Positions 1 through 42,151 of a stretch of 42,151 nucleotides of DNA are shown here, in pieces (within the stretch, counting starts at the first letter, position 1; every line of letters starts with the position of its first letter). The notes beneath the pieces are model-generated. The model saw only the letters and a program-made list of their open reading frames with translations. It had not been told where the DNA came from and did no database searches. This DNA is from Halorubrum persicum. GTDB lineage: Archaea; Halobacteriota; Halobacteria; Halobacteriales; Haloferacaceae. Position numbers and translations under genes: made by a program. Where the stretch lies: assembly GCF_002727125.1 (NCBI RefSeq), contig NZ_NHOA01000003.1, positions 1 to 42,151 on the forward strand, read 5' to 3'.

Positions 1-812
1 GTCCGGACGTGGCTCGCGGTCGTCTCGTCGACCGCCAGTTCGCCGGCGAGCGTCGCGTCGCGGTCCGTGATCGGCGGGTCGAGCACCCGCACGTCCGTCC
101 GGGTCCCGGCCGCGACCTCGACGATCTCGAACGCGCGGTCGCCGGGGCGGTCGGGGTCGCGCGTCCCCGATCCGACGAGGAACCGCCCGACCTCCTCGGG
201 GTCGCCGACCGTCGCGGAGAGTCCCACCCGCTGGAACGGTCCCGCCACGCGCCGGAGGCGTTCGAGCCCGACCGTCAGTTGGGCGCCGCGCTTCGCGGCG
301 GCGAGCTCGTGGACCTCGTCGATCACGACGTGGGCGACGTCTTCGAGCGCGACCCGCATCTTCGAGCCCGTGAGGATCGCCTGGAGGCTCTCCGGGGTCG
401 TGATGAGCACGTCCGGCGGGTCGTCGGCCTGCTTGCTCCGCTCGTACTGGGTGGTGTCGCCGTGGCGCACCGCCACCTCGACGTCGAGCCGGTCGCCCCA
501 CCACTCCAGCCGGTCCATCATGTCGCGGTTGAGCGCGCGCAGCGGCGTGATGTACAGCGCGGAGATGCCCTCGCGGGGAGGAGCGCCGGGGGCGTCGCGG
601 GCGTCGACGATCGCGTCGAAGACGGGGAGCATCGCCGTCTCCGTCTTCCCGGTGCCCGTCGGGGCGAGGACGAGGGCGTTCTTCCCGTCGGCGAGCGGCG
701 GGATCGCCTCGCGCTGGGGCTCCGTCGGCGTGGAGAACCCCTGCTCGGAGAGCGCCTCGCGGAGGTCACCCCCGAGCTGCGCGAACGCGTCCATCCCCGA
801 CGGTTCCGCCAT
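1..812 (-). CDS. Lhr-type DEAD/DEAH-box ATP-dependent helicase, N-terminal part (runs off the left edge)
   Basis: About 270 residues of a superfamily 2 helicase are visible; the gene continues beyond base 1, so the C-terminal half is missing from the window. In order I see a Q-motif-like segment (STPTEPQREAI, about residues 27-37), Walker A APTGTGKT at 50-57, the TPLRAL motif Ia near 89-94, a TTPESL motif near 138-143, the DEVH box at 165-168 and LSAT motif III at 198-201. This combination is typical of archaeal Lhr-like large helicases, which unwind DNA or RNA-DNA hybrids in repair. The ATG at 812 is the only sensible start, and a TATA-like CTTAATC lies about 34 bp upstream. It follows the histidine kinase gene on the same strand after 133 bp, probably as a separate transcription unit. 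Confidence 0.9.
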   Translation of the reverse strand, partial: MAEPSGMDAFAQLGGDLREALSEQGFSTPTEPQREAIPPLADGKNALVLAPTGTGKTETAMLPVFDAIVDARDAPGAPPREGISALYITPLRALNRDMMDRLEWWGDRLDVEVAVRHGDTTQYERSKQADDPPDVLITTPESLQAILTGSKMRVALEDVAHVVIDEVHELAAAKRGAQLTVGLERLRRVAGPFQRVGLSATVGDPEEVGRFLVGSGTRDPDRPGDRAFEIVEVAAGTRTDVRVLDPPITDRDATLAGELAVDETTASHVR

Positions 813-945
813 TATCTGATCGTCGGACGTTGGTGATTCAAGCGATTAAGGGCGTCGCTGTGCGAGGGTCGTGCGAGCGCTCGGGGCCGGTCCGGCGGCC
901 GCGAGAGGCGCGCTCCCGTTCTGTCTACGAGGGGCGCGTGCCCGT

Positions 946-3585
946 TCAATCCGCGATCGACAGTTCCACGGCGAACACGCTGCCCGTCGGCTCGTTGTCC
1001 TCGACCCACACGTCGCCGCCGTACTTGTTGACGAGCGTCTTGACGAGGTACAGTCCGACGCCCGTACCGCCGCTCTCGAGACCCTTCTCGCCCTCCTGGA
1101 AGATCTGCGCCTTGTGGTCGTCCGGAATGCCGGGACCGTTGTCGGCGATCGACACGCACACGGTCTCGTCCGACACGCGCGTCGACACCGTGATCTCCGC
1201 CACGTCCTTGTCGTTGTGGACGACCGCGTTCGTCAGGAGGTTCCGGAACACCGCCTCCAACAGGTCGTCGGCCAGCACCGTCACGTCGGGGATCGAGCCG
1301 TCGACCGAGACCGACACACGGTCCTGATCCGCGCGGACCTGTTCGATCTGCCCGGCGAGTTCGTCGCGGAGGCTCATCGGAGTCCGGTCGGTGCCGACCT
1401 GCAGCAGCACGTCGGTCACGTCTCTGGCCGTCTCCGTGATCCCCGCCGCCTGTTTCGCCGCCTCGATGACCGTTCGCGCGTACGTTCGGCTCTGGTCGTC
1501 GGGGAGCGACCCTTCGAGCAGCTCGGTGTACGACTCCACGACCATCAGCTGGTTCCGAATGTCGTGTCGAACGACCTGGTTCAGCAGTTTGAGGCTGTCC
1601 CGCTGATCTTCGAGCGTCCGCTCGTACTGCTTCAGTTCGGTGATGTCGCGGGCGTACCCCAACACGGCGTCTCCGCCGCTCTCCGCGATTTCGTACGGAA
1701 TCTTCCGCGTTTCAAAGATACGCGTCTCGCCGTCCGCCGTCGTCAGCGTCTCCTCGCCGATCACTCTCGCCTCGCCCGACTCGATCACGTCGAGGTCGTC
1801 CTGGCGGAACTCCTCGGAGTCCTCGACGCTGGGGATGATGTCCGCCTCCGATTGCCCTTCGACCTCCGCGGGCGTTTTCCCGTACGCCGCCGCAGTCGCC
1901 TCGTTGGCCAGGAGGTACTCGCCCTCGCGGTTCTTCACGAACACGAGGTCCGGGACGAGGTCGATGATCTGCCGGAGCTCTTGGCGGGTCGACTCGAGGG
2001 CCAGCTCGTACTCCTTCTGCTCGGTGATGTCTTGGAACAGCCCGAGCGCGCCGGTGACGCGCCCCTCGTCGTCGCGCTGCGGATCGCCGATCGTCCGGAC
2101 CCACCGGGTCTGACCGGACGCCGTGACGATCCGGAGTTCGATGTCGTACGACTCGCCGTCCTCGGTCAGCCGGTCGAACGCCGTCTCGATGGCCTCCCGA
2201 TCGTCCGGGTGGTAGAACTCGAACCCCTCCGACAGCTCGACCGACTCGTCCGGGTCCACCCCGTGGATGCGATACACCTCGTCGCTCCACGTGAGCGACT
2301 CGCCGACCAGATCGACCTCCCACCAGCCGATCGACGCGCTCTCCTGTGTCCGTTCGATGAGCTGCCGCGTTCGGATCAGCTCCCGCTCGCGCCGCTTCTG
2401 ATCGTCGATGTCGAGGTGAATCCCGACCGCACGAACCGGCTCCCCGTCGTCGGTGCGCTCGACGACCTTCCCGATGTCGCGGATCCACTTCCACTCGTCC
2501 GATCCGGTGCGCATCCGGTGTTCCGCCTCGTAGTACGGCGTCTCGCCCGCGATGTGGGCCGACAGCGCGTCCTCGACCGCCTCGAGGTCGTCGGGATGGA
2601 CGCGTCGCTCCCACTCATCGAGATGCGGCTCGATCTCGTCGAGCGAGTGCTCGAGCATCCGCGCCCACTGGTCGTTGAACTCGACCTCGTCGGTGGTCAT
2701 GTCCCAGTCCCAGACGCCGAGCTGCGCGCCTTCGACCGCGAGTTCGAGCCGGTCTTTGAGCTGTTGGAGGGCCCGCTCGCGCTCCTTCTGATCGGTGATG
2801 TCCGTCGAGACGCCGCAGACGCCAACGATTTCCCCGTCGTCATCGTACACGGGCGACTTCCGAGTGAGCCGGACGCTTTCTCCTGCGGGCGTCGGGACCG
2901 TCTCCTCGATCTCGATCCGCCCTCCGGTCTCGAGGACGTGGAGGTCGTCCGCCCGGGCCTGCTGGGCGACCGCCTCCGGAAAGAGGTCCTTGTCGGTCGT
3001 CCCGACGTAGTCCTCACCGGCGTCGAGCAGGTCGCGGCACGCGTGGTTCATCAGGAGGTACCCACCGTCGGCGTCTTTCAGGAACACCGCCGCCGACATC
3101 GTCTCCAACACGGTCTGGAACCGGCGGTACGTGCGCTGGTGCTCTCGCTCCTGTTCCTTCTGTGCGGTGACGTCCCGAGCGACCCCGACGATCCGCGTTA
3201 TCGTCCCGTCCTCGGTGATCGGGGTCAGCTTCGTCTGCCAGTAACTCGGGCCGCCCGGGAACTCGAGGCGCTCGTCGTACTCGATCGTGGCGCCCCGCTC
3301 GACACACCGGCGGTAGTTCTCGGCCACGGTCGCGCCCTGTTCGTCGCCGAGGAATTCCCGCGGCGTCCGACCCCGCATCTCGTCCTCGGAGTACCCCGTC
3401 TGTTCCTGATACGCGGTGTTGTTCTGTCGGAACGTGAACTCGTATCCGTCGTCTGTCCGCTCGACCTCGACGACGAACACGGCGTCGTCCATCTCGCGAA
3501 AAATCGCCTCGTAAACGGAAGCGGCCCCCTCGCCGGCCACGCCGAACGAGTCAACGCCGCCGTTCGTGCGTGAACTCTCCTCCAT
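946..3585 (-). CDS. Multi-PAS sensor histidine kinase (879 aa)
   Basis: A soluble sensor kinase with no membrane segments. About five PAS/PAC units fill residues 30-655; the PAC ends recur as DVTAQKE, DITDQKE, DIDDQKR, DITEQKE and DITELKQ. The phospho-acceptor His674 is in the haloarchaeal-type H-box RHDIRNQ. The HATPase domain has an N-box (FRNLLTNAVVHND, from 779), a G1 box DNGPGIP (815-821) and a G2 box GTGVGLYLV. All catalytic motifs look intact. It presumably senses an intracellular signal through one or more PAS domains and passes phosphate to a response regulator encoded elsewhere; no receiver gene is adjacent. A 12-bp palindrome lies between its likely promoter and the ATG. The ligand cannot be told from sequence. 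Confidence 0.93.
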   Translation of the reverse strand: MEESSRTNGGVDSFGVAGEGAASVYEAIFREMDDAVFVVEVERTDDGYEFTFRQNNTAYQEQTGYSEDEMRGRTPREFLGDEQGATVAENYRRCVERGATIEYDERLEFPGGPSYWQTKLTPITEDGTITRIVGVARDVTAQKEQEREHQRTYRRFQTVLETMSAAVFLKDADGGYLLMNHACRDLLDAGEDYVGTTDKDLFPEAVAQQARADDLHVLETGGRIEIEETVPTPAGESVRLTRKSPVYDDDGEIVGVCGVSTDITDQKERERALQQLKDRLELAVEGAQLGVWDWDMTTDEVEFNDQWARMLEHSLDEIEPHLDEWERRVHPDDLEAVEDALSAHIAGETPYYEAEHRMRTGSDEWKWIRDIGKVVERTDDGEPVRAVGIHLDIDDQKRRERELIRTRQLIERTQESASIGWWEVDLVGESLTWSDEVYRIHGVDPDESVELSEGFEFYHPDDREAIETAFDRLTEDGESYDIELRIVTASGQTRWVRTIGDPQRDDEGRVTGALGLFQDITEQKEYELALESTRQELRQIIDLVPDLVFVKNREGEYLLANEATAAAYGKTPAEVEGQSEADIIPSVEDSEEFRQDDLDVIESGEARVIGEETLTTADGETRIFETRKIPYEIAESGGDAVLGYARDITELKQYERTLEDQRDSLKLLNQVVRHDIRNQLMVVESYTELLEGSLPDDQSRTYARTVIEAAKQAAGITETARDVTDVLLQVGTDRTPMSLRDELAGQIEQVRADQDRVSVSVDGSIPDVTVLADDLLEAVFRNLLTNAVVHNDKDVAEITVSTRVSDETVCVSIADNGPGIPDDHKAQIFQEGEKGLESGGTGVGLYLVKTLVNKYGGDVWVEDNEPTGSVFAVELSIAD

Positions 3586-3594
3586 AATCTCTCT

Positions 3595-3606
3595 TACCGA
3601 TCGGTA
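3595..3606. promoter_or_regulatory. Perfect 12-bp palindrome TACCGATCGGTA upstream of the PAS kinase
   Basis: TACCGATCGGTA equals its own reverse complement and sits 10-21 bp upstream of the kinase ATG at 3585, downstream of TATA-like sequences. The position suits a repressor operator or a leader element. A near-identical 12-mer overlaps the start codon of the acetyl-CoA synthetase gene at 37442-37457. Confidence 0.4.
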
Positions 3607-3673
3607 CGTTTAGTCAGATGATAAGAGTGCGGATATCGACGCTCGAAAGCGGTCCCACAGCGAGCCGGGACCG

Positions 3674-5089
3674 CTACGTCACCCCGCCCTCTCCCGTCGC
3701 GTAGCTCTCGTGGGCACCGCTGTCGAGGATCGCCTCGATCTCGTCGACGACGGCCAGCACGTCGGCGAACGAGGTGTACGGCGCCGCCGGACACACCCGA
3801 ACCACGTTCGGCGGCCGGAAGTCGACGACCGCCCCGCGGTCGGTGAGCGCCCTGCTCAGCCGCTCGGCGTCCGGGTGTTCCAGGGCGACGTGGCCGCCGC
3901 GGGCCGCGTGCTCGCGGGGCGTTCCGACCGACACCTCCGGAAGCCGATCGTCGACCAAGGCGATCAGGAAGTCGGTGAGCGCGAGCGACTTGGCGCGCAG
4001 GCGCTCGATCCCGGCCTCCCGGAGGAGCTCGACCGACCCCTCGAGCGGCGCCGCGGCGAGCAACGGCGGGGTGCCGATCTGCCACGCGCCGGCCGAGTCG
4101 GCGGGCGTGTACGTCATGTTCATCTCGAACTGCGTCGCCTTCTCGTGGCCCCACCAGCCCGTCAGGGCGGGCGTGAGTCCGTGGTGCCGGTCGGCGACGA
4201 ACAGCGCGCCGATCGACCCCGGCCCGGCGTTGAGATACTTGTAGGTACACCACACTGCGAAGTCGACGCCGGCGTCCCCGAACGCGTGGGGAACCGCCCC
4301 CGCGGAGTGAGCCGCGTCGAACCCCGCGAAGGCGCCCGCCGCGTGGGCGGCATCGGCGATTCTCTCCACGTCGAACAGCTGCCCGGAGCGGTACAGCGCG
4401 GTCGGCATGAACACGATCCCCACGTCGTCGTGCGCCGCCAGCGCGGCCTCGACGTCTCGGGGATCGATCGTCCGGCCGTCGCTGCTCTCGACGACCCGGA
4501 GCTTCTCGTCCGGGTCGATCCCGCGCTGACGCAACTGCGCCCGTATCGCGTAGTGGTCGGAGGGGAAGTCGAGCTCGTTGACGAGGACGGCGGGGTCGCC
4601 GCCCGGCTCCCCGCCCGGCGCCCACGTCCCGTCCGCCGCCGCGACCCCCTCGCGTTCGGGCCCGTTCCCCGCGAGCAGCTCGTCGAGGAAGGTGCCGATC
4701 AGGGTGTGGATGTTGACGGTGATCGAGTTGCCGACGACGACCTCGCTCGGGTCGGCGCCGACGAGGGGCGCGAGCGCGTCGCCGAGCCGCTCGCCCACCT
4801 CGAACCACGGCGGGTCGGCGTCGGTCCACCCCGAGATGAGCCGCTCACGCCACTCGTCGACGACGCGGTCGAGGCTGGCGATGGCGGCGTCGCTCGCGGG
4901 GCCGAGCGAGTTGCCGTCCATATACAAGCCGTCGTCCGGCACGTGATACCGATCCGCGAACGCGGAGAGCGGGTCGTCGGCGTCGAGGCGCGCGGCGAGG
5001 ACGGCGGGGTCGGAATCGGCCGCGCCGCCGGCCAGCCCGTCGCCGTCGAGCGCGTCGCGGGCGGGGGCATAGGGGTCGTCCATACGCAT
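3674..5089 (-). CDS. kynU: Kynureninase (PLP-dependent, 471 aa)
   Basis: A fold-type I PLP enzyme that cleaves kynurenine to anthranilate and alanine in tryptophan breakdown. Key segments are YMDGNSLGP (57-65), FDAAHSAGAVPH (257-268, with Asp258 expected to contact the PLP ring nitrogen) and WCTYKYLNAGPG (280-291, with Lys284 as the Schiff-base lysine), all characteristic of kynureninase. A Gly/Ala-rich stretch at about 141-166 looks like an insertion compared with bacterial enzymes. I chose the ATG at 5089; ATG 5083 is equally possible, and the in-frame ATG at 5128 lies inside a tandem repeat and is unlikely. No other kynurenine-pathway gene is nearby, so it seems to stand alone downstream of leuS. 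Confidence 0.9.
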   Translation of the reverse strand: MRMDDPYAPARDALDGDGLAGGAADSDPAVLAARLDADDPLSAFADRYHVPDDGLYMDGNSLGPASDAAIASLDRVVDEWRERLISGWTDADPPWFEVGERLGDALAPLVGADPSEVVVGNSITVNIHTLIGTFLDELLAGNGPEREGVAAADGTWAPGGEPGGDPAVLVNELDFPSDHYAIRAQLRQRGIDPDEKLRVVESSDGRTIDPRDVEAALAAHDDVGIVFMPTALYRSGQLFDVERIADAAHAAGAFAGFDAAHSAGAVPHAFGDAGVDFAVWCTYKYLNAGPGSIGALFVADRHHGLTPALTGWWGHEKATQFEMNMTYTPADSAGAWQIGTPPLLAAAPLEGSVELLREAGIERLRAKSLALTDFLIALVDDRLPEVSVGTPREHAARGGHVALEHPDAERLSRALTDRGAVVDFRPPNVVRVCPAAPYTSFADVLAVVDEIEAILDSGAHESYATGEGGVT

Positions 5090-5094
5090 TCGGG

Positions 5095-5150
5095 CGTCGC
5101 CGCCGACTAATCGCTTCCGGGGCGTCACCGCCGACTGATCGCTCCCGGGG
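5095..5150. repeat. 28-bp tandem duplication upstream of kynU
   Basis: Bases 5095-5122 and 5123-5150 are head-to-tail copies of a 28-bp unit that differ at three positions (25 of 28 identical). On the minus strand each copy carries a TATA-like GATTAG or GATCAG. The array fills the gap between the leuS stop and the kynU start, so it could duplicate a promoter or operator. It is too short and lacks spacers to be a CRISPR. Confidence 0.75.
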
Positions 5151-5183
5151 GCGCCGTCGCCGTTTCAAAAGGGCCTCGAACCG

Positions 5184-7856
5184 CTACTCGACGATGTCGA
5201 TCGCGGGGCGGCCCGGCTCCGCCTTCCGAACCACCGCGTCGTCGGCGTCGGCGGCGCGCTCGACCCGGACCGGCGCGTCGAACTCGCGCTCGATCAGCCA
5301 CGAGGCGGCGCGCAGCGCCTCGTGCTCGTCGTCCCCCGACAGCGTCTCCTGGAGCGCCTCGCGGTTCGCCTGCAGGTCCTGCCCGTACGAGGCCGCGTCG
5401 TCGCCCCGGTCCCGGATGTGGCTCTCCGCCATCAGCTCCGAGATGAGGTTATCGGCGTCGCTGTCGATCGCGATCGACAGCGCGTCGTACTTCCAGTCGG
5501 GCGCGACGACCACGTCGATCCGCTCGGGGTCCTCGATGCCGGCGACCTCGACGATGTCGCGCACGTCCTCGCGGGTGTTCTCGACCAGCCGGCGGCGGCG
5601 CTCGACCGTCTCCCGGTCGACCGTCGCGGTCGGCCAGTCGGCCTCGACGACGAACCCGTCGCGGTCCAGCGTCTCCCACAGCTCCTCGGTGAGGTGCGGG
5701 ACGACCGGCGCGAGCAGGCGAACGGCGACGTCGATCCCGCGCTCGTACGTCTCCGGGTGCGGGTCGGTGTGGCCCCGGTAGCTCCGGAGCGTCCCCACGA
5801 GGTCCTGCGCCTCGCGGAGCGCGACGTTGAAGGTGAGGTCGTCGTACTCCCCGCCCGCGATGGCGACCGCGGCGTCGATCTCGTCGTCGACGTAGTCGTC
5901 GATCGTGTCGCGGTCGGCGTCGGCGGGGGCGGTCTCCGCCTCCCCGGCCGCGTACCCCTCGACCAGGTCGGTCAGGCGGGCCAGGAAGCGGTGCGTCGAT
6001 TTGACGCCCTCCTCGGACCAGTCGAAGTCGCGCTCCGGCTGGGCGGCCTGCATCATGAACAGCCGGGCCGTGTCGGCGCCGTACTCGTCGACGATGCGCT
6101 GGGGCGAGACGACGTTCCCCTTCGATTTGGACATCTTCTCGCCCTCCAGCTGGACCATCCCCTGCGCCAGCAGGTTGGTGAACGGCTCGCGGTGTTCGAG
6201 CCCCTCCTCGTCGGCCAACACCTTGGTGACGAACCGCGAGTACAGCAGGTGCATCACGGCGTGCTCGATGCCGCCGACGTACTGGTCGACCGGCATCCAG
6301 TCGTTCGCGCGGTCCAGGTCGAACGGGAGCGCCTCGTCCCCGGGCGAGACGTATCGCAGGAAGTACCACGAGGAGTCGACGAACGTGTCCATCGTGTCCG
6401 TCTCGCGGGTGGCCGGGCCGCCGCACTCCGGACAGGTCGTCTCCTTCCACTCCTCGGCGGCGTCGAGCGGGTTCTCGGTCGTGTTGATGAACTCCGGCAG
6501 CTCGACCGGCAGGTCCGACTCGGGCACCAACACCGAGCCGCAGTCGTCGCAGTGGACGACCGGAATCGGGGTCCCCCAGTAGCGCTGTCGGGAGATCCCC
6601 CAGTCGCGCAGGCGGTACTGGGTGGTCGCCTCGGCGCTCTCGATGTCCTCGGTGAGCCGATCGCGGGCCGTCTCGCTGTCGAGGCCGCTGTACTGGCCGG
6701 AGTTGATCACGACGCCGTCGTCCGTGAACGCCGCCTCGCTCACGTCCGGCGCGTCCGGCACCGACTCGCCGTCCCACTCGCCGGGCTCCGGAGCGATCAC
6801 CGGCTCGATGTCGACGCCCATCTTCTCGGCGAACGCGTGGTCGCGCTCGTCGTGGCCGGGCACCGCCATCAGCGCGCCGGTCCCCACGTCCGAGAGGACG
6901 AAGTCGGCGACGAAGACGGGGATCTCCTCGCCCGTTGCGGGGTTGGTGGCCGTGAGGTCCGTTTCGACGCCGTTCGGCTCGTCGCCCTCGGGGTCGGCGT
7001 CCTCCTCGACGAAGCGGCGCACGTCCTCGTCCGACCGGGCCAGCTCCTCGCTGATCGGGTGGTCGGGCGCGAGCGCGAAGAACGTCGCGCCGTGGATCGT
7101 GTCGACGCGGGTGGTGAACGCCTCGACGGGCCCGTGGCCGTCGACGCGGAACTCCAGGGTCGTCCCGTGCTGGCGACCGATCCAGTTGCGCTGCATCTGG
7201 CGCACGGAGTCCGGCCATCCCTCCAGACCGTCGATCGCGTCGAGCAGCTCGTCGGCGTACTCGGTGATCTCTAAGAACCACTGGTCCAGATCGCGGGTCT
7301 CGACGGGGGTGTCACAGCGCCAACACAGCTCGTCGTCGCCCTCGACCTGCTCGTCCGCGAGGACGGTCTCGCAGGAGGGACACCAGTTCACTTCGGCGTC
7401 GCGGCGCTCGACGAGCCCCGCCTCGTGGAACCGGCGGAACAGCCACTGGTTCCACTGGTAGTACTCGGGGGTGCAGGTGGTGACCTCGCGGTCCCAGTCG
7501 TAGCCGAACCCCATCGACTGCATCTGTCCTCGCATCGTGTCGATGCAGTCGAACGTCCAGTCGCGGGGGTTGGTGTCGCGCTCCTTGGCGGCGTTCTCGG
7601 CGGGGAGCCCGAACGCGTCCCACCCCATCGGGTGGAGCACGTCGTCGCCGCGCATCCGGCGATACCGGGCGTACGCGTCCGTGATGGTGTAGTTGCGGAC
7701 GTGGCCCATGTGGAGCTTCCCGGACGGGTACGGGTACATCCCCAGCACGTAGGTGGGATCGTCCACCTCGTCCGGCGTGCGATACACGGAGGCGTCGTCC
7801 CACGCCTCCTGCCACCGTTTCTCGACCGCAGTGTGGTCGTAACCCTCCTGAGACAT
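5184..7856 (-). CDS. leuS: Leucyl-tRNA synthetase, bacterial type (890 aa)
   Basis: A class I synthetase that charges tRNA-Leu. The N-terminal signature YPYPSGKLHMGHVRNYT carries the HIGH-equivalent HMGH at 49-52; the KMSKS loop is in GEKMSKSKGN; cysteine pairs CPSC...CWRC and CDDCG...CPECG mark zinc modules; the CP1 editing domain, with TNPATGEEIPVFVADFV and GHDERDHAFAEKMG, is intact. Length and motifs match bacterial-type LeuRS rather than the classical archaeal form. I chose ATG 7856 (MSQEGYDHTAVEKRW); an upstream in-frame reading to 8249 is Arg/Ser-rich and clearly a shadow. A TATA-like GTATATAAG lies only about 10 bp before this ATG, and a second (GCTATACG) further upstream fits a short-leader transcript better. 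Confidence 0.96.
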   Translation of the reverse strand: MSQEGYDHTAVEKRWQEAWDDASVYRTPDEVDDPTYVLGMYPYPSGKLHMGHVRNYTITDAYARYRRMRGDDVLHPMGWDAFGLPAENAAKERDTNPRDWTFDCIDTMRGQMQSMGFGYDWDREVTTCTPEYYQWNQWLFRRFHEAGLVERRDAEVNWCPSCETVLADEQVEGDDELCWRCDTPVETRDLDQWFLEITEYADELLDAIDGLEGWPDSVRQMQRNWIGRQHGTTLEFRVDGHGPVEAFTTRVDTIHGATFFALAPDHPISEELARSDEDVRRFVEEDADPEGDEPNGVETDLTATNPATGEEIPVFVADFVLSDVGTGALMAVPGHDERDHAFAEKMGVDIEPVIAPEPGEWDGESVPDAPDVSEAAFTDDGVVINSGQYSGLDSETARDRLTEDIESAEATTQYRLRDWGISRQRYWGTPIPVVHCDDCGSVLVPESDLPVELPEFINTTENPLDAAEEWKETTCPECGGPATRETDTMDTFVDSSWYFLRYVSPGDEALPFDLDRANDWMPVDQYVGGIEHAVMHLLYSRFVTKVLADEEGLEHREPFTNLLAQGMVQLEGEKMSKSKGNVVSPQRIVDEYGADTARLFMMQAAQPERDFDWSEEGVKSTHRFLARLTDLVEGYAAGEAETAPADADRDTIDDYVDDEIDAAVAIAGGEYDDLTFNVALREAQDLVGTLRSYRGHTDPHPETYERGIDVAVRLLAPVVPHLTEELWETLDRDGFVVEADWPTATVDRETVERRRRLVENTREDVRDIVEVAGIEDPERIDVVVAPDWKYDALSIAIDSDADNLISELMAESHIRDRGDDAASYGQDLQANREALQETLSGDDEHEALRAASWLIEREFDAPVRVERAADADDAVVRKAEPGRPAIDIVE

Positions 7857-7962
7857 CTGCTTATATACTCGTGGAGGGGTCGGCGTCGTATAGCTTTCCA
7901 TCCAGTGGTGCGGCGTGGCACACCGCCCCGTGGGCGGCGGTCCCGACCGCGAAACGGACCCC

Positions 7963-10194
7963 TCAGAGCTCCCCGGCGTTTCGCGCCTGCTCGACCCGCC
8001 GCGTCGCCTGCTCGACCCGCTTCCCGGTCGCGTTCGCGAGGCCGGGCGGGAGCCCCTCCCGCGCCGCCGCGAGCCGCTCCTCGATCCGCGCGATCCGATC
8101 GAGCACGTTCGCCAGCTGGCGCTCTGTCCCCTCACCGTCCCCCGCGCGGGCGCGCTCCTCGGCCCGCTCCGCGGCGTCGACCGCGGCCGCGAGCGCGCGT
8201 TCCAGGCCGTTGACCGCGTTCGACGGGCCGCCGGAACTCCCGCCCTCATCGCCGTCGGTGTCGTCGCCGCTGTCCGCCGCCGCGGCCGCCACCGCCGCCC
8301 GCGTCTCCTCGGCCACGTCTGCGACGTAGCCGGCGAGCGGTGCCGCCCCGGTCTCCGGACGCTCGATTCGGATCGGCTCCTTTCCGCCGCCGTCGGAGCC
8401 CGGCGGATCCGGGTTGATCCGATACGCGCCGACCTCGTCGTCGGCGTCGCGTACCTCGGCCGTGTACGCGCCGCCCGCGTGGACGTACACGGCGTCGCTC
8501 CCGTCGATCGCCGAGTCGTAGAGCCGCCCGGCGAAGTCGTCCTCGACCGCGGACCGGGTCACGTCGACGTCGCTGTCGGCGTCCGACAGCTCCAGCTTCC
8601 GCGCGTTCTCGCGGGCGGTCAGGGGGATCTCGCCGTCGACGCCGGCGACCGTCACGGGCTCGTCCGCAGCGACCGTCAGCTTCTCGCTGTGGGGCGCCTG
8701 CCCGGCGCCGTTGACGGTGAGCCGGTGGTCGCCCTCGGGGACCCCGTTGGCGACCGCGACCCCGCCGGCGAACGTCGGGACCGCTTCGGGGTCGCTTTCG
8801 ATCAGGACGAACGACTCGGTGACCGCGTCCGTCGTCGTCAGCCCCTCGCCGTCGGGGGCCTCGTCGCTCTCGGTCGTCCGCGTGACGCGGGCCACGACCG
8901 CGTCGATCTCCTCGCTCACCGCGTCGCCGAACGACTCCTCGGCGGCGACGGCGTCGTATCGGTCGGCGAGCTCCGACCGGTGATTGCCGGCGGTCACGTC
9001 GACCGCGGGGTTCTCGTAGCGGGGCTGGTCCCACGGGACGCCCGTGGTGGTGATGTGGCCGGCGACGGCGTCCTCGACGGCCTCCGGCACGGCGAACTCG
9101 AAGCTCAGCTGCGGCCCGGTGAACGCCGAGATCCCCTCCAGCTCGGCCGTCTCGACGAGGTCGTACGTGATCACCTCCCCGGCGGTCTCGTCCGCGACCG
9201 CGTCCTCCCTGTCGGCGTGGCGGAAGGCGATCCCCGTCTCCCGGAGCGGGAGGTCCGTCGGGGGCGACTCCAGCGCGTCGAGCGACCGGACCGTGAGCGC
9301 GTCGTCGACCAGCGACTCCGCGGTGACCGACGGGAGATCGGGGTGGTCGTAGATCGGCGCGCCCTCGTACTCGGGGACGACGAACGGGAGGCGCATCCCC
9401 TCGTCGCGGGGGAGGCCGTACGCGAGCGGGACCCCCAGCAGGTCCTCGACGGTATCGATCGTCGTGTTGGTGATGTCCGCGAGCAGCCCCTCCTCGCCGA
9501 CGCGCTGGAACCGGTCGGGGATCTCGTTGACCGAGAGGGTGCTGGAGTGCGACCCGAGCTCGGAGAGGATCCGCGGGACAGCGTCGGGGTCCGGATCGAG
9601 GAACTCGTTGTTCGGCACGCTGCGGGAGTGGGAACTGGCGACGTACAGCTGCGGGTCGCCCGTGTCGAGGTCGACGAAGACGTGGAGCACCTCCCAGTCG
9701 TGCCAGTGGAAGTTGGCGGTGAACTGGTCGAACGCGGAGTAGAGCCAGAACTGGACGACCGCGAGCGGCGACTCCTCGTACCGGACCCCGTTGTAGAAGA
9801 CGGTCGGATTCGGCGGCTCGCCCGCCTCGTCGTACCGCTCGTGGTAGCCGTCGAACGCGTCGAACCCGTCGACGACGGTCTCGCCGTCCTCCTCGGTCGC
9901 GTACGGTCGGGGGTCGGTCGGGAACCACGGCTCGGCGGTGTCGAAGTACAGCGTCGGGGCGAACCGGACCGCGAGCTCTTCGACCGCCTCCGGATCGAGC
10001 CCGCCCGTCTCGGCGTCGTCCGGCGACGAGCCGGAGTCGGAACCGGGTTCGGAGTCGGAGCCAGCGGGATCGGAACCGGAGTCGGAGCCGCACCCCGCGA
10101 CCGCGACGCTCCCGGTCCCGGCGAGCGCGCCGAGGACGGTCCGACGGCCGACGCCCGATTCGGGCCGACCGCTGCCGGCGGTGCGGTCGCTCAC
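7963..10194 (-). CDS. Secreted Tat lipoprotein with HDWE motif, function unknown (743 aa)
   Basis: The GTG at 10194 gives a twin-arginine signal (GRRTVLGALAG) and a lipobox AVAGC with Cys35, so the protein is probably exported folded and anchored on the outer face of the membrane. A Ser/Gly/Asp-rich linker follows. About residues 75-190 hold FAPTLYFDTAEPW and then HWHDWEVLHVFVD with HDWE at 165-168, a pattern reminiscent of the HDWE-type motif of NPP1-like and Vps62-like secreted domains; this is a resemblance only. The middle is beta-rich, and the last 70 residues look like a charged coiled coil. An alternative GTG at 10242 adds 16 residues before the signal. Function unknown. Confidence 0.85.
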   Translation of the reverse strand: MSDRTAGSGRPESGVGRRTVLGALAGTGSVAVAGCGSDSGSDPAGSDSEPGSDSGSSPDDAETGGLDPEAVEELAVRFAPTLYFDTAEPWFPTDPRPYATEEDGETVVDGFDAFDGYHERYDEAGEPPNPTVFYNGVRYEESPLAVVQFWLYSAFDQFTANFHWHDWEVLHVFVDLDTGDPQLYVASSHSRSVPNNEFLDPDPDAVPRILSELGSHSSTLSVNEIPDRFQRVGEEGLLADITNTTIDTVEDLLGVPLAYGLPRDEGMRLPFVVPEYEGAPIYDHPDLPSVTAESLVDDALTVRSLDALESPPTDLPLRETGIAFRHADREDAVADETAGEVITYDLVETAELEGISAFTGPQLSFEFAVPEAVEDAVAGHITTTGVPWDQPRYENPAVDVTAGNHRSELADRYDAVAAEESFGDAVSEEIDAVVARVTRTTESDEAPDGEGLTTTDAVTESFVLIESDPEAVPTFAGGVAVANGVPEGDHRLTVNGAGQAPHSEKLTVAADEPVTVAGVDGEIPLTARENARKLELSDADSDVDVTRSAVEDDFAGRLYDSAIDGSDAVYVHAGGAYTAEVRDADDEVGAYRINPDPPGSDGGGKEPIRIERPETGAAPLAGYVADVAEETRAAVAAAAADSGDDTDGDEGGSSGGPSNAVNGLERALAAAVDAAERAEERARAGDGEGTERQLANVLDRIARIEERLAAAREGLPPGLANATGKRVEQATRRVEQARNAGEL

Positions 10195-10392
10195 GGGCGG
10201 GCCTCGCTGCGGTCCGCGGGCGAGGCGCCGGTCCGAGACCACGGCTTCGGGTGCATTTCTCTAACTCACGACCACAGCGGCGAATAAGTCTTCTGACGGT
10301 GGAGCGGCGGTGCGTCGGCGAGCGGGCCCGTCTCCGGCGAGCGGGCCCGGAGACGGGAGAAGGTATTTGCGCCCGGGCGCGCGACTCCCCGC

Positions 10393-10824
10393 ATGGACGG
10401 GACGAAGGCCCTCTACTACGGTGCGGTCGCGATCGCGATCCTGATCGGCGTCAGCGTCGTCGTCTCCGTGGTCTCGGCGATCTTGAGCCTCGTGTGGGCG
10501 ATCGTCTCCGGGATCGTCTCGCTCGCGGTGCTCGCCGGCGTCGTCTACCTCCTCTACAAAACCGGCGCGTGGCTGTTCGGCGGCGACGCCGCGAGCGACT
10601 CGCCGGGCGACTCGCTCGGGCGGTCGCGGTCGTCGTCCACTTCGGCGTCGGCCGGCGACGGTTCGGAGAGCCGGCGGGACCGGCTCCGCAGACAGTACGT
10701 CGAGGGGCAGATCGGCGAGGCGGAGTTCGAGCGTCGGATCGCGAGCGAGCTGGAGACCGAGGGGCTCGACGACATCGACAGGGAGCTCGCCGATATCGAT
10801 CGGGAGCTCGAACGGGAGCGGTAG
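10393..10824 (+). CDS. Small membrane protein with C-terminal SHOCT domain (143 aa)
   Basis: Two closely spaced hydrophobic segments (about residues 6-31 and 34-56) are followed by a Ser-rich linker and a SHOCT-type motif, RLRRQYVEGQIGEAEFERR (about 96-114). SHOCT modules are short C-terminal helices often attached to membrane or stress proteins and thought to mediate oligomerisation. The final ELADIDRELERER is a charged helix. It is convergent with hisE, with only 21 bp between the stops. The specific role is unknown. Confidence 0.85.
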   Translation: MDGTKALYYGAVAIAILIGVSVVVSVVSAILSLVWAIVSGIVSLAVLAGVVYLLYKTGAWLFGGDAASDSPGDSLGRSRSSSTSASAGDGSESRRDRLRRQYVEGQIGEAEFERRIASELETEGLDDIDRELADIDRELERER

Positions 10825-10845
10825 CGGTAACGAGGCCGGTCGGGT

Positions 10846-11214
10846 TTAAAAGCGATTCCGCAGCTCCTCGCGCAGGTCGTCGATGTCGAGGTCCTTCATG
10901 GCGAACAACACCAGCAGGTGGTAGACGAGGTCGGCGCTCTCGTAGGTGAGCTCGTCGAGGTCGTCGTCCTTCGCCGCGAGGATCGCCTCCGTGGACTCCT
11001 CGCCGATCTTCTCTAACACCGCGTTCTCCCCCTTCTCGTGGGTGAACAGCGAGGCGGTGTACGACCCCTCGGGGAGCTCCGCCTTCCGCGACTCGATGGT
11101 AGCGAACAGCTCGTCGAGGACGGCCTCGGCGGGGGGCTCCGGGCCCTCTCCGTCCGTGGCGGCCGTCGCGTCGCCGTCCGCACCGCCTGTCCCGTCCGCG
11201 TCCGGATCGCTCAC
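10846..11214 (-). CDS. hisE: Phosphoribosyl-ATP pyrophosphatase HisE (122 aa)
   Basis: Catalyses the second step of histidine biosynthesis, hydrolysing phosphoribosyl-ATP to phosphoribosyl-AMP. The HisE/MazG-like all-alpha fold is evident from HEKGENAVLEKIGEESTEA and LTYESADLVYHLLVLF, with the acidic metal-binding residues in EKIGEE and ESAD. The first 30 residues are a Gly/Ala/Asp-rich acidic tail common in halophiles. The start is GTG at 11214, overlapping the pdxT stop by 4 bp (GTGA), which indicates translational coupling with pdxT. No other his genes are in the window. Confidence 0.93.
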   Translation of the reverse strand: MSDPDADGTGGADGDATAATDGEGPEPPAEAVLDELFATIESRKAELPEGSYTASLFTHEKGENAVLEKIGEESTEAILAAKDDDLDELTYESADLVYHLLVLFAMKDLDIDDLREELRNRF

Positions 11215-11804
11215 GCGACCACCTCGCGGTCGGGGAAGAAGGCGAGGTCGTGGATCCGCGAGTCGTCGGTGAGCTCCGGGTGGAACGCGGTGGCGACGAC
11301 GGGACCGTCGCGGACCGCGACCGGCCGCCCGTCGACGGTCGCGAGCGTCTCGACGCCGTCGCCGGCGTTGTCGATGAGCGGCGCGCGGATGAACACGGCG
11401 TGGAACGGCTCGTCGAGCCCGTTCACCGGGACCTTCGCCTCGAAGGAGTCCTTCTGTCTGCCGAACGCGTTCCGGTCGACGGAGACGTCGACGAGCCCGA
11501 GCGCGTCGACGCGGTCGTCCTTCGCGTCCCGCGAGCAGACGATGAGCCCCGCGCAGGTGGCTAACACGGGCTTTCCGCTCGCGACGTGCTCGCGGATCTC
11601 CTCGTCGATCCCCTCTCGGCCGATCAGCCGCGAGATGGTCGTCGACTCCCCGCCGGGCATGAGGAGCACGTCGCAGTCGGGAACGACCCCCGACTCCCGG
11701 ACCTCGACCACGTCCGCCGACTCGCCGTGGGCGGCCGCGGCGGCCTCGACGGCGGCGGCGTGTTCGGCCACATCCCCCTGGACGGCGATGACGCCTGCTT
11801 GCAT
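11211..11804 (-). CDS. pdxT: Pyridoxal 5'-phosphate synthase glutaminase subunit PdxT (197 aa)
   Basis: Glutamine amidotransferase that supplies ammonia to PdxS for direct PLP synthesis. Visible motifs are GVIAVQGDVAEH at the N-terminus, PGGEST (50-55), LATCAGLIV with nucleophile Cys84, and FHPEL with His175 and Glu177 of the triad. The ATG at 11804 gives the normal length; an upstream ATG at 11858 would add an unusual tail. Its stop overlaps the hisE start. The partner gene pdxS is not in this window. Confidence 0.95.
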   Translation of the reverse strand: MQAGVIAVQGDVAEHAAAVEAAAAAHGESADVVEVRESGVVPDCDVLLMPGGESTTISRLIGREGIDEEIREHVASGKPVLATCAGLIVCSRDAKDDRVDALGLVDVSVDRNAFGRQKDSFEAKVPVNGLDEPFHAVFIRAPLIDNAGDGVETLATVDGRPVAVRDGPVVATAFHPELTDDSRIHDLAFFPDREVVA

Positions 11805-11904
11805 GAGAACCGGTCGGTGGGGAACGGGCAAAAAGGGCGCGCTACGGAGCCGACACACCGGAGCGCTGACGGGGAAGAACGGAAGCGGCGACTCGGAACG
11901 GGGC

Positions 11905-12069
11905 CTACGCGACGGTCAGCGAGAGGATCTGTACGAACACGCCGAAGAGGACACAGAACGCGAGGACGGTTTTCGGGTCGATCGTGATCGCGTCCCGGCC
12001 CTGGTTGTCGAAGTAGCGGACGAGGCCCGCACTGGACATCAGCCCGCCCGAGTTGGAACCACTGCTCAT
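11905..12069 (-). CDS. secG: Protein translocase subunit Sec61-beta / SecG (54 aa)
   Basis: A 54-codon gene. The product starts MSSGSNSGGLMSSAGLVRYF and ends with a single membrane helix (TVLAFCVLFGVFVQILSLTVA), preceded by IDPK. This is the archaeal Sec61-beta pattern: a flexible Gly/Ser N-terminus, a conserved AGLVRYFD segment and one C-terminal transmembrane helix. It is the small tail-anchored subunit of the SecYEG translocon. It lies about 100 bp upstream of pdxT on the same strand. Confidence 0.95.
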   Translation of the reverse strand: MSSGSNSGGLMSSAGLVRYFDNQGRDAITIDPKTVLAFCVLFGVFVQILSLTVA

Positions 12070-12226
12070 GGCTATCGGTGCGTCTCGCGGCGTTCTAAAC
12101 GTTTCGTTCGGCGCTCGACGCGGCGCCCGCCTCGGAGCGTCGTGTCGGGGCTGTCGCGGTTCGACGCCCGAGCGTGCACAAGTGGGAAACCCTTATGCGC
12201 CGCCCGGCGGTAGAATGTGCCGGATA

Positions 12227-12496
12227 ATGACTGTTCGACTGCTGGATTTTCACGCTGACTGGTGCGGCCCGTGTAAGACGCAGGACCCGATTCTGGAGGA
12301 GATCCAGGAGGACCTCGGCGACGCCTTCGAGCTCCAGAAGGTGAACGTCGACGAGGAGCAGGACGTCGCCAACCAGTACCAGGTGCGCTCGCTGCCGACC
12401 CTCATCGTCGAGAACGACGAGGGCGTCGTCGACCGGTTCGTCGGCGTCACCCAGCGCGAGGACATCGAGGCCGCGCTCTCCGAGGCGGGCGCGTAA
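12227..12496 (+). CDS. Thioredoxin-like protein (89 aa)
   Basis: A compact thioredoxin fold with the redox motif DWCGPCK (Cys13 and Cys16), followed by FELQKVNVDEEQD and the cis-proline loop RSLPTLIV. It is probably a cytosolic disulfide reductant. ATG 12227 is preferred because a TATA-like CTTATG at 12192-12197 is centred about 32 bp upstream, leaving only a few leader bases; the reading to 12053 is an artefact. It is short compared with the usual 105-110 residues, lacking the N-terminal beta-alpha unit, a minimal form seen in archaea. Confidence 0.93.
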   Translation: MTVRLLDFHADWCGPCKTQDPILEEIQEDLGDAFELQKVNVDEEQDVANQYQVRSLPTLIVENDEGVVDRFVGVTQREDIEAALSEAGA

Positions 12497-12657
12497 CGGC
12501 GGGATCTCCGACCCTCGGTCCCGCGAAACCGCGGGAGCACTGACCAGCGGACCAACTGACGCACGGGCACACGGCGGGCGCTCCACCCGTCCTCAGACCC
12601 CCGATCCGACCCGCCGCGTCTCGCAACCTTTTACAGCGTCGGCCCGACAGTAGGAGT

Positions 12658-12807
12658 ATGGCCAGTTTCGACGCCGCGGAACGCCGCAACCTCGACCGAC
12701 ACATCTGCATGCGCTGTAACGCCCGCAACTCCCCGGACGCGAACCGCTGCCGCAAGTGCGGCTACACGAAGCTCCGTCCGAAAGCGAAGGAACGCCGCGC
12801 GGCGTAG
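12658..12807 (+). CDS. rpl40e: 50S ribosomal protein L40e (49 aa)
   Basis: A small zinc-binding ribosomal protein. The sequence [20 protein letters not shown] continues through a stretch with CMRC and CRKCG cysteine pairs (Cys17, Cys20, Cys31, Cys34) and a basic tail [12 protein letters not shown], which matches archaeal L40e over its full length. A TATA-like CTTTTACA at 12628-12635 is centred 26-27 bp before the ATG, so the mRNA should be leaderless. Confidence 0.96.
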
Positions 12808-12905
12808 ATCGGTCGTCGGTCGCCCCCCGTTTCTCCTGCAGATCGCCCCGTCAGAGCGACCGGTGCAGTCCGACTGGCGCCCTGTGAACTTGACGAGCCG
12901 CCGTC

Positions 12906-13550
12906 CTACGCCAGCGCCGTGACCGCGAGGAGCATCCCTCCGGCCGCGGCGGGCGGGATGGTGAGGTTGTCGTCGACGGCGACGCCGCGGATGATCGGCG
13001 GGAGCCCGTCGGCGACCGCGGCGGGGACCGCGCCGGCGAGCGCGACCGCGACGCCGACGCCGACGCCGAACGCCGACACGGTAAAGAGAAGCGCCAACGC
13101 GAAGCTGACCAGAAACATCGCGATCCACGCGGCGGGGCGTTTCGACTCGGTCGCGTCGTTGTCCCCGAGCGCGCCGCTGACGGGGTCGCCGAGCGACACC
13201 ATCCAGATCGCCGGCACCGCGAGCGTCGGCGTCATGCCGGGGACGCCGAGCGCGGGGACCGCGGCGACCGCCACCGCCGTGGTACTGACCTGGTACAGCG
13301 CGTAGCCGGCGACGCTGTCCGACTCGTACTCCCGCGTGAGGTGCCGGTAGACGGCGTGATCGAGCCCGACGACGAGCCGGAGGAACTCCAGTAGGCCGAC
13401 GACGGCGACGCCGAGACTGAGGATCGCGGCCGTCTCGGTCCACGTCAGCCACCCGAGCAGGTACGGAACCGGGAACAGCGTGCCGCTCGCGTGGACTAGC
13501 CGCCGCTCGAACTCCACTTCGGCCCGCCACTCCGCCGCCGGAAGGGGCAC
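12906..13550 (-). CDS. Dolichol kinase / CTP-dependent polyprenol kinase-like membrane protein (214 aa)
   Basis: About six hydrophobic segments. The motifs SLGDPVSGALGD and VDDNLTIPPAAAGGM match the SEC59/VTE5/DGK1 group, which phosphorylates polyprenols, phytol or diacylglycerol with CTP. In archaea such an enzyme could recycle dolichol for glycosylation or salvage isoprenoid alcohols for lipid synthesis; the substrate is inferred. The GTG start lies 3 bp after the glyS stop, making it the third gene of the CBS-glyS operon. It converges on rpl40e. Confidence 0.85.
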   Translation of the reverse strand: MPLPAAEWRAEVEFERRLVHASGTLFPVPYLLGWLTWTETAAILSLGVAVVGLLEFLRLVVGLDHAVYRHLTREYESDSVAGYALYQVSTTAVAVAAVPALGVPGMTPTLAVPAIWMVSLGDPVSGALGDNDATESKRPAAWIAMFLVSFALALLFTVSAFGVGVGVAVALAGAVPAAVADGLPPIIRGVAVDDNLTIPPAAAGGMLLAVTALA

Positions 13551-13553
13551 GAG

Positions 13554-15338
13554 TTAGTTGGTTTCGACGTCGGTCGCCACTGTCTCGTAGCGGTCCACCA
13601 GCGCGTCGAACTCGCCGCCGGCGCGGAGCGCGGCCAGCTCCTCGGCCAGCTCCTCGGCCGGAACCCGGACCTGCGCCGCGGAGTCGCGCTCGCGAACGGT
13701 CACGGTCTCGGGGCCGTCGCCCTCGATCCCGTCGCGGTCGATCGTGACGCAGAACGGGGTGCCGATCTCGTCCTGCCGGCGGTAGCGACGCCCGATCGAG
13801 CCGGAGTCGTCGTACGCGACCGCCAGCCCCGCCTCGCGGAGGTCGGTGGCGACGCGGTCGGCCAGCTCGGTGAGCCGGTCGTCGTTCGTTACCAGCGGGA
13901 ACACCGCGGCGTCTTGGGGCGCCACCTCGGGCTCCAAGGAGAGGTACGTGCGCTCCTCGCCGTCGACCTCGTCCTCGCTGTAGGCGTGCGCCAGCAGCGT
14001 CTGAACCGTTCGCCCCACGCCGAAGGAGGGCTCGACGACGTGCGGCGTGAGATGCTCGCCGTTCTCGGTCACGGTCTCGACCGAGAAGTTGGCCACGTCG
14101 GCGTCGACCTCGTGGGTCTCGCCGGCCGCCTCGACCGACACCGTCTCGCCGTCGAACGCGTCGGGGTCGCGCTCAGCGAGGGTCTCGAGCGCCTCGGCGA
14201 CCGCGGCGGCGTCCCCGCCGAACTCGGGGCCGAGCACGGACATGTCGGGGTCCACGGTCGCGCGCTCGACCGTCTTCGGCTCGTCGTAGCGCTTGAACAC
14301 GGTGAACGCGTCGTCGCCGTGCGCGTCGTGTTTCGAGAGGTCGTAGTCGGCGCGGTAGGAGAAGCCCGCGATCTCGATCCAGTCGCCGTCGACCTCGCTC
14401 TCCGCGTCCCAGCAGTCGGACGCGTAGTGGGCGCGCTCGCCCGCGAGGTGCTGGCGGAAGCGGAAGCGGTCGAGGTCGACGCCGATCCGGTCGTACCACC
14501 GCTTCGCGACGCCGAGGTAGTAGCCGACCCACGGGGAGCCGATGGTCCCCTCGTCGACCGCCTCGCCGACCGTGGTCTCGACGTACTCCCCGTCCTCGGC
14601 CTGCTGTTCCGTCGCGGGGTACAGGCGGACCGACACGTCGCGGACGCGGTCCAGCGGGGGCTCGTCCTCCTCGGGGTCGATGAACTGCTCCAGTTCGGCC
14701 TGCGTGAACTCGCGCAGCCGGAGGAGCCCGCCGCGCGGCGAGATCTCGTTGCGGTAGGCGGGGCCGATCTGGGTGATGCCGAACGGGAGGTTCCCGCGGG
14801 CGTACTCCTTCAGCCGCGGGAACTCCACGAAGATGCCCTGCGCCGTCTCGGGTCGCAGATAGCCGGGCTGTGCGTCGCCGGGACCGATGTCGGTCGCGAA
14901 CATGAGGTTGAAATCCTCGACCGTCACGCCCGCGAGGGCGGTGCCACAGGACGGACAGGCGATGTCGTTGTCGGCGATGAGCTCCTCGACCTCCGAGCCG
15001 GGGAGCGCCTCGGCGTCCTCGATCTCCGTGACGGCCTCGACGAGGTGGTCGGCGCGGTGCGACTCGCCACACTCCGGGCACTCGACGAGCATGTCGTCGA
15101 ACGTGTCGAGGTGACCGGACGCCTCGAAGACGGGCTCCGGCATGATCGTCGGCGCCTCGATCTCGCGGTTCCCCTCCCGGATGGTGAACCGGTCGCGCCA
15201 CGCGTCCTCGACGTTCTTCTTCAGCGCCGCGCCCTGCGGACCGAAGGTGTAGAAACCGGCGGTGCCGCCGTACGCGCCGTTCGAGCCGAAGAAGAACCCG
15301 CGCCGCTTCGCCAGCTCGACGATCGCCTCGGACGCCAT
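13554..15338 (-). CDS. glyS: Glycyl-tRNA synthetase (594 aa)
   Basis: A class II homodimeric synthetase of the archaeal/eukaryotic type. The N-terminus reads AKRRGFFFGSNGAYGGTAGF; a CPECGESH...CPSCGTALAG zinc ribbon sits in the insertion; motif 2 is RNEISPRGGLLRLREFTQAE; motif 3 includes EPSFGVGRTVQTLL; and a C-terminal anticodon-binding domain contains YDDSGSIGRRYRRQDEIGTP. The length is as expected. The ATG directly abuts the TAG stop of the upstream CBS gene (TAGATG), so the two are probably translated from one mRNA. Confidence 0.97.
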   Translation of the reverse strand: MASEAIVELAKRRGFFFGSNGAYGGTAGFYTFGPQGAALKKNVEDAWRDRFTIREGNREIEAPTIMPEPVFEASGHLDTFDDMLVECPECGESHRADHLVEAVTEIEDAEALPGSEVEELIADNDIACPSCGTALAGVTVEDFNLMFATDIGPGDAQPGYLRPETAQGIFVEFPRLKEYARGNLPFGITQIGPAYRNEISPRGGLLRLREFTQAELEQFIDPEEDEPPLDRVRDVSVRLYPATEQQAEDGEYVETTVGEAVDEGTIGSPWVGYYLGVAKRWYDRIGVDLDRFRFRQHLAGERAHYASDCWDAESEVDGDWIEIAGFSYRADYDLSKHDAHGDDAFTVFKRYDEPKTVERATVDPDMSVLGPEFGGDAAAVAEALETLAERDPDAFDGETVSVEAAGETHEVDADVANFSVETVTENGEHLTPHVVEPSFGVGRTVQTLLAHAYSEDEVDGEERTYLSLEPEVAPQDAAVFPLVTNDDRLTELADRVATDLREAGLAVAYDDSGSIGRRYRRQDEIGTPFCVTIDRDGIEGDGPETVTVRERDSAAQVRVPAEELAEELAALRAGGEFDALVDRYETVATDVETN

Positions 15339-16187
15339 CTACAACCCCTCCAGCAGGTCGACATCGCGCACGATACCGTCGAGGTCGGTGCCGTTGACCA
15401 GCGGCACCTGCTCGATGTCGTTGCTGATGAGCTCCTGTGCCACCTCCTTCGCGGTCCGGGTCCCGCTGACCGTCACGAGGTCATCGGTCATGAAGTGGCG
15501 GACCGCGCCGACGGGGAGCTCCACGTTGCGGGTCGGGAGGTAGCGGGCACCGGTCGCCTTGATCCCCTCCCACGACCACTCGGAGTCCTGCTCGGCGATG
15601 GAGTCGCCCGTGCTGGCCTCCCCTTCCACGACGCGGGCGACCTCCAGCACGTCGACCTCGGTGAGCATGCCAGCGAGCTCGGCGTCGTCGTCGAGCACCA
15701 CGGCGTACGGGACGTTCGCCAGCCCGATCTCCCGCTCCGCGACCGGCAGCGGGGTCTCCGTGTACGTCGCGTTGACCGCGGGGGTCGCGAGCCCGCCGAC
15801 CTCCGTCTCGCCGTCGATCTCGCCGCGGGCGATGGCCCGAACCACGTCGGTGACCGTGATGATGCCGACGAGCCGGTCGCCGTCGACGACCGGGAGCCGG
15901 CGCGACTCCTCGGCGGCCATCGTGGCGGCGGCGTCGCCGATCGCGTCGTCGGCGCTCACCGTCGGAACCTCTCGCATCAGCAGCGCGAGCTGGTCTTCGT
16001 CCGGCTGCTCGATCAGGTCGTCGCGGGAGACGAGCCCGCGGTACACCTCGTCGCCGTCGACGTCTTTCACGACCGGCACCGACGAGAAGCCGTGCTCCTG
16101 GATGTACTCCAACACGTCGTTCCGGCTCCCCGGGATCTCGACGACGACGAGATCCGACCGCGGCGTCATGGCGTCTGATACGTTCAT
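15339..16187 (-). CDS. Four-CBS-domain regulatory protein (282 aa)
   Basis: Four CBS repeats fill the protein. They are recognisable by MNVSDAMTPRSDLVVVE, VSADDAIGDAAATM...RLPVVDGDRLVGIIT, VLDDDAELAGMLTEVDVLEV, and HFMTDDLVTVSGTRTAKEVA...QVPLVNGTDLDGIV. Two Bateman pairs would bind adenine nucleotides or S-adenosylmethionine and act as an energy or metabolite sensor. ATG 16187 removes a basic, non-halophilic extension and has a TATA-like GTATACAAG about 33 bp upstream. It is the first gene of an operon with glyS and the dolichol-kinase-like gene, so a link to translation or membrane supply is possible but unproven. Confidence 0.92.
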   Translation of the reverse strand: MNVSDAMTPRSDLVVVEIPGSRNDVLEYIQEHGFSSVPVVKDVDGDEVYRGLVSRDDLIEQPDEDQLALLMREVPTVSADDAIGDAAATMAAEESRRLPVVDGDRLVGIITVTDVVRAIARGEIDGETEVGGLATPAVNATYTETPLPVAEREIGLANVPYAVVLDDDAELAGMLTEVDVLEVARVVEGEASTGDSIAEQDSEWSWEGIKATGARYLPTRNVELPVGAVRHFMTDDLVTVSGTRTAKEVAQELISNDIEQVPLVNGTDLDGIVRDVDLLEGL

Positions 16188-16519
16188 GCACCGTCTTTCA
16201 GCGTGGCACCTCTTGTATACTGCGAAGGTGGTTCGACAGCGGTCGGCGGCCGATGGCCGGCTCTCGCCGCCGTTCGTCGAGCGCGGAGCGCGCGCCGGGA
16301 GAGCCCCTCGAAACGCCGGCCCGGCCCGTCCGGCCCGCGACGGGGCGCGTGACAGCGAGCCAATCGCTCCGTCAGATCGACACCGTACTCCGACAATTTC
16401 CCCGTGATCGACGGCTGACACGGGCTTCCGTCCCCGATTATCGCCTCAGATCTCGAATCCGCCGACTGCGGACGCTCCCGGTCCGGAACGCTTATAGGTA
16501 CTGTGAACAATTCACAATC
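16188..16519. other. Intergenic region between divergent CBS and small acidic protein genes
   Basis: About 330 bp with no convincing coding sequence; readings through it are basic and lack haloarchaeal acidity. The left end holds the TATA of the CBS operon (minus strand) and the right end holds the TATA (CTTATAG) and the palindrome of the gene at 16520. The middle is GC-rich with no other feature I can name. Confidence 0.6.
16502..16516. promoter_or_regulatory. Palindromic operator candidate TGTGAA-CAA-TTCACA
   Basis: A perfect inverted repeat of 6 bp with a 3-bp centre. It lies just downstream of the TATA element CGCTTATAGG (16488-16497) and 3 bp before the ATG at 16520, exactly over the predicted transcription start. 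A dimeric winged-helix repressor bound here would block initiation. The surrounding DNA is GC-rich, so this AT-rich palindrome is unlikely to be chance. Confidence 0.6.
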
Positions 16520-16741
16520 ATGTCACGGAGTTCCACTCCATGGGACGACCCGGACCCAGATCACCGCCGGACGGCGTTACCGACGGATCCGGCCCTCGAC
16601 GCCGACGACTCGCCGGACGTGATGGCGTCGATCGACTCGTCAGCGTCACGACCGGAGCTCGTGATCGCGGACGTCTCTCGGGAGAACGCGTGGGTCTCGG
16701 TCGACGAGACCGACGCCACCGTCCTCGAAGAGTGGTGTTAA
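16520..16741 (+). CDS. Small acidic haloarchaeal protein, function unknown (73 aa)
   Basis: The product begins MSRSSTPWDDPDPDHRR and ends with a conserved-looking block, ELVIADVSRENAWVSVDETDATVLEEWC. The second half resembles the short C-terminal block of small haloarchaeal proteins of unknown function. No catalytic motif or membrane segment is visible. The start is fixed by the TATA at 16488-16497, which predicts a nearly leaderless mRNA. The palindromic promoter suggests regulated expression. Confidence 0.8.
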   Translation: MSRSSTPWDDPDPDHRRTALPTDPALDADDSPDVMASIDSSASRPELVIADVSRENAWVSVDETDATVLEEWC

Positions 16742-16787
16742 CTCCGCCGTAGGCGCTGTCGGCGCCCCCGCTTCTCCGCCAGTACGG

Positions 16788-17717
16788 CTACTCCGAATCG
16801 GTCTCGTCAGCGGCCGCCGCGGAGCGAACGTCCGCACCGACCTCCCACGCTCGGACGAGCGACGCGAGCGTCCGGCACGTCGGCGCCGACACGCCGAACC
16901 GGTCCGCGCGCTCGATCGCGGCGCCGTAGATCGCGTCGACCTCGGTCCGCCGACCCGCCGCCACGTCCTCGCACATCGACGACCGGTTGGCGGCGGTGTC
17001 GGCGGCGACGCGCTCGACGGCGGCGACCGCCTCCGCCTCGCCGAGCGCGACCTCGTCGGCCCGCGCGACTCGCGCGACCTCCCGGGCCGCCTCGCGGGCC
17101 GCCTCGCCACCCGGGCCGTCGAGCGTCGCGCCGTTCGAGATCCGCGCCAGCGCCGAGGGGCCGTTGATGCCCGCGTTGACCGCGAGCTTCTCGTACCGGC
17201 GACGGGGCATGTCCGTCGCCACGACCGTCTCGATCCCGGCCTCGTCGAACGCGTTCCCGACGCGCTCGGCGAGCGGGTCGCCGCCCCCCGAAAGCGGCCC
17301 GACGACGACCTCGCCGACGCCGGTGCAGGTGACGCGGCCGGGCTCGACGAACCGGGCGCCGTAGCTCGCCGTTCCCGCGAGCACGGTGGGGTCGAGCGCC
17401 GCGACCAGCCGCTCCTCCGTGAAGCCGTTCTGGAGCGAACAGACCGCGTCGTACTCGCCGGTCGCGAGCGCTCGCGCGGCCGCGTCCGTGTCGTACGCCT
17501 TCGTCGTCACCACCGCGAGATCGGCCGACCGATGCGCCCCGTCGGTGAGCGCGCGAGGGCGCACGCGGGCGTCGACCGCGCCGTCGATCCGAAGCCCGTC
17601 CTCGCGGATCCGCCGCATGTGCGGGTCGCGCCCGACGAGCGTGACCTCGTGCGTCCGCGCCAGCAACCCCCCGACGAGGCTTCCGATCGCGCCGGCGCCG
17701 TAGACGAGGACCTCCAT
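16788..17717 (-). CDS. panE: 2-dehydropantoate 2-reductase (ketopantoate reductase) family (309 aa)
   Basis: An NADP-dependent reductase of the coenzyme A pathway. The N-terminal Rossmann motif VLVYGAGAIGSLVGG (3-17) and VTLVGR (25-30) bind the cofactor; the catalytic Lys177 is in RRRYEKLAVNAGINGPSAL; the C-terminal domain has the usual helical character with NRSSMCEDVAAGRRTEVDAI. The length is normal. It could act on another 2-oxo acid, as family members vary. It ends 46 bp from the small gene at 16520 (convergent) and starts 72 bp downstream of the threonine-synthase-like stop on the same strand. Confidence 0.9.
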   Translation of the reverse strand: MEVLVYGAGAIGSLVGGLLARTHEVTLVGRDPHMRRIREDGLRIDGAVDARVRPRALTDGAHRSADLAVVTTKAYDTDAAARALATGEYDAVCSLQNGFTEERLVAALDPTVLAGTASYGARFVEPGRVTCTGVGEVVVGPLSGGGDPLAERVGNAFDEAGIETVVATDMPRRRYEKLAVNAGINGPSALARISNGATLDGPGGEAAREAAREVARVARADEVALGEAEAVAAVERVAADTAANRSSMCEDVAAGRRTEVDAIYGAAIERADRFGVSAPTCRTLASLVRAWEVGADVRSAAAADETDSE

Positions 17718-17789
17718 ACGCCCTCCAACGGCGCGAGAGTGAAAAGAGATGGCGGTGGTGAGGCCCCGCGGACCCCGCGGACGCCGGAG

Positions 17790-19007
17790 TCAGCCCTTCA
17801 GCCCGCTCCCGGTCAGCGGGACGACCACGTCGTCGTCGGGCGAGAGAGCGCCGCGCCCGCGGAGTTCGCGGAGCGCCGCCGGCGCCACGGCGCAGGTCGG
17901 CTCGGTGTAAAACCCCGCCGCGTGGAGCCGTTCGAGCTCGCGCTCCGCCGCCGTCTGCGTGACCGCGAGCGCGTCGCCGTCGGTGTCGGCGACGGCGTCG
18001 AGGATCTCCCGTTTCCGGACCGGCTCGGCGATCTGGATCCCGTCGGCGGCCGCGTTGACCCTCCCCTCGGGGTCGGCAGCGTCGGCGCCGTGGAGCGCGC
18101 GGACGATCGGCGCGACGCCCGCCGCCTGGGCGCCGAACAGTCGCGGGACCTCGTCGATCCAGCCCGCGCGCTCCAGCCGTCGGAACCCGCGGTAGGCCCC
18201 GAGAAACAGGGTGCCGTGGCCGAGCGGGGTCACGACCGCGTCGGGGGCCTCCCAGCCGCGCTGGGCGGCGATCTCGTAGGCGACGGTGGCGGTCCCCTCG
18301 AAGAACGCCGGGTTCCACGCGTGGCTGGCGTACCAGGCGGCGTCGGCGGCCCCGCCGTTTCGTCTTCCCTCGTCACCCTCGCCGAGCGCCGCCACGCACG
18401 CCGCGGTCACGTCCGCGCGGGAGCCCTCGATCCGGACCGGTTCGGCGCCGGCCCGGCGGATCGCGCGGAGCTTCGACTCCTTGACGTCGGCCGGGACGTA
18501 CACCGCGGCGTCGATCCCGGCGCGCGCCGCGTACGTCGCGATCGCGGCGCCGGCGTTGCCGGAGGAGTCCTCGACGACGCGCTCGACGCCCAGCTCGCGG
18601 GCTCGCGTGAGCGTCGTCGTCGCGCCGCGGTCCTTGAACGAGCCGGTGGGAAAGACGTACTCCAACTTGAACGCGGCGTCCCAACCGCCCGCGCTGGGGT
18701 CGTCGCCGCTTCTCTCCGCGTCGACCAGCGGCGTCATCCCCTCCCCGAGCGTCACGCGGTCGGCCGGATCGTCGCCGACGGCGAGGAACTCGTCGAACGC
18801 CCAGAGGCCGCTTCGGGCGCCTATCCCGCCGCGCCCGCTTCCGCCCGGACCCGGCATGGCCTCGTCCGGGCCCGGTGGCGGCCCCTCCGGAGCCGGCGGG
18901 TCGGCGAACTCCAGCGGAGCGCCGCACTCGCAGCGCCACCGGTCGCTCACGGTCGCGCCGCACTCCGGACAGGCGAGGTCGCGAGCCGGGGGGCGGCCGT
19001 CGGGCAT
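17790..19007 (-). CDS. Threonine synthase-like PLP enzyme with N-terminal zinc ribbon (405 aa)
   Basis: A fold-type II PLP enzyme. The N-terminal CPECG...CECG (Cys13, 16, 26, 28) looks like a zinc ribbon, common in archaeal threonine synthases. The PLP lysine is Lys125 in PTGSFKDRGA; SSGNAGAA (148-155) is the substrate-binding loop; the C-terminus PLTGSGLKG binds phosphate. A Gly/Pro-rich stretch at 35-66 links the ribbon to the catalytic domain. The ATG overlaps the TGA of the aspartoacylase-like gene (TGATG), so the two are translationally coupled. It converts O-phosphohomoserine to threonine if a true threonine synthase; a related lyase activity is possible. Confidence 0.87.
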   Translation of the reverse strand: MPDGRPPARDLACPECGATVSDRWRCECGAPLEFADPPAPEGPPPGPDEAMPGPGGSGRGGIGARSGLWAFDEFLAVGDDPADRVTLGEGMTPLVDAERSGDDPSAGGWDAAFKLEYVFPTGSFKDRGATTTLTRARELGVERVVEDSSGNAGAAIATYAARAGIDAAVYVPADVKESKLRAIRRAGAEPVRIEGSRADVTAACVAALGEGDEGRRNGGAADAAWYASHAWNPAFFEGTATVAYEIAAQRGWEAPDAVVTPLGHGTLFLGAYRGFRRLERAGWIDEVPRLFGAQAAGVAPIVRALHGADAADPEGRVNAAADGIQIAEPVRKREILDAVADTDGDALAVTQTAAERELERLHAAGFYTEPTCAVAPAALRELRGRGALSPDDDVVVPLTGSGLKG

Positions 19008-19963
19008 CAGTACCGGTCGACGTTGGTGCCGACCGAGCAGACGTACTCGCCGGCGGCGACCTGCGGCAGGCGTCGGGTGCGCCAGAAGACGCCGTCGTCG
19101 TCGGCGGTCACTCGCCCTTTCAGCTCGCCGAACACGTCGGTCACCTCGTACAGCAGGTCCCCGGTGGAGACGCGATCGCCGAGCTCGCACTCGAACTGGA
19201 CCAACCCGCCCGCGGGGGACCCGTACTGGTCGAACCCGCGCGCTCTCGTCTGCCGTTCGATCTCGACGTCGCCGTCGAGGAAGCCGTAGTGGCGGAGCAC
19301 GTTGAACACCCCCTCGACGCCGTACTGGATCGACTCCTCGTCCCAGCCGACGGCGCCGCCGAGCTCGGGATCGATGGTCGGGATGCCGTGTTCCGGGCCG
19401 ACCCGCGCGAGCTGCCCGTCCGGCCCCTTGATGTCGAGGACGTGGCCGCAGCCGAAGACCTTCGCCAGCTCCAAACAGTCCCCGTGGAGGTGGTGGCGGA
19501 TTCCGCAACGCACCCGCGTCTCGTTTATCATCCGGCTGGTGGACCCCTGGTGGAGGTCGAGGATGAGGTCCGCCCGCTTCGCGGCTTGGAACGTCGCGTG
19601 GGCGATGCGCTCGCTCGTCGTCCCGTACTCGTCGCCGGGGTACCCGCGGTTCATCTTCCGGTCGTCGATCGGGTTCCGATGCTCAGCGACCTGGAACGCG
19701 AAGTAGTTGACGACGCCGACGACGAGAACGCTCCCCGACAGCTCAGCCGGGTCGATCCGGGGGACGACCCGGTTGACGACGCCGAGCCCGTTGAGCTCGT
19801 CGCCGTCGCTGACCGCCTGCAGGTACAGCGTCTCTCCGTCCTCGGCGCCGTTGATAACGGCCACCGGCAGTCGGACGGGACTGCCGTCCCGTGTCTCACC
19901 GACTTCGAGACGGCCCGTGTCCGTCTCTCCCGGCGAGGCGCGGGCCGTTCCAAGCGTGATCAT
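19007..19963 (-). CDS. Succinylglutamate desuccinylase / aspartoacylase family zinc hydrolase (318 aa)
   Basis: An M14-like zinc carboxypeptidase-fold hydrolase. NRGYPGDEYGTTSERIAH and LDLHQGS (His138, a zinc ligand) match the family. The first zinc motif, normally HGDE, reads DGDE at 53-56, so a ligand histidine is replaced by Asp. The C-terminal beta domain with VSTGDLLYEVTDVFGELKGRV is typical of the AstE/AspA-like group. A TATA-like TTTATC on the complementary strand (19987-19995) is centred 28 bp before ATG 19963, predicting a leaderless mRNA. The true substrate is unknown; coupling to a threonine-synthase-like gene suggests amino-acid metabolism. Confidence 0.88.
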   Translation of the reverse strand: MITLGTARASPGETDTGRLEVGETRDGSPVRLPVAVINGAEDGETLYLQAVSDGDELNGLGVVNRVVPRIDPAELSGSVLVVGVVNYFAFQVAEHRNPIDDRKMNRGYPGDEYGTTSERIAHATFQAAKRADLILDLHQGSTSRMINETRVRCGIRHHLHGDCLELAKVFGCGHVLDIKGPDGQLARVGPEHGIPTIDPELGGAVGWDEESIQYGVEGVFNVLRHYGFLDGDVEIERQTRARGFDQYGSPAGGLVQFECELGDRVSTGDLLYEVTDVFGELKGRVTADDDGVFWRTRRLPQVAAGEYVCSVGTNVDRY

Positions 19964-20023
19964 TACGCGAACGTGGGTGGGCGGCCCCTTTATCCGTTCG
20001 GTCCGCGGCGATCCACCGACACA

Positions 20024-20096
20024 AGCTTTATCGCCGCATCGCACGAGATGTCGGTAACGACGGACCCGACGACCCCGGTACGGCGGCCTGCCGCCG
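20024..20096 (+). promoter_or_regulatory. Promoter and hairpin leader of the CHAT protease gene
   Basis: A TATA-like CTTTATC (20026-20032) predicts transcription starting near 20055, which leaves a leader of about 60 nt before ATG 20115. Within it, 20081-20096 forms a perfect 6-bp GC stem (CGGCGG/CCGCCG) with loop CCTG. No Shine-Dalgarno sequence is evident. Most genes in this window appear leaderless, so a structured leader is unusual. Confidence 0.45.
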
Positions 20097-20114
20097 ACTG
20101 AACGCGATTTCCCC

Positions 20115-22229
20115 ATGAGTATCGACATCGACCCACTGTCCGACGCCGCCGGACTCACCGTCACGGACCACATCGAAAACACGCAGTTCGAGGTGTACAC
20201 GGACCGGTCGGTCGAGCCGGTCGCGACCCCCGAAGACGCCCACTACTTTCCGGTCGACGCGAGCGTGACCGTCGAGACCGGCACCATCGAAATCCCCCGC
20301 GTCGCGGTCGTCGAGACCCGCTCCGGCGACGGCACGCTGCTCACCCGCGGCGACTCCTACGCGATGCCAGCGGGGACGTACCACGTCGGCATCAATCCCG
20401 TTCCGACGAAGCTGTACGTCACATTCGCGTCGCCGTTCTCCGTGTCGACGACGGAGCGGACGACCCGGATCGAGCTCGACGCTCCCGCCGAGGTCACGCT
20501 CGGATTTCGGTCGCTCCACCAGGTCCCGGCGGGGACGATTCAGACGCCGACCGATCCCGAGTCGCTGATGGACGCCGTCTCCCTGCTCGGCTCCGCGCTC
20601 CAGACGACGAGCCCGGAGCGGTCGTTCCCCACCCTCCGCGGGCACCCGCCGCTGATCGAGCCGGACGATGAGCTCCGCGTCCCCGACCGGGTCGAGCCGC
20701 TCGACTCCGGGGTTCAGATCGTCGTCCCCCCGGAGTATCGCTACCTCTACCCGGTGGTCTCGCTGGCGTACTACTTCGCGGCCGACGTGGTCCCCGGTGA
20801 CGCCCCCCGGATCGAGGGCGACGGCTGGATACACTCGCTCGAACCGGAGTTCGAGCGGCGGACCGCCGAGGCGCTCAGACAGGCGTTCCACTTCGACTGT
20901 CTCGCCCGCACGGAGGGGTTCTACCCGGTCGATCTCCACGAGCGAGAGACTACCGACATCGCCCTCGACTGGGGCCGCCTGTACGACCTCCCGCTCGCGG
21001 AGCGGCTCGGCGAGTACCTCGCGGTCCCCTTCGAGCGCGTCGAGCCGGAGCTCCCCCAGTGGACGCTGACGACCGACGTGCGTCCCGACCCCGAGAACGT
21101 GGAGATGATCCCGTTCATCGCCGGCGAGCTGTCGATCGTCCGGTCGCCGGAGACAGTGACGCCCGCGACGGGGAACGAGGGCGGCGGCGTCGGCTTCTTC
21201 CGCGGGGCCCGGGCCGAGCCGGCGCCCCTCGGTCCGGAGGAGTTCGTCCGCGGCGCCGCCGACACCGAGCCCACCCGCGGCGCGGACGCCTCGGCGGAGC
21301 GCGGCGCGGTGCCGGCGGACGCCGACTTCGTCCGGCCCGAGCCGGTCGACACGGTCGAACACGCGTGGGTCGGTGCCGGCGTCCCCCTCGACGCCAACAA
21401 GGCCACCCTTGACGCGTATCACCGGCGGCTGGAGGTTGGTTCCGTCGAGCAGTCGCGGATCTCCGTACTCGTCGTCTGCAACGACGAACAGATGCGTGAG
21501 GAGGGCGAAGTCGCCGACCTGTACGGCCTCCGCGATATGGTCCAGTTCGACATCGAGGTCCGCCACGACCTCACCCGCGAGGAGATGCGCGAGACGCTGC
21601 AGTCCGACGTCGACTTTCTGCACTACATCGGCCACGTCGACGACCGCGGGATGCAGTGTACCGATGAGTACCTCGACCTCACCGCCGAAGATCTCGATGT
21701 CGGCGTCAGCGCCTTCCTGCTCAACGCCTGCCAGTCGTACCAGCAGGGCGAGGCGTTGATCCATCGCGGCTCCCGCGGCGGCATCGTCACGCTTTCAGAC
21801 GTGGCGAACTCACCGGCGACCCAGCTCGGCCGCATCATCGCGCGACTGATGAACAGCGGGTTCAACCTCCGTACCGCGCTTCACGTCGCGAAGCGCGAAC
21901 TCATCACGGGCCATCAGTACATCGTCGTCGGCGACGGTGGGACGACGGTTTGCCACAGTCGGAGTGGTTCTGCGGTAGTGGTTGATTTAAAAAACCACGA
22001 TTCAGATGGATGGGGTTTTTCAGTAAACATTTATCCAAACGGACCCTATGGTCTCGGTAGCTTAACGACTCCTAATATCGATTCCGCGCGTTCTAACTAC
22101 TATGTTCCAGCTCAAGCTTGCGCTAGTGGGGTTAAAAAAGATGAATTAACCGACTTTCTAAATTTGGAGGTTCTTCCTATTTTTCTTGATGGTGAATTGG
22201 GGTGGAGTGATGAGATCTCGATTGATTAG
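20115..22229 (+). CDS. CHAT-domain (caspase-like) protease, 704 aa
   Basis: The C-terminal part (about 448-620) is a CHAT/caspase-like peptidase: SVLVVCNDEQ opens the fold, the catalytic His507 is in FLHYIGHVDD, and the catalytic Cys539 is in FLLNACQSYQ, followed by GGIVTLSDV and a helical segment. Residues 1-350 are a beta-rich unknown region, and 352-410 are a disordered Gly/Ala/Glu linker. Residues from about 621 to 704 are encoded by strikingly AT-rich DNA (33-43% GC in the lines I counted) and end in GWSDEISID; this tail looks like a recently acquired domain. CHAT proteases are often effectors of defence or programmed-death systems. The stop overlaps the stop of a convergent small membrane protein gene. 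The role in this cell is inferred. Confidence 0.88.
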   Translation: MSIDIDPLSDAAGLTVTDHIENTQFEVYTDRSVEPVATPEDAHYFPVDASVTVETGTIEIPRVAVVETRSGDGTLLTRGDSYAMPAGTYHVGINPVPTKLYVTFASPFSVSTTERTTRIELDAPAEVTLGFRSLHQVPAGTIQTPTDPESLMDAVSLLGSALQTTSPERSFPTLRGHPPLIEPDDELRVPDRVEPLDSGVQIVVPPEYRYLYPVVSLAYYFAADVVPGDAPRIEGDGWIHSLEPEFERRTAEALRQAFHFDCLARTEGFYPVDLHERETTDIALDWGRLYDLPLAERLGEYLAVPFERVEPELPQWTLTTDVRPDPENVEMIPFIAGELSIVRSPETVTPATGNEGGGVGFFRGARAEPAPLGPEEFVRGAADTEPTRGADASAERGAVPADADFVRPEPVDTVEHAWVGAGVPLDANKATLDAYHRRLEVGSVEQSRISVLVVCNDEQMREEGEVADLYGLRDMVQFDIEVRHDLTREEMRETLQSDVDFLHYIGHVDDRGMQCTDEYLDLTAEDLDVGVSAFLLNACQSYQQGEALIHRGSRGGIVTLSDVANSPATQLGRIIARLMNSGFNLRTALHVAKRELITGHQYIVVGDGGTTVCHSRSGSAVVVDLKNHDSDGWGFSVNIYPNGPYGLGSLTTPNIDSARSNYYVPAQACASGVKKDELTDFLNLEVLPIFLDGELGWSDEISID

Positions 22230-22357
22230 GGTCCTGGATTGGTCGAAACTGCATTCGCCGCCGCAGGCGCCGCCTGCGTCAACAGGAGGAGTGCGGTGAA
22301 CAGGACGCCGGCCATCTTCGGGTTCTCTGCCACGTAGTCTGCAACACTTTCGTGCAT
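22226..22357 (-). CDS. Small single-pass membrane protein convergent with the CHAT gene (43 aa)
   Basis: A 43-codon gene. The product MHESVADYVAENPKMAGVLF continues with a hydrophobic stretch (about 16-30) and a tail AAPAAANAVSTNPGP. It has a charged N-terminal segment, one membrane helix and an AAA-N site that could be a signal-peptidase site. Its TAA (22226-22228 on the minus strand) overlaps the CHAT TAG (22227-22229). Its GC content is much higher than the AT-rich DNA on both sides, so selection is preserving it. TATA sequence AATATAAT (22377-22384) predicts an almost leaderless mRNA. It resembles short haloarchaeal one-helix proteins that I recall near CHAT genes; it may be a partner, anchor or substrate of the protease. 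Confidence 0.82.
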   Translation of the reverse strand: MHESVADYVAENPKMAGVLFTALLLLTQAAPAAANAVSTNPGP

Positions 22358-22384
22358 ATTACAGAAAAAGACGAGCAATATAAT
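22358..22384 (-). promoter_or_regulatory. TATA promoter of the small membrane protein gene
   Basis: On the minus strand GATTATATTGC contains a clear TATA box centred at about 22380, roughly 23 bp before ATG 22357. The flanking bases up to 22500 are strongly AT-rich. The rest of the gap to 22562 holds no gene that I can support. Confidence 0.55.
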
Positions 22385-22562
22385 CATCAAAACTTTTTTG
22401 CGCTTACTGTACTTACTTGTTTGAATAATATGAGAGGTAAATGAAATTCTCCTAACGCGGATTCAACGCCTGTTCAGCTGATTTTTGATTCTCTAATTGT
22501 CATCGGGTTCGTCTTGGGAGCCAGCCATCCGTTTTTTCCGCCTCCCCCACCGAAGTGGGAAC

Positions 22563-22811
22563 ATGACTGACATCCACGCGGCGCTCCGAGACGCGTTCGA
22601 GCACACCGACTACGACCTCGGCGACGTCGGCGTCAACCGACGGCAGGTTCGGGTGCCGGTGTTACAGGAGGGTGCCGACCCCGACGCGCTCACCGCGGTG
22701 ATCGAGGAGGCGCTCGGCGAGGACGCGGTGGTCGCCGCGACCGTCACCACCGAGGCCATCGATGGCGAGGACACCATCGGTACCGTCGTCTCGTTCAGGT
22801 ACCGCCCGTGA
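22563..22811 (+). CDS. Small conserved-looking acidic protein, function unknown (82 aa)
   Basis: The ATG at 22563 gives MTDIHAALRDAFEHTDYDLG, then GVNRRQVRVPVLQEGADPD and an end in TIGTVVSFRYRP. The pattern of alternating beta strands and a helix (ALTAVIEEALG) suggests a compact alpha/beta fold of about 80 residues. There is no metal or catalytic motif. The upstream in-frame reading to 22497 enters AT-rich non-coding DNA and is rejected. It precedes the HTH regulator on the same strand. Confidence 0.78.
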   Translation: MTDIHAALRDAFEHTDYDLGDVGVNRRQVRVPVLQEGADPDALTAVIEEALGEDAVVAATVTTEAIDGEDTIGTVVSFRYRP

Positions 22812-22908
22812 TCGGGCTGGCGAACCGTCTGAGCCCGCCTACCGACTTTCTGTTGCGGGACAACGCGGTACGATTAAGGGTGCGGTGCCCGTACGCATGG
22901 GTCGCACG

Positions 22909-23706
22909 ATGACGGTCGACGACGGACACGACGGCGCACAGTACCTCGCGGGGTCTCCCGTCCGGGTCGCGATGCTCCGAGCGATCCGAGCGGAGCCGCG
23001 CCGTCCCGCGGGCCTCACGGCCGCGGTCGACGCGACGCGGACGACGGTCCAGCGCATCCTCTCCGGGTTCCGGGAGCGCGACTGGGTCGTCAAACGCGAC
23101 GCGGCCTACCACGTGACGCCGACCGGGAAACGGGTCCACGACGCGTACGAAGCGCTGCTCGACGAGGTCGAGGTCGCGGATCGGCACGGGCGGTTCGCCG
23201 CCGACCTCGAACGGGTCGGCGCCGACTTTCCGCCCTCGGCGGTCGACGCCGGCGAGCTGACCGTCGCACCCGATCGGAACCCTCTCGCCGTCGTCGACCG
23301 ACTCACCGAACTCCTCCGGGAGGGGAGCGGCTCGGAGATCCGTGCCGTGTCCCCCATCGTCATCCAGCAGTTCAACGACGCGGCCGCGGAGGTGCTTGAC
23401 GCGGGCGCCGAGGTGGAACTCGTCATCGACCGCCAGGTGGTCGAGGAGTCGATCACGGAGTTCGGTCCGGCGACCGATCGGGCGCTACACGACGAGCGCG
23501 CGACGGTGCACGTTTCCCCGGAGCCGATCGAATACGGCCTCTTCCGGCACGACGACACCGCGTGCGTGACCGCCTACGACCGCAGAAACAATCCTCGGTG
23601 CGTGCTCGAATCGACTGACCAGGCCGTGATCGAGTGGGTCGACGACCGATTCGAGTCGTTCGTCGACGAGGCCCAGTGTCTCTCCGCGGTCGTCGAGAAC
23701 GCCTAG
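22909..23706 (+). CDS. Winged-helix transcriptional regulator with C-terminal sensor domain (265 aa)
   Basis: Residues 10-85 are a winged helix: SPVRVAMLRAIR, LTAAVDATRTTVQRILSGFRERDWV and then YHVTPTGKRVHDAYEALL. The C-terminal part, with EIRAVSPIVIQQFND and VELVIDRQVVEESITEFG, resembles the alpha/beta domain of FilR1-type archaeal regulators. It is probably a DNA-binding repressor or activator responding to a small ligand. The ATG at 22909 fits a TATA-like ATTAA at 22873-22877; ATG 22897 is the alternative. The target genes are unknown. Confidence 0.86.
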   Translation: MTVDDGHDGAQYLAGSPVRVAMLRAIRAEPRRPAGLTAAVDATRTTVQRILSGFRERDWVVKRDAAYHVTPTGKRVHDAYEALLDEVEVADRHGRFAADLERVGADFPPSAVDAGELTVAPDRNPLAVVDRLTELLREGSGSEIRAVSPIVIQQFNDAAAEVLDAGAEVELVIDRQVVEESITEFGPATDRALHDERATVHVSPEPIEYGLFRHDDTACVTAYDRRNNPRCVLESTDQAVIEWVDDRFESFVDEAQCLSAVVENA

Positions 23707-23730
23707 CCCGACGCTCGGCCGCCGAACCGG

Positions 23731-23874
23731 CTACCGGTTCGTCTGTCCGTCGTCCGCCGCGCTCGCCGGACTCTCGGTGTCGTCGTCGCCGGCGTCGGCA
23801 TCCTCGGGATCGAAGTTGGTGGGGACGACCGTCGGGTGATCGATACCGACGGACGACTGACTGTGTGCGCTCAT
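23731..23874 (-). CDS. Small acidic protein, function unknown (47 aa)
   Basis: A 48-codon gene starting MSAHSQSSVGIDHPTVVPTN and ending in an Asp/Glu-rich tail (DPEDADAGDDDTESPASAADD) with final NR. Its composition is typical of halophile proteins and unlike the shadow readings on the other strand. A TATA-like GTAATTTTTAG lies about 35-40 bp upstream of the ATG. No domain is recognisable. It lies between two convergent-facing units and downstream of ppa on the same strand. Confidence 0.65.
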   Translation of the reverse strand: MSAHSQSSVGIDHPTVVPTNFDPEDADAGDDDTESPASAADDGQTNR

Positions 23875-23982
23875 GGCTCTACGTGGACGTACGTGGCCTC
23901 CCCTCTAAAAATTACCCATGGGCATAACGCATCCGTGCTGCCGGCGGCTATGCCTCGGGGTTATCAAACGTCCCGTAGTCGC

Positions 23983-24516
23983 CTACTGGAACTCTTCGTC
24001 GTACAGGTCCTGTGCGTGTTCGATCGCGTCCTTCGCGGCCTGCTTGTCCTCCCAGCCGAGCGTTTCGACCTCCTTGCCGGCCTCGAGGTTCTTGTAGGTC
24101 GCGAAGAACTCGTCTATCTCGTCGAGCGTCTGCTGCGGGATGTCGTCGAGGTCCTCGATGTGGTCGAACCGGGGGTCCTCGGTCGGCACCGCGATCACCT
24201 TGTCGTCCTGCTCGCCGTCGTCGTCCATCTTCATCAGCGCGACGGGCCGGGCCTCGACCACGCAGCCGGGGAACGTCTGGTCCTCGACGAGCACCATCAC
24301 GTCGAAGGGGTCCTCGTCGTCGTAGTACGACTGCGGGATGAAGCCGTAGTCGTACGGGTAGTGGACGTTCGAGTGGAGCACCCGGTCGAGGACGACGCCG
24401 GGGATGTCCTTGTCGTACTCGTACTTGTTCCGTTCGCCTTTGAGACACTCCACGACGGCGTAAATCTCGTCCGGCGCGTTCGGTCCCGTCTCGAGATCCT
24501 CCCAGAGGTTAGCCAT
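23983..24516 (-). CDS. ppa: Inorganic pyrophosphatase (177 aa)
   Basis: A family I soluble pyrophosphatase that hydrolyses PPi to drive biosynthetic reactions. Signature residues include NKYEYDKD, YPYDYGFIPQSYYDDEDPFDVMVLV with the Asp triad, and the DDKVIAVP metal site. The length matches the hexameric archaeal/bacterial enzymes. The ATG at 24516 is chosen because the longer reading to 24672 is Arg/Ser-rich. GTACCCGGTAC (minus strand), an 11-bp inverted repeat, abuts the start codon at 24517-24527. Confidence 0.97.
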   Translation of the reverse strand: MANLWEDLETGPNAPDEIYAVVECLKGERNKYEYDKDIPGVVLDRVLHSNVHYPYDYGFIPQSYYDDEDPFDVMVLVEDQTFPGCVVEARPVALMKMDDDGEQDDKVIAVPTEDPRFDHIEDLDDIPQQTLDEIDEFFATYKNLEAGKEVETLGWEDKQAAKDAIEHAQDLYDEEFQ

Positions 24517-24980
24517 GTACCGGGTACTCCGTCCATCGGTCGCAAAGTCCTTTCGGGTTCCGTCGCGACTTCTGCCGGCGGACGCCCTCCCGCATCGGCC
24601 CAACCTCGTCGAGCGGGCTTCTCTCGCCCCCGACGTCGCTTTGCTGGTACTGCGCCGCAAGCCACGGCTCACGCCCAGATCCGCGAGTTACTCTCCTCGC
24701 TCTCGCCGAGTGTTTCACCCGCAGGTCGCATCGGTACCGGCGAGAAACACCGATATGTCGGGTGACACATTTCACCCAAACGACCCGGTTTCGTCGACGG
24801 ATTGTCGTGTATCCGACGTTACGGTACGCGATCACTCGATAGTGGCGTTTCGCCGAATCGAACTGTTCGGCCCCGTTCTCACAGGTATCGGCACGATTCG
24901 CTGCCCCGAGGTCCGCTGACGTATTAAAACGTTCGTGAACCTTGAGAAAGGTTATAAGTTCGGGTTCCCTTCCTTTAGCC
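24517..24980. other. Long intergenic region between ppa and the PadR gene
   Basis: 464 bp without a supported gene; both strands give only basic, Arg/Ser-rich readings. It holds several inverted repeats: GTACC-C-GGTAC at 24517-24527, GTGTTTC at 24710-24716 facing GAAACAC at 24744-24750, and GGGTGA-N6-TCACCC at 24760-24777. The right end carries the PadR promoter. The GC content falls towards the right half. Confidence 0.6.
24931..24958 (+). promoter_or_regulatory. PadR promoter with two palindromes and a TATA box
   Basis: GTTC-GT-GAAC (24931-24940) is followed by AACCTT-GAGA-AAGGTT (24938-24953), which overlaps the TATA box TTATAA (24952-24957). The TATA centre is 26 bp before ATG 24981, so the mRNA is leaderless. 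PadR dimers bind palindromes of this kind, so autorepression by occlusion of the TATA box is likely. Confidence 0.65.
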
Positions 24981-25340
24981 ATGTCAGAGGCACAATCAGT
25001 CGCTGATGAATCACCGACGCGAACGGCAGCGGACCTGACCGCGTTCCAACAGAACATCCTCACGATTCTCTCGGAGGAGCCCATGTACGGGCTCGCGATC
25101 AAGCGCGAGCTCGAGTCGTACTACGGCTCCGAGGTAAACCACGGGCGGCTCTACCCGAACCTCGACGACCTCGTCGAGGACGGGCTCGTCGAAAAGAGCG
25201 AACTCGACAAGCGGACCAACCAGTACGAGCTCACCGAGGCGGGCCACGACGCCGTTCTCGGCCAGCTGGAGTGGGTCCTCGACCGGTTCGTCACCGACGA
25301 GGAGCGCGCGGACGAGATCCGCGCCCTGATCAACGCGTAA
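24981..25340 (+). CDS. PadR-family transcriptional regulator (119 aa)
   Basis: A winged helix in which LTAFQQNILTILSEEPMYGLAIKRELE and VNHGRLYPNLDDLVEDGLVEK are the PadR hallmarks, with the wing NQYELTEAGHDAV. The C-terminal helix LEWVLDRFVTDEERADEIRALI would dimerise. It probably responds to a drug, phenolic compound or stress signal, as others in the family do. ATG 24981 is set by the TATA element. There is no obvious target operon beside it other than its own promoter. Confidence 0.93.
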   Translation: MSEAQSVADESPTRTAADLTAFQQNILTILSEEPMYGLAIKRELESYYGSEVNHGRLYPNLDDLVEDGLVEKSELDKRTNQYELTEAGHDAVLGQLEWVLDRFVTDEERADEIRALINA

Positions 25341-25389
25341 CGACCCCACTCATCGGTGTCTCGGGCGGCAACTGAATTTTGGCACACGC

Positions 25390-25425
25390 GCGCGGCGAAA
25401 GCCGCGCACGCTCGATCACTGAGCG
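25390..25425. terminator. Two adjacent hairpins between convergent genes
   Basis: GCGCGGC-GAAA-GCCGCGC (25390-25407) is a perfect 7-bp stem with a GNRA tetraloop. It is followed directly by CGCTC-N7-GAGCG (25409-25425). The padR stop is 49 bp to the left and the stop of the rnhA partner gene is 20 bp to the right. It is a candidate shared 3'-end structure; no long T-tract follows, so a classical terminator is not proven. Confidence 0.45.
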
Positions 25426-25445
25426 ACGGCTCCGCGAGGCCCGAC

Positions 25446-26126
25446 CTACGACGTTTCGGGACCGTCCACGTCCGCAGCGACCGCTTCGATCACGTCCAGC
25501 GACTCGTCGACGACGGCCAACTGCTCGTCGCTCGGCCAGCCGTTCCGCGGGAAGTACTCCTCTCGAAACTCCTCGCGCATCTCGGGGGTCGCGTCGTCGA
25601 CCGCGCGGACGTAGTGATTGCTCATGAACGCCGCGAAGCTCCGGGCGGTGTCGGCGTGGACCGCGTCGCGGGCGTCGGCGACCGCGTCGGCGACCGCGTC
25701 GTTGTACGCGGCGACCTCGCGGTAGCGGTCGGCGTCGCCCGGCCCCGACAGCGAGACCTCGACGGCCCGGTCCGTGGTCTCGATCCTGTCGAGTTGGACG
25801 GTCCCCGCCTCCATCCACTCCTCGGGGTACAACACGAGCGTGTCGTCGTCCTCGCGGATCCGCGGGACGTAGTCGTGGCTTCCGACCAGCTCGTCGCGAC
25901 GTTCGCGGTAGAACGCGGCGGCCGACTCCTCCTCCGTCCGTCGGGCGAGCCGGGTGAGCCGTTCCGCCTCGTCGACGGTCTCGGTCGGCACGTCCGGGAC
26001 GCGATCGTCGGCGTCGTCATCGGCCTCGCCGCCGGCTCCCTCCGCCTCCCCGTCGGTTTCCGCCGCCAGTACCTCGCGGGCCCGTTCTTTCGCCCACTCC
26101 GGGGGCTCGTCGTTAGTTCGCGTCAT
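25446..26126 (-). CDS. rnhA-associated protein, function unknown (226 aa)
   Basis: An acidic protein of the type annotated in haloarchaea as the rnhA operon protein. It starts MTRTNDEPPEWAKERAREVL, has an Asp/Glu/Gly-rich linker (25-45), then YRERRDELVGSHDYVPRIRE and LVLYPEEWMEAGTVQLDRIE, and a helical C-terminal domain including ARSFAAFMSNHYVRAVDDATPEM. No catalytic motif is known to me. Its start overlaps the rnhA stop by 14 bp, so co-translation is likely and a role in RNA-DNA hybrid or primer processing is plausible by context only. Confidence 0.82.
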   Translation of the reverse strand: MTRTNDEPPEWAKERAREVLAAETDGEAEGAGGEADDDADDRVPDVPTETVDEAERLTRLARRTEEESAAAFYRERRDELVGSHDYVPRIREDDDTLVLYPEEWMEAGTVQLDRIETTDRAVEVSLSGPGDADRYREVAAYNDAVADAVADARDAVHADTARSFAAFMSNHYVRAVDDATPEMREEFREEYFPRNGWPSDEQLAVVDESLDVIEAVAADVDGPETS

Positions 26127-26709
26127 CGAGTGCCTCGTTCGCCAGTTCGTCGGCGCGTTCGTTTATCTCTCGCGGAACGTGGCCGATCGACCACCGGTCG
26201 AACCGCTCCAACAGCTCCCGGACGCGGACCCGCTTCTCGCGGAGCTCGGGGTCGTTGGCGTTCCACTCGCCGCGCACCTGTTTGACGATCAGCTGGGAGT
26301 CGCCGCGGACGTCGATCTCGTCGAAGCCGTACTCGTCGGCGGCCTCCAGCGCCCGGATCAGTGCGGCGTACTCGGCCTGGTTGTTGGTGGCGCGACCGAT
26401 CCGCTCGCCGCCCTCGGCGACGATCCCGTCTGCGGTAACCAGACACCAGCCGACTCCGGCCGGTCCGGGATTGCCGCGCGAGCCCCCGTCGAAGTAGACG
26501 TGCGCGCGTCCGCCGCCCTCGCTCAGCAGGGTCGTCAGCCGGGTCGGGTCGCTTCCTTGCACGACGACCTTGTCGTCGTACGCGACGGCGACGGAGCCCT
26601 CTCGCTCGGCGCGCCACCGCTCGTGGGCGGTGTTCCCCTCCTCGATCCGGACGCCGGCGTCCGCCAACCGGGCTCGCGCGGTCGCCGGATCGCAGTCGAT
26701 CGTGGGCAT
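26113..26709 (-). CDS. rnhA: Ribonuclease HI with an N-terminal extension (198 aa)
   Basis: Degrades the RNA strand of RNA-DNA hybrids. The catalytic acids are Asp74 (VYFDGGSRGNPGP), Glu113 (NNQAEYAAL), Asp137 (VRGDSQLIVKQV) and Asp187 (NERADELANEA). Residues 1-65 form an extension that ends in AVAYDDKVVVQGSDPTRLTTLL and resembles the TBP-like substrate-binding module of RNase HIII; extended RNase HI is known in Halobacterium. The ATG at 26709 avoids a basic stretch. It overlaps its downstream partner gene. Confidence 0.93.
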   Translation of the reverse strand: MPTIDCDPATARARLADAGVRIEEGNTAHERWRAEREGSVAVAYDDKVVVQGSDPTRLTTLLSEGGGRAHVYFDGGSRGNPGPAGVGWCLVTADGIVAEGGERIGRATNNQAEYAALIRALEAADEYGFDEIDVRGDSQLIVKQVRGEWNANDPELREKRVRVRELLERFDRWSIGHVPREINERADELANEALDDAN

Positions 26710-26811
26710 TCGGTCGGGCTCCGCGCTCCCGGGACAAAGGGTTGTCCGTCCGCCGTGGCGGACGTGAGACCGCCAGCGGCGCCGTCGTGTGACTACCGTT
26801 TCCCTCACGAA

Positions 26812-26843
26812 ATTTTAAGTTAATCCGTTTGGATAGTATATAA
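26812..26843 (+). promoter_or_regulatory. Two TATA-like elements before the TFB gene
   Basis: TTTTAA (26813-26818) is centred about 33 bp before the ATG at 26849 and fits a short-leader transcript. A stronger consensus, TATATAAA (26837-26844), is only about 6 bp before the ATG, too close to drive a full-length mRNA. It overlaps the expected start region of the first promoter, so TBP/TFB bound there could compete with it. Confidence 0.4.
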
Positions 26844-26848
26844 ATGCG

Positions 26849-27841
26849 ATGACACGGCCAACCCGGCAACGGGATCACGACCGGCAGCGTGTGCGGGACG
26901 AGGACGACGCCGAGACCGAAACCGACGCCGAGGGGGTCGACGCCGACGGGGTAGACCCCGAGGAGTTCGACCCCGAAGAGCTCACCCGGACGGCCGACGG
27001 GGAGCTGATCCACGAGGAGACGGGGCTCATTGTCGAAGAGGAACAGATCGATCCCGGCCCGGAGTGGCGCGCGTTCAACCACTCCGAGCGGCAGGAGAAG
27101 TCGCGCGTCGGCGCCCCGACGACGAAGACGATGCACGACAAGGGGCTGACGACGACGATCGACTGGAAGGACAAAGACGCGTACGGGCGCTCTATCTCTT
27201 CGAAAAAGCGGTCGCAGATGCACCGGCTGCGCAAGTGGCAGGAGCGCATTCGGACGAAGGACGCGGGCGAGCGCAACCTCCAGTTCGCGCTCTCGGAGAT
27301 CGACCGGATGGCGAGCGCCCTCGGCGTTCCGCGGTCGGTACGCGAGGTCGCCTCCGTCATCTACCGACGCGCCCTCAACGAGGACCTGATCCGCGGGCGC
27401 TCGATCGAGGGCGTCTCGACCGCCGCCCTCTACGCCGCCTGTCGCAAGGAGGGGATCCCGCGCTCGCTCGAGGAGATCTCGGACGTGTCGCGGGTCGACC
27501 GCAAGGAGATCGGGCGCACGTACCGCTACATCTCCCAGGAGCTCGGCTTGGAGATGCGACCCGTCGACCCGAAGAAGTACGTTCCGCGGTTCTCTTCGGA
27601 GCTCGAACTGAGCGAAGAGGTCCAGTCGAAGGCCAACGAGATCATCGAGACCACGGCCGACCAGGGGCTTCTCTCCGGAAAGTCACCCACGGGATACGCC
27701 GCGGCCGCGATCTACGCCGCGTCGCTGCTGTGTAACGAGAAGAAGACCCAGCGCGAGGTCGCCGACGTGGCGCAGGTCACCGAGGTCACCATCCGCAACC
27801 GGTACCAAGAGCAGATCGAAGCGATGGGGATCCACAGCTAG
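26849..27841 (+). CDS. Transcription initiation factor TFB without zinc-ribbon cysteines (330 aa)
   Basis: A general transcription factor B that brings RNA polymerase to TBP-bound promoters. After an acidic N-terminus the place of the zinc ribbon (about 40-66) reads [20 protein letters not shown], then [21 protein letters not shown]; no cysteine is present. The B-finger block [23 protein letters not shown] (82-104) and both cyclin repeats (about 130-225 and 228-330) are intact, with [13 protein letters not shown] and [20 protein letters not shown]. The gene is divergent from rnhA. How it recruits polymerase without the ribbon is unclear; other TFBs in the genome may share the work. Confidence 0.95.
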
Positions 27842-27932
27842 GCGCCGCCGCGACCGCCCTCTCCGTCTTTTCGGCCCCTTTCCTCCCGCCCGCTAGCAAC
27901 GTTCAAGCCGCCGCGCCACGAACGGTCGACGA

Positions 27933-29258
27933 ATGCGGCTCGACGAGTTCATCGAGTTCGAGGCGAACGAGCGCGCCGAGCGGCGGCGCCTCGCCGCCGA
28001 GAAGGATTACGGGGTTCTCGACCACCTCGACTCCTTCGAGCGGCGCTTCGAGGAGCACATCTCGGACGACGCCGTGGTCGGCAGCGTCTCGCCGTCGATC
28101 TTCGTCGGCCGTGCGAACTACCCCAACGTCTCGACCGGGCTGCTCTCGCCGGTCGGGCGCGAGGAGCGCGCGGACGCGTTCGAGACCTCCGCGGCGTGGT
28201 ACGACGAGGGCGTCTCCATCTCGGACGTGTTCGACCGTCGGACCAGCCTGCTCAACTCGACGCGGGGAGTCGACGTGGCGGACGCCGGGGCGACCGGCGG
28301 GGTGAAGTCGGTCGGCGGCGGCGGTCCGGCCGAGAGCGTCCACGACGCGTGGGACGGGTGGTTGGGCGTTCAACGCGAGGTCGCGATCGCGGACCGCCCG
28401 GTCGACGTGGAGATCGGCCTCGACGGCACCCCCGATCTCGACTTCGACGTCGGGACGGAGGACATCAAGACGCCGACCGGCCCGCGCGCGGCGGCCAGGA
28501 CCGCCGACCTCGGCGAGAATCCGCACGTCCCCCGCCCGGTGAAGAAGACGCTCGAAGACGACGACTGGCGCGCCGAGGGCGCGATGACGTACCTCTACCG
28601 CCGCGGGTTCGACGTGTACGAGATCAACACGATCCTCTCCGCGGGGGCGCTCGGCCGCGGACGGAACCGACGGCTCGTCCCGACGCGCTGGTCGATCACG
28701 GCCGTCGACGACACGGTCGGGCAGTTCCTCCGCGGCTCGATCCGCGACAATCCGACCGTCGACCGGATCGAGGTCCACCGCAACGAGTACCTCGGCAACG
28801 CCTTCTGGGTGATCCTCGTGCCGGGACGGTGGGAGTACGAGCTCGTCGAGATGAAGTCCCCCGGCTCGATCTGGAACCCCGATCCCGAGGCGGGGGTGTA
28901 CCTCGCGGCCGCCAGCGAGGGCCGTGAGGGCCGGACCGGCTACGTCGAGGAGACCGCGGGCGCCTACTACGCGGCCCGGCTCGGCGTCTTGGAACACCTC
29001 GACGACCGCGGGCGACAGGCGAAGGCGCTCGTGCTCCGGCACGTCTCCGACGACTACTGGGGTCCGGTCGGCGTCTGGCAGGTGCGCGAGGCGGTCCGGA
29101 ACGCCTTCGAGGGAGAGCACGGGGCCGCGGAAACGTTCGGCGAGGCGGTCCGCGGCGTCGCCGACCACCTCCCCGTGTCGCTCGGTCGCCTCCGACGGAA
29201 ATCGACGATGGCGGCCGGGCTGCAGGCGAATATCGGGGACTTCGTCGACGCGGGGTGA
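27933..29258 (+). CDS. nreA: Archaeal DNA repair protein NreA-like (441 aa)
   Basis: Matches the archaeal Nre repair family (N- and C-terminal Nre domains). The N-terminus MRLDEFIEFEANERAERRRL precedes VGSVSPSIFVGRANYPNVSTGLLSP and a long second domain with ALGRGRNRRLVPTRWSITAVDDTV and RHVSDDYWGPVGVWQVRE. In Haloferax NreA acts in recovery from DNA damage, partly through PCNA. The C-terminal QANIGDFV (431-438) fits a degenerate PIP box (Q-x-x-I-x-x-F-V). It lies downstream of TFB on the same strand after a 91-bp gap. Confidence 0.92.
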   Translation: MRLDEFIEFEANERAERRRLAAEKDYGVLDHLDSFERRFEEHISDDAVVGSVSPSIFVGRANYPNVSTGLLSPVGREERADAFETSAAWYDEGVSISDVFDRRTSLLNSTRGVDVADAGATGGVKSVGGGGPAESVHDAWDGWLGVQREVAIADRPVDVEIGLDGTPDLDFDVGTEDIKTPTGPRAAARTADLGENPHVPRPVKKTLEDDDWRAEGAMTYLYRRGFDVYEINTILSAGALGRGRNRRLVPTRWSITAVDDTVGQFLRGSIRDNPTVDRIEVHRNEYLGNAFWVILVPGRWEYELVEMKSPGSIWNPDPEAGVYLAAASEGREGRTGYVEETAGAYYAARLGVLEHLDDRGRQAKALVLRHVSDDYWGPVGVWQVREAVRNAFEGEHGAAETFGEAVRGVADHLPVSLGRLRRKSTMAAGLQANIGDFVDAG

Positions 29259-29318
29259 GGGGGCGGCGGCGTCCGCCTCTCCCGACCGTTTTAGTCGCCC
29301 CGGTGAGTGGGAGCCCAC

Positions 29319-29570
29319 ATGGTACCGATGGTCCCCGCGTTCGGCGGTGTTCCCGGCGGTCCGGAGCTGCTGATCCTCCTCGTCGTCCTCGTGCTCCTCT
29401 TCGGCGTCCCCCTCGTCGTCATCGCGGGGGTCGTGTTGTTTTTCAGAACGCGCTCGGACGGCGCCGATGCCGACGCCGACCGGATCGCGGAACTGGAGGC
29501 GGAGGTCGAGCGCCTCCGCGAGAAAGTGGACGACGAACCGGCCGAGAGCGACGGCGACGATCGCGGATAA
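29319..29570 (+). CDS. Small membrane protein with TatA-like N-terminus and coiled coil (83 aa)
   Basis: The product begins MVPMVPAFGGVPGGPELLIL and continues as a long hydrophobic helix (to about residue 42), then a charged helix with heptad spacing (RIAELEAEVERLREKVDDE). The GGPELLI block recalls TatA, but the hydrophobic stretch is longer and the amphipathic helix is absent, so it is not a normal TatA. ATG 29319 fits the TATA-like GTTTTAG at 29288-29294. Function unknown; perhaps a membrane-anchored assembly protein. Confidence 0.75.
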   Translation: MVPMVPAFGGVPGGPELLILLVVLVLLFGVPLVVIAGVVLFFRTRSDGADADADRIAELEAEVERLREKVDDEPAESDGDDRG

Positions 29571-29623
29571 GCCGACGCGCCGAGTGCGACCGAGGCCGGG
29601 GTGAGGGGTCGCGGTAGTCCCGA

Positions 29624-29947
29624 TCAGTCCTCGGCCCAGTAGTACAGCTCCTCGCGTGGCGCGTCACAGTTCGGGCAGCTTTCCGGGAGCTCGGTCCCGA
29701 TCTCGCCCATCTCGCCGCACTCCCAGCACCGCCACATCACGTAGGCGGTCCCGAACACGTCGCGGGCGTCCGTGAGCGTCAGCGGCTCCGACCCCGACGG
29801 CGACGACACGTAGAAGCCGTCGTCGTCGACCCCGCGAACCGTCCCGAGCTGGTCTCCGTCCTCGTTGTACACGGACTGGCCGATGCTCACGTCGGCGAAC
29901 ACGGGTTCTTCGCTGGCCATGCGCGGCTGTACGCGCTGATCCGTCAT
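29624..29947 (-). CDS. Small protein with C-terminal rubredoxin-like zinc ribbon (107 aa)
   Basis: An N-terminal SH3-like or PRC-barrel-like part (VSIGQSVYNEDGDQLGTVRG, then VDDDGFYVSSPSG) is followed by MWRCWECGEMGEIG and CPNCDAPREELYYW, a four-cysteine knuckle pair that should bind zinc or iron. Several haloarchaea have a protein of this layout; its role is unknown. The ATG at 29947 is used; ATG 29920 is a reasonable alternative, giving 98 residues. The 145 bp beyond the start hold no gene. Confidence 0.85.
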   Translation of the reverse strand: MTDQRVQPRMASEEPVFADVSIGQSVYNEDGDQLGTVRGVDDDGFYVSSPSGSEPLTLTDARDVFGTAYVMWRCWECGEMGEIGTELPESCPNCDAPREELYYWAED

Positions 29948-30092
29948 AAGTGTGGTAGGTGATAGCACGACTATCGAAGCGTCCGTGTCAGCGAGACGCT
30001 CAGCGGCCTGTCGTGCTGGGAACGGACCGATACTGCGTCGGCGACGGGTCGGCGGCGAACACCGCCCAATCCGCCCACGCTCGAACGACGAC

Positions 30093-31091
30093 TCAGGCGA
30101 CCGGCGTGCGCTCGACGACGGTGCCGTTCACGGTCGGGTACTGCTCGACGATTTCGCCCTCCGCCAAGTCGCCGTCCTCGACCATCTCCTCGAGGAGCCA
30201 CCACGCGACCTCGACGTGGTCCGACTTGACGGTGTAGAACTCCTCGGGGACGCCGAGCGCGTCGAAGCGGTCGGGGTCCGCGAACGCTTTCCCGTAGACG
30301 AGGGTGCCGTCGTCGGTCACCTCGTCGAACTCGCGGCGGATGTTCTTCGCCATCCGCTTGAGCCGGTTCCGGTGTTGGGCGGCGTCCTTGAACACGGACG
30401 TACAGAAGTACACCTTCTCGTGGCTCGCCATCTCCGAGACGATCGCGTCGTCCTTCGACCCCTCGACGGCGGACATGTGGCCCTCCTGCAGTTCGAAGCC
30501 CTCCTCCTGCATCCGGCGGTAGTTCCCGTCGGACATCTCGAACTCGTTGATGTTACAGAACTCCGCGGCGCCCTCGTCGAGGAACTCCAAGAACTCCGGC
30601 TCCGCGCGGATGCCGGGGATCTCGAAGGCGGGGGTAAGCCCCTCTTCGCGGGCGATGTGGAGGATCTCTTCCCACTCGGTCCCGTGCATGTCGCCCCACA
30701 TCTCGAGCGGCGGGTGGAAGCGGATCTCGTCGAGACCGGCCTCCGAGAGGCGGCGCATGTTCTCGCGCCCGCCCGTGACCCCGGTGTAGAGGTGGGTGTG
30801 GTGGTCCTCGCCGAACTCGTCTTTCAGCAGTTCGAGGTACCGGGTCGTCTTCGCCATCGCCTCCTGCGGTTCGCCGCCGGTGATCGAGGTGCCGAGCGCG
30901 CTCATGCGCTTGGCCTCCGCGATCACGTCCTCGTCGGACTCGACCTTCCGCTCGTTGGCGTACACGTCGGTGACGTTCTTCCGGTTCTCTCCGAGGGGGC
31001 AGTAGAAGCAGTCCCGCTGGTCGCAGTAGCCGTAGACGAAAAGCACCATCTTCCCGCCCTTGGCGCACTGTTCACAGCCCTTGGAGATCAT
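30093..31091 (-). CDS. Radical SAM protein of the archaeal COG2108 type (332 aa)
   Basis: The N-terminus has a CEQC pair (Cys6, Cys9), then YGYCDQRDCFYCPLGENRKN with Cys23, Cys28 and Cys31: a CX4CX2C arrangement instead of the standard CX3CX2C. ITGGEPQEA (70-78) is the SAM-binding GGEP motif, and TPAFEIPGIRAEPEFLEFLD fits the TIM-barrel core. It resembles a pyruvate-formate-lyase-activating-enzyme-related archaeal family of unknown reaction. The extra N-terminal cysteines could bind zinc or a second cluster. It stands alone, so the substrate cannot be guessed from neighbours. Confidence 0.85.
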   Translation of the reverse strand: MISKGCEQCAKGGKMVLFVYGYCDQRDCFYCPLGENRKNVTDVYANERKVESDEDVIAEAKRMSALGTSITGGEPQEAMAKTTRYLELLKDEFGEDHHTHLYTGVTGGRENMRRLSEAGLDEIRFHPPLEMWGDMHGTEWEEILHIAREEGLTPAFEIPGIRAEPEFLEFLDEGAAEFCNINEFEMSDGNYRRMQEEGFELQEGHMSAVEGSKDDAIVSEMASHEKVYFCTSVFKDAAQHRNRLKRMAKNIRREFDEVTDDGTLVYGKAFADPDRFDALGVPEEFYTVKSDHVEVAWWLLEEMVEDGDLAEGEIVEQYPTVNGTVVERTPVA

Positions 31092-31243
31092 CTACTCCCC
31101 TCTACCGGCCGCGGCCTCAAAAAGCGTCCGAACTGTGCGCCCCCGGGTGAGCCGTTATCACGGGGGGTTCCACGGGGCTCTCGAACCGGTCCGTTTCCCG
31201 AAACGAACACAAAGTATGTACCTCCCCCCGCACGACGGCGGGT

Positions 31244-31954
31244 ATGAGAAACGAGACGACCGCCGACGAGACGACCGGCACCGACGCGCTCAGTCGCCGC
31301 CGCGCGCTCGCGGTCGGCGGCGCGGTGGGGCTCGCGAGCCTCGCCGGCTGTACCGCCCTCGACGTCGCCACCGGTGGGGAGCCCGCCGAGTTCGCGGCCG
31401 GCACTGCGACCGTCGGTGACGCGACGCTCGACGAAAGCGGGTACGAGATCAACGAGGTGACCGACCGACCGATCTCCCGTGAGGTCGAGGTGGCCGGACA
31501 GACCCGCGAGGTGCGCGTGACGAACACCGTCGCCGAGTACGACAAGGCCGTCGAGCTGTTCGGCGAGCGCTACCAGGCGGCCGTCTTCGCCGCGGTGACG
31601 ACCCCCCAGATACAGGTGCTCGGACAGGCGCTCAACCCGATCGCCGAGATGAGCACCCGCGAGCTCGCCGATCTCATCCTGAACCGCTACGAGAACGTCG
31701 GCGACTTAGAGCGCGGTTCGGAGTACACGACGACGATCCTCGCCGCCGACGCCGAGGTCGTCGTGTACACGACCGAGGGCGAGATCGAGGGGACGGGCGC
31801 GAGCACCGAACTGGAGCTCCACATCGGCGAGCCGGTCGGCGTCGGAGACGACTTCGTGCTCCCCCTCGCGGCGTATCCGTCCGGGTTCAGCGACGGTGAG
31901 AACGTTCGGCAGATGATGAACGGGATCGAACACGAGCCGAACGAGGAGAACTGA
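31244..31954 (+). CDS. Tat-exported lipoprotein, haloarchaeal DUF6517-like (236 aa)
   Basis: The signal LSRRRALAVGGAVGLASLAGC has a twin-arginine-type motif and a lipobox ending at Cys36. The mature part has VGDATLDESGYEINEVTDR and repeated beta strands with VEVAGQTREVRVTNTVAEYDK, in keeping with a haloarchaeal extracytoplasmic family of unknown function. It would sit on the outer membrane face. A TATA-like AAAGTATG is centred about 30 bp before the ATG. It is not obviously coupled to its neighbours. Confidence 0.85.
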   Translation: MRNETTADETTGTDALSRRRALAVGGAVGLASLAGCTALDVATGGEPAEFAAGTATVGDATLDESGYEINEVTDRPISREVEVAGQTREVRVTNTVAEYDKAVELFGERYQAAVFAAVTTPQIQVLGQALNPIAEMSTRELADLILNRYENVGDLERGSEYTTTILAADAEVVVYTTEGEIEGTGASTELELHIGEPVGVGDDFVLPLAAYPSGFSDGENVRQMMNGIEHEPNEEN

Positions 31955-32032
31955 CGGCGACGCGGTCGCCGAAGTCGCGGGATAGCGGAGGGAGCCGAAA
32001 ACATATGCCGACCCCCCGCGTACTCCCGTACG

Positions 32033-33142
32033 ATGCTGCTCGTCCTCTGTGTCGACCTCGACGACGACCTCGGCCGGAAGACGGGGATCCCCACGCCCGT
32101 CATCGGCGCCGACGATGTCACCGAGGCCGCGGTCGCGCTCGCGACGGCGGACCCGGAGGACTCCGACGTGAACGTGCTGTTTCAGGGCGTCAACATCTAC
32201 GACGAGCTGGCGGCCGGCGGCGAGTCGGTCGAGGTCGCCGCCGTCACCGGTGTCGACGGCGCCGACGTGAAGGCGAACCGCGCGGTGGGACAGGAGGTCG
32301 ACCGCGTGCTCGCGGAGCTCTCGACCGGCGAGGAGGTCTCGGCCGTCGTCATCACCGACGGCGCACAGGATGAGTCGGTCCTCCCCGTGATCCGCTCGCG
32401 GATGCCGATCGACGGGATGCGGCGGGTGGTCGTCCGGCAGGCGCAGGACCTCGAATCGCTCTACTACACGATCAAGCAGGTGCTCGCGGACCCCGAGACG
32501 CGCGGCACGATCCTGGTGCCGCTCGGCGTGCTCCTCCTCATCTACCCGCTCGTCGTCGTCGCCAACCTGTTCAACATCGCGGGCGCCGCCGTCCTCGGGA
32601 TCCTCTCCGGGGTCGTCGGACTCTACTCGCTGTTCCGCGGGCTCGGGCTCGAAGACACGGTCGACGGCGCGGCCGCCTCCGTCCGGAACGTGCTTTACAC
32701 CGGGCGGGTGACGCTCGTCACCTACGTCGTCGCGCTCGCGCTGATCGTCGTCGGCGGGGTCCAAGGGATGGAAACGGTCGAGGTCGTCCGCGGCGTCCGC
32801 GGCGGGGGCGTCACCGTCGGCGTCGCGCTCGCGGCGTTCGTCCACGGGTTCGTCCAGTGGCTCGCGGTCGCCGGGGTCACCTCCAGTCTCGGCCAGATCA
32901 CCGACGAGTACCTCGCGGGCCGGTTCCGGTGGCGGTACCTCAACGCGCCCTTCTACGTGCTCTCGATCGCCGTCGTGTTGTACGCCGTCTCCGGGTTCTT
33001 CCTGCCGGCGGCACAGGGCGTCACGTCGCTCGGGCTCTCCGACCTCGCGATGGCGCTCGCGGCCGGGACGCTCACCGCCGTGTTGAGCACGCTCGCGTTC
33101 GCTGTCGCGGAGTCGCAGCTCCCGTCGGCGGACCCGGCGTGA
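32033..33142 (+). CDS. DUF373 family integral membrane protein (369 aa)
   Basis: The first 150 residues are a soluble alpha/beta domain (LLVLCVDLDDDLGRKTGIPTPV, VNVLFQGVNIYDEL, VVITDGAQDE) that resembles a nucleotide-binding Rossmann-like module. About six membrane helices follow from about residue 160. This is the archaeal DUF373 layout; the function is unknown. The short distance to a TATA-like CATATG at about 32002 suggests a nearly leaderless mRNA. It converges on the gene at 33168 with 25 bp between stops. Confidence 0.9.
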   Translation: MLLVLCVDLDDDLGRKTGIPTPVIGADDVTEAAVALATADPEDSDVNVLFQGVNIYDELAAGGESVEVAAVTGVDGADVKANRAVGQEVDRVLAELSTGEEVSAVVITDGAQDESVLPVIRSRMPIDGMRRVVVRQAQDLESLYYTIKQVLADPETRGTILVPLGVLLLIYPLVVVANLFNIAGAAVLGILSGVVGLYSLFRGLGLEDTVDGAAASVRNVLYTGRVTLVTYVVALALIVVGGVQGMETVEVVRGVRGGGVTVGVALAAFVHGFVQWLAVAGVTSSLGQITDEYLAGRFRWRYLNAPFYVLSIAVVLYAVSGFFLPAAQGVTSLGLSDLAMALAAGTLTAVLSTLAFAVAESQLPSADPA

Positions 33143-33167
33143 AAAGCGAGCTACTTCTCGAAGCGGC

Positions 33168-34178
33168 TTACCGCGGCGTCCACTCCTCGCAGGCGTCCAT
33201 GTCGTCCATCAGCTCGTCGCGGTGGCCGCAGTACGGCTGCATTCCCTGCTCCGTGCGGACGTAGTCGAACTGCGCGCAGTTCCCGCAGTAGGTGTCGCCC
33301 GGGCCGTCGCGCGCCGTGGGCGAGACGCCGGGTGTGATCGGTTCGCCCGTCCCGTCCGGCGACTGCCCGGCGGACCCGGCCGGCTCGCCGCCCGCTCCGC
33401 CGCTCCCGTCGAGCGGAGACCGGATGTCGGTCGCGGTCGCGCCCCCGTCGCTCACGCCGGCGGGGTTCGATCCGTTGGTCGGTCCGGACGGGCGGGGCGA
33501 TCCGGTCCCCCCGGACGGGCCGGCGGATCCACGGGAGCCCGGTTCGGAGCCGGAGCCGGAGCCGCTCTCACCGTTCCGGTTCGTCTGCGTCTCCACGTTT
33601 CCGTCGGGGGTTCCCCCGAGGAGGCCGACGCCGCCGCCGCGGTTGAGCTCGGCGCGATCGACCTCGATCACCTTCGTCTCGCCCTTGTGGGTCACCTCCA
33701 TCGTGACGGTGCCGCCGGGGTCGTTCCGGGTCTTGAAGTTGGCCACGCCGACGAACACGCTCCACAGGGTCGTCGCGGCGCCGACGAAGTACAGCCCCGC
33801 GGTCGGCAGCGTGAGGTCCGTCAGATCCGGACGGGGGCCGCCGACCCACTGGTTGGGGTACGCGTACGCGAACAGCGCGACGCCGAGACACATCACGGCC
33901 GCCCCGACGACCGCGGCGACGCGGGTGTTGCGGTCCGCCGGGAGGACGGTCATCACGCCGAGCAACACGAGGGGGACGCCCACGCCGCCGAGCACGCCGC
34001 CGAGCTGCCGCGCCTCGCCGGAGTTGTAGCCGCTCGGGAGGACGACCTCCGCGGCCACGAGGATCCCGGCGACGAGGAGCAGCGTTCCAGCGACGAACGC
34101 GCCCACGCCGACGTACAGCCGGCGCGGATCGACCTCGGAGCGCCCCCGCCCGCCGTACGCCTCCGAGAGACTGGTCAT
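33168..34178 (-). CDS. Membrane protein with low-complexity linker and C-terminal zinc-finger-like domain (336 aa)
   Basis: Four membrane helices in the first 145 residues are followed by VTHKGETKVIEVDRAELNR and then about 100 residues of Gly/Ser/Pro linker. The last 40 residues have CGNCAQFDYVRTEQGMQPYC, then GHRDELMDDMDACEEW, so Cys/His residues spaced for metal binding end the protein. The domain probably faces the cytoplasm. A haloarchaeal family of unknown function; the linker is likely disordered. Confidence 0.82.
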   Translation of the reverse strand: MTSLSEAYGGRGRSEVDPRRLYVGVGAFVAGTLLLVAGILVAAEVVLPSGYNSGEARQLGGVLGGVGVPLVLLGVMTVLPADRNTRVAAVVGAAVMCLGVALFAYAYPNQWVGGPRPDLTDLTLPTAGLYFVGAATTLWSVFVGVANFKTRNDPGGTVTMEVTHKGETKVIEVDRAELNRGGGVGLLGGTPDGNVETQTNRNGESGSGSGSEPGSRGSAGPSGGTGSPRPSGPTNGSNPAGVSDGGATATDIRSPLDGSGGAGGEPAGSAGQSPDGTGEPITPGVSPTARDGPGDTYCGNCAQFDYVRTEQGMQPYCGHRDELMDDMDACEEWTPR

Positions 34179-34277
34179 ACGCGCCCTACGTCGTCCTCCC
34201 TGAAAACAGTATGTCAGACGTTCGCCTGCGGCGGGGGACGGGACGGGGATCCCCCTCGCCTAGCGACGGGAGCCGCC

Positions 34278-35339
34278 TCAGACCAGCGCGTCCACGTCGA
34301 CGTTGGCGTCGAGCAGCTCAGCCATCCGGTCGACGGTGCGCGCGTCGCGGGTGCGTCCGCCGCGGACGATCCCCTCGGCACGATCGATGGCGGTGACCGT
34401 GTCGGTGTTCACCGCGAGGACGGGCTTGTCGGCGTCGGCCGCCTTCCCGAGCACGGCGCCCGAGGGCCGGTGGCCGCCGGTCAACACGAGACACGCGACG
34501 CCCGAGGCTTCGAGCGCCGCGGTCTGGACGTCGGCGCGGTCGCCGCCGGTGATCACGGCGGCGTCGCGGGCGCGGCGGAAGTAGCGGAGCGCCTCGTCGC
34601 CGCCCATCGCGCCGACGAGGAACCGCTCGACGAAGCCGTCGGTCGGGGCGTCGGTGAGCAGCTCCGCGCCGAGCTCGTCCGCGAGCTCGCCGACGGTGAC
34701 CCCGGCCAGCTCCTTCTCGGACGGGATGGCGCCGAACACGGTGATCCCCTTCGACTCGAGGAACGGGATCCCGTCCTGATCGAGCGACTCGAACGCGTCG
34801 TCGGAGACCTTGTTGAACACGACGCCGGCGAGCCGGTCGCCGAACGCGTCGGCGGCCGCGATCACCTCGTCGAGGTCGTTCGGGGAGTCGTACCCGGCGA
34901 CCAGCACGACCTGCGCGTCGAGAAGCTCCGCCACGTCCACGTCGGTGAGGCCGACGACGCCGCCGGTGGTCCAGCGCCCGCCGCCTTCGATGAACATGTG
35001 GTCCCGATCGGCCGCGAGGTCGTCGTACTCCTCGCGGATCCGCTCGCGGAGCGCGTCGGCGTCCTCGGTGCCGCGGATCGCGCCCTCGACGAACGTCGGC
35101 GAGTAGACGACGGGCTCCATCTGATGCATCTCGGCGTCGAGGTCGAGCACCTCGCGTGCGAGCATGGGGTCCTGATCGAGCGTCTTGCCGACGTTCGACT
35201 GGAGCCGAGTCCCCTTCGGCTTCATGTAGCCGACGCTGCGGTCGCGGTCGGCGGCGAGCCGCGCGAGCGCGACGGTGATCGCTGTCTTTCCGGCGCCTTC
35301 TCCGGTCGCGGTGACGAGTGTCGTGGGTGTGTCTGTCAT
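34278..35339 (-). CDS. BioD-like/DRTGG protein related to the phosphotransacetylase N-terminus (353 aa)
   Basis: A P-loop GEGAGKTA (13-20) and a BioD-like ATPase fold (HMFIEGGGRWTTGGVVGLTDVDVAELL) are followed by a DRTGG domain (FLVGAMGGDEALRYFRRARDAAVITGGDRADVQ). This resembles the regulatory N-terminal half of long phosphotransacetylases but lacks the catalytic PTA_PTB domain. The ATG overlaps the stop of the ADP-forming acetyl-CoA synthetase by 4 bp (ATGA), so it is probably co-translated and may sense or regulate acetate/acetyl-CoA flux. The activity is inferred. Confidence 0.9.
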   Translation of the reverse strand: MTDTPTTLVTATGEGAGKTAITVALARLAADRDRSVGYMKPKGTRLQSNVGKTLDQDPMLAREVLDLDAEMHQMEPVVYSPTFVEGAIRGTEDADALRERIREEYDDLAADRDHMFIEGGGRWTTGGVVGLTDVDVAELLDAQVVLVAGYDSPNDLDEVIAAADAFGDRLAGVVFNKVSDDAFESLDQDGIPFLESKGITVFGAIPSEKELAGVTVGELADELGAELLTDAPTDGFVERFLVGAMGGDEALRYFRRARDAAVITGGDRADVQTAALEASGVACLVLTGGHRPSGAVLGKAADADKPVLAVNTDTVTAIDRAEGIVRGGRTRDARTVDRMAELLDANVDVDALV

Positions 35340-37450
35340 GGGTCGAGTTTCTCCGGGTCAACCGTAAGTCTCACGTCGACGGCGGCGGCGTTCGTGCCGC
35401 CGTCGGCGTCGGGCAGTGCGACGAGCGGATTGATGTCGAGTTCGAGGATGGCCGGGAAGTCGGTGACCAGCTGCGAGAGCCGACCGATCGTCTCGACGAC
35501 GGCGTCGACGTCGACCGGGTCGCGTCCCCGGGCGCCGCGCAGCAGCGGCGCCGACTGGATCTCCTCGGTCATCTCGCGGGCCTCCGGCTCGGAGACGGGC
35601 GCGACGCGGAAGGTGGTGTCCTCCATCACCTCCACGAAGATCCCGCCGAGCCCGAACATCAGCAGCGGGCCGAACTGCGGGTCGCGGTTCATCCCGACGA
35701 TCGTCTCGACGCCGTCGTCGAGATCGACCATCTCCTGCACCTGCACGCCGAGCACGGTCGCGTCCGGCTGGTAGTTTCGCGCGCGGGTTATCAGGTCCTC
35801 GTAGGTGTCCGTCACCTCGTCGTCCTCGACGCCGACGGCGACGCCGCCGATGTCGGACTTGTGGAGGATGTCCGGCGAGACGATCTTCATCACCACGCCG
35901 CCGTCGATGTCGGCGGCGACCTCGCGGGCCCGCTCGGGGCTGTCGACGATCTCACCGGCCGGCGTCGGGATGCCGTAGGCGTCGAGCAGCTCCATCGCCT
36001 CGACGCCGAGGCGGTTGTCGTCGCGGTCGCGCACCGCGCCCAGAATCTCGCGAGCGCGCTCGCGGTCGACGTCGAACGACATCGGGTCGGCGTACTCGCG
36101 CTGTTTGATGTCGCGGTACCGCGCCAGCGTCGCGAGGCTCTCGATCCCGCGGGCGGGGTCGAAGTAACAGGGGATCCCCTTCGACTGGAGCTGCTGTTTC
36201 GGCTCGCGGGTCCGGTCGCCGCCCATCAGGCAGGCGGCGACGGGCGCGTCCATCTCGTCGCTTACCTCGCTGATCGCGTCCGTGAGGTCGTTGAAGTCGA
36301 TCGTCGCCGTCGGCGCGGCCAGCACGAGGGCGGCCCCGACGTTGTCGTCGGCGACGGTGATCTCCAGCGCCTCCCGGAACCGCTCCACGTCGGCGTCGCC
36401 GATCACGTCGACCGGGTTGTGGATGTTCGCCTCGTCGGGCATCGACTCGGCCAGCGCGTCGCTCGTTTCCCCGGTGAACGACGCCATATCGAGGTTGGCG
36501 TCGCCGACGGCGTCGGTCGCCATCACGCCGGGGCCGCCGGCGTTGGTGACGATCGCGACGCTGTCCGTGTCGGGGAGCGGCTGGCTCCCGAGGATGCCCG
36601 CCGAGTCGAACAGCTCGTCGACCGACTCGGCGCGGATGACGCCAGCCTGATCGAGGCCGGCCTCGTACGCCTTGTCCGAGCCGGCGAGCGTGCCGGTGTG
36701 CGAGGAGGCGGCCTGTGCCCCCGCGCTCGTCCGCCCCGACTTCACGGCGACGATCGGGGTGTCCTGCGTCGTCTCGCGGGCGGTGTCGATGAACTCGCGC
36801 CCGTCCTCGATCCCCTCGAGGTAGCCGATTATCACGTCGGTCTCCTCGTCGTCGCCCCAGTGGTCGACGAAGTCGGTCTCGTCGAGGACCGCCTTGTTGC
36901 CCAGCGAGACCACGTCTTTGAAGCCGATCCCGTTGTCGTTGGCCCAGTCGAGGACCGCGGTGACGAACGCGCCGGACTGACTCATAAAGGAGAGCCCGCC
37001 CGGGAGCGCGTTCTCCGGGCCGAACGTCGCGTTCATGCCCGAGGGCGTCGACATGATCCCCAGGCTGTTGGGGCCGACGAGGTTCAGGTCGTACTCGTCG
37101 GCTATCTCCGCGAGGCGTCGTTCCCTCGCGGCCCCGTCCTCTCCCGTCTCGCCGAACCCGGCGGTGATCACGACGACGTTCCGGACGCCCGCCTCGCCGC
37201 ACGCCTCGATCGCGTCCAACACGATCGACGGCGGGACGACGACCACGGCAACGTCGGCGTCGGCGTCTGCGACCTCGTCGACGCAGGGTGTGCCGAGCAC
37301 CTCGTCGTAGTTCGGGTTGACGGGGACGGTGTCGCCGTCGAAGTCGTCGAGCAGATTCGACGTTACGGCGCGTCCGACAGCCCCCTCTCGGGCGGTCGCG
37401 CCGACGACGGCGACCCGGTCCGGGTCGAACAGCTCATTGAGCGTACCCAT
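35336..37450 (-). CDS. Acetate-CoA ligase (ADP-forming), fused alpha and beta subunits (704 aa)
   Basis: Converts acetyl-CoA, ADP and phosphate to acetate, CoA and ATP, an archaeal route for ATP from sugars and amino acids. The CoA-binding Rossmann part is VAVVGATAREGAVGRAV (13-29); SSHTGTLAGSDKAY contains His251, the phospho-histidine candidate; NSLGIMSTPSGMNATF and FMSQSGAFVTAV are ligase motifs; the C-terminal ATP-grasp has DGGVVMKIVSPDILHKSDIGGV and GMNRDPQFGPLLMFG. Both subunits are fused as in haloarchaea. A palindrome overlaps the start codon. A TATA-like CTTAAAC is about 33 bp upstream. Confidence 0.95.
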   Translation of the reverse strand: MGTLNELFDPDRVAVVGATAREGAVGRAVTSNLLDDFDGDTVPVNPNYDEVLGTPCVDEVADADADVAVVVVPPSIVLDAIEACGEAGVRNVVVITAGFGETGEDGAARERRLAEIADEYDLNLVGPNSLGIMSTPSGMNATFGPENALPGGLSFMSQSGAFVTAVLDWANDNGIGFKDVVSLGNKAVLDETDFVDHWGDDEETDVIIGYLEGIEDGREFIDTARETTQDTPIVAVKSGRTSAGAQAASSHTGTLAGSDKAYEAGLDQAGVIRAESVDELFDSAGILGSQPLPDTDSVAIVTNAGGPGVMATDAVGDANLDMASFTGETSDALAESMPDEANIHNPVDVIGDADVERFREALEITVADDNVGAALVLAAPTATIDFNDLTDAISEVSDEMDAPVAACLMGGDRTREPKQQLQSKGIPCYFDPARGIESLATLARYRDIKQREYADPMSFDVDRERAREILGAVRDRDDNRLGVEAMELLDAYGIPTPAGEIVDSPERAREVAADIDGGVVMKIVSPDILHKSDIGGVAVGVEDDEVTDTYEDLITRARNYQPDATVLGVQVQEMVDLDDGVETIVGMNRDPQFGPLLMFGLGGIFVEVMEDTTFRVAPVSEPEAREMTEEIQSAPLLRGARGRDPVDVDAVVETIGRLSQLVTDFPAILELDINPLVALPDADGGTNAAAVDVRLTVDPEKLDP

Positions 37451-37457
37451 CGGTACG
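37442..37457. promoter_or_regulatory. Inverted repeat CGTACC-N4-GGTACG over the acetyl-CoA synthetase start codon
   Basis: Six-bp arms flank the bases GATG (minus strand), which include the start ATG (37450-37448). The core TACCGATGGGTA differs at one base from the palindrome at 3595-3606. It may be an operator or a small mRNA hairpin over the start codon. Confidence 0.35.
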
Positions 37458-37643
37458 TAGTTATACGCACCGACGGTTTAAGATCGACGGGAGCGTTCTC
37501 ATCGGCTGAATATTAATGAACAACCGATCGCATCGACGCCCACTCGTTTGAGGACCGGAGTTGTAATCCCCGGTTCAGTCCGCATTCCCACGCTTCGGAC
37601 CCCCATTCGGATCGCGGTCCGTCGAGCGTCCTGACCGACCCGC

Positions 37644-39434
37644 TCACTCCGCGTCGTCGCCGCCCTTGGCGTCCGATCCGCGGCTCTCGGGCTCTCCGGG
37701 GGCGGACCCGTCCGTTCGTATCTGGGCGTTCATCGGGCTCATGGCGGCGGTCCTCGGGCGGTTCGGCGGGCTCGCTCCGACGGACCCCTCGCCGGTCTCG
37801 CCGGTCTCTGCGCTCGGCACGGTGAGCGTCACGATGTTTCCGCCGTCGTGAGTGTCGAAGGTCAGGTCGCCGCCGGACCGGTTCGCGACCCAGTACACGA
37901 GCCACAACCCCATTCCCCCGGTGTGGCGGAGGTCGTCCATCTCCCACCGGTCGGTGATGACGTACCGCTCCTCGACCGGGATCGGCGGGCAGTTGTCGCG
38001 GATCGACACCTCGACCTCCTCGTCCGTCACGCACACGTCGATCCGAATTCGCGGGGTCGACTCCGCGTGTTCGATGGCGTTCTCGACCAGCTCCGCGATC
38101 GCGTAGTCGAGCTCCGGGTGCGTGAACGCGCTCGCGTTCGGCGGGTACGACACCGACACCTGCGGGGTGGTCGGGCCGTCGCCGCCGCTCGGCTCTCCGC
38201 TTGCCGTCTCGCCGCAAGCCGTCCACGCCTCGTCTCCGGTGTTGCTCCCCGCTGTCTCCCCGTCCTCGACCGGGTCCCGATAGGCGAGATCGATCGGTTC
38301 GTTGCAGTCGTCGACGACCATGCCGAGCGCCTCTTCGACCACGGGCGCGAGCTCGACCTTCTGGGGCGCTCTGCGCTGTCGCAGCAGGTCGATCACGCCC
38401 CGCTGCTTCTCCGCCGTCGTCAACAGGTCGGAGGCGACCCGTCGGATCGTCTCGGCGTACTCCTGTAGGTCGGCGCCGAGTTCGGCGAGGGCGTCGGGAT
38501 CGACCCGGTCGCCACCATCCCCGCCGCCCCGATCGTCGTCACCGTCTTCCGTCTCGGCGTCCGCGACGGCGCCGCTCCACGTCTCCGGATCGAACGCGTC
38601 CGCCGCGGCGACGGACGAGAGGATGCGCTCCGCCGTCCCGTCGACGATGTTCATGTCGTTGCGGATCGTGTGTCGCAGGAGGTTGTCCATCACGGCGAGC
38701 TGTCGCTCGCGCCGGTACTCGTCGGTGACGTCGCGCACGAACCCCGTGACCGCGACCACCTCGCCGCTCTCTATCACCGGCTCGCCTGGCACGCGGACCC
38801 ACTTCGTGGTCCCGTCGGCCGACCCGAGCCGGTAGTCGATCAGCGTGGACTCCCCGTTCGAGAGCCGCTCCATGGCGCGCTCGACGTAGGGGCGGTCGTC
38901 GGGATGGACCGCGGTGAGGAACCGCTTGGGTTGCTGTTCGAGCGCGGCCGCCGACACGCCGAAAATCTCCTCGACGGCGTCGTTGACGAACAGCAGCTCG
39001 TCCCACTCCGCGGAGAACATCCAGAACACGTCGGCCGACACCGACGCGATCGTCTCCAGTCGGCGTCTGGACTCGACCTCGGCCGTGATGTCCCGCGAAG
39101 TCAACACGTACCCGTCGACACCCGTCTCCGCCGGCGGATGTACCGCTGTCCGGAGCCAGACCCACGTGCCGTCAGCGGTGCGGTATCGATACTCCTGCGG
39201 CTCGTCGGGCGTTAGCTCGCCGGAGACGATCCGCGCGAAGATACCCCGGAGCTGCTCCTCGTCGTTGGGGTGAACGAGTTCGAAGGCGTCCCTCCCGATG
39301 AGTTCCTCCGGGCGGAACCCCAGCAGATCGGCGACGGACGCGTTGAGATGACGGTAGATCCCGTCTTCGTCCAGGACCGCGATTTTGTCCCCCGAGAGAT
39401 CTAAAAGAACGGCGGGATCCGGGGGCTCGGTCAT
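37644..39434 (-). CDS. PAS sensor histidine kinase with degenerate G1 box (596 aa)
   Basis: Two PAS/PAC units (about 8-120 and 126-242) precede the phospho-acceptor His255 in LLRHTIRNDMNIV. A long acidic low-complexity region separates it from the HATPase domain, where the N-box is AELVENAIEHAE, the G1 position reads DNCPPIP instead of DNGPGIP, and the G2 box is GGMGLWLVYW. Soluble; no membrane segment. The start is ATG 39434 (MTEPPDPAVLLDLSG). It lies 75 bp downstream of the ArsR-like gene on the same strand. No response regulator is adjacent. Confidence 0.9.
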   Translation of the reverse strand: MTEPPDPAVLLDLSGDKIAVLDEDGIYRHLNASVADLLGFRPEELIGRDAFELVHPNDEEQLRGIFARIVSGELTPDEPQEYRYRTADGTWVWLRTAVHPPAETGVDGYVLTSRDITAEVESRRRLETIASVSADVFWMFSAEWDELLFVNDAVEEIFGVSAAALEQQPKRFLTAVHPDDRPYVERAMERLSNGESTLIDYRLGSADGTTKWVRVPGEPVIESGEVVAVTGFVRDVTDEYRRERQLAVMDNLLRHTIRNDMNIVDGTAERILSSVAAADAFDPETWSGAVADAETEDGDDDRGGGDGGDRVDPDALAELGADLQEYAETIRRVASDLLTTAEKQRGVIDLLRQRRAPQKVELAPVVEEALGMVVDDCNEPIDLAYRDPVEDGETAGSNTGDEAWTACGETASGEPSGGDGPTTPQVSVSYPPNASAFTHPELDYAIAELVENAIEHAESTPRIRIDVCVTDEEVEVSIRDNCPPIPVEERYVITDRWEMDDLRHTGGMGLWLVYWVANRSGGDLTFDTHDGGNIVTLTVPSAETGETGEGSVGASPPNRPRTAAMSPMNAQIRTDGSAPGEPESRGSDAKGGDDAE

Positions 39435-39509
39435 ATGGTTACCGCTTCTCGAGGTGGTTAATAAGGCTGACCGCCAAATTATCACGGGTGAAACAACCCG
39501 ACTGCGCGC

Positions 39510-39899
39510 TCAGTCGGCCGAGACGCCGGTGGTGTCGAACGCGACGCTCACCGGGTCGGCGGCCGCGTCGTCGACCGTCAGCGTGACGCCCCCCTCGCCG
39601 AGTTCGATGGTGGCGTCGGTCGCCCCTCGCGTGTACTCCGCCGCGTGATCGCCGTCGGGGTCGAAGCGGACGCCCTCGACCAGCAGGGGCGTCTCGCTGA
39701 GCCGTTCGACCTTGCGGTACGCGGTCGAGAGCGCGATGTCGCACGCCTCGGCCAGTTCGCTCGTCGTCATCGCCGTGTCGGCGGCTCCGAGGATCGCTCG
39801 ACAGTCGGGGTCGGCGAGCGCCTCGAACGTGTCGTCGAGCGTCTCGTCTCCTTCCGTCGCGGTCGTCGGCCCGGCCGCCTGCGGCGCGTTTCGCTTCAT
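39510..39899 (-). CDS. ArsR-like winged-helix regulator (129 aa)
   Basis: The core TFEALADPDCRAILGAADTAMTTSELAEACDIALSTAYRKVERL is a winged helix in the ArsR style. The C-terminal half (VEGVRFDPDGDHAAEYTRG, then VDDAAADPVSV) is beta-rich. No metal-binding cysteine motif is seen. The promoter has an inverted repeat TACCCCA-N18-TGGGGTA directly at the predicted start region. It is divergent from the Bat-type gene and may control it or the histidine kinase downstream. Confidence 0.85.
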   Translation of the reverse strand: MKRNAPQAAGPTTATEGDETLDDTFEALADPDCRAILGAADTAMTTSELAEACDIALSTAYRKVERLSETPLLVEGVRFDPDGDHAAEYTRGATDATIELGEGGVTLTVDDAAADPVSVAFDTTGVSAD

Positions 39900-39921
39900 G
39901 GACGTAGGTACCGGCTCCGAC

Positions 39922-39963
39922 TACCCCAACACCGGCCCTGCATATGTGGGGTATTTTATAAGG
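39922..39963 (-). promoter_or_regulatory. Promoter and operator candidate of the ArsR-like gene
   Basis: TACCCCA (39922-39928) and TGGGGTA (39947-39953) are perfect 7-bp arms with an 18-bp gap. The TATA box CTTATAAAATA lies beside the right arm, so a regulator bound to the repeat would cover the transcription start. The same AT-rich TTTTATAA could also read towards the Bat-type gene, leaving it a long leader. The rest of the 210-bp divergent gap holds nothing else that I can name. Confidence 0.5.
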
Positions 39964-40109
39964 GAACGCCGATCGTCGTCGTTCGGAACCGCCGCGTCGA
40001 CGCCCTTCCGCGTGCTCACGCCGGCACCGACACCGCGCTCCGCGGAGCCGCATCGATGCCGACCTCCCCCGATCGACGGCGTCAACGTTTTGCCGGGGGG
40101 CTGATACGA

Positions 40110-40754
40110 ATGGAGCAGATGGGATCCGGAATCAGGGCGGAGGTCTCGCTCCCGACGGCGGCGCCTTCCCCGTTCGACGGCGTCGTCGACGGGTCGTCGC
40201 CGATATACAGCGTCGCGCGTAGCACGTCGGCCGACGACACGGAGACGGTCGTCCTCGAGTTCATCGCCGACGCGGATCTCCAGGTTCCCGAGGGCGTCGA
40301 CGTCGTGTTCGACTACGGCGCCAAGGCCGCCTACCGGTTCGAGGCCCCCAGCGTCGACGCATCGCCGTTCGCGGTGCTCGACCGGCACGGCGTCCCCGCG
40401 TCGGAGACAACGATCCGGGACGGGCGGTTGCTCCTCACCTTTCACACGACCGACCTGCCGACGCTCCGCTCCGTGCTCGACGAGTTCCGAGAGTTCTGCT
40501 CCGACATGCAGGTGTTGCGGCTGCTCCAGTCGTCGTCGACGCCCGAGGAGTCGGACCTGGTCACGGTCGACCGGAGCGAGCTGACCGAGCGCCAGCGCGA
40601 GGTGCTCACCGCCGCCTACGACGCCGGCTACTTCGACCATCCGAAGGGCGCCAACGCCGGCGAGGTCGCGGCGTCGCTCGACATCGATCGCTCGACGTTC
40701 TCGGAGCACATGGCGGCCGCACAGCGAAAGCTGCTCTCGACGCTGCTCGACTGA
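40110..40754 (+). CDS. Bat-type HTH transcriptional regulator (214 aa)
   Basis: A C-terminal bacterio-opsin-activator-like HTH (LTERQREVLTAAYDAGYFDH, then GANAGEVAASLDIDRSTFSEHM) follows a GAF-like beta-rich sensing domain with TETVVLEFIADADLQVPEGVDVVFDYG. The start is ATG 40110 (MEQMGSGIRAEVSLP); ATG 40119 is an alternative. Longer readings reach into the divergent promoter and are rejected. These haloarchaeal regulators control bioenergetic or stress genes; the target is not visible. Confidence 0.9.
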   Translation: MEQMGSGIRAEVSLPTAAPSPFDGVVDGSSPIYSVARSTSADDTETVVLEFIADADLQVPEGVDVVFDYGAKAAYRFEAPSVDASPFAVLDRHGVPASETTIRDGRLLLTFHTTDLPTLRSVLDEFREFCSDMQVLRLLQSSSTPEESDLVTVDRSELTERQREVLTAAYDAGYFDHPKGANAGEVAASLDIDRSTFSEHMAAAQRKLLSTLLD

Positions 40755-40880
40755 TCGGGATTGTGCCACCCCTCGCCGTCGTTCTCGGCGCCGTCGATCA
40801 TCGGATCTCCGACCTGTCGGATTCCGAACTCACAGGAATCCGATCTATCCTTCATGTGGATCGGTGCCGTACTCAACAGT

Positions 40881-41033
40881 ATGAGCCCACGGACACACAC
40901 GATCGTCTGCCCGGAGTGTCGCCGATCGATCGAGGTGGACGACGAGATGCGGGCGACGCTGCTCGAGGCGGGTTGCGTCGTCTGCGGCGCCCCGCTCACC
41001 GAGGGCGACATCGGTGACCAGCGGACCGCGTAG
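40881..41033 (+). CDS. Very small zinc-ribbon protein (50 aa)
   Basis: MSPRTHTIVCPECRRSIEVD, then an acidic helix and AGCVVCGAPLT give CPEC and CVVC pairs (Cys10, Cys13, Cys32, Cys35), enough for one structural zinc ribbon. Many haloarchaea have such micro zinc fingers of unknown role. The start at 40881 is about 33 bp from a weak TATA-like CTATCC; an upstream ATG at 40854 is less likely. Confidence 0.82.
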   Translation: MSPRTHTIVCPECRRSIEVDDEMRATLLEAGCVVCGAPLTEGDIGDQRTA

Positions 41034-41191
41034 CGCTCGCGCTCCCCTCCGGTCTCTGGGTCCCCGCTTCCGCCGTGGAGCTTCCGCCCCCGGCCGTCGC
41101 TCCCCCGCTGCGGCCGTCGCCATCGGCAGCCGTCGGCCCCTCCTCGCCGAGTCTCGTGTCCTTTATGCCTTCGTGCCCAGAGAGATAGCGT

Positions 41192-41659
41192 ATGGCGACG
41201 AGAAGCGAGGTCGAGATGTCCGACGCGGAGGTTGACGCGCTCCTGTCCCGGCACGAGACCGGGGTGCTGTCCCTCGCGCGCGACGAGACCCCGTACGCGA
41301 TCCCGATCTCATACGGATTCGACGAGGAATCGCGGCACGCCTTCCTCCGGCTCGTGTCAACGCCCGACAGCGAGAAGCGGAAGTTCCTCGCGTCCACTCC
41401 CCAGGCGCGGATCGTGGTGTACGAGGAGGGCGGCGAGAGGGACCGCGAGGAGTACGCGAGCGTCGTCGGCGTCGGCACCCTCCACCGGGTCGACCTCGAC
41501 GATCTCACGCCCGAGTCGATCGCGCAGTACGGCGAGGCTCGACGGCCGCTGTTCGAGATCTGGGCCGAGGGGAAGGCGGACCTCGACATCGAACTGTACC
41601 GGTTCGAGCCCGAGCGGCTCACCGGGCGCACCGTCGTCGTCGACCGCGACGAAGAGTGA
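41192..41659 (+). CDS. Pyridoxamine 5'-phosphate oxidase-like flavin-binding protein (155 aa)
   Basis: A split-barrel FMN-binding fold. EVDALLSRHETGVLSLARDETPYAIPISYGFD is the characteristic opening of PNPOx-related proteins, followed by LRLVSTPDSEKRKFLASTP and IVVYEEGG...YASVVGVGTLHRV. The function may be an FMN- or F420-linked reductase rather than PNPOx itself. ATG 41192 is supported by TATA CTTTATG (41160-41166) centred about 28 bp upstream, so the mRNA is leaderless. No neighbour clarifies the substrate. Confidence 0.88.
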   Translation: MATRSEVEMSDAEVDALLSRHETGVLSLARDETPYAIPISYGFDEESRHAFLRLVSTPDSEKRKFLASTPQARIVVYEEGGERDREEYASVVGVGTLHRVDLDDLTPESIAQYGEARRPLFEIWAEGKADLDIELYRFEPERLTGRTVVVDRDEE

Positions 41660-41762
41660 ATCGGTAGCTCGTCGATCGTGTCTCACCGGCGCGTACCGCC
41701 GGTCGTCCGTGAGCCGTCGACTCGAGGGGTTCCGTTCTCGTTGCTGGTTACAAGGCTCTCGG

Positions 41763-41891
41763 CAGCCCTGCGGTGAACACCTCCGAAGACCCAGTCGGGA
41801 GGTCTCACGCGACTCGCAGTGGTCTTCGGTCCTCGCGTCGTCGCGCTTCGCCCTTCCAGCCGGGGATTTGGAGGTTGGCGCCGCCGGGCTG
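41763..41891. repeat. 129-bp MITE-like palindromic element
   Basis: The two ends are imperfect inverted repeats about 36 bp long (25 of 36 matching), with outer CAGCCC/GGGCTG and inner ACCTCC/GGAGGT perfect cores. Inside, CCGAAGACC (41783-41791) pairs with GGTCTTCGG (41821-41829). It lies in the gap between the flavoprotein gene and the partial gene at the right edge. No ORF is present. This fits a miniature non-autonomous repeat of the kind dispersed in haloarchaeal genomes, or an RNA structure. Confidence 0.55.
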
Positions 41892-41946
41892 TCGGAGTTC
41901 GGTTATCACCGAGAGCGATCGGGTTTCGACGGCGGTCTCCCGCAGT

Positions 41947-42151
41947 TCACGCCGACGAACTCGTGGAGTTGGTCGCGGAGTCCGAGGCCGAAGCGCTTCC
42001 GCTCACGCTCGTCGAGCCGCCGAGGAGGGAGCGGTTCGAGTCACCGCGCAGCGTGGTGACCGTCTCGCCGTTGTGTCTGACGATCAGGGTCCACGGGCCG
42101 TCGCCCGCGGGAATCCGCATCGTCCCGTTGTAGCGGGCGACGCCCGTGGAC
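41947..42151 (-). CDS. C-terminal end of a probably exported protein (runs off the right edge)
   Basis: Sixty-eight codons with a clear stop at 41947-41949. The visible part reads STGVARYNGTMRIPAGDGPW, TLIVRHNGETVTTLRG, then a tail rich in Ser, Thr and Ala (SVSGSASASDSATNSTSSSA). The beta-strand pattern followed by a Ser/Thr-rich end suggests a cell-surface or secreted domain, perhaps O-glycosylated. The rest of the gene, including any signal peptide, is outside the window, so the identity is unknown. Confidence 0.7.
   Translation of the reverse strand, partial: STGVARYNGTMRIPAGDGPWTLIVRHNGETVTTLRGDSNRSLLGGSTSVSGSASASDSATNSTSSSA

Follow-up and report, generated by a model that had tools for sequence, protein, structure and literature searches.

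The closest counterparts in print to the repeats described here are those inventoried in Haloquadratum walsbyi as MITEs, PATEs and SMRs (PMC3119063). In the portions of that inventory used here, SMRs measure about 110 bp or less and make no target duplications, and PATEs lack terminal inverted repeats (TIRs) and are related to IS605. SMRs and PATEs resemble the family we describe in Halorubrum in that all are haloarchaeal repeats rich in palindromes, lack a transposase and insert into one another. The Haloquadratum MITEs, as the same portions present them, are likewise short and transposase-free, with TIRs, some target duplications and many intergenic copies. However, the Halorubrum elements differ from these MITEs in their length of ~600 bp, in their nested arms and three-hairpin core, which varies with pairing kept, and in a linker that is commoner than recognizable inner ends. 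Identity with SMRs, as described in those portions, was rejected on the same length together with the TIRs and 8-bp duplications. We recognized no description of the Halorubrum repeat in the text available from the literature searched, which included few subscription papers (sources included PMC5018182, PMC10544981, PMC2841640, PMC7986276 and PMC10927574).

The window, the whole stretch of DNA analyzed here, comprises 42,151 nucleotides of Halorubrum persicum. Near its right edge, the first-pass annotation had noticed a palindromic, MITE-like repeat. Our best reading is that the Halorubrum family consists of MITE-like elements with an unusual architecture and that the window copy is a scar of this family. 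More specifically, we estimate a probability of roughly 70% that the window palindrome arose as a rearrangement junction joining two copies of this family and has since decayed.

Composition of the window palindrome

The long nested stems that had been noticed at 41763–41891 are real and slightly wider, at about 41754–41899. This interval forms one long imperfect hairpin with an RNA minimum free energy of −87.8 kcal/mol (z = −4.99), and none of 200 dinucleotide shuffles folds as well. Raw folding energy alone is unexceptional in this GC-rich window, where 12 of 840 segments of the same length are at least as stable. The unusual trait of the palindrome is its nested inverted arrangement, not its raw energy. 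With three mismatches or fewer allowed, a search for its motif CACCTCCRAAGMCCCAGYCG finds a single occurrence in the window, against an expectation of 0.05. The place had also been said to hold no ORF, which is correct for likely genes, although several mechanical ORFs cross it.

The palindrome belongs, in degenerate form, to a family of repeats dispersed in Halorubrum genomes. Left-end unit A (41748–41781, plus strand) carries a TATA-like box, TTACAA, at 41748–41753 and the palindrome GGTGAACACC at 41772–41781, the same layout as in relatives, with a spacing of 24 nt from box to GGTGAACACC, unlike the 23, 26 or 29 nt of most family left units. A remnant of hairpin H1 (41771–41874, minus strand) matches R2, a covariance model of the left unit and H1, at 46.0 bits (E = 1.1e-9); on the plus strand, R2 scores only 14.6 bits at about the same place. 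Left-end unit B (41853–41910, minus strand) is inverted and makes up the right arm of the palindrome. It has a TATA-like GATAAC on the minus strand, and its reverse complement, CTCCGACAGCCCGGCGGCGCCAACCTCCAAATCCCCGGCTGG, resembles left units. R1, a model of the linker and of hairpins H2 and H3, has no match at the window element, its best score being 13.7 bits elsewhere. The window copy lacks the right half of the family. Both of its arms are left-end units, in opposite orientation, and such units belong to the interior of the element. The earlier view of these arms as terminal inverted repeats that end an element does not hold.

Nor do the flanks of the window copy show a target-site duplication beyond chance: the best match is 6 of 8 bases, which 835 of 2000 random places equal. 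The suggestion of a mobile miniature element therefore applies to the family, which is dispersed, intergenic and MITE-like, but not to the window copy, which has neither TIRs nor a duplication of its own. This bears on the alternative that the palindrome is a stand-alone short MITE or small mobile repeat bounded by its own TIRs. Its ends do self-pair and its relatives are multicopy. However, the relatives' BLASTN matches, among those listed, lie mainly in the left half (approximately query positions 15–115 of 161), complete copies have other ends, the flank duplication is at chance level, and the two sides of the palindrome fit two syntenic elements, so that we regard this alternative as highly improbable.

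The copy-number check by BLASTN proposed in the first-pass annotation bore out a repeat. Besides the window itself, the window element finds three weak matches in its own genome at E < 0.05, the next best being 78% over 73 bases, and the same genome holds 14 to 16 copies of the linker; 16 is among the fewest in the genus. All but one (L221) of 14 own-genome linker loci match R1 or R2 at 46 bits or more. The inner TIR pattern has no match anywhere in the genome, and the outer-arm pattern has three, all on other contigs. Several copies or matches sit at or near the ends of contigs C68, C106, C47 and C10, so the draft may undercount the family. Misassembly of the window copy itself is also conceivable, because 252 bp separate the element from a contig end in a draft of 158 contigs. 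An assembly chimera, in which two contig ends were joined at a repeat, would suit this setting and the other matches at contig ends (C68 and C106). Against it, the assembly contains the window sequence only once in identical form, and hence no shared k-mers are visible that could have caused a false join. We consider such a chimera improbable.

Architecture, spread and mobility of the family

Complete copies are ~580–660 bp long and end in GGCTCTGTTGAAAT inverted repeats. From the outside in, an 8-bp target duplication, the GGCTCTGTTGAAAT ends and two different outer arms are followed in many copies by an inner inverted repeat, GATCGATAGCGGGAGTRGGTATHGCA. Within these lie at least one left unit, hairpin H1, the linker, hairpins H2 and H3, and a TATA-like box on the right. 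Each left unit contains a TATA-like box and GGTGAACACCTCCAAAGCCCCAG, and tandem units recur at ~57 bp. Of 82 left units, 52 have the box 23, 26 or 29 nt ahead of GGTGAACACC; in the units of loci L060–L178, these spacings, which change in steps of three, account for 10, 37 and 5 of 52. On the right, a TATA-like box is present in 51 of 80 copies (2 and 0 in control windows), in 45 of the 51 at 7–11 nt outside the right end. The boxes fit putative promoters on both sides, though TTTATAAA reads both ways. At one locus (L079, 3259–3569), the 57-bp left unit and its TATA-like box occur six times in tandem, and several other loci have at least two units. In some copies, the loop of H1 or H2 encloses additional small hairpins. 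By eye, L061, L087, L129 and L134 carry hairpin modules within H1 (AAAGGCGC...GCGCCTTT and others) that are variable with pairing kept.

Ends and duplications are directly observed in a subset of copies. The inner repeat delimits 33 non-redundant copies, and the linker is present in 32 of them. Both outer GGCTCTGTTGAAAT ends are recognizable in eight of the 33, and also in L098. A target duplication of at least 6/8 accompanies three of these eight, whereas 2000 permutations gave a mean of 0.13 and a maximum of 1. The numbers of matching bases are 8, 7 and 7, then 5, 4, 4, 3 and 3, which leaves five copies without a recognizable duplication. Exact 8-bp duplications occur in L279 and L098, and 7/8 duplications in L271 and L294. 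L098 is a 605-bp copy without the inner repeat, flanked on both sides by exact ACAAATTG. The genome richest in linkers (G051) has 195 of them compared with 23 recognizable inner ends.

The family is found throughout the genus. A scan with the 21-base linker, allowing up to two mismatches, found 9 to 195 copies in each of 52 Halorubrum genomes out of 52; the reversed linker, used as a control, gave one match in all of them. R1 likewise matches 52/52 genomes of the genus, with up to 63 candidates scored per genome. At E ≤ 1e-3, BLASTN with the window element matched 21 of 39 genomes including its own, made up of 19 of 22 other genomes of the genus and one of 16 outside it. That sole match outside the genus (L049 in G025) fits neither R1 nor R2 and is probably due to chance. 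A pattern scan of named genomes gave at least 119 stretches, all from Halorubrum among the matches listed. In an order-wide sample, R1 reached E ≤ 1e-4 in 46 of 146 genomes, nine of them from the genus; the remaining matches are weaker and count as candidates only. A plasmid BLASTN search returned four weak matches, three of which were examined, and copies were confirmed on plasmids of Halobaculum (L372; R2 at 87 and 74 bits, R1 at 45 bits) and Natrinema (L373; R2 at 83 bits, no R1 match). A viral or phage origin was rejected after a pattern scan of viral contigs and a BLASTN search of phages each gave no match.

No called gene contains any of the 106 copies examined. Elements stand between convergent genes in 38 of 96 cases, compared with 24 of the 303 other gaps that measure 100 bp or more; for divergent genes the figures are 13 of 96 and 137 of 303. 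These counts come from a home-made gene caller and exclude 10 of the 106 elements that lie at locus edges. We did not adopt a terminator function, because this distribution also fits selection against promoter insertions.

Orthologous sites display both states expected of a mobile element. Nine gene pairs that flank an element in Hrr. halophilum were traced in eight relatives, and the sequence was read at four; some of the nine are non-adjacent in some relatives and were left unscored. The same gene pairs are filled (411–567 bp) in some species and empty (3–105 bp) in others. At one gene pair, two species carry the core in opposite orientation (L065 versus L254), and with respect to the outer arms the core is found in either direction. 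At another, flanking arms common to three species enclose very different H2 and H3 stems. With its many dispersed copies, TIRs, target duplications and filled and empty orthologous sites, the family is MITE-like.

Similarity of ends points to a candidate mover. In an element at L228 (170–1161), an IS5-family transposase (NF033579, 217 bits against a cut-off of 140) lies beside GGCTCTGTTGAAATCCTCAGAGAG. One end of this insertion sequence reads GGCTCTGTTGAAATCCTCAG, like the MITE end; the other, left end is degenerate, and no duplication is present there. A transposase of this type may be the autonomous partner of the family. Acting in trans, it would move copies on their GGCTCTGTTGAAAT ends and make the 8-bp duplications, a putative mobilization that the degenerate end of L228 qualifies. 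An IS6 transposase was also tried as the mover. In the portions available of the IS6 literature (PMC7986276), that family resembles ours in making 8-bp duplications and in having ends with a GG tip and a CTGTT motif. IS6-type transposases gave 35 matches in seven of eight genomes, and none of the 30 loci inspected is bounded by family ends; this candidate was rejected. Family ends lie near three of the IS6 loci (L299, L303 and L304). The IS6 copies have other ends, GGYRGTGTTCAGATAAG, measure 697–698 bp and show an exact 8-bp duplication in L309, L315 and L318.

Mobile insertion cassettes are transposase-less elements that carry genes. The Halorubrum family is similar in that its outer ends can enclose small genes instead of the core. 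An element at L356 (1481–2447) has family outer ends around a TumE toxin and an HTH protein (Pfam) with an exact 8/8 duplication, and one at L365 (1481–2618) has them around an Rce1-like protease (Pfam) with a 7/8 duplication; the hairpin core is absent from both. Because these gene-bearing elements have the same ends, the outer ends appear to carry different passengers, of which the core is one. Unlike a typical cassette passenger, the core is a structured stretch without a recognized gene. A strict outer-arm pattern gave 30 loci, of which only L354 has the core linker within 1 kb; six, L356 and L365 among them, have duplications of 7/8 or 8/8, none with the linker inside. Family-type ends also carry toxin-antitoxin-like genes. 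The same outer arm occurs at L347 with a PIN-domain gene whose small partner resembles AbrB at a score below cut-off, and at L343 with two small genes without a Pfam family; no matching duplication was found at the best closing end of either.

Pairing in the element core

When H1 arms were swapped between copies, pairing fell from 9.49/10 to 6.89/10, and the maximum of 2000 permutations was 7.56 (54 of 56 arms used, 39 distinct pairs). An alignment of 105 model-aligned copies from 100 loci, 104 of them distinct, has 96.5% of its H1 cells paired. Two-sided changes affect 27 of 38 pairs, with 393 double-change cells compared with 98 after shuffling, and the covariation score is 0.309 versus 0.119 shuffled and at most 0.058 in slid controls. 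Three features of this alignment favor pairing: it was fitted to the model, the sequences on which the model was trained are among its rows, and two loci, owing to the ability of H1 to flip, enter it on both strands. For H3, alifold gives 12 pairs, 10 of them with two-sided changes. H3 was the only one of the two right-hand hairpins that alifold resolved, and an arm swap of H2 in the raw register gave no excess; H2 is Watson–Crick paired in 530 of 645 cells in a register picked for best fit.

Mismatches identify the paired strand as the minus strand, the reverse complement of the GGTGAACACC orientation. In the fitted alignment, this strand has 212 G·U cells, 90 of which come from one pair, versus 32 A·C cells, and tandem GA/GA loops appear in 84 and 82 of 104 rows. 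Without a model, the three stems together show, on the plus strand, 54 A·C against 19 G·T mismatches, of which 18 A·C fall at one position; H3 is even (14 versus 12). The core thus shows compensatory pairing beyond controls that is strand specific, with conserved G·A loops.

These results agree with the folding and covariation check that had been suggested, and they remove the case of a single copy lacking conserved pairing in relatives. The proposal of a structured RNA is sustained at the level of the family, by conserved pairing and by compensatory changes in H1 and H3. At the gathering score of Rfam, the window matched no family and 12 family-copy loci matched only tRNAs; L093 gave sub-threshold matches only. 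If the RNA-like fold of the core's paired strand were transcribed, the core might be a new class of archaeal non-coding RNA of ~280 nt with three tandem-G·A hairpins, carried as a passenger in an IS5-driven, transposase-less cassette that reaches ~200 copies in some Halorubrum, its fold kept and its stems rewritten from copy to copy. We hold this as a tentative model, somewhat on the doubtful side. A transcribed core would represent an abundant archaeal RNA class outside Rfam. Even a silent core would be a natural experiment in which palindromes keep pairing while their sequence changes.

Neighboring genes and the origin of the window copy

The two sides of the window palindrome lead to two different loci in relatives. 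On the left lies a pyridoxamine 5′-phosphate oxidase-like gene (41192–41659, plus strand; PF12900, 57.5 bits), which has a match in 48 of 52 genomes of the genus. On the right, and convergent with it, is the 3′ end of gene X (41947–42151, minus strand), truncated by the contig end. Among 46 other readable oxidase loci (a 47th, in G014, stops at a contig end), six have a family element in the same place, with its left unit toward the oxidase gene. Beyond the element, all six have the same pyridine nucleotide-disulphide oxidoreductase gene, which we take to be thioredoxin reductase-like; in G019 this neighbor is present and the element absent. In 10 of 12 relatives, a family element comes after the stop codon of gene X, with its left units pointing toward that gene. 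Adjacency of the oxidase gene and gene X occurs at none of the 47 oxidase loci and none of the 12 gene X loci elsewhere, within the flanks examined. The neighbor change is therefore an observed difference. With a left half A next to a left half B, and with synteny for both genes, we read the window copy as a rearrangement junction.

The history that we propose is as follows. An ancestral copy 1 would have stood after the oxidase gene and a copy 2 after gene X, and in both the left-end unit would have pointed to the gene that the copy followed. A recombination event at the self-complementary H1, or close to it, would have joined the two left halves, bringing the oxidase gene and gene X together, and the right halves would have been lost here. 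H1 is the likely place of the crossover. The inverted left units would then give the long apparent TIR. At one gene X locus (L330), H1 is flipped relative to its own left unit.

The perfection of palindromes by template switching offers a different route to the same structure: a normal copy would have had its right end rewritten into an inverted left end, the neighbor change being a separate event. Such switching is plausible for this family, whose H1 is self-complementary, whose stems are not the same at orthologous sites, and whose cores or H1 are seen in either orientation. Yet it would need a second coincidence, as in 10 of 12 relatives gene X independently has an element that turns its left units toward it, and the right neighbor in the window differs from the reductase-like gene of seven relatives. 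We judge template switching unlikely.

Sequence comparison by itself assigns the arms of the window copy to the syntenic elements only weakly. We compared the left arm with five of the six oxidase-locus elements against a null of 113 paralogous copies. Two of the five (L183 and L184) exceed the 95th percentile and the other three do not; L183 itself sits in the null set, as L111. For the right arm, L330 scores above all 113 paralogous copies, and the other nine of the 10 gene X elements are not above the 95th percentile. Among the own-genome family loci examined, we found neither the reductase-like neighbor nor the reciprocal junction.

If our preferred reading of a rearrangement junction is correct, copies like that of the window may mark sites of chromosome rearrangement. 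On the Halobaculum plasmid (L372, 1495–1988), two elements face each other with their right ends together, an arrangement reciprocal to that of the window.
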